Shown here piece after piece: positions 1-25,183 of a stretch of 25,183 nucleotides of DNA; within the stretch, counting starts at the first letter, position 1, and the number at the start of each line of letters is the position of its first letter. This DNA is from a virus. A model generated the notes under the pieces. That model was not told the origin of the DNA, did not search any database, and saw only the letters and a program-made list of their open reading frames with translations. The position numbers and the translations under genes are program-made. Where the stretch lies: positions 1 through 25,183 of the IMG/VR virus record IMGVR_UViG_3300020430_000085. One strand, written 5' to 3'.

Positions 1-55
1 ACATCGGCTCCTTGGTAAAATCTATTTCATTTCTGTTAAATACTGTCTTTGCCAT
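1..55 (-). CDS. nrdB: Ribonucleotide reductase beta subunit NrdB (N-terminal fragment, cut by window edge)
   Basis: Only the first 18 codons lie in the window. They read MAKTVFNRNEIDFTKEPM, which closely resembles the start of class Ia NrdB proteins, where the conserved 'KEPMFFG' stretch follows at about residue 15. NrdB carries the di-iron tyrosyl radical that activates NrdA. The gene lies 46 bp downstream of nrdA in the same direction, the normal pairing. The ATG has no Shine-Dalgarno site but sits 6 nt after a consensus -10 box (see promoter at 62-89), so it may be read from a leaderless transcript. The identification rests on a short match plus gene order. Confidence 0.85.
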   Translation of the reverse strand, partial: MAKTVFNRNEIDFTKEPM

Positions 56-61
56 ATTTCT

Positions 62-89
62 ATTATATACTCTTTTGCTACCTTGTCAA
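62..89 (-). promoter_or_regulatory. Sigma-70-like promoter for nrdB, leaderless geometry
   Basis: On the minus strand the sequence reads TTGACA (84-89), a 16-bp spacer, then TATAAT (62-67); both hexamers match consensus exactly. Six bases (AGAAAT) separate the -10 from the nrdB ATG at 55, so transcription would begin at or next to the A of the start codon. Confidence 0.75.
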
Positions 90-101
90 TACTTATTTAA
101 A

Positions 102-2459
102 TTAAATTGCACATGAATCACAATATTCTTCATATTCTTTATCAGTACCTTGAAAATCTGCTCTCTTTATAGGACCATTAACCGCTTCGTCAATTGTCAT
201 TGTATTTTCGTTATCTGTTATATTTGGTTCTTCACCTTTGAAATCATAAGTGTTTTGATAATATGATGTTTTCCAACCAAGTTTGTATGTTGTTAAAAAA
301 TCTTTTGTTAACACACTCATTGGAACTTCATTATTATCATAATGTAATGGATTGTAACTCCAGTTTCCACTAATTGCTTGATCAAAGTATTTTTGCATTG
401 CCGCAACAACATTAATGTACCCTTCATTGCCTGGCATATCCCATAACAATGTATAATACTTTTTATATGTTTCATACTGTGGTACTATCTGCTTTAATGG
501 TCCTTTTTTAGATTTTTTAATTGACAAATATCCTCTTGGTGGTTCAATACCATTTGTTGCGTTTCCAACAACACTAGATGATTCACTTGGCATCTGTGCT
601 GATAGTGTTGAATGTCTTATACCGTGTTCTACTATATCACGTCTTAATGCTTCCCAATCCATTTTTAATTTTGCAGATACAATTGTGTCAACATCTCTTT
701 TATACGTATCAATTGGAAGAATACCTTTTGAATATTTTGTTTTCTTAAAGTAATCACAAGGACCTTTTTCTTTTGCAATTGTGTTTGATGCTTTTAACAA
801 ATAATATTGGAATGCTTCTGATAATTCATTTACTAGTTGCCATGCTTCTTTATCTTCATATTTCATTTTGTTTTTTGCAAGATAATGTGCAAGTCCAATA
901 TATCCTATACCCAATGAGCGTCTTGCTTTTGTTGAAATTTCTGCCGCCTTTACAGGATACTTTTGATGATCAATTATTTGTTCTAAGCCTCTTACACTTA
1001 AATCACATAATGTTTCTAATTCTTTTATATCTTTAATTACTCCAACATTGATTGCTGACAAAATACAAAGTGCAATTTCTCCTTTGCCATCAATGTGTTG
1101 TAAAGGATCTGTCGGTAATGTAATTTCTTGACATAAGTTAGACATACGTACAGTATCAAGAAATGAACTGTGATCATTTGTGTGGTCAATATTCATTATG
1201 TATATACGACCGGTTTCTGCACGTTCTTTCAATACATCACCAATAAGTGTTCTTGCTTGAATAGTTTTTTTAGGTATTGAATTATCTTTTTCGTATTTTT
1301 TGTAAAGTGCATCAAATTTCGATGTACCAAATGCTTCATACAAACCAGGTACATCATGTGGTGAAAATAATGTGATATCTCCACCTTTAATAAATCTTTC
1401 ATAAAATATTTTTGACATTTGAATTGAGTAATCAAGTTTACGTACTCTATTATCTTCTGTACCTTTATTGTTTTTAAGTACAAGTATGTCTTCTATCTCT
1501 TGGTGCCAAATAGGGAAATGGACTGTGGCACTACCACCACGTACTCCATTCTGTGTACAACACCTCACAGTTGATTCGAACTTTTTAAGAAACGGGACAA
1601 CACCAGTGTGTGCTACTTCACCTCCCCTAATACGTGAATTGATTCCACGTATTCTACCTGCATTAATACCAATGCCGGCTCTTTGTGCAATGTATCTACC
1701 AATTGCCATGTCTGATGAAAAAATAGAATCTAATGTATCGTCAACATCAACAAGTACACACGATGCATATTGTTTTAATGGTGTACGAACTCCTGCCATA
1801 ACGGGAGTAGGAATGTTGATTTTAAATTTTGAAATAGCATCATAATATCTTTTGATATATCCCATTCTTGTTTCTTTTGGATAATCATGAAATAAGGTTG
1901 CCGCAATCAACATATACATATACTGCGGTGTTTCAAATACTTTACCTGAGCTTCTATCTTGCACAAGATATTTGTCAGCTACTTGCCTTAAACCTGCGTA
2001 TGTAAAATTATAATCTCTATCATGCTTTATGTATGAATCTAATGTTTTAAATTCTTCATCATTATACCATTTCATAATGTTTGGGTCATACAAACCTTTT
2101 TCAATGTTTCTACCAACCAAAAATTGTAATGGAACTTGATACTGATGATCAATGTGTTTTCCAAAAACTTCTTTTCTAATTGTAAACAATAAAAGTCTTG
2201 AAGCTACATATTGATAATTTGGTGCTTCTAATGTAATCAAATCGTTTGCTGACTTAATTAGGACTTCTTGAATATCTTGTGTTGTCATTTGATTGGAAAA
2301 CTGTAGACCAGAATTCATTTCCACTAGTGAAGAAGAAACTCCTGACAACCCATCACAAGCGGCCTCAGTCATTTTGTGAACTTTATTGATATCTAAAGGT
2401 TCCTGTTGTCCGTCTCTTTTGATGATGAAAATTTCTTCTTGGTTTTTTGTTGCGTTCAT
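102..2459 (-). CDS. nrdA: Class Ia ribonucleoside-diphosphate reductase alpha subunit (NrdA)
   Basis: This enzyme reduces ribonucleoside diphosphates to deoxyribonucleotides together with NrdB, supplying dNTPs for phage replication. The 785-residue length fits the family. An N-terminal ATP-cone spans about residues 10-95. The active-site cysteines are C234 (in 'YASCVLVD') and C465 (in 'EIALCIL'). The radical-site triad is N441-C443-E445 in 'NLCQE'. The radical-transfer tyrosines are Y733-Y734 in 'SYYQNT', and the C-terminal redox pair is C780/C783 in 'CDSCAI'. All key residues are present, so the protein should be active. The ATG is preceded by AAGGTATAGAG as ribosome binding site, and a promoter candidate lies at 2500-2529. 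nrdB follows downstream. The glutaredoxin at 12490-12810 is monothiol, so the usual dithiol reductant may come from elsewhere. Confidence 0.98.
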   Translation of the reverse strand: MNATKNQEEIFIIKRDGQQEPLDINKVHKMTEAACDGLSGVSSSLVEMNSGLQFSNQMTTQDIQEVLIKSANDLITLEAPNYQYVASRLLLFTIRKEVFGKHIDHQYQVPLQFLVGRNIEKGLYDPNIMKWYNDEEFKTLDSYIKHDRDYNFTYAGLRQVADKYLVQDRSSGKVFETPQYMYMLIAATLFHDYPKETRMGYIKRYYDAISKFKINIPTPVMAGVRTPLKQYASCVLVDVDDTLDSIFSSDMAIGRYIAQRAGIGINAGRIRGINSRIRGGEVAHTGVVPFLKKFESTVRCCTQNGVRGGSATVHFPIWHQEIEDILVLKNNKGTEDNRVRKLDYSIQMSKIFYERFIKGGDITLFSPHDVPGLYEAFGTSKFDALYKKYEKDNSIPKKTIQARTLIGDVLKERAETGRIYIMNIDHTNDHSSFLDTVRMSNLCQEITLPTDPLQHIDGKGEIALCILSAINVGVIKDIKELETLCDLSVRGLEQIIDHQKYPVKAAEISTKARRSLGIGYIGLAHYLAKNKMKYEDKEAWQLVNELSEAFQYYLLKASNTIAKEKGPCDYFKKTKYSKGILPIDTYKRDVDTIVSAKLKMDWEALRRDIVEHGIRHSTLSAQMPSESSSVVGNATNGIEPPRGYLSIKKSKKGPLKQIVPQYETYKKYYTLLWDMPGNEGYINVVAAMQKYFDQAISGNWSYNPLHYDNNEVPMSVLTKDFLTTYKLGWKTSYYQNTYDFKGEEPNITDNENTMTIDEAVNGPIKRADFQGTDKEYEEYCDSCAI

Positions 2460-2499
2460 ACTCTCTATACCTTACTTCTTTTTATTCAGCATAATATTA

Positions 2500-2529
2500 A
2501 TTATACTTTCACTTGCATGATAAAAGCAA
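2500..2529 (-). promoter_or_regulatory. Sigma-70-like promoter for nrdA
   Basis: On the minus strand TTGCTT (2524-2529) is followed by an 18-bp spacer and a consensus TATAAT (2500-2505). The predicted start lies near 2493, giving a leader of about 34 nt that includes a Shine-Dalgarno-like AAGG before the ATG at 2459. Unlike several other promoters here, this one gives a leadered transcript. Confidence 0.55.
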
Positions 2530-2543
2530 TAGTTAAATTCATA

Positions 2544-2564
2544 TTAACAGAAAAAATCTGTTAA
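2544..2564. repeat. Perfect inverted repeat after the tail-fibre-like gene (possible terminator or RNA stabiliser)
   Basis: TTAACAGA, five A, then TCTGTTAA form a perfect 8-bp stem with a 5-nt loop, 11 bp past the stop codon of the 2575-3858 gene and upstream of the nrdA promoter. There is no U-run after the stem in either direction, so it is not a textbook intrinsic terminator. It could cap the 3' end of the late mRNA or be a protein-binding site. Confidence 0.45.
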
Positions 2565-2574
2565 CAACCTAAGG

Positions 2575-3858
2575 TTACTCTTGTAACCAACGTTCTATCT
2601 TGTATGATAGGTTGGCATTTGAAGCATTTGCATTTGTGTATTTAAATTGCAATTTTGAACTACTTAATGCCGCTGAGAATGTTACATCTGATGTTGAAGC
2701 AGTTTCAACGTGTGAATCGTTGATTACTGTATCTGTTCCATCAGTTGTAATATGAATTGTTCCTGCTCTAAATTCAGATCCTAGTTTCAAACTATAGTCA
2801 ATTTTATAAACATTAGTTTCTGCAACTGGATATTCTAAAATCACGTCTGTAGTACTATTTGTCAATGTTGCTTTCTTCATTGACGCTACGTACTGATTAG
2901 TCAAATATCGTGGATAACTTGCTTCTGTAAAAATTTCAATATTACTTGCTACTCTTGATATAGATTGACCTCTTTTTTTATTAACAAAATTTGAAAGGTT
3001 AACTGCTTGTTCAGGTGTATCCAAATCAATTTTTAAATTAGCATCTATTTCAACTGCTCTTACTGTATGCCCAACTGCTGTATGCTCTCCTAAGAAAGTT
3101 CCATACGTTGATGCTGGTTTAATTGCTGTTGGTTCATCAATTAAGTTAATACTATCACTTGCATTTGCTGTTGATAATGCTGTTTTTTCTGAGTTGGTTA
3201 CAAACTGTACAAATCCAGTTCCTGTAGTTACATCAACATATACTTGATTGTTGGCTAAATCATTTACTTGATATTTTTTATATGTAGCATCACCTGAACT
3301 TGTTGACCAATTTGCTCTAGCTCTAAGATGCTCTGTAACTTGTTCTTTTGTCCATTTAGAAACAACTACTTTCGAACCACTTTCTGGAATGTTAGAACCA
3401 GTGAAGTTTAAGTATGCAGTTGTTCCGCTAAATGATAATACATATTGTGATGGATCATATGTTGTTGGTACTTGATTAATAAATTTTGTAACAACAATAT
3501 CTGATTCAGTTAGTCCACCACTTAATTTCGGGTGACCTGTTGGCAATCCAAAATTACCAGAATATGCAAGTGCAATATTTGCCGCGGGATTTAAAACTTC
3601 TGTTCCAGTGGTATTAAAATTTAAAATTCCATTGTTCGTAGAAGATGATGTTAAGTTTCCTAAATCATCTGCTACTACTTTTTGTGCATCTAAAAAAGGC
3701 TTAACTTGTACATCTGCATTAAGAAGATCTTGTGTACCAGTACCAATATAAACTTCACGTGTATCAATTGCTAAACCAATTTCACCGTCAGCTAAAGGTT
3801 GTGGTAAATCTGCTCTTAAACCACGTCTATTTTTAATTCTAGTATATGTTGTTGCCAC
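2575..3858 (-). CDS. Virion structural protein, tail-fibre-like with Mtd-type N-terminal domain
   Basis: The first 45 residues, including 'LPQPLADGEIGLAIDT' and 'REVYIGTG', resemble the short N-terminal module found on many phage tail-fibre and receptor-binding proteins (major tropism determinant N-terminal type). The remaining 380 residues are rich in Thr, Ser, Asn and Val with beta-sheet character, as expected of fibre or appendage proteins. The start is GTG (3856-3858) with a GGAG ribosome binding site. A late-promoter-like AATAAATA lies 23 nt upstream, so expression is probably late. No chaperone gene is adjacent. It is probably a minor virion appendage; its exact position in the particle cannot be read from sequence. 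Confidence 0.7.
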   Translation of the reverse strand: MATTYTRIKNRRGLRADLPQPLADGEIGLAIDTREVYIGTGTQDLLNADVQVKPFLDAQKVVADDLGNLTSSSTNNGILNFNTTGTEVLNPAANIALAYSGNFGLPTGHPKLSGGLTESDIVVTKFINQVPTTYDPSQYVLSFSGTTAYLNFTGSNIPESGSKVVVSKWTKEQVTEHLRARANWSTSSGDATYKKYQVNDLANNQVYVDVTTGTGFVQFVTNSEKTALSTANASDSINLIDEPTAIKPASTYGTFLGEHTAVGHTVRAVEIDANLKIDLDTPEQAVNLSNFVNKKRGQSISRVASNIEIFTEASYPRYLTNQYVASMKKATLTNSTTDVILEYPVAETNVYKIDYSLKLGSEFRAGTIHITTDGTDTVINDSHVETASTSDVTFSAALSSSKLQFKYTNANASNANLSYKIERWLQE

Positions 3859-3879
3859 TTGACTTACTCCAATATACTA

Positions 3880-4581
3880 CTATTTATTCATTTTGTAGTA
3901 AGTTTCAACTCTATCAAGCCACTTATTTGTAAATGTTTGAAATTCATCGCCTTCAACCACAAATTGCTGGTATTCATTGTCGTGCGTAACCATAAAAATC
4001 ACTCCTTTTTGTATATTTGTACCATATACTTCATTATGTGCTAGTGCGTATGCGGATGCCTGCATAAAATAATCTTCAATCCATTCTTTTTTCTTAAATT
4101 TGCGTGATGTTTTAAAGTCACCTATTGCAGGTTCACCTTCGTGTACACATATTAAATCTGCTGTGCCTCCATAAAGTCCTGGAAACGCCAAATGTGTCTC
4201 AATACCCCATACTTCATCAACATTTTTAAGCCCGTGCTCAATCACAGTTTCACTTAAATTTTTTGCCTGTACGTATACTTGATTAGTTCCTTTAGGTCTT
4301 TCCACACCTTCAATATATGATTCAAGATGTTTGTGCATGATTGTACCTAAATTTGCCGACTCTGTAACAATACGTTGAGCTTCTGCGGCTCCTACTCTTT
4401 TTTTCCAAGCATTAAGAGCCGTCATGTCTTTTGTTTTAGATAAAATTGATGTTACTGACGGAACTGGATCACCGTTAGAGTTTACATAATAACGTTGTCC
4501 ATCAAGATTTTTTCTTTTAAATTGTTCGTACTTAAATTTTTCAACTAATAAAGATTTGGATGGTGTTAATGTTTCATTCAT
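3880..4581 (-). CDS. PD-(D/E)XK exonuclease, MGME1/Cas4/RecB-like
   Basis: This 233-residue protein carries the hallmarks of the RecB-type PD-(D/E)XK nuclease family, closest in style to the mitochondrial genome maintenance exonuclease 1 (MGME1) group often found in marine T4-like phages. Visible motifs are H83 in 'GTIMHKHLE', D142 in 'YGGTADLI', D155 and K157 in 'IGDFKTS', and Q174/Y178 in 'YFMQASAYA'. These are the usual metal-binding and catalytic positions. It probably trims single-stranded or flap DNA ends during replication or recombination. The gene stands alone between late genes with its own strong promoter (4588-4616) and no Shine-Dalgarno. A second ATG lies 3 codons into the same stretch but in another frame. 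Confidence 0.85.
   Translation of the reverse strand: MNETLTPSKSLLVEKFKYEQFKRKNLDGQRYYVNSNGDPVPSVTSILSKTKDMTALNAWKKRVGAAEAQRIVTESANLGTIMHKHLESYIEGVERPKGTNQVYVQAKNLSETVIEHGLKNVDEVWGIETHLAFPGLYGGTADLICVHEGEPAIGDFKTSRKFKKKEWIEDYFMQASAYALAHNEVYGTNIQKGVIFMVTHDNEYQQFVVEGDEFQTFTNKWLDRVETYYKMNK
3881..3888 (-). promoter_or_regulatory. T4-type late promoter (AATAAATA variant)
   Basis: AATAAATA on the minus strand differs from the T4 late consensus TATAAATA at one base. It lies 23 nt before the GTG start of the tail-fibre-like gene, the same spacing as the perfect late box at 5873-5880. It overlaps the last codons of the exonuclease gene. Confidence 0.6.
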
Positions 4582-4587
4582 TCTGTT

Positions 4588-4616
4588 ATTATAGCAAATA
4601 AAAAATTATTTGTCAA
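4588..4616 (-). promoter_or_regulatory. Consensus sigma-70 promoter for the exonuclease, leaderless geometry
   Basis: TTGACA (4611-4616), a 17-bp spacer and TATAAT (4588-4593) form a perfect consensus promoter on the minus strand. Six bases (AACAGA) separate the -10 from the ATG at 4581, placing the expected start point at the start codon. The -35 box overlaps the last codons and stop of the upstream 109-residue gene, so it is an internal promoter between late genes. Confidence 0.85.
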
Positions 4617-4935
4617 TGCTGGATTTAGCAGATTGTGTGGCCATTTTAGATACTTGATCAGCTGTATCATCTTTTTTGCTAAATGCTGGATTATTTGATG
4701 GTGTATCTAATACGATTTTATCACCGGTAATTGATTTTATTTTTCCATTTTTAAGTAAGTATGATCTTAATGCTGTTGCGTCAACTACAGATCCTAAACC
4801 TTTTAATTGTTCTTGGAAATCTGACATAGATATCTCATCAACATCATTTGCCATCATTGTAATAATTGTAGAGTTAATATCTGAGTCTAATTGATCAACG
4901 TATTTGTCTTCGCCTATGACTTCAAAGATCTTCAT
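4606..4935 (-). CDS. Hypothetical late protein with capsid-targeting-like N-terminus
   Basis: I do not recognise a function for this 109-residue protein. It begins MKIFEVIGE, which resembles the short N-terminal tag of T4 internal head proteins (recalled as MKTYQEFIAE) and ends in an I-x-E triplet, the type of site cut by the T4 prohead protease. The middle is mixed alpha/beta, and the C-terminal 35 residues are polar and likely disordered. AAAAGG lies 8 nt before the ATG, and the gene follows the EF-hand protein gene by 3 bp, so the two are probably cotranscribed from the late promoter at 5873. Confidence 0.6.
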   Translation of the reverse strand: MKIFEVIGEDKYVDQLDSDINSTIITMMANDVDEISMSDFQEQLKGLGSVVDATALRSYLLKNGKIKSITGDKIVLDTPSNNPAFSKKDDTADQVSKMATQSAKSSIDK

Positions 4936-4938
4936 TGG

Positions 4939-5850
4939 TTAAGCCTTTTTGGCTCTACCTAATGGATCTTCCTCTGGACCACTTGCTGAGTCATCGCCAC
5001 CAGTTAAATCATCTACTGGAGCTTCTAAATCTTGACCATCGTCAGCATCAGTTTCCATATCACCTAAGTCTGAATCAGCTGGACCCATGTCGCTTGGAGC
5101 AGGTGCTTCGCCAGTTAAAACTAATACTTCGTTGTTAACTGCTTCTTTGGCTGATTTAATTGAAGCAAGTAAAGTTTCTAATTGTGATGCAACTGCTTGA
5201 TTAAATGAAGCCGCCTTGTCAGCACCGTATTGGTATGACATTTGATCAACAACTGCACCTAATTCATCATTTTGCATTTTGCCCATTTGCTCAATCATAT
5301 CTTGTAATTCGTCTACAAGACTTTTCGCCGCAATAACTATTTCAGCTTTTTCAACTTCTTGTTCTAATAGAGCTTTTAATGAGTTTACTTTTTCTTCAAC
5401 TTTATCTTTTGGTTTGTCACCTTGTTTTTTAGCAATTGCTTTTTGCAATGCTGGTGGTAGTTTTTTCTGTTTATCAGTAAGTTCTTCTTTTACACTTTCA
5501 TCTTTCTTATCTTTGCCCATTGCTTTTTTAATTGCTTTATCACGTGCCGCCATATAATCGTCTGAATCAATATCACCGTCGTTGTCGTGATCTTTTTTCT
5601 TTGCTTCAATCATGTTATCAATTGCTTCTGCTAATAATACATGCTTCATATACTTTGGATTTGTGTTTGCTGTATTGAATGGTAAAGATGCTTCAAGTTC
5701 TGCTAACTTTGTTTTAAGATCTTTTTTAACATCATATAATTTTTTGATGTCAATAGTGTCATACACTCTGAACCCATATAATGTGTCAAGTGCTTCGTTA
5801 ATTTTTGCTAATTTCTCATTAGCTGGTTTTTCAAACTCTGATATATTCAT
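4939..5850 (-). CDS. Late protein with a single EF-hand calcium-binding loop
   Basis: This 303-residue protein has a canonical 12-residue EF-hand loop at about 87-98 ('DHDNDGDIDSDD': acidic residues at loop positions 1, 3, 5, 7, 9, 11 and 12, Gly at 6, Ile at 8). A Lys-rich helix follows (about 103-117). The central part (about 120-225) is helical and Lys/Gln rich, and the C-terminal 50 residues are strongly acidic and probably disordered. Such loops occur in structural and internal proteins of marine T4-like phages, but I cannot name the role. A perfect late promoter lies 23 nt upstream, and AAGG serves as ribosome binding site. Late timing suggests a virion or assembly protein. Confidence 0.65.
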   Translation of the reverse strand: MNISEFEKPANEKLAKINEALDTLYGFRVYDTIDIKKLYDVKKDLKTKLAELEASLPFNTANTNPKYMKHVLLAEAIDNMIEAKKKDHDNDGDIDSDDYMAARDKAIKKAMGKDKKDESVKEELTDKQKKLPPALQKAIAKKQGDKPKDKVEEKVNSLKALLEQEVEKAEIVIAAKSLVDELQDMIEQMGKMQNDELGAVVDQMSYQYGADKAASFNQAVASQLETLLASIKSAKEAVNNEVLVLTGEAPAPSDMGPADSDLGDMETDADDGQDLEAPVDDLTGGDDSASGPEEDPLGRAKKA

Positions 5851-5872
5851 AATGTTTCTACCTTACTTAACT

Positions 5873-5880
5873 TATTTATA
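5873..5880 (-). promoter_or_regulatory. T4-type late promoter, perfect TATAAATA
   Basis: The minus strand reads TATAAATA, identical to the T4 late -10 element recognised by the phage late sigma factor gp55. It is 23 nt before the ATG of the EF-hand protein gene, with an AAGGTAG ribosome binding site between. Confidence 0.85.
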
Positions 5881-5892
5881 CTTTTCTTTATT

Positions 5893-6621
5893 TTATTCGG
5901 TATTTTTTTTGAACAGATCTATAATTTGTGCTTTACATTTTAGTGCTTGATCCCTGTTTTTTTCAAATTCAAGCTGATTTTTCGCTTCTTTTACCTGTTC
6001 ACCTTGTTTTTTAGCATCAAAGTACATCTTCTTATAATGGGATGCTGTATTTGAGTAATTAATATACTGATTGTATACTTCATGTAAATTTATCATATTT
6101 GGATCTGTAGTTAATAACTCATCATTTAAGTAGTTTACCAAGCAAAATGCCATTTCGTATAATCTTATGTCTTTTACTACTACTTCTGAAGTGGCTATAT
6201 TGTGTATATCATATAGGAATCTTTTTTTAAAAGGACGTATTTTTATTAAGTAATTTCCAACTTTCACACCATGATCAGTTTTTTGTGTAGTTAATGCTTT
6301 TTTAAATTTTGGATTTAAAATACTTACTTCAACTACTTCTTTTAGTACTGATTTGTCTAATTTATTAAGATTGTCAACTAAAGATTTAGCATCATCAATT
6401 GTTTTAGTTTGCTTTACTTTATCTTCGCTTTTTCTTACTTTTTCTAATTGCTTTTCAACTGCAATAAGAAAGTCTTTATTGCTGTTCGGAGAAGGTCCCC
6501 ATTTATCTATAATTCTCCAAAATCTAAGATGTTCAGTCAAATTTTTAGCAGTCATGCCTTCAGTTAGATCTTTGACATGTGATGCAACTTCGTATCTATG
6601 TTTTCTTTTTTGTCTAAACAT
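5893..6621 (-). CDS. Conserved hypothetical protein, helical, leaderless start
   Basis: I do not recognise this 242-residue protein. It is Lys-rich. The N-terminal half is predicted helical, a beta-type segment lies around residues 120-160 ('VGNYLIKIRPF'), and the C-terminal 60 residues look like a coiled coil. The reading frame extends upstream to a TTG at 6636, but the ATG at 6621 is preferred because it lies exactly 6 nt after a TATAAT box (6628-6633) and has no Shine-Dalgarno, the same arrangement as primase and uvsW. It sits among late genes but appears to have its own host-type promoter. Confidence 0.7.
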   Translation of the reverse strand: MFRQKRKHRYEVASHVKDLTEGMTAKNLTEHLRFWRIIDKWGPSPNSNKDFLIAVEKQLEKVRKSEDKVKQTKTIDDAKSLVDNLNKLDKSVLKEVVEVSILNPKFKKALTTQKTDHGVKVGNYLIKIRPFKKRFLYDIHNIATSEVVVKDIRLYEMAFCLVNYLNDELLTTDPNMINLHEVYNQYINYSNTASHYKKMYFDAKKQGEQVKEAKNQLEFEKNRDQALKCKAQIIDLFKKNTE

Positions 6622-6627
6622 TTGTGT

Positions 6628-6656
6628 ATTATACAATTATTTTTTATTTTTTGCAA
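6628..6656 (-). promoter_or_regulatory. Sigma-70-like promoter for the 242-residue gene, leaderless geometry
   Basis: TTGCAA (6651-6656), a 17-bp spacer and a consensus TATAAT (6628-6633) on the minus strand. ACACAA separates the -10 from the ATG at 6621. The stop codon of the upstream gene (6637-6639) lies inside the spacer. Confidence 0.7.
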
Positions 6657-7152
6657 CCAAATCTGCAAATTTTATTATTTTTGCAAATTCAGGATCTTTT
6701 TGTAACTTTTGTATTGAACTAGCAACTGCTTTATCAACACCTTTTGTCATTTTATCTGCTTGAGTTGTTGCAGATCCTTGTGTGTCTTTTGTGCCTTGTG
6801 TATCTTGTGTGCTTTGTGTAGGTTGTGTTGTAGTTGGCTTAATAGTTGTATTTCCACCAGTATTTCCAGCTGATGGTACATTCTTACTTGATGTGTTGGC
6901 CTTACTTGTATATTCATCAAGTAAAGTTTTTGCAACATCATCTAATTGTTCAAAACCAGATTGTAATATTTGTTTTGCACTTTCTGGATCTTCCTCATCA
7001 ACTGCTTTTGCTAAATTCATATAATCTTTAAGACCTAAAGGTTCTGTTAATGATTTAACAACACTTGTTGGTAGATGTACTAATTTACTAACTTGATTAG
7101 TAAATGCTTTTGGATCATCTATAGTATTTAAAATATCATCTTTTAAGCTCAT
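6637..7152 (-). CDS. Hypothetical late protein with Thr/Gln-rich linker
   Basis: This 171-residue protein has a helical N-terminal part (about 1-85), a low-complexity linker rich in Thr, Gln, Gly and Ser (about 86-132, with short 'TQ' and 'DTQG' repeats), and a helical Lys-rich C-terminus. No known domain is recognised. AGAAGG upstream of the ATG acts as ribosome binding site and overlaps the end of the basic 98-residue gene. It belongs to the late gene run that starts at 10364. A two-domain shape with a flexible linker would suit a scaffold or internal head protein, but that is a guess. Confidence 0.6.
   Translation of the reverse strand: MSLKDDILNTIDDPKAFTNQVSKLVHLPTSVVKSLTEPLGLKDYMNLAKAVDEEDPESAKQILQSGFEQLDDVAKTLLDEYTSKANTSSKNVPSAGNTGGNTTIKPTTTQPTQSTQDTQGTKDTQGSATTQADKMTKGVDKAVASSIQKLQKDPEFAKIIKFADLVAKNKK
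6775..6850. repeat. Low-complexity direct repeats encoding Thr-Gln tracts
   Basis: A run of short imperfect repeats (variants of 'cttgtgt' with 6- to 12-base periodicity) encodes the TTTQPTQSTQDTQGTKDTQG-type linker of the 171-residue protein. It is part of the coding sequence and is not a CRISPR array or mobile element. Confidence 0.6.
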
Positions 7153-7160
7153 ACCAATAT

Positions 7161-7457
7161 TTACCTTCTTCTTAATGCTTTGTTCATTTGTGCTACACGT
7201 CTTGATGCTGGATTAAATCTTTTTGTACGTAATGCTTTTCTAATAATCCTTTGACCCATACGTGCTCTTGTTTTTTTAAGTGTAAATCTTTTTTTAATAT
7301 CTAATGGTGCAGAGCATACACTAGGATTAGTAACAATTCTTCCTTTTTTTCTGCCAAAAGTACAACGATATTTTTTGACCACTTTGTTTCCTTTGCGACC
7401 AAAAATTAATCTTGATTCTGGTAAATCAACGTTGTTATCAATTTCAGCAATAATCAT
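7161..7457 (-). CDS. Small highly basic conserved protein
   Basis: This 98-residue protein is very rich in Arg and Lys, especially in the second half ('KKRFTLKKTRARMGQRIIRK', then 'RRVAQMNKALRRR'). A central motif 'KYRCTFGRKKGRIVTNPSVC' has two Cys. The composition suggests nucleic-acid or head-interior binding. I recall similar proteins in marine T4-like phages without an assigned function. The start MIIAE contains an I-x-E triplet that could be a prohead-protease site. GGCAGG precedes the ATG. It is the third of several closely spaced late genes. Confidence 0.65.
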   Translation of the reverse strand: MIIAEIDNNVDLPESRLIFGRKGNKVVKKYRCTFGRKKGRIVTNPSVCSAPLDIKKRFTLKKTRARMGQRIIRKALRTKRFNPASRRVAQMNKALRRR

Positions 7458-7459
7458 TT

Positions 7460-7720
7460 TTATCCTGCCCTATACACAATAGTGAATAATGTAGTTAATA
7501 AAGTAATGAATAGTGTACCCATCGACCAAACAATGATTCTTTCAATTTTAGTAAATTGTCTATCTGTATTTTCTTCCATTCTATCCATACGTATGTCAAC
7601 TTTATCAAATCTTTTTTGTATCTCTTCATGTCTTTCATGAGAAACAACTACATGAGTTTCTAAACTCTGTGATTCTAAAGTTGCTAAATCTTTTGGTACT
7701 TTTTGTGGCTTACTATCCAT
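7460..7720 (-). CDS. Small tail-anchored membrane protein with coiled coil
   Basis: This 86-residue protein has a polar helical region (about 20-60, 'RFDKVDIRMDRMEENTDRQF') followed by a hydrophobic segment (about 64-83, 'IIVWSMGTLFITLLTTLFTI') near the C-terminus. This resembles the layout of XhlA-like phage proteins, which have an N-terminal coiled coil and a C-terminal membrane anchor and take part in lysis in some phages, but the similarity is one of shape only. GGAGAC lies 8 nt before the ATG. The gene is cotranscribed with late neighbours. Confidence 0.6.
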   Translation of the reverse strand: MDSKPQKVPKDLATLESQSLETHVVVSHERHEEIQKRFDKVDIRMDRMEENTDRQFTKIERIIVWSMGTLFITLLTTLFTIVYRAG

Positions 7721-7721
7721 T

Positions 7722-8126
7722 TTATAATGTCTCCGATTGAGTGAATTCTAAATTTATTGACCCAGTAGTTGCAATTGTTCCGCCGTTTAATACAACTCCA
7801 TCCATTGAACTAATTAACTTTCCAATTGGATTTGCACCGTCGTTGAATACATCTGGGTGTTCTACTGCAAACTTAAATATATGTCCGGCACCAGTTAATG
7901 TTGGTGCACCATTGGCATTAAGGTCTGAAACATTTACAGGATCATTTGAAATAATAACCTGTGAAAACATTGCAATCATTTGTACAATTGAGTCAAAATC
8001 TTTTTGTGTAACATCTTGATAATTACCAGTTTGTTCAATATCAATAGTAGTGTACATGATATAAAACTGTAAGTTACTGCTAATAAACTCACCACCTCTT
8101 GCCGCTCCATTTATTCTTACTGCCAT
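7722..8126 (-). CDS. Conserved hypothetical protein, probable virion component
   Basis: This 134-residue protein begins MAVRINGAARGGEFISSNLQ and is rich in beta-forming and small residues. It has no signal peptide, membrane segment or motif I can name. Its ATG overlaps the stop codon of the upstream 662-residue gene (TAATG), so translation is coupled. The setting among late genes and the compact beta-rich composition suggest a small structural or assembly protein. Confidence 0.6.
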   Translation of the reverse strand: MAVRINGAARGGEFISSNLQFYIMYTTIDIEQTGNYQDVTQKDFDSIVQMIAMFSQVIISNDPVNVSDLNANGAPTLTGAGHIFKFAVEHPDVFNDGANPIGKLISSMDGVVLNGGTIATTGSINLEFTQSETL

Positions 8127-10114
8127 TACTTTTTCTTTCTATCTTTTAAATTAAAATTTTTCATTTTATCTGCATACGATGGACCTTTACCTCTGCCTAA
8201 TTTATATCCAATATATGCTCCAGCCAATGCCGCGCCAACTGCCATTGCTTTTGATGGTTTAACTTTTTCACCATCTACAAAATCTCTTTCTCTTGCTAAC
8301 TTTTGAATGTATGCAGTCAATGATGACTTTGGAGAGTTTGTTCTAAAGTACGTTAGCAAACTAGAAATTAATGTTCTTTTTTCTCTTGTTTTTAAATTTT
8401 CATAATCTCCTGCTAAACGTTTCATAGAACGTAATTTACTATCACTTATAAACAACATTGATTGTAATTGCATTAACATTCTTTTTTCTGAATCTGCATT
8501 TGCTCCTGATGAGTCGATATGACTAAAAAATTGTTTTAATAAAGTTATATTAGGACGCATTCTTTTTAATAGTATTTCACTATTTTTTTCATCTGCAAAT
8601 TTTGTAATTGATCCTTTACCAAACAACGAATGAATCATTGCATATAGATCTGTACCGTTTGATCTAAAGTAATCAAAGTTACCATAACTTGCTGTTCTAC
8701 TTGCGTATGTACTTGCTATAGATGAATATTTAAATTCTCTATTCATTACTTGCAATGCAATCATATGTGCAAAGGCATTGTTAGCCATATCACGTGCTGA
8801 ATATTCAGATAACTTATGTCTTGATCTGAACATTCTTGCTTCTGTCATTAAATCGTTTACAAACTCTAATTCTATTGTTTCGCTTTTCATAAAGTTTTTC
8901 CTACTAAAGTCTAATCTATCTACAACCTTTACTGCACTTCCAATATGATCAACAGCAACAAACCCTTCCGGATCTCTTACTTTTAATTCGCCGTCTACTT
9001 CTTCAAAACTATCAATTGCTTTAATGTTTGATAATTTTCTGTATAATACGTCTTTTATAGCACCTAATTTAAGCCACAGTGCATAAAAGTTCATCATATT
9101 ACTCTTATTAGTATTTAAGTAATTTAGTCCAATTTGTAGTGCATTTAGACGTCGTTGTCCTGCAGGTCCTTCTGGTCCTGTTTTTAATTGTGCTATTTTT
9201 TCTTCTGCTCTACGTGTATAATCTGCTACAAACTGATTATAAAACTGCTCTGGATCTTGTTGTATAGAATTCTGTTTAATATTATTATTCATGTTTGCGG
9301 CAATGTTTATCTTTAAATCATTACCAGCATCTGATCCATCTAAAAATTCAAAAGCATTACCAATTGCATTTAAATGTTTCTGTGCATCAGCAATAGCATT
9401 TTCAACTGCTTCAGTTTCTTGAGCTGTCATTGTTGCCATTCCTGAAAAATCTTTTATATAAGCATCATCGAACCAAACGTCTGCTGTTTGGTTTAGATCA
9501 GATAAATCAACTTTAAATGATGCTGACATTTTATCTAAACTTTCACCTTCGTATGATGTATGGAACACAATACCAACTTTTGCATTTTGTATTTTTTTAC
9601 CTAATTCAGAGTCAGTTGGAACTGCGTATGTAATTGTATTTGGTTTAAATGTTACGTATGATTTATTTTCAAAACCTCTTACTTGCAAATCACCTTGTGT
9701 AAACATTAAATCACCTTGCAACACACCTTGAATATTTAACTTTGATAAATGTTGTAAAACTGTGTTTAGTTTATTACGTAAACCACTTTTATCACTATCA
9801 CCTGTATCAGCATGATTGGTTTCAATGTCTTGTGCTGATTTATTTAATTTTGGGTTCTTGTTAAACACACCTTTTGTACCAATAAAGAATTTACCATCAG
9901 CAGGATCTTTACCGCAAATGATTGCAGGCGATCCATCCCACTTTGTAGTAATATTGAATCTTTTAGGTGAATGACCTTTTACTATTGTTGATAAGTTTTT
10001 TAAAAATCTTATGGCTTCAACAGCACCTTTTTTACCTTTGAATAAAGATAGATCTTCTAAGTGTGTTAGGTGTGTGTTTACGTTTTCGTCAATTTTAAGA
10101 TCTGTTAGTTTCAT
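8126..10114 (-). CDS. Large late protein with nucleotidyltransferase/ligase-like N-terminal motifs
   Basis: The 662-residue protein has a stretch 'TTKWDGSPAIICG' at about 56-68 that looks like motif I (K-x-D-G) of the covalent nucleotidyltransferase superfamily (DNA/RNA ligases, capping enzymes), with K58 as candidate adenylated lysine. 'FIGTKG' (77-82), 'VLQGDLMF' (131-138) and 'YEGES' (188-192) follow in the right order for motifs Ia, III and IV. A full motif V is not clear ('FKVD', 200-203). The middle is long and helical. Near the C-terminus a Gly/Ala-rich segment (about 633-646, 'AVGAALAGAYIGYKLG') looks like a glycine-zipper membrane helix. The N-terminus MKLTDLKIDE resembles a capsid-targeting tag. 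It belongs to a late gene run and overlaps the upstream gene by 20 bp. It may match a phage family of unknown function (I recall DUF6267), unverified. Confidence 0.6.
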   Translation of the reverse strand: MKLTDLKIDENVNTHLTHLEDLSLFKGKKGAVEAIRFLKNLSTIVKGHSPKRFNITTKWDGSPAIICGKDPADGKFFIGTKGVFNKNPKLNKSAQDIETNHADTGDSDKSGLRNKLNTVLQHLSKLNIQGVLQGDLMFTQGDLQVRGFENKSYVTFKPNTITYAVPTDSELGKKIQNAKVGIVFHTSYEGESLDKMSASFKVDLSDLNQTADVWFDDAYIKDFSGMATMTAQETEAVENAIADAQKHLNAIGNAFEFLDGSDAGNDLKINIAANMNNNIKQNSIQQDPEQFYNQFVADYTRRAEEKIAQLKTGPEGPAGQRRLNALQIGLNYLNTNKSNMMNFYALWLKLGAIKDVLYRKLSNIKAIDSFEEVDGELKVRDPEGFVAVDHIGSAVKVVDRLDFSRKNFMKSETIELEFVNDLMTEARMFRSRHKLSEYSARDMANNAFAHMIALQVMNREFKYSSIASTYASRTASYGNFDYFRSNGTDLYAMIHSLFGKGSITKFADEKNSEILLKRMRPNITLLKQFFSHIDSSGANADSEKRMLMQLQSMLFISDSKLRSMKRLAGDYENLKTREKRTLISSLLTYFRTNSPKSSLTAYIQKLARERDFVDGEKVKPSKAMAVGAALAGAYIGYKLGRGKGPSYADKMKNFNLKDRKKK

Positions 10115-10364
10115 CTTTGCTGTTTACTCTTCTTATGCCACGTTCAAATTTTGCAGGATCCGAACTTTTAATGCTGTTGACTAATCGTCTAGATAATTCA
10201 CCAGCAGTGTTTTCATCATAAGATTCATACAGCATATCAATCAAATTAAGAGCAGATGATATAACGTGACTTGCACGTGATTCAATAAGTGCCTCTCTGT
10301 TGTTTTGAGGTACCGACTGAGAAATTTCTTCTAATATTGATTTGGTGTGTCTTTTCATTGTCAT
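10095..10364 (-). CDS. Small conserved hypothetical protein, first gene of a late unit
   Basis: This 89-residue protein is mostly helical and charged and contains 'ESRASHVISSALNLIDMLYE' and 'LSRRLVNSIKSSDPAKFERG'. Similar short proteins are, from memory, common in marine T4-like phages with no known role. The frame begins with a TTG at 10367; ATG at 10364 is preferred, and another ATG follows at 10358. AGGAAAG and AAAGAG precede the start. A perfect late promoter lies 25 nt upstream of the chosen ATG, making this the promoter-proximal gene of the late run extending to 4606. Confidence 0.65.
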   Translation of the reverse strand: MTMKRHTKSILEEISQSVPQNNREALIESRASHVISSALNLIDMLYESYDENTAGELSRRLVNSIKSSDPAKFERGIRRVNSKDETNRS

Positions 10365-10388
10365 CAACTCTTTACTTTCCTATACACT

Positions 10389-10396
10389 TATTTATA
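10389..10396 (-). promoter_or_regulatory. T4-type late promoter, perfect TATAAATA
   Basis: TATAAATA on the minus strand, followed by AAGTGTATAGGAAAG and the first gene of the late unit at 10364. It is the second exact late box in the window. Confidence 0.85.
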
Positions 10397-10423
10397 CTAA
10401 AAAGAAGCCTATATAAAGTCATA

Positions 10424-11848
10424 CTATAGATCACTTTCATTAGAGTATTGATGACGCTTACTTTTTAATATACTACGCAAATTTGCTACCTGCTCAACCT
10501 TTTCAGCCACCTGTGCACCTTGATTTTCAGGCTTTTTAGGCGTTATTACACTGGTTCTTTTCTTAATTGAACTTGCCACATTAGCTGTTGTCATATTGTC
10601 ATCTTCAGCCATCTGTGCTTCTGTTAAATCTGTAATCCTTAAGGTATCTATATTAAATGCCAAGTTAATTTTAGTTCCAACACCACCACTTGATCTTGTT
10701 TTCATAAGTTGAATCAAATATCTGCCACGTTCACGCATAGCTCTGCTTGTTTGGATACCAATAACATTATCTGCTGTTTGTATTTTACTCAAACCACCAG
10801 CAATGTGTGAATGATCAAATTCAGTTTCTTCAACACTAGCTCTGTTTAACTGAGATGCTGTGGCTAGTACAATCTGATGTTCAACTGCTAAATTACGCAA
10901 TTCTTCAGATACATATTTGTCTTTAATAAACAAATCACTTGGAGAAACTCTTTTTGATATTGGCATCAACAAATCTAAGTAATCAACACAAATACAATCT
11001 GGCTTTGTACCTGTTTGTACTTCATATTCTTTTAAGTAACTACGCAAATCATTCACTGTTGCACCACTATTCATATATTTTAGTTGAAACTTACCAGACT
11101 TTTGTCCTTGCATCCTAACCATTAAATCAATGTCATCAATTTTCTTAAATATTTCATTTGATGCAACACCAGTTGCCATACTGTCAACTCTCATAGAACT
11201 TAATTCTTCACTCAATTCAAAAGTAAAGTAGATCACGTTCATACCAACATTGACCCAATTCAATGCAACATTCTGTAAAAATAAACTCTTACCTGCACCT
11301 GATTGACCTGCGAATATATTCAATTCACCTTTGTTAAATCCGCCATATAATTTATGATCCAATGCTGACCATCCTGTACTTACTGTACCATTGTTATCTT
11401 TGAGTGCTAACAATCTTGCTTTTGGATCAACAAAGTAATCTGTACCTAAATCTTTTGTAAGTCCTATCCTTACTGCATGTTTAATTTTATCTTCTACTTG
11501 CCCATAGTCACCTTTTTCTAATAAATCTGCTGACTGAATAATTGCAAGTTCTAATGCTTTGTGTCTACAAAAAGTTTCAAACTCATCAAAGAACCAATTC
11601 TTGTGCCTTTCATCAATATCAACTTTTTTAAGTTCGACACCACATGTTGCTTGTATTTGTTCTGTAGTTGGAAGTGAATTATATTGTTCAGAATGTTCTT
11701 GCATAAATTTAACCACATTAGCCAACTTACGTGAAAAATATTCTGTTTTTACAATATTTTTTACCCTTACAAATAACTCAGGATCTGTTGCACAAAACTC
11801 CAAAAATAGTTTTTGCAGTTCTTCGTTATAGTCTTTTAAATCATTCAT
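10424..11848 (-). CDS. 41: Replicative DNA helicase, T4 gp41-like (DnaB family)
   Basis: This protein is the hexameric 5'-3' helicase of the phage replisome and works with the gp61 primase. The 474-residue length matches T4 gp41. An N-terminal helical domain (about 1-130) precedes the RecA-like core. The core has Walker A 'GQSGAGKS' at 181-188, the catalytic-Glu motif 'FELSEE' near 210-215, Walker B 'CICVDYLDLL' with D289, and the arginine-finger region 'RAMRERGRYLIQLMKTR' near 375. It is the last gene of the block that also holds primase, ClpP, glutaredoxin and ThyX. No clear Shine-Dalgarno precedes the ATG; a weak promoter candidate is at 11855-11883. Confidence 0.96.
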   Translation of the reverse strand: MNDLKDYNEELQKLFLEFCATDPELFVRVKNIVKTEYFSRKLANVVKFMQEHSEQYNSLPTTEQIQATCGVELKKVDIDERHKNWFFDEFETFCRHKALELAIIQSADLLEKGDYGQVEDKIKHAVRIGLTKDLGTDYFVDPKARLLALKDNNGTVSTGWSALDHKLYGGFNKGELNIFAGQSGAGKSLFLQNVALNWVNVGMNVIYFTFELSEELSSMRVDSMATGVASNEIFKKIDDIDLMVRMQGQKSGKFQLKYMNSGATVNDLRSYLKEYEVQTGTKPDCICVDYLDLLMPISKRVSPSDLFIKDKYVSEELRNLAVEHQIVLATASQLNRASVEETEFDHSHIAGGLSKIQTADNVIGIQTSRAMRERGRYLIQLMKTRSSGGVGTKINLAFNIDTLRITDLTEAQMAEDDNMTTANVASSIKKRTSVITPKKPENQGAQVAEKVEQVANLRSILKSKRHQYSNESDL

Positions 11849-11854
11849 ATCTTT

Positions 11855-11883
11855 ATACTACACATTTTCTTTTTGTTTTACAA
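11855..11883 (-). promoter_or_regulatory. Weak candidate sigma-70-like promoter before gp41 helicase
   Basis: TTGTAA (11878-11883), a 17-bp spacer and TAGTAT (11855-11860) lie 6 nt (AAAGAT) before the ATG. Each hexamer matches consensus at only 4 of 6 bases. It is listed because spacing and distance to the ATG equal those of the stronger leaderless promoters and the gene lacks a Shine-Dalgarno. Confidence 0.3.
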
Positions 11884-12490
11884 GTCTTAAATGTTTCCAA
11901 CTGTAAGGAAATTCCTCATTACAGAATTTATCAATTGAATTTGCTATTTCTCTTGTTTCTACTTGGGTATCTTCAGCACATCTTAATTCACACACTCTAG
12001 CAAACGCATACAAAGTACCACTCCAATACCATTCAGTCATCATGTTTTGTGGCAATATCATCCTTGCCAATTCAGGAGCGATGCCTTTTTCTAGCATCTC
12101 GGTGTATGTGGTATTAGCAATTTTTACTGTATTAGCGATATCATATTCGATCGTTTCGTTACTGCTACCTTGTTTTTTGTCCTCTGCTCTCAGTCTCCAG
12201 TTTTTGGGCATGTAATATTCTGGTTCGTAATCAACATAACGTCTGCTAATCTCATTCCAGCTCAATCCTACTTGATGCTTTACTAACTGCCTAGCAACAA
12301 ATATAGGTGCTTTAATTCTAAATTGTACACTGCAATGTGCAAATGGTGACCAATGATTGTGTCTTGCTAAAAATGAAATTAATTTTTCATCTGATGCATC
12401 AAATACTTCTTTGTTCTTTCCAAAACTGACTCTGGCGGCATTTACCACAGTTAGGTCAGATCCCATTTTATCAACGAGTGTAACTTCCAT
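11858..12490 (-). CDS. thyX: Flavin-dependent thymidylate synthase ThyX
   Basis: ThyX makes dTMP from dUMP using FAD, NAD(P)H and methylene-tetrahydrofolate. The 210-residue length is typical of phage forms. The signature region spans 67-85 ('RQLVKHQVGLSWNEISRRY'), corresponding to RHRxxSxNExSxRY; the first Arg-His-Arg appears as Lys-His-Gln, a variant I believe is common in phage ThyX. 'RHNHWSPFAHC' (43-53) contributes to the FAD and dUMP site. The ATG overlaps the glutaredoxin stop codon (TAATG), so the two are translationally coupled. It complements nrdA/nrdB in dNTP supply. Confidence 0.97.
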   Translation of the reverse strand: MEVTLVDKMGSDLTVVNAARVSFGKNKEVFDASDEKLISFLARHNHWSPFAHCSVQFRIKAPIFVARQLVKHQVGLSWNEISRRYVDYEPEYYMPKNWRLRAEDKKQGSSNETIEYDIANTVKIANTTYTEMLEKGIAPELARMILPQNMMTEWYWSGTLYAFARVCELRCAEDTQVETREIANSIDKFCNEEFPYSWKHLRLVKQKENV

Positions 12491-12810
12491 TATTTTGCCT
12501 TTTTTAGTGCTTCCTGTAATTCACCGTCTTGGTACATTTCTTTTACAATATCACAACCACCAACAAATTCTCCATTGATATACAATTGTGGAATTGTTGG
12601 CCAATCGCTGTATATTTTTATACCTTCTCTTAGATTTTGATTCGCTAATACATTTATACCTGCAAAATTAACATCTAGCCCTTTTAATATATTGGAAACT
12701 GCCATTGAAAAACCACACTGAGGTGCATCTGGCGTACCTTTCATAAACAAGCATACACTATTATTTTCTATTTGTTCTTGTATAAATTTTTTTGTTTGTT
12801 CTTCTATCAT
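12490..12810 (-). CDS. grxD: Monothiol glutaredoxin, Grx4/GrxD-like (CGFS type)
   Basis: This 106-residue protein carries the CGFS active site at 32-35 within 'GTPDAPQCGFS', the 'WPTIPQLYINGEFVGG' glutathione-binding stretch (70-85) and a following 'CDI'. These define the monothiol glutaredoxin family, which binds [2Fe-2S] clusters with glutathione and delivers them to target proteins. It does not usually reduce ribonucleotide reductase, so a simple NrdA-reductant role is less likely than Fe-S delivery or regulation. The ATG overlaps the stop of the upstream membrane-protein gene (ATGA) and the stop overlaps thyX, so three genes are coupled. Confidence 0.95.
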   Translation of the reverse strand: MIEEQTKKFIQEQIENNSVCLFMKGTPDAPQCGFSMAVSNILKGLDVNFAGINVLANQNLREGIKIYSDWPTIPQLYINGEFVGGCDIVKEMYQDGELQEALKKAK

Positions 12811-13022
12811 GTATCTACTCCTATATTATTATGTGCTTTCATAATTATTTCTAGTAGGAACATATTAATTTCTTGATATGATTCCCAAAGTTCTCCTATG
12901 TCACCATGCAATTTTGCTATCATAAACAACATCAAAATAATCGCGACTGCCATCACCATGGACAATGTTGTCATTAATTTTAAGCGTCTTTTTATTTTTA
13001 TATGTTGTTCTACTAAATTCAT
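12807..13022 (-). CDS. Small single-pass membrane protein
   Basis: This 71-residue protein has a basic N-terminus ('IKIKRRLKL'), a hydrophobic segment at about 17-37 ('MTTLSMVMAVAIILMLFMIA') and a short acidic C-terminal part. The positive N-terminus suggests an N-in, C-out inner-membrane topology. No family is recognised. It lies 3 bp after clpP and overlaps the glutaredoxin start by 4 bp, so it is part of the same message. It could be a membrane anchor, a lysis-related or a superinfection protein, but nothing in the sequence decides this. Confidence 0.65.
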   Translation of the reverse strand: MNLVEQHIKIKRRLKLMTTLSMVMAVAIILMLFMIAKLHGDIGELWESYQEINMFLLEIIMKAHNNIGVDT

Positions 13023-13025
13023 ACA

Positions 13026-13631
13026 TCAATAGGTTGAAACAATCTTATCTGCAATACCATACTTAACTGCTTCTTTGGCACTTAACCAAACATCTTCAGC
13101 AGGTAATAGTATTTCTCTAATTTTCTTTTCGCTCAAACCTGTACACTTTTTATAATGTTCCATCATACGTGCTGTGCTCAATTCGAACTCTTTTACTCTT
13201 GCAAATAGTTCATGTTCTTTACCTACACTACCCCAACTGTATTGATGTGATAGTATTGATGTGTTTGGTGTAATTACCCTGCGACCTTTTGTACCACTCA
13301 TGAAAGTTAATAATCCACATGATGCAATCATGCCAAGTCCTACTGTCTTTACAGGAATTGCTGATCCTTTCATCGTATCTATTAATGCAAATGCTGAATG
13401 TACTTGTCCGCCCGGTGAATTAATCACCAAAGTTAATTCTTTTGGTCTTGATGAATCTGGCAATAAATTTTTTTCAATTATTGCTTGTATCACTGGTTTG
13501 GTTGTGTTACTGTCAAATCCGTCACTGAAATACATTATTCCAGCTTCCCACATCATCATACCTGGTTGTAATGGTTGTTGTGGTTTTTCAGGACCTGACT
13601 TTTTCTTGTTATCTTTATCTAAAGTAGCCAT
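13026..13631 (-). CDS. clpP: ClpP-family serine protease
   Basis: This 201-residue protein has the ClpP fold markers: 'LVINSPGGQVHSAFALID' (68-85) forming the oxyanion-hole region, catalytic S104 in 'GMIASCG', H129 in 'SILSHQYSWG' and D180 in 'AEDVWLSAKEA', followed by 'YGIADKI'. The triad is complete, so it is probably active. The first 25 residues are a polar Pro/Gln/Lys-rich extension. AGGAGAAACA precedes the ATG, starting in the stop codon of the primase gene. Phage ClpP-like proteins can be head-maturation proteases in other phage groups; here the position in the replication block rather than beside capsid genes argues for a different task, such as altering host proteolysis. Confidence 0.93.
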   Translation of the reverse strand: MATLDKDNKKKSGPEKPQQPLQPGMMMWEAGIMYFSDGFDSNTTKPVIQAIIEKNLLPDSSRPKELTLVINSPGGQVHSAFALIDTMKGSAIPVKTVGLGMIASCGLLTFMSGTKGRRVITPNTSILSHQYSWGSVGKEHELFARVKEFELSTARMMEHYKKCTGLSEKKIREILLPAEDVWLSAKEAVKYGIADKIVSTY

Positions 13632-13639
13632 TGTTTCTC

Positions 13640-14629
13640 CTACGCAATCTTTCTTAATACTTCTATTTTTGTTTTATTATTTACCCTACTGTCAATAATG
13701 CTTTTTACTGTGAACAACTGTCCATAGTGTTTTACTGCATCTGCACAGTCTTTGATATGATCTTGCCATGGCGGAAAACTTACTGACCAACCGTTTTCAA
13801 CTGCTTGATCAATCAATGTTGATCCTGCCGCATCTCTGTCTGGACATACAATTATTTCTCCATCAAATTCTTTTATCAAATCAATTTGCACTTGATTTAG
13901 TTTATTGTGTAGCACTGCTAGTCCATCAATACTTAATGCATCTAACACACCTTCTACTACAATCAAATATTTTCTTCGTTTACTTAACACATCCATGTTA
14001 TACATATAGTTTGGTTGTGAATTAGTAAAATACTTTGGCTTGTCTTTGTCATGATCAATTATTCTTGATGTATAACCAACTGTACTGCCATTGTAATAAA
14101 ATGGCACAATGAATCTTCTATTCAAATCTAAATATGTATCATTGCACCAATAAAAATCTCCAAAGTGATCTAATCCTCTATCAATAATATGTTTGTACAC
14201 CCATATAGCATCTTCCGGAGGTGTGTCTTGTTTTATTACTTCTATCAAAGGCTTTGATCCTTTTGGTAATTGAATTTCTCTCCAACTGATTTTAGGTTTT
14301 GGCTTTTCTTCTTGTTGTGGATTATTTTCTTTTTCACGTATAGCCAAAAGTTGTAATCTTCTTACTTCGTTATCAGGAACTCCAATACCACGTAATAAGC
14401 CAACTAGTTTTTTACCAAAAGTTCTACCTGGCTTATAACTTGTGCTGAAACCACAATTGAAACAATGATAAACCATTCCATCAACAAACCTAAATCCACC
14501 ACGCGATCGTGTATCTGGTCTTGATTGGCCATTGGTTGTACACATTGGACAATTTATTGTTGTCCACCCAGAAGGAGTCTTTTTCCTTTTACCAGGCATG
14601 TGTGTAATAATTGTATTTTGTAATTCCAT
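13640..14629 (-). CDS. 61: DNA primase, T4 gp61-like
   Basis: This enzyme makes RNA primers for lagging-strand synthesis with the gp41 helicase. With the ATG at 14629 it has 329 residues, near T4 gp61. A zinc-binding domain shows 'CPMC' at 27-30 and 'CFNC' at 56-59. The TOPRIM catalytic core shows 'VVEGVLDAL' with the conserved Glu near 226 and 'CPDRD' at about 262-266. The frame extends six codons further to a TTG, but the ATG is preferred: it lies exactly 6 nt from a promoter -10 box and no Shine-Dalgarno serves either start. The gene heads the block that continues with clpP, glutaredoxin, thyX and helicase. Confidence 0.94.
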   Translation of the reverse strand: MELQNTIITHMPGKRKKTPSGWTTINCPMCTTNGQSRPDTRSRGGFRFVDGMVYHCFNCGFSTSYKPGRTFGKKLVGLLRGIGVPDNEVRRLQLLAIREKENNPQQEEKPKPKISWREIQLPKGSKPLIEVIKQDTPPEDAIWVYKHIIDRGLDHFGDFYWCNDTYLDLNRRFIVPFYYNGSTVGYTSRIIDHDKDKPKYFTNSQPNYMYNMDVLSKRRKYLIVVEGVLDALSIDGLAVLHNKLNQVQIDLIKEFDGEIIVCPDRDAAGSTLIDQAVENGWSVSFPPWQDHIKDCADAVKHYGQLFTVKSIIDSRVNNKTKIEVLRKIA

Positions 14630-14648
14630 TGTTATATAATATAACAAT
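14628..14648. repeat. Perfect 21-bp palindrome over the primase start and -10 box (possible operator)
   Basis: ATTGTTATAT, a central A, and ATATAACAAT form two perfect 10-bp arms covering the start codon and the -10 element of the primase promoter. A dimeric repressor or activator could bind here, or the RNA end could fold over the start codon. AT-richness makes chance symmetry possible. Confidence 0.5.
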
Positions 14649-14664
14649 TTAGTTGAAAAGTCAA
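14636..14664 (-). promoter_or_regulatory. Sigma-70-like promoter for primase, leaderless geometry
   Basis: TTGACT (14659-14664), a 17-bp spacer and TATTAT (14636-14641) on the minus strand, with ATAACA before the ATG at 14629. The -35 directly follows the stop codon of the dehydrogenase gene, so a host-type promoter begins where a late unit ends. Confidence 0.7.
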
Positions 14665-15816
14665 TTAAATCTTGTAAGTATTATTTCCTGCTTTAACACC
14701 AGATAAGCCGTCTAACTTCATTTTAAACCTGTTTGGCTTACCTTTAATTGCTTGTCCTATTTCTGTACAAACATCTGCCGGTGAAATTCTGTGTTCGCTG
14801 GCCATGTCTAATATGTTAAGAGTTCTGTCATATATAGTTGTAATCATTTTAAAGGATTCTTGTTCATCTCTTGATTTTAAAATTACTCCCGCAGATCTAA
14901 AAACTCCGCCGGCGTTTGCAATAGTATCTGGAACATATAATATTTTATGATCAAGTAATTGTTGTTTAGCAATTGCAGAATCAACTATATCTAATTGGTT
15001 ATTAGCCGCTCCACAAATAACTTTACAGTTCATATCTGAAATTCTTGATATCCTAATATCATTACCCATTGCACAAGGAGAATATACATCAACTTCTTTT
15101 TTATGTATTTCATTGTGATTTACTATTTCAATTTTAAAAGGATATTGTTTTTGCAATTCATTAATATACTGTATTTTGTCTTCACTTTTATCTGCAACAA
15201 TTATACTAGCACCATCTTCTAAAATATAATTTGCTAATTGATATCCTACTTTTCCAATTCCTTTTATAGCAATTTTTAATCCTTCTAATGAATCTTTTCC
15301 TAACTTAAATTTTACACCTGCCTTCATTGCGTTGTAAACACCAAATGCTGTGCATGAACTTCCAATGTCTGGATCAGAATAAGTTGTTGTAAAATCTGTA
15401 TATCTTCTTAGTTGCTGTAACATATCAAAATTAAAACCAACATCAAGACCACCATAATAATCACCATTAAGATAATTTATAAGTTCTCCTAAATAAGGAT
15501 AAATTCTTTTTTCTTCTACCTGAAAAGCACCTATGTCTTTATGATAAGATTTTTGAATTGCTGTTTTTCCGCCACTTAACTTTATTCCTGCGACCATACA
15601 TTTTTCAGTCATTGCTTCTGCAAGTTTTTGCACATCTAGATAAGGTCTTTCATTATCTTTGTAATCAAAATATCTTATACCACCAAATGCTGGACCATTT
15701 TTTAAAGTATGAATTGCAATATAGGCACTGAAATTGCTTTCTTCATGATATCCATGAACCACTCTCTCAAAACCTTGTGTTTTGATTTCTTTAATATCCA
15801 TTGGCTGGATTGGCAT
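14665..15816 (-). CDS. Leu/Val/Glu/Phe-type amino-acid dehydrogenase
   Basis: This 383-residue protein has the architecture of leucine dehydrogenase, which interconverts branched-chain amino acids and their 2-oxo acids plus ammonia with NAD. The substrate domain has 'GPAFGGIR' (41-48), K72 in 'MTEKCMVAG', the catalytic lysine K84 in 'LSGGKTAI' and D125 in 'GLDVG'. The NAD domain has 'IKGIGKVG' (184-191) with acidic D209 in 'VADKS', favouring NAD over NADP. 'VPDTIANAGG' (295-304) closes the site. All catalytic residues are present. The gene starts 2 nt after the stop codon of a virion-type gene, with AGGAAT as ribosome binding site, and shares its late promoter. This is an unusual phage auxiliary metabolic gene; the exact substrate cannot be told. 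Confidence 0.93.
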   Translation of the reverse strand: MPIQPMDIKEIKTQGFERVVHGYHEESNFSAYIAIHTLKNGPAFGGIRYFDYKDNERPYLDVQKLAEAMTEKCMVAGIKLSGGKTAIQKSYHKDIGAFQVEEKRIYPYLGELINYLNGDYYGGLDVGFNFDMLQQLRRYTDFTTTYSDPDIGSSCTAFGVYNAMKAGVKFKLGKDSLEGLKIAIKGIGKVGYQLANYILEDGASIIVADKSEDKIQYINELQKQYPFKIEIVNHNEIHKKEVDVYSPCAMGNDIRISRISDMNCKVICGAANNQLDIVDSAIAKQQLLDHKILYVPDTIANAGGVFRSAGVILKSRDEQESFKMITTIYDRTLNILDMASEHRISPADVCTEIGQAIKGKPNRFKMKLDGLSGVKAGNNTYKI

Positions 15817-15817
15817 T

Positions 15818-16654
15818 TTAATTCCTAACTAGAATTTTAGTAATAGTTCCAACATCAGCTACTGCTGTCGGTAAGTAAATTATTCTAATCCATTTTGCCA
15901 TACTTGTAAAATTGTATGAAGCAATCGTTGTTGAATTAGTTAATGACACATAATCATTAGACTGTCCATCTAATTTAATATGAAACCATTGTGTGTGGTC
16001 TGTTGTATTTGCTGTACTTTCCATAGAACCTTCAACTATGAAGTCTCCATCAAATCCATTTGAATATAATGCAATAGTATGTTTTGCTGAAGTTAAATTT
16101 CTTTCACTTGCACCAGCGACTGCACTTGAATAATACCACGTTTCTCCAGTTGTTGCTTTACCTATATTTTGTTTAGTGAAATTTGGATTTGAACTTTCAA
16201 AAGTGATTTCTTCTGTTTTTCTTGGGTTAGAAGCAATACCTTCAACTACTTCTAATGTACCGTGTGCCGCTTCATTAAGGTCTGTAAACACCACTTGCTG
16301 TTCAGATGATGCGTTAGTAGTGTATAGTGAATAGTTGTAAAATGCACCAGCAACATCATCAATATCAGATGATGGTAAATTTAATTGTGCTAGTCCTTTG
16401 ACTGCATTTGATACTGTTAATGGTCTTGCAAGTATTGATTCGTTTGTGTTTGCATCTACTACGTTAAATGTTACAGTTAGATTAGTTAAATCAACTGCGT
16501 TTCTATCATTATCTTTTAACGCAAACTTCACAGTGTTATCAATACCTTGATACAATTTTATAGTTTTATCATACATTGTTGTACTACCTTGATTTGCACT
16601 TGTATTTACTATCACTGTATGAGTATCGTCATATACATATACCGTTACTGTCAT
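15818..16654 (-). CDS. Virion-type structural protein, BppU-like N-terminal part
   Basis: This 278-residue protein is rich in Thr, Asn, Ser and Val with beta-sandwich character. Residues about 27-120 ('IKLYQGIDNTVKFALKDNDR', then 'AVDLTNLTVTFNVVDA') resemble the BppU/baseplate-upper N-terminal domains found on phage appendage proteins. An internal ATG at codon 27 could be an alternative start, but the upstream one has AAGGAA and a late-promoter-like box at 16681. It is the first gene of a two-gene unit with the amino-acid dehydrogenase. Probably a minor virion or appendage protein. Confidence 0.6.
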   Translation of the reverse strand: MTVTVYVYDDTHTVIVNTSANQGSTTMYDKTIKLYQGIDNTVKFALKDNDRNAVDLTNLTVTFNVVDANTNESILARPLTVSNAVKGLAQLNLPSSDIDDVAGAFYNYSLYTTNASSEQQVVFTDLNEAAHGTLEVVEGIASNPRKTEEITFESSNPNFTKQNIGKATTGETWYYSSAVAGASERNLTSAKHTIALYSNGFDGDFIVEGSMESTANTTDHTQWFHIKLDGQSNDYVSLTNSTTIASYNFTSMAKWIRIIYLPTAVADVGTITKILVRN

Positions 16655-16680
16655 ACTATGTTTTCCTTAATCTTCATATA

Positions 16681-16688
16681 TATTTATG
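16681..16688 (-). promoter_or_regulatory. T4-type late promoter (CATAAATA variant)
   Basis: CATAAATA on the minus strand, one base from TATAAATA, 27 nt before the ATG at 16654, with AAGGAA between. It abuts the -35 of the divergent plus-strand promoter. Confidence 0.6.
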
Positions 16689-16717
16689 TTGCTAAATAGA
16701 ACTAACGAGTATATACT
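16689..16717 (+). promoter_or_regulatory. Sigma-70-like promoter for the plus-strand gene at 16736
   Basis: TTGCTA (16689-16694), a 17-bp spacer and TATACT (16712-16717). The expected start lies near 16724, leaving a leader of roughly 12 nt with no good Shine-Dalgarno. It is back-to-back with the late box at 16681-16688. Confidence 0.5.
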
Positions 16718-16735
16718 AAAAGAAAATTGTAAAGC

Positions 16736-17107
16736 ATGGATTATAACGAATTAGCAGATAAATTTCCCTTTTTGTCGTGTGTAAAACATGGCACCAACGA
16801 ATATGTAGGCATTGTACAAAATCAAGATGATTTTGTAACCAGCATATATGTATATGATGATATCCCAACTGATCAACTAAAAGCAGATTTTTTAAGATTA
16901 GGTGATGTTTGGTGGTGGGAATCAAATAGAGTAATCCCTATTAATATATTTTTAGCGGGAGAATTTACTCAATATCAAAACTGGCTTAAAACATTTACTA
17001 CTAAAGATATTAAAATGATTTTTGGACCAACAACTAGTTTAGGTAATATAATAAGAAAACGTATTAAAAGACGTCAAATTCAATTAGTTAAAAAGACTGA
17101 CGATTAG
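16736..17107 (+). CDS. Conserved hypothetical protein on the plus strand
   Basis: This 123-residue protein has an aromatic-rich middle ('LGDVWWWESNRVIPINIF') and a basic C-terminal tail ('RKRIKRRQIQLVKK', about 106-119). I recall similar proteins in marine T4-like phages ending in the same 'KRIKRR-IQLV' pattern, function unknown. The ATG is the only start, as an in-frame stop lies two codons upstream. It is one of only two genes on the plus strand and converges with the DnaE-like gene; their 3' ends overlap by 20 bp, so each transcript carries antisense to the other unless termination is precise. Confidence 0.75.
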   Translation: MDYNELADKFPFLSCVKHGTNEYVGIVQNQDDFVTSIYVYDDIPTDQLKADFLRLGDVWWWESNRVIPINIFLAGEFTQYQNWLKTFTTKDIKMIFGPTTSLGNIIRKRIKRRQIQLVKKTDD

Positions 17108-17672
17108 ACATCAAATTCATTTGTACACAGATTGCTAAAGCATATCCAATAGCATGACTCTTTTTAAAATAATAACTATCATCATTTGGTTTTACCCAAA
17201 CATTTGATTCAATTTCTGGCCAAGTTGCATTAAGTAAACTTCTCTTTGCTGGACGTATCACTGCCAAAACTGCCGCTAATTGTTCAACCGACTTTGGCTT
17301 CAACTTGCTAACAATATCATAATGATTATGTATATGAAATAATTGTTCAACTATTTCTTTATGCTCTAATAACGACCAATCAGGTTCTTGATTAATTAAT
17401 TGTTGTAAATGTTTTTCATCTTTAACTTTTTCATAAACACCAACATTTAATATATCTAACTTAAAATAACCTCTATCTTCTGCTTGTTTGTAATCTATGT
17501 TTGCTGTATTTGTAAATGGATGAACAGGAATATCAGTAAAATAAACACCAGTGTTGTGTTTTTTTATTTCACCGTTTTGAATAATACTAGCAGGAATATG
17601 TTTTAACTTTTCTAGTAAAACATCTCTATCTTTTACATCAATATCAATATCTGTTTTTGCTATATTAGTCAT
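17088..17672 (-). CDS. Mini-protein with DNA polymerase III alpha (DnaE)-like palm/finger motifs
   Basis: Although only 194 residues long, this protein carries in order several patterns typical of the more than 1000-residue DnaE: 'TDIDIDVKDRD' (7-17), like the palm motif with paired catalytic Asp; 'GYFKLDILNVG' (68-78), like 'FDFLGL' with the third catalytic Asp (D73 here); 'VSKLKPKSVEQLAAVLAVIRPAK' (121-143), like the 'LKP...IA.L.RP' finger segment; and 'KKSHAIGYAL' (170-179), like 'KSHSAAYAL'. PHP, tau-binding and most finger regions are absent. The upstream TTG (17696) is rejected for the ATG at 17672, which overlaps the previous gene's stop by 8 bp. Whether it can polymerise or has been adapted to bind DNA is unknown. 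Confidence 0.65.
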   Translation of the reverse strand: MTNIAKTDIDIDVKDRDVLLEKLKHIPASIIQNGEIKKHNTGVYFTDIPVHPFTNTANIDYKQAEDRGYFKLDILNVGVYEKVKDEKHLQQLINQEPDWSLLEHKEIVEQLFHIHNHYDIVSKLKPKSVEQLAAVLAVIRPAKRSLLNATWPEIESNVWVKPNDDSYYFKKSHAIGYALAICVQMNLMSNRQSF

Positions 17673-18225
17673 TTGCTTTTTTAGGTTCTCCTGCAATTCC
17701 CCATTGGTTGTGTCTTGGATCTTGCATTTGTTTAATGTGTTCTTTTGAATAATTTAAATTTTCAATTGCTTCATATTCTGACAAAGGTGTTGACAAAGTA
17801 TTTTCTTCTATATGTTTCATTTGCTCATCTGTAAGGCCTGCGTTTGCGTATTCTTCATCTTTACTCATAGGAAATTTTAATTCCATTTGATCATCTTCTG
17901 GTGTATGGAAAGTTGTTGACATAGATGTTGTGTAGTCACCCATGGATAAACTACCACCACCATAAGTAACGTCAAAAGTATAATCATCGTCTTTTTCTAT
18001 TCCAACACCCCATGACGATTGTTGCAATTTTGATATTTCTTGATTTACAGAACTCATTCTGTTTTTCCAATCATCTAATTTTGTTCGTTGTCTTATTACT
18101 TCATCTTTATGTACTAAATGTACCAACGTTTTTAATTCTTCCCATTTTTCTTTTACAGTTTCATTATCACTACTAGTTGCCACCTTGGCTACTATTTCTG
18201 GAACACCATCAAAATCAAATGTCAT
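17665..18225 (-). CDS. Hypothetical protein in the replication block
   Basis: I do not recognise this 186-residue protein. The N-terminal 70 residues are helical and charged, with coiled-coil potential ('WEELKTLVHLVHKDEVIRQR'). The middle is Gly/Ser/Thr-rich and likely flexible, and the C-terminal 50 residues are polar and helical. The ATG shares its A with the stop of the zinc-finger gene (TAATG) and the end overlaps the DnaE-like gene, so it is translationally coupled on both sides and may act with these partners. Confidence 0.65.
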   Translation of the reverse strand: MTFDFDGVPEIVAKVATSSDNETVKEKWEELKTLVHLVHKDEVIRQRTKLDDWKNRMSSVNQEISKLQQSSWGVGIEKDDDYTFDVTYGGGSLSMGDYTTSMSTTFHTPEDDQMELKFPMSKDEEYANAGLTDEQMKHIEENTLSTPLSEYEAIENLNYSKEHIKQMQDPRHNQWGIAGEPKKAND

Positions 18226-18902
18226 TATAGACCTGCCGTTTCTAGCACCTGTTCAACGAACTGTACATCCTGTTGTGCCATTTGGAATTTAGCCGTCCAG
18301 TAATCAGGATCAATATAATCATGTACTAGTCCAACTTGTTCGTTGTTTAATCTTTCTAATAGTTTAACACCACTTTCGCAATTATACAAGACCCAAGGAG
18401 ATAGTTTTCCAGATCTAATAAAATGAACTGCCCTGTTTGGTGTTATGTTTTGTAAGCAATCATTGAAGTTTTGATCATTATCGAGACCCCAACGTTTCAT
18501 TATAATCACAGCACGTTCAACTGCCGTTTGTGCTGGTTCATTTCTTAAATGTTCTTTAATATATTTTTCATATACAGAATCCAAATGCCAGCGATCAATC
18601 TTTACCATGTTCTTCAACAAATAATCAATATACTTGCTAGGATCATCTACATGTACATCATATAAATATCTTCCAAATTTTGTAAATGCTGTGTAGTATT
18701 TGCTTTTGGCAAAGTCATCATATGTTCTATCTTTTTGTGTTTGTGGCATAGTTTTTTTATAAAAGTATTGATATGCTCTAAATGCCAACTGTACAAAACG
18801 TTCATCTTGTTGTTGATAACGTCTTTTTGGTTCACATAAATGTACTGCTAATGTTGATTCTTTTGTAAACTTTTTACCACAATACTTACACTCAAACATC
18901 AT
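18225..18902 (-). CDS. Zinc-finger-like protein, conserved hypothetical
   Basis: With the ATG at 18902 the protein has 225 residues. The N-terminus 'MMFECKYCGKKFTKESTLAV' has C5 and C8, followed by H21 and C23, matching a C2H2/C2HC finger. The rest is helical with many aromatic and basic residues ('FVQLAFRAYQYFYKK', 'AKSKYYTAFTKFGRYLYDV'). The frame extends to an ATG at 18935, but 18902 overlaps the previous stop (ATGA) and places the finger at the very N-terminus. A DNA- or RNA-binding role in replication or transcription is likely from the finger and neighbours; no named function is known to me. Confidence 0.7.
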   Translation of the reverse strand: MMFECKYCGKKFTKESTLAVHLCEPKRRYQQQDERFVQLAFRAYQYFYKKTMPQTQKDRTYDDFAKSKYYTAFTKFGRYLYDVHVDDPSKYIDYLLKNMVKIDRWHLDSVYEKYIKEHLRNEPAQTAVERAVIIMKRWGLDNDQNFNDCLQNITPNRAVHFIRSGKLSPWVLYNCESGVKLLERLNNEQVGLVHDYIDPDYWTAKFQMAQQDVQFVEQVLETAGL

Positions 18903-19381
18903 TTGCCTATTTCTTTTATTTCTTTGTCTGTCCATCCTTGTTGACGTGCTAATTTTTTAAAACCATCAACATCATTGATCATTTTCAATGCTTCTATTTC
19001 ATCTATTTTTGCATGTGGAAAACACTCTGCTAGTAATTTATCTACACCAGTTTTTTTGCCTTTGCCTTTGGGTGCTTTTACCCATGGATGAAACATTTTC
19101 TTTTTAATACCTGCTAGTGATAACAACTTCCAAAACATTTCCGAATCACCTTCATGCTTTTGTGTTGTGCCAAAATGTTTGTTTGCAAATTCATTCACAG
19201 AAAGTATGTAGTGTTCTTTGAATGCTTTTTGTCCTTGTACATTGCTTGTAAATCTCATTGCTGTGTATGGCGAAAATGTTTTCTTTTCTTCTTCGTCGAG
19301 TGTGTTATACCACTTTGAATTGGCCATATCAATGTTGTACAACATTTGATTTAAATTTATTTTTTTAGTGTTTGTTGCCAT
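18899..19381 (-). CDS. Hypothetical protein, weakly resembling clamp-loader small subunit gp62
   Basis: This 160-residue protein is helical and basic. The region 'FSPYTAMRFTSNVQ' followed by 'EHYILSVNEFANKHFG' and 'KKKMFHPWVKAPKGKGKK' (about 36-115) recalls the spacing of conserved residues in T4-type gp62 proteins (Arg, Asn-Glu, Lys-Trp-x-Lys), but no diagnostic motif exists and no gp44 gene is next to it in this window, so the assignment is weak. The ATG overlaps the stop of the 55-residue membrane gene, and its own stop overlaps the zinc-finger gene start. The surrounding genes suggest a replication role. Confidence 0.6.
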   Translation of the reverse strand: MATNTKKINLNQMLYNIDMANSKWYNTLDEEEKKTFSPYTAMRFTSNVQGQKAFKEHYILSVNEFANKHFGTTQKHEGDSEMFWKLLSLAGIKKKMFHPWVKAPKGKGKKTGVDKLLAECFPHAKIDEIEALKMINDVDGFKKLARQQGWTDKEIKEIGK

Positions 19382-19548
19382 TAAAACAATTCCTCAGCAA
19401 TCCCTAATACTTCTGCTAGTAGCAATAGAAATCCTGCCATTAAAAAATTACCACCCATTAAAAAGCCACACCCAACTATTCTAATAAAACTTTTTACCAG
19501 ACTGATATAAAAGTGTGCTTTGCCCGGATCTTTCGTTGCTATCTTCAT
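19381..19548 (-). CDS. Small membrane protein, 55 residues
   Basis: This short frame reads MKIATKDPGKAHFYISLVKS and then a hydrophobic region ('FLMGGNFLMAGFLLLLAEVL', about 29-48) before 'GIAEELF'. One or two membrane segments are possible. The stop overlaps the ATG of the next gene (TAATG), and the start lies 3 nt after the stop of the SGNH-like gene, with AGAAAGG upstream, so it fills the gap exactly as a real coupled gene would. Similar 'KDPGKAHFYISL' proteins exist in marine T4-like phages as far as I recall, without known function. Confidence 0.8.
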   Translation of the reverse strand: MKIATKDPGKAHFYISLVKSFIRIVGCGFLMGGNFLMAGFLLLLAEVLGIAEELF

Positions 19549-19551
19549 ATT

Positions 19552-20265
19552 TTATTTGCCTTTCTCTAAAATGTCAACTGTTTCTTTATCTAAAATAAAG
19601 TTTTCTAGCACCCATTTGTTTCCATCTCTTGTCCAATGGTCATCTGTGTCAGATATTGATAGAGCTGTTTCGACTCCGTATTCTTTTTTTATTTTTTTCC
19701 AAACATTATTAGTACCATGATATCTATTGAACTCTAATAGTTTAAAATATTTAAAATTATAAAGTTTATGCATATTATTGTACAATTGATCAACATAAGA
19801 CTGTCTATGTTCTGATACTGCTACATTATCTAACCAGTGTTTTGCATAACGTTCCTGTGCATTTGGTGAATGCACTTTAGATAAAGAAAAAGGAGTTGGT
19901 GTTTTTGTTAATCTAGTTCCTCCACCACTTCTCCATAGTTCACTACCTAACAAATATTTCTGATAAAAATTATCATCTACTTTTCTTTCGTAAAATTCAA
20001 ATTTATTTAAATCATCAGCATCAACTACATCCTGCATTACTCCTACTCTTGGATGGTACGTTCTGTTTACAAAAACAAAGTCTATATCGTTTATTTTTGA
20101 ATCTAACAAACACCAAGTTGCATAGTCAATACTGCGACCACCTAATGCATAGTTGTAATAATCATGCTGTGGATATTTTTTATACAATTGATATGGCCAA
20201 CCGATTGTGTAATCATCATACGTTTCAATAGATGAATAACTACAACCAATTATTGCAATCTTCAC
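19552..20265 (-). CDS. SGNH/GDSL-hydrolase-like protein
   Basis: This 237-residue protein starts 'MKIAIIGCSYSS', where the serine after Gly-Cys matches the block-I nucleophile position. 'NYALGGRSIDY' (38-48) fits block II, 'DFVFVNRTYHPR' (62-73) fits block III with its Asn, and 'DTDDHWTRDGNKWV' (206-219) fits block V with the catalytic His near 210. Such enzymes are esterases or acyl-hydrolases acting on lipids, acetylated sugars or peptidoglycan. No signal peptide is visible. The start is GTG, overlapping the previous stop (GTGA), with GTAGGAG upstream. The DxxH spacing is slightly off (D208-D209-H210), so activity is uncertain. Confidence 0.65.
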   Translation of the reverse strand: MKIAIIGCSYSSIETYDDYTIGWPYQLYKKYPQHDYYNYALGGRSIDYATWCLLDSKINDIDFVFVNRTYHPRVGVMQDVVDADDLNKFEFYERKVDDNFYQKYLLGSELWRSGGGTRLTKTPTPFSLSKVHSPNAQERYAKHWLDNVAVSEHRQSYVDQLYNNMHKLYNFKYFKLLEFNRYHGTNNVWKKIKKEYGVETALSISDTDDHWTRDGNKWVLENFILDKETVDILEKGK

Positions 20266-20762
20266 ACTAAATCTCCTACCTGTATTTGGTCAGGAATTTG
20301 GTTGAGTTCTTTTGCAAAGTAAACACAATTTGGTTTATCACCTGTTGTTAATGGTGTTGTTAAAATATGTCCGTTTTTTAATTTTGGAAAAAACCATTTT
20401 ACTTCTTGAAACACATTTACTATTTTAACTTCTTTAAAATCATGTGTGTATCCTGAAAATGGATTGTATACAAATGCTTCAAATCCTCTGTCATTCAAAC
20501 TAGTTAAAGGCAACATCTCGCAAACACCCATTTCTTTTTCTCCGATCATTATACTCCAATCCATTGGCATTTCGATTGTTTGACCTCCAATGTCAAGAAT
20601 TACTGCCGGAGCATTAAAAGATTCTAAAAAGATAAGCGGAATATAAAAATAATCTAATGCTTTTGGATTTGTGCAATCCAAAACACAGTATTGCAAATCT
20701 TCCACTATCGTTGGTACTGCATTTAAATTGTAAGTGTTATTGTCAACTGTTAATATGTTCAT
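20262..20762 (-). CDS. Conserved hypothetical protein downstream of uvsW
   Basis: This 166-residue protein is compact and beta-rich ('PAVILDIGGQTIEMPMDWSI', then 'MIGEKEMGVCEML') with no signal peptide or membrane segment. I do not recognise a domain. The ATG overlaps the uvsW stop (ATGA) and the stop overlaps the next gene. Tight coupling to uvsW suggests expression at the same time and perhaps a DNA-metabolism role, but nothing in the sequence shows it. Confidence 0.65.
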   Translation of the reverse strand: MNILTVDNNTYNLNAVPTIVEDLQYCVLDCTNPKALDYFYIPLIFLESFNAPAVILDIGGQTIEMPMDWSIMIGEKEMGVCEMLPLTSLNDRGFEAFVYNPFSGYTHDFKEVKIVNVFQEVKWFFPKLKNGHILTTPLTTGDKPNCVYFAKELNQIPDQIQVGDLV

Positions 20763-22216
20763 TCTATATTTACTTTCTCAATTGTAAAAGGATAATTTGC
20801 TTCTTTGTAAAACTTTTTCCTTGTTGTTAAATGACGTTTGGAAAACTTACAAGCACTTGTTATATCCCATATTTCTACATGGTCTTTATCTTCTGCTTTT
20901 CTAATACCTCTACCAATCGACTGTATTACTCTTACAAAAGATTTACCTGGTTCTATCAATACCAAATTAAATATTCTTGGCAAATTAATACCTACTGCCG
21001 CTACACCGTATGTAGCAATAATGACCTTGTGTTGCTCTGTAGCAATTTCGTCATATTCTTCTTCTCTATCTTCTAGTTTAGTTCTACCTTGTATGAATAC
21101 TGAATCAACAATTATTTCTTCAAGTGCTTGTCCTGTTTTAATTCTATCAACTAGAATAAGTGTATTTCCTTCTGCCCTCATTGTATCAACCAAGTCAGCA
21201 ATAAATTGTAAACGTGTTTCATTTGTTACTAAAAATGTTTGCTCACTTGCATAAGTTGAAAATGCATTTGTTTCTTGTGTTTGTATAACATTAACATGAC
21301 AATTTGCTAATACACCTTTGTCTTGCAATTCACTTGCTGATAACTTATTGATAACTTCACCGAGACTTGCTTGAAGAGATGCTTTTTCATAATCTTCTTT
21401 TGGTATAGTTCCTGTAAGCCCCCAACGTATAGGAACTGTTGCAAATGGGCCTGTTAATAGTGTTTTAAGTACATCTGCTTTAGCCTGATGTACTTCATCT
21501 ACCATAACGCATACTACACCTTGCAAAAAGTCTCCTATGCTAACTTCTGCTTCAAACTTTTTAGTTTTCTTAAGCATGTTGTTTAAACTCTGCCAAGTGC
21601 AAATTGTGTGTTGCTTATCAAATTCTTTACGTTCACCATAATATACACCAACGTCTAAACCAAGTGTTTTATAATCACCTTCTGTTTGTGTAACAAGTGA
21701 TTTGTTAGGAACAATTACAATTGATCTTCCATATGGTTGTACCAATTGTGATAATGTTGCTGTTATAATTGTTTTACCAGCACCTGTGGCAATCTCCTGT
21801 AGGCATTGTGGATTTTCTAAAAACTTATTAATTGTTTCTACTTGATAATCTCTTAATACAATCGGCTGTCCTGCTTGTGGATGTTTTGGACCCCATGTTT
21901 TTTCGAAGTGTAAACTTTCATCTATTTTCTCAAATTTAAATTCATGTACTTCTCTATTATCTTCAATATCAATTTCATAATCTTGATCTTCAATAATTGG
22001 AAGTATCCTATCTAACAAATTTAAATATGTCCTGCCGCCTATATCACAAAAACGTATATTACCATCCCATCTACCTAACTTATATGCAGGCAAATGATAT
22101 GCATACGGCAAAAAGAATTTAAGTTTATCTGAAATTTTCCGTCTTGTTATAACATCAAGACCTTCAAACTTCACATTGACTTCATCTCTAATAATTAATT
22201 TCGCGACTTTAGACAT
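20759..22216 (-). CDS. uvsW: Recombination/replication helicase UvsW (SF2)
   Basis: UvsW is a superfamily-2 DNA helicase that resolves branched intermediates and R-loops and helps switch T4 from origin- to recombination-dependent replication. The 485-residue protein has a short N-terminal DNA-binding domain (about 1-110, with 'RKISDKLKFFLPYAYHLPAY' and 'LGRWDGNIR'), then Q-like 'LRDYQVETI', Walker A 'GAGKT' (145-149), 'DEVH' box (240-243), 'WGLTGT' motif III (265-270) and the C-terminal motif VI 'IQSIGRGIRKA'. The ATG lacks a Shine-Dalgarno and lies 6 nt past a promoter -10 box. Confidence 0.96.
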   Translation of the reverse strand: MSKVAKLIIRDEVNVKFEGLDVITRRKISDKLKFFLPYAYHLPAYKLGRWDGNIRFCDIGGRTYLNLLDRILPIIEDQDYEIDIEDNREVHEFKFEKIDESLHFEKTWGPKHPQAGQPIVLRDYQVETINKFLENPQCLQEIATGAGKTIITATLSQLVQPYGRSIVIVPNKSLVTQTEGDYKTLGLDVGVYYGERKEFDKQHTICTWQSLNNMLKKTKKFEAEVSIGDFLQGVVCVMVDEVHQAKADVLKTLLTGPFATVPIRWGLTGTIPKEDYEKASLQASLGEVINKLSASELQDKGVLANCHVNVIQTQETNAFSTYASEQTFLVTNETRLQFIADLVDTMRAEGNTLILVDRIKTGQALEEIIVDSVFIQGRTKLEDREEEYDEIATEQHKVIIATYGVAAVGINLPRIFNLVLIEPGKSFVRVIQSIGRGIRKAEDKDHVEIWDITSACKFSKRHLTTRKKFYKEANYPFTIEKVNIE

Positions 22217-22222
22217 AACACT

Positions 22223-22251
22223 ATAATAACTTATCTACAATAAAAATGCAA
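22223..22251 (-). promoter_or_regulatory. Sigma-70-like promoter for uvsW, leaderless geometry
   Basis: TTGCAT (22246-22251), a 17-bp spacer and TATTAT (22223-22228), then AGTGTT and the ATG at 22216. Hexamers match consensus at 4 and 5 of 6 bases. Confidence 0.6.
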
Positions 22252-22255
22252 GAGA

Positions 22256-22909
22256 TTACTTGAAGTTGTAAGTAATTTGGCCTCTTAGGTTAACTGGTAA
22301 GTCTTTGTAATAACCTTTTTTGTGTATTAACAAAATAATTTGTTTCAACCTGTCAGTATATTGCTCACCTAATTCACTCCAGGCAACTAAAAATCTAGAA
22401 AGTGTTGTTGCGTTTGTGTATCCATACATTTTAACTTCCCAAGATCTTGCTATTCTAAATTCTTCATAAGCAGGATGGTTATTTAAAATTTGTATGTAAT
22501 CTTGTATGCAAGAACACATGGATCTATATTTGCGAACACCCCAATTTGCATCTGGTCTTCCTTTGGCCTTCATGTGTGGAATTTTATCTAAATCCCAAGT
22601 TCTAATACCAAAAAAGTTATTTCCTTCTTTTGCAAATCTACTTGTTCCCCATGCACTTTCATAGGCCGCCATAGCCACAATTAGATCGAAAGGAACTTGA
22701 CGTTCCAGCGGATATCTTTGATAATCAGCATATAGACCTTCAACACATCTAAAAATCTTTTCAACAAAATCTTTATTGTTTTTAATTGGAGTACTATTAA
22801 ATCCAATGGTCTCAACCTTGTCACTGGTTTCAGCAAGTGTTTTTGGAAAAAACATAATTGCTGGTGTGCTAATTAAAATCAAAATTAATAATATTTTAAA
22901 TCTCTTCAT
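22256..22909 (-). CDS. Bax-like peptidoglycan hydrolase (GH73-type glucosaminidase), N-terminally anchored or secreted
   Basis: The 217-residue protein has an N-terminal signal or signal-anchor (about 1-22, 'MKRFKILLILILISTPAIMF'), then a catalytic domain like E. coli Bax and flagellar/GH73 glucosaminidases: 'VAMAAYESAWGTSRFA' (78-93) with E84 as candidate acid, 'GNNFFGIRTW' (96-105) and 'YRSMCSCIQDYIQ'. It probably cleaves cell-wall glycan in the periplasm, serving lysis, wall remodelling or superinfection control. The ATG at 22909 (second of two) is preferred because it lies 6 nt from the -10 box and the first ATG would fall before the expected transcript start. It is not adjacent to a recognisable holin. 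Confidence 0.85.
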   Translation of the reverse strand: MKRFKILLILILISTPAIMFFPKTLAETSDKVETIGFNSTPIKNNKDFVEKIFRCVEGLYADYQRYPLERQVPFDLIVAMAAYESAWGTSRFAKEGNNFFGIRTWDLDKIPHMKAKGRPDANWGVRKYRSMCSCIQDYIQILNNHPAYEEFRIARSWEVKMYGYTNATTLSRFLVAWSELGEQYTDRLKQIILLIHKKGYYKDLPVNLRGQITYNFK

Positions 22910-22915
22910 CATATT

Positions 22916-22943
22916 ACTATAGCATATTTAGTTGTTTTGTCAA
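22916..22943 (-). promoter_or_regulatory. Sigma-70-like promoter for the Bax-like hydrolase, leaderless geometry
   Basis: Consensus TTGACA (22938-22943), a 16-bp spacer and TATAGT (22916-22921) on the minus strand, 6 nt before the ATG at 22909. Confidence 0.75.
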
Positions 22944-22952
22944 GGTTTTTTG

Positions 22953-22960
22953 GCTAAATA
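22953..22960 (+). promoter_or_regulatory. Late-promoter-like GCTAAATA before the plus-strand gene at 22966
   Basis: GCTAAATA matches the T4 late box at 6 of 8 bases and lies 5 nt before the ATG, where no Shine-Dalgarno is present. The same octamer occurs at 16691-16698 ahead of the other plus-strand gene. Function uncertain. Confidence 0.3.
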
Positions 22961-22965
22961 ATTGT

Positions 22966-23178
22966 ATGAAAATCAATGATCTTATAGGTGAATGGAAGGG
23001 TAAAGTACCCAGTTCTGTGTGTAAAAGTGATAAAAAACTTGGTGCATCTGATGAGGCCAGTTGTAGATCACAAGGTTTACGTGCTAGAGATAGTGGTAAA
23101 AAACATGGTGGCAAAACCTTAAGAGGTAAAAAAGTACGTGGCCAAAAATATGGCGGTCCTCTTAAAGATTATTCTTAG
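22966..23178 (+). CDS. Small basic conserved protein with capsid-targeting-like N-terminus
   Basis: This 70-residue protein begins MKINDLIGE, like the T4 internal-protein tag, with an I-G-E triplet at 7-9. It continues with a Lys/Arg/Gly-rich body containing 'SSVCKSDKKLGASDEASCRS' (two Cys) and ends 'KKVRGQKYGGPLKDYS'. I recall this CKSxKxLGAS-type sequence in several marine T4-like phage proteins without known function. It has net positive charge and probably binds DNA. It is on the plus strand and overlaps the end of the coiled-coil gene by 17 bp. Confidence 0.75.
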   Translation: MKINDLIGEWKGKVPSSVCKSDKKLGASDEASCRSQGLRARDSGKKHGGKTLRGKKVRGQKYGGPLKDYS

Positions 23179-23401
23179 ATTTATTTTTTAACTTATATAA
23201 TTCTTCATTAAGTTCTTTTACTCTTTTGTACAAAGAATATTTTTCTTTAACTTCATCTTGTATAGTTCTTTTCAATTGTTGGATTTGGTCATCTTTTGCA
23301 AGTAATGATCTACGCATTTGTTCCATAGGATCATCTTCATGATTTTTCCAACCGTATTGAGTTGTTTTATCTTGAGTTTTTGCTGTATAGTTCGGCATCA
23401 T
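23162..23401 (-). CDS. Small coiled-coil protein
   Basis: The 79-residue protein has a polar N-terminus and a long charged helix (about 26-75, 'LLAKDDQIQQLKRTIQDEVK', then 'EKYSLYKRVKELNEELYKLK') with heptad-like hydrophobic spacing, indicating a coiled coil. It begins within the 3' end of uvsY (35-bp overlap, different frame) with AGGA upstream of two adjacent ATG codons. No function is known to me; the position directly after uvsY suggests a role connected to recombination. Confidence 0.65.
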   Translation of the reverse strand: MMPNYTAKTQDKTTQYGWKNHEDDPMEQMRRSLLAKDDQIQQLKRTIQDEVKEKYSLYKRVKELNEELYKLKNKSKNNL

Positions 23402-23843
23402 CTAATCCTGCTACTCTTAATTTTACAATGTTGTTGATTTGAAATTGCTTGGCATCAATTGCTTTTAACAAGCCAAGATACTTATTACGTACAAGAGCGA
23501 ATTCATTAATAAGTTGACTCATAGCAACAACCTCATCTTCTCCATCAATATACTTTTCAGCATCTCTTGATGTTAAAGCTCTTTGATATGCTTCTAAAAA
23601 TTTCTTATAATGTTTTGCTCTTGTTTTACGTAATTCAATATTAAGATGTTCTAGTATGGCTTCAATTTCTTGAAGTTGATTGAACCTATGTTCAACTACT
23701 CCAGGTATTTGTGAAGCATTACGTTCAATGTTTCCTTTAAGTCCTGCTTCTACCCTTGCTTCTTCAAGTTCTTTCATATAGTGATCAATACAATCAGGTA
23801 ATTTACCTAAGTCTTTTGAAACTAACCCATACCAATTAATCAT
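23367..23843 (-). CDS. uvsY: Recombination mediator UvsY
   Basis: UvsY helps load UvsX onto single-stranded DNA coated with gp32. The 158-residue helical protein has the pattern I recall from marine T4-like UvsY proteins: 'VVEHRFNQLQEIEAILEHLN' (49-68), 'LRKTRAKHYKKFLEAY' (72-87), 'RALTSRDAEKYIDGE' (88-102) and 'LRVAGLDDAE' near the C-terminus. The ATG overlaps the stop of the preceding acidic gene (TAATG). It lies two genes from uvsX, matching its job. Confidence 0.9.
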   Translation of the reverse strand: MINWYGLVSKDLGKLPDCIDHYMKELEEARVEAGLKGNIERNASQIPGVVEHRFNQLQEIEAILEHLNIELRKTRAKHYKKFLEAYQRALTSRDAEKYIDGEDEVVAMSQLINEFALVRNKYLGLLKAIDAKQFQINNIVKLRVAGLDDAELYSKNSR

Positions 23844-24085
23844 TAATAGTCCTCGTTTTCATCTTCACTATATGGATCTTCTTCTTCCATCTCTCCGTAA
23901 ACTTCATTATATGCTTCATGTAAATGACTTGATGAAGAAAATACTTCTCTCCAATCTTGTTCATCTGCACCATAATCATCAATGATGTTTACATATGATA
24001 TCGCCGCGTCAAGTCTATCTTTGGCAGGAATATAATTTTTTAGTTTATCCCATGCCTCTAATAAAACTTGAATGTCTTCTGTCAT
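23843..24085 (-). CDS. Small acidic protein between uvsX and uvsY
   Basis: The 80-residue protein has a helical first half ('IQVLLEAWDKLKNYIPAKDR') and a highly acidic tail ('EMEEEDPYSEDENEDY', last 16 residues). Acidic tails often contact single-stranded-DNA-binding proteins or mimic DNA. It starts 4 bp after the uvsX stop and overlaps the uvsY ATG, so the three genes form one unit and it may tune recombination. No family recognised. Confidence 0.65.
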   Translation of the reverse strand: MTEDIQVLLEAWDKLKNYIPAKDRLDAAISYVNIIDDYGADEQDWREVFSSSSHLHEAYNEVYGEMEEEDPYSEDENEDY

Positions 24086-24089
24086 ATCT

Positions 24090-25157
24090 TTATGCCTCCG
24101 CTTCAGCAGTTTCTTCTGCTTCTACCTCCGACTTGATTGTACCCCATTCTGCCATTACAAGATCAAGATTTTCACCTGTCCAATCTTTTCTATAATGTTT
24201 ATGTTCTTTACCAAATCGGTCAACGTATTTAAGCCTATTACCTTCTTTAACCAACAATCCTTTTTTCTCACAAAGATCAACTAAACCACTGTAAGGATCC
24301 ATTCCTGCTTCATATGGAATTTTTACCTGTACTGATTCAAATGGTTTATTGAATCTTGTTTTCATTACTTTAACTGCTGATCTAATACCAGTAACATCTG
24401 ATATCTTGTTTCCAGATTCATCTTCTTTAAGTTTTAGTTTTTTCATAGCAACAACAATTGAACTTGCATATACAAATCCTTGTCCGCCACTAATCTTATC
24501 ATCTGGATCAAACATATCCTGTGATGCGTATGTGTGATTCGTACAAACTAATCCCAAGTTCAACTCAGCGAACATGTTAACACAATTTCTTACAAGTGCT
24601 GTTAAGGCTTTTGGTTTTCTACCCATGTCACCTTTCAAATCACCTTTTTCAAATTGTGCAGTGTCTGTTGGAGTCAGCAACATACCCAATGAATCAATTA
24701 CAAACATAACTTTTGGTCTTTCGCTAACCTCTAGCGAACCATAATCGTTTCTATAATTTGTTACAAACTCAGAAATAGTTTTTGCTACATCATCAATCAT
24801 TGCTACGTTGATACGCATTAATTTTTCTGGGGATGTATCCACTTCAAGTGCTTGTAACCAATTTTCATCTAATGCATTTTCTGAATCAAACACAATACAA
24901 AATATACCTTGCTTTTGTGCATTTTTGATAATGTTACCAGAAGCAACCAAACTCTTACCAGAACCTGATTCACCTGCCAACATTGTTACACGGCCTAGTG
25001 GTATACCTTTGTTAAAGTCGCCACTGATCAAATAGTTTAGGCAGTAGTTTCCTGTTGAAATCCATGTGTCCGGATCAGAATCAAAACCTGTAGAAATACC
25101 ACCGATGCTTTTTGTTATTGACTTTCTAAATTTACTTACGTCAAATGGTCTTACCAT
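24090..25157 (-). CDS. uvsX: RecA-like strand-exchange protein UvsX
   Basis: UvsX polymerises on single-stranded DNA and pairs it with homologous duplex, driving phage recombination-dependent replication. The 355-residue protein has Walker A 'GESGSGKS' at 62-69, the catalytic-Glu region 'FDSENALD' (90-97), Walker B 'VMFVIDSL' (150-157) and the L1-L2 core 'DISGGQGFVYASSIVVAMKK'-like stretch near 220-240. The C-terminal 15 residues are Glu/Ala-rich. AAGGAGAAA lies just before the ATG, a strong ribosome binding site. It heads the recombination genes that continue with uvsY. Confidence 0.97.
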   Translation of the reverse strand: MVRPFDVSKFRKSITKSIGGISTGFDSDPDTWISTGNYCLNYLISGDFNKGIPLGRVTMLAGESGSGKSLVASGNIIKNAQKQGIFCIVFDSENALDENWLQALEVDTSPEKLMRINVAMIDDVAKTISEFVTNYRNDYGSLEVSERPKVMFVIDSLGMLLTPTDTAQFEKGDLKGDMGRKPKALTALVRNCVNMFAELNLGLVCTNHTYASQDMFDPDDKISGGQGFVYASSIVVAMKKLKLKEDESGNKISDVTGIRSAVKVMKTRFNKPFESVQVKIPYEAGMDPYSGLVDLCEKKGLLVKEGNRLKYVDRFGKEHKHYRKDWTGENLDLVMAEWGTIKSEVEAEETAEAEA

Positions 25158-25183
25158 AATTTCTCCTTGTCTGTAATAGTGCA

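Follow-up and report, generated by a model that had tools for sequence, protein, structure and literature searches.

Metabolic genes carried by phages are usually interpreted as stolen from their hosts. The 25,183 nucleotides of IMG/VR virus record IMGVR_UViG_3300020430_000085 analysed here (the window) encode an amino acid dehydrogenase (DH) beside a virion-structural-type gene (virionP), and the locus raises the question of what such an enzyme might do in a phage, on which substrate it might act, and in which direction the gene has travelled. The features concerned are the following, in window coordinates:

13026..13631 (-): ClpP-like protease, a conserved neighbour (Pfam CLP_protease, 1.1e-32), in the same order in relatives
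13640..14629 (-): primase, a neighbour with its own promoter, outside the DH unit (phrog_47, 1.4e-33), in the same order in relatives
14638..14664 (-): sigma70-like primase promoter (TTGACT...TATATT), directly after the DH stop codon, conserved
14665..15816 (-): DH, ELFV-superfamily amino acid dehydrogenase of 383 aa, identified from Pfam, structure matches, an AlphaFold model and catalytic residues
15818..16654 (-): virionP, virion-structural-type gene upstream of DH (phrog_14467, 1.9e-17), most likely in the same unit
15823..15826 (-): AGGA, ribosome-binding-like sequence motif for DH within the final codons of virionP
16681..16688 (-): late-type promoter motif CATAAATA, 26 nt ahead of the virionP ATG

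The dehydrogenase and its catalytic residues

DH exceeds the curated cut-offs of both Pfam domains of the ELFV superfamily, ELFV_dehydrog (PF00208; 2.9e-17, 63.6 bits versus 23.4) and ELFV_dehydrog_N (PF02812; 2.3e-11, 44 bits versus 25.3), and possesses K72, K84, D125 and a GxGxxG motif at 186-191, making it a member of that superfamily. The solved structures nearest to it are leucine dehydrogenases (LeuDH), with about 30-35% identity. Fold matches to its AlphaFold model (pLDDT 87.3, pTM 0.87) rank LeuDH first, followed by tryptophan (TrpDH) and phenylalanine (PheDH) dehydrogenases, all ahead of any glutamate dehydrogenase (GDH). In alignment, K72, K84 and D125 correspond to K68, K80 and D115 of LeuDH, GIGKVG (186-191) to its dinucleotide/NAD loop, N272/N273 to N261/N262, and D209 to the NAD-selecting Asp, which is Glu in one of two phage clades (clade B, below). 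The original prediction of a complete NAD-type amino acid dehydrogenase, based on K72, K84, D125, GIGKVG and D209, is thus borne out, every one of these having its LeuDH counterpart. Residues K72, K84, D125, G186, G188, V190 and N272/N273 do not vary across 21 aligned phage, marine bacterial and LeuDH-like proteins. With dN/dS values of 0.07-0.27 for within-clade pairs, DH is under purifying selection, and judged by its sequence it is an enzyme.

A conserved gene of marine jumbo phages

The nearest relatives of the UvsX protein of the window belong to the jumbo myophages Atu_ph07, Phosso and Vibrio phage 2.275.O, and a related contig (G001) has 328,149 bases; on these grounds the virus, which the original prediction treated as T4-like, is a jumbo myophage rather than a typical T4-like phage. 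Searching with DH and virionP recovered related marine contigs in two clades, whose DH proteins are 73-89% (clade A) and 53-56% (clade B) identical to that of the window. The gene after virionP is DH throughout, in the window as well as in all 11 further contigs that cross the junction, and primase and then the ClpP-like protease lie downstream wherever contigs extend further. Between clades A and B, DH (about 55%) and virionP (about 56%) evolve much faster than primase (84%), ClpP (83%) and UvsW (87-89%). DH is a conserved fixture of this marine jumbo-phage lineage. It is present neither at the virionP junction nor elsewhere in the records of PA5oct and Atu_ph07, where primase, or a gene occupying its place, comes next after the virion gene, so the marine lineage is taken to have gained DH between the virion gene and primase. 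Lying within a phage genome and missing from cultured relatives, DH qualifies as a phage auxiliary metabolic gene.

The expectation that amino acid dehydrogenases are not standard in T4-like phages agrees with a search of 50,697 phage records, in which no match exceeded 32% identity. A literature search gave no relevant prior report of phage leucine or amino acid dehydrogenases, and leucine dehydrogenase is not mentioned in the main text of two papers on ocean and jumbo-phage auxiliary metabolic genes (PMC11360552, PMC13037316). The record of Pseudomonas phage Y12 (OQ572413.1, L009) was rejected as kin; it probably contains host DNA, because its protein is letter-for-letter the LeuDH of P. aeruginosa (PDB 7vid) over 316 aa. 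Gut, Acinetobacter and Staphylococcus phage records with ELFV matches were likewise set aside, being of LeuDH/GDH type with 26-32% identity.

Several other genes of these phages were observed. On the opposite strand between virionP and a polymerase-like gene, the window has a 123-aa open reading frame (ORF) without a Pfam match (16736-17107, +), and PA5oct, Atu_ph07 and Phosso each have an opposite-strand ORF in the equivalent place. The short DNA-polymerase-like gene (17088-17696, -; phrog_11778) is kept in relatives, and a DnaE-like gene is annotated at its place in Phosso. The ribonucleotide reductase gene (244-2024) matches Pelagibacter phage Mosig EXVC030M with 74% DNA identity, a value that no other part of the window approaches and that may reflect recent exchange or a shared host. 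G001 (loci L036-L052) encodes a SufS-like Aminotransferase V protein (125-1333), SufB (65019-66485), an ABC ATPase resembling SufC (70847-71530) and a SufBD-core protein (71523-72095), which together would give a jumbo phage a nearly complete set for Fe-S assembly; many radical-SAM/SPASM-like ORFs, one of which was tested, accompany these genes. It also has a full-length elongation factor G gene (G001:266007-268076; L049:6007-8076) with the late-type motif TATAAATA upstream, and close after it a cold-shock gene preceded by the same motif.

Probable placement in a late transcription unit

DH was predicted to share the message of a virion-type protein, with its start 2 nt after the stop codon of that gene. 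The gap is in fact a single base (15817), which, together with the AGGA in the last codons of virionP, is best explained by a late message that carries DH as its second gene. The PA5oct homologue of virionP is listed as detected by ESI-MS/MS. Ahead of virionP, nine loci from the two clades have the same string ATTTAGCAACATAAATATA as the window, and the T4-type late promoter sequence NATAAATA lies upstream of the unit. Promoter motifs were identified as consensus matches, and by this measure NATAAATA precedes 36 ORFs of the 328-kb relative (1.9 expected). Several of ten such ORFs scanned encode portal, tail tube, baseplate wedge, spanin and other virion families, for which reason the motif is considered to behave as a T4-type late promoter. 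Downstream, the primase promoter begins at the DH stop codon in every phage locus compared, and its sigma70-like motif class precedes 20 ORFs (1.0 expected). Because an invariant late motif stands before virionP and primase has a separate promoter after DH, DH is most likely part of the late unit of virionP, as had been proposed, and would be expressed late in the infected cell. A predicted promoter inside virionP (15882-15910) was discarded: promoter-like sites there are not above shuffles (46 versus 52), and its -10 element, judged by eye, is not retained in L018.

Substrate pocket

The leucine/valine identity assigned in the original prediction fared less well. LeuDH specificity is set by L40, A113, V291 and V294; positions 113 and 291 are altered in PheDH, and positions 40 and 294 are decisive in GDH (PMC2723916). 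DH has F44, G123, V305 and S308 at these positions, constant across clades A and B and the bacterial copies described below, so that three of the four differ (L40F, A113G, V294S) and V305 retains V291. Tyr121 of DH is at the position of LeuDH I111, a pocket position equivalent to PheDH W114 (PMC8766677), and L124 replaces LeuDH E114. The Lys of GDH position K89, which serves the gamma-carboxylate, is absent from DH, Phe44 being found there as the match of LeuDH position 40. TrpDH also has Gly at the position of LeuDH A113, as presumably does PheDH.

Phylogeny against amino acid dehydrogenases, which had been suggested as a check, placed the phage and bacterial proteins on a single long branch (100/100), outside all 33 LeuDH/TrpDH-like sequences sampled and not within any LeuDH clade. 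DH reaches no NCBIfam equivalog, the top score being that of the TrpDH ScyB (209.3 bits versus a cut-off of 600). Together, F44/G123/S308, the separate long-branch clade and the equivalog scores leave the leucine/valine label without support. The altered pocket (F44, Y121, G123, L124, V305, S308), as read from the alignment, would favour a substrate unlike plain leucine, probably one whose side chain is larger or in part polar.

Chromosomal copies in marine bacteria

The closest non-phage relatives of DH (69%) are found on chromosomes of a marine gammaproteobacterial order with genomes of about 1 Mb. Three contigs with a 68-69% copy were recovered from a species-genome collection and a fourth copy from a search of the same order (4 of 20 genomes in total, the copies coming from metagenome-assembled genomes); no additional copy turned up among 398 genomes drawn from across the phylum. 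The genomes of this order that were examined are 0.7-1.1 Mb in size, and the contigs have 29% G+C. Bacterial DH is located between a puuD-like gene and argD and argF, with tsaE-like and amidase-like genes further out. Mis-binned phage DNA was rejected as an explanation since the flanks resemble sohB, amidase, tsaE, puuD, argD, argF and phoU, names that were assigned by eye except for Pfam matches of the puuD-like gene and argD.

Four genomes (G014, G007, G008 and G006) possess the empty site, with argD directly after puuD. Where DH is inserted, it is flanked on each side by a duplication of about 90 bp that is single-copy in the empty sites, made up of the 3' end of puuD, a sequence resembling a promoter (seven of eight copies match the type TTGAAT-17-TAAAAT) and a terminator-like hairpin. 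Alignments of upstream with downstream repeats score 53-73, compared with shuffled maxima of 32-44. The terminator repeat is absent from the window and all phage loci compared. The bacterial protein stops at the start of the repeat and lacks the C-terminal 11-12 residues of the phage protein, a tail with pLDDT <50 in the AlphaFold model. Bacterial copies have dN/dS of 0.07-0.13 among themselves. Since those of G002 and G012 are 93% identical in DH but 71% in argD, DH appears also to have been transferred or replaced between bacteria.

Direction of transfer and proposed role

The best trees nest the bacteria in clade A next to the window type (92-93 bootstrap), and six of eight quartet-informative sites join the two. 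The AU test rejects neither placement of the bacteria outside the phages (p 0.246) nor monophyly of clade A (p 0.159), and polarised site 302, where NAGG is common to bacteria and outgroups, opposes a phage origin. Transfer from phage to bacterium is nevertheless probable, favoured by the greater diversity of phage DH (down to 53-56% identity, versus 79% and up in bacteria), the patchy bacterial spread, the existence of empty sites in the chromosomes and the truncation of the protein in bacteria. The reverse course, in which marine gammaproteobacteria or an unsampled cellular lineage were the source, the phage clade captured DH and the bacterial copies represent the parent line, would accommodate the AU result and NAGG at site 302; it is rather unlikely, because it fits poorly with copies in a minority of genomes of the order, at an otherwise empty site with a flanking duplication, less diverse and shorter than the phage proteins, and within clade A in the best tree. 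It is an even chance that a phage enzyme with a substrate range unlike those of characterised Leu/Phe/Trp/Glu dehydrogenases was passed to streamlined ocean bacteria and kept there behind a duplicated argD promoter region.

The explanation held with good confidence is that DH is an active NAD-dependent L-amino acid dehydrogenase from a branch of the Leu/Phe/Trp dehydrogenases that is divergent and carried by phages, gained by an ancestor of marine jumbo myophages, read late, and later copied to bacteria. The fold and residues of DH, its conservation and synteny, the enrichment of the motifs, the empty sites and the purifying selection are computed results; activity, substrate, the directions of reaction and of transfer, and late expression in the cell are what we infer. 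The ancestor would have acquired DH between the virion gene and primase, where it may be read late from the virionP message with its translation coupled to that of virionP. K84 and D125 would act on an amino acid gripped by K72 and the Asn pair, and the hydride would pass to NAD bound on the Rossmann domain. The reaction of the family is NAD-linked deamination or its reverse. LeuDH-type enzymes bind ammonium weakly and ammonium is scarce in seawater, so that deamination would be the likelier direction in such hosts. Oxidative deamination of amino acids derived from host protein may thus supply NADH, ammonium and oxo acid when virion synthesis peaks. A marine gammaproteobacterial lineage with a small genome would later have taken window-type DH into its chromosome and retained it under selection.

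A true leucine/valine dehydrogenase supplying branched-chain amino acid synthesis late in infection would be in keeping with the nearest solved sequences and folds and with the retained V305, but it is unlikely in view of the constant changes at the other three specificity positions, the separate clade, scores below every equivalog cut-off, and the weak ammonium binding of LeuDH, which disfavours synthesis in seawater hosts. Far less probable still is a DH without catalysis, repurposed as a virion or assembly part. Its sharing of a unit with a virion gene could be read in that way, and loss of activity is possible in the lineage: the 328-kb relative has a second ELFV-like protein beside its SufS-like gene (L021; G001:2121-3179) in which the catalytic Lys and Asp are gone, likely a non-catalytic paralogue. 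DH, however, retains every catalytic and NAD-loop residue, and its close copy is maintained under purifying selection in bacterial chromosomes that contain no virion.

Under the preferred explanation of an active, late-read phage enzyme, DH is an enzyme open to testing, its pocket remodelled, and a late-type amino acid dehydrogenase of giant ocean phages whose insertion sites, phage and bacterial alike, can be compared with empty ones. The data lean towards marine bacteria with small genomes having received an enzyme from a phage; if this is true, the phage is the source and not the thief of a metabolic gene. The conserved phage lineage and the close bacterial copy go beyond what reading the window without tools had revealed, and the copy, which makes DH of more interest than a lone auxiliary gene, is also a lead on the host of these giant ocean phages.

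Comparison with known systems

Leucine dehydrogenase (EC 1.4.1.9; PDB 6acf, 3vpx, 1leh, 7vid) resembles DH in fold, catalytic Lys/Lys/Asp, Asn pair, GxGxxG loop and the acidic residue for NAD, and differs by its modest identity, by L40F, A113G, E114L and V294S, and by the position of DH in a clade of its own. Tryptophan dehydrogenase ScyB (5b37) is like DH in the Gly at the LeuDH A113 position and in its top NCBIfam score, whereas both ScyB and phenylalanine dehydrogenase (1c1d) are only 28-29% identical to DH, which has V305 and not a bigger residue at position 291. Glutamate dehydrogenase belongs to the same superfamily, and DH has a Ser at what we take to be the position of GDH S380, but identity is about 20% and Phe44 replaces the Lys of K89. 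The viral fold match that ranks first for the DH model is a Pandoravirus GDH.

The jumbo phages PA5oct, Atu_ph07 and Phosso share with the window the order of virion gene and primase; PA5oct has nothing between them, and Phosso has a different ORF of 1650 nt in place of DH. Like other auxiliary metabolic genes of marine phages, DH is a host-type metabolic enzyme carried by a phage; unlike them, it is an amino acid dehydrogenase, placed in a putative late unit at a fixed position.
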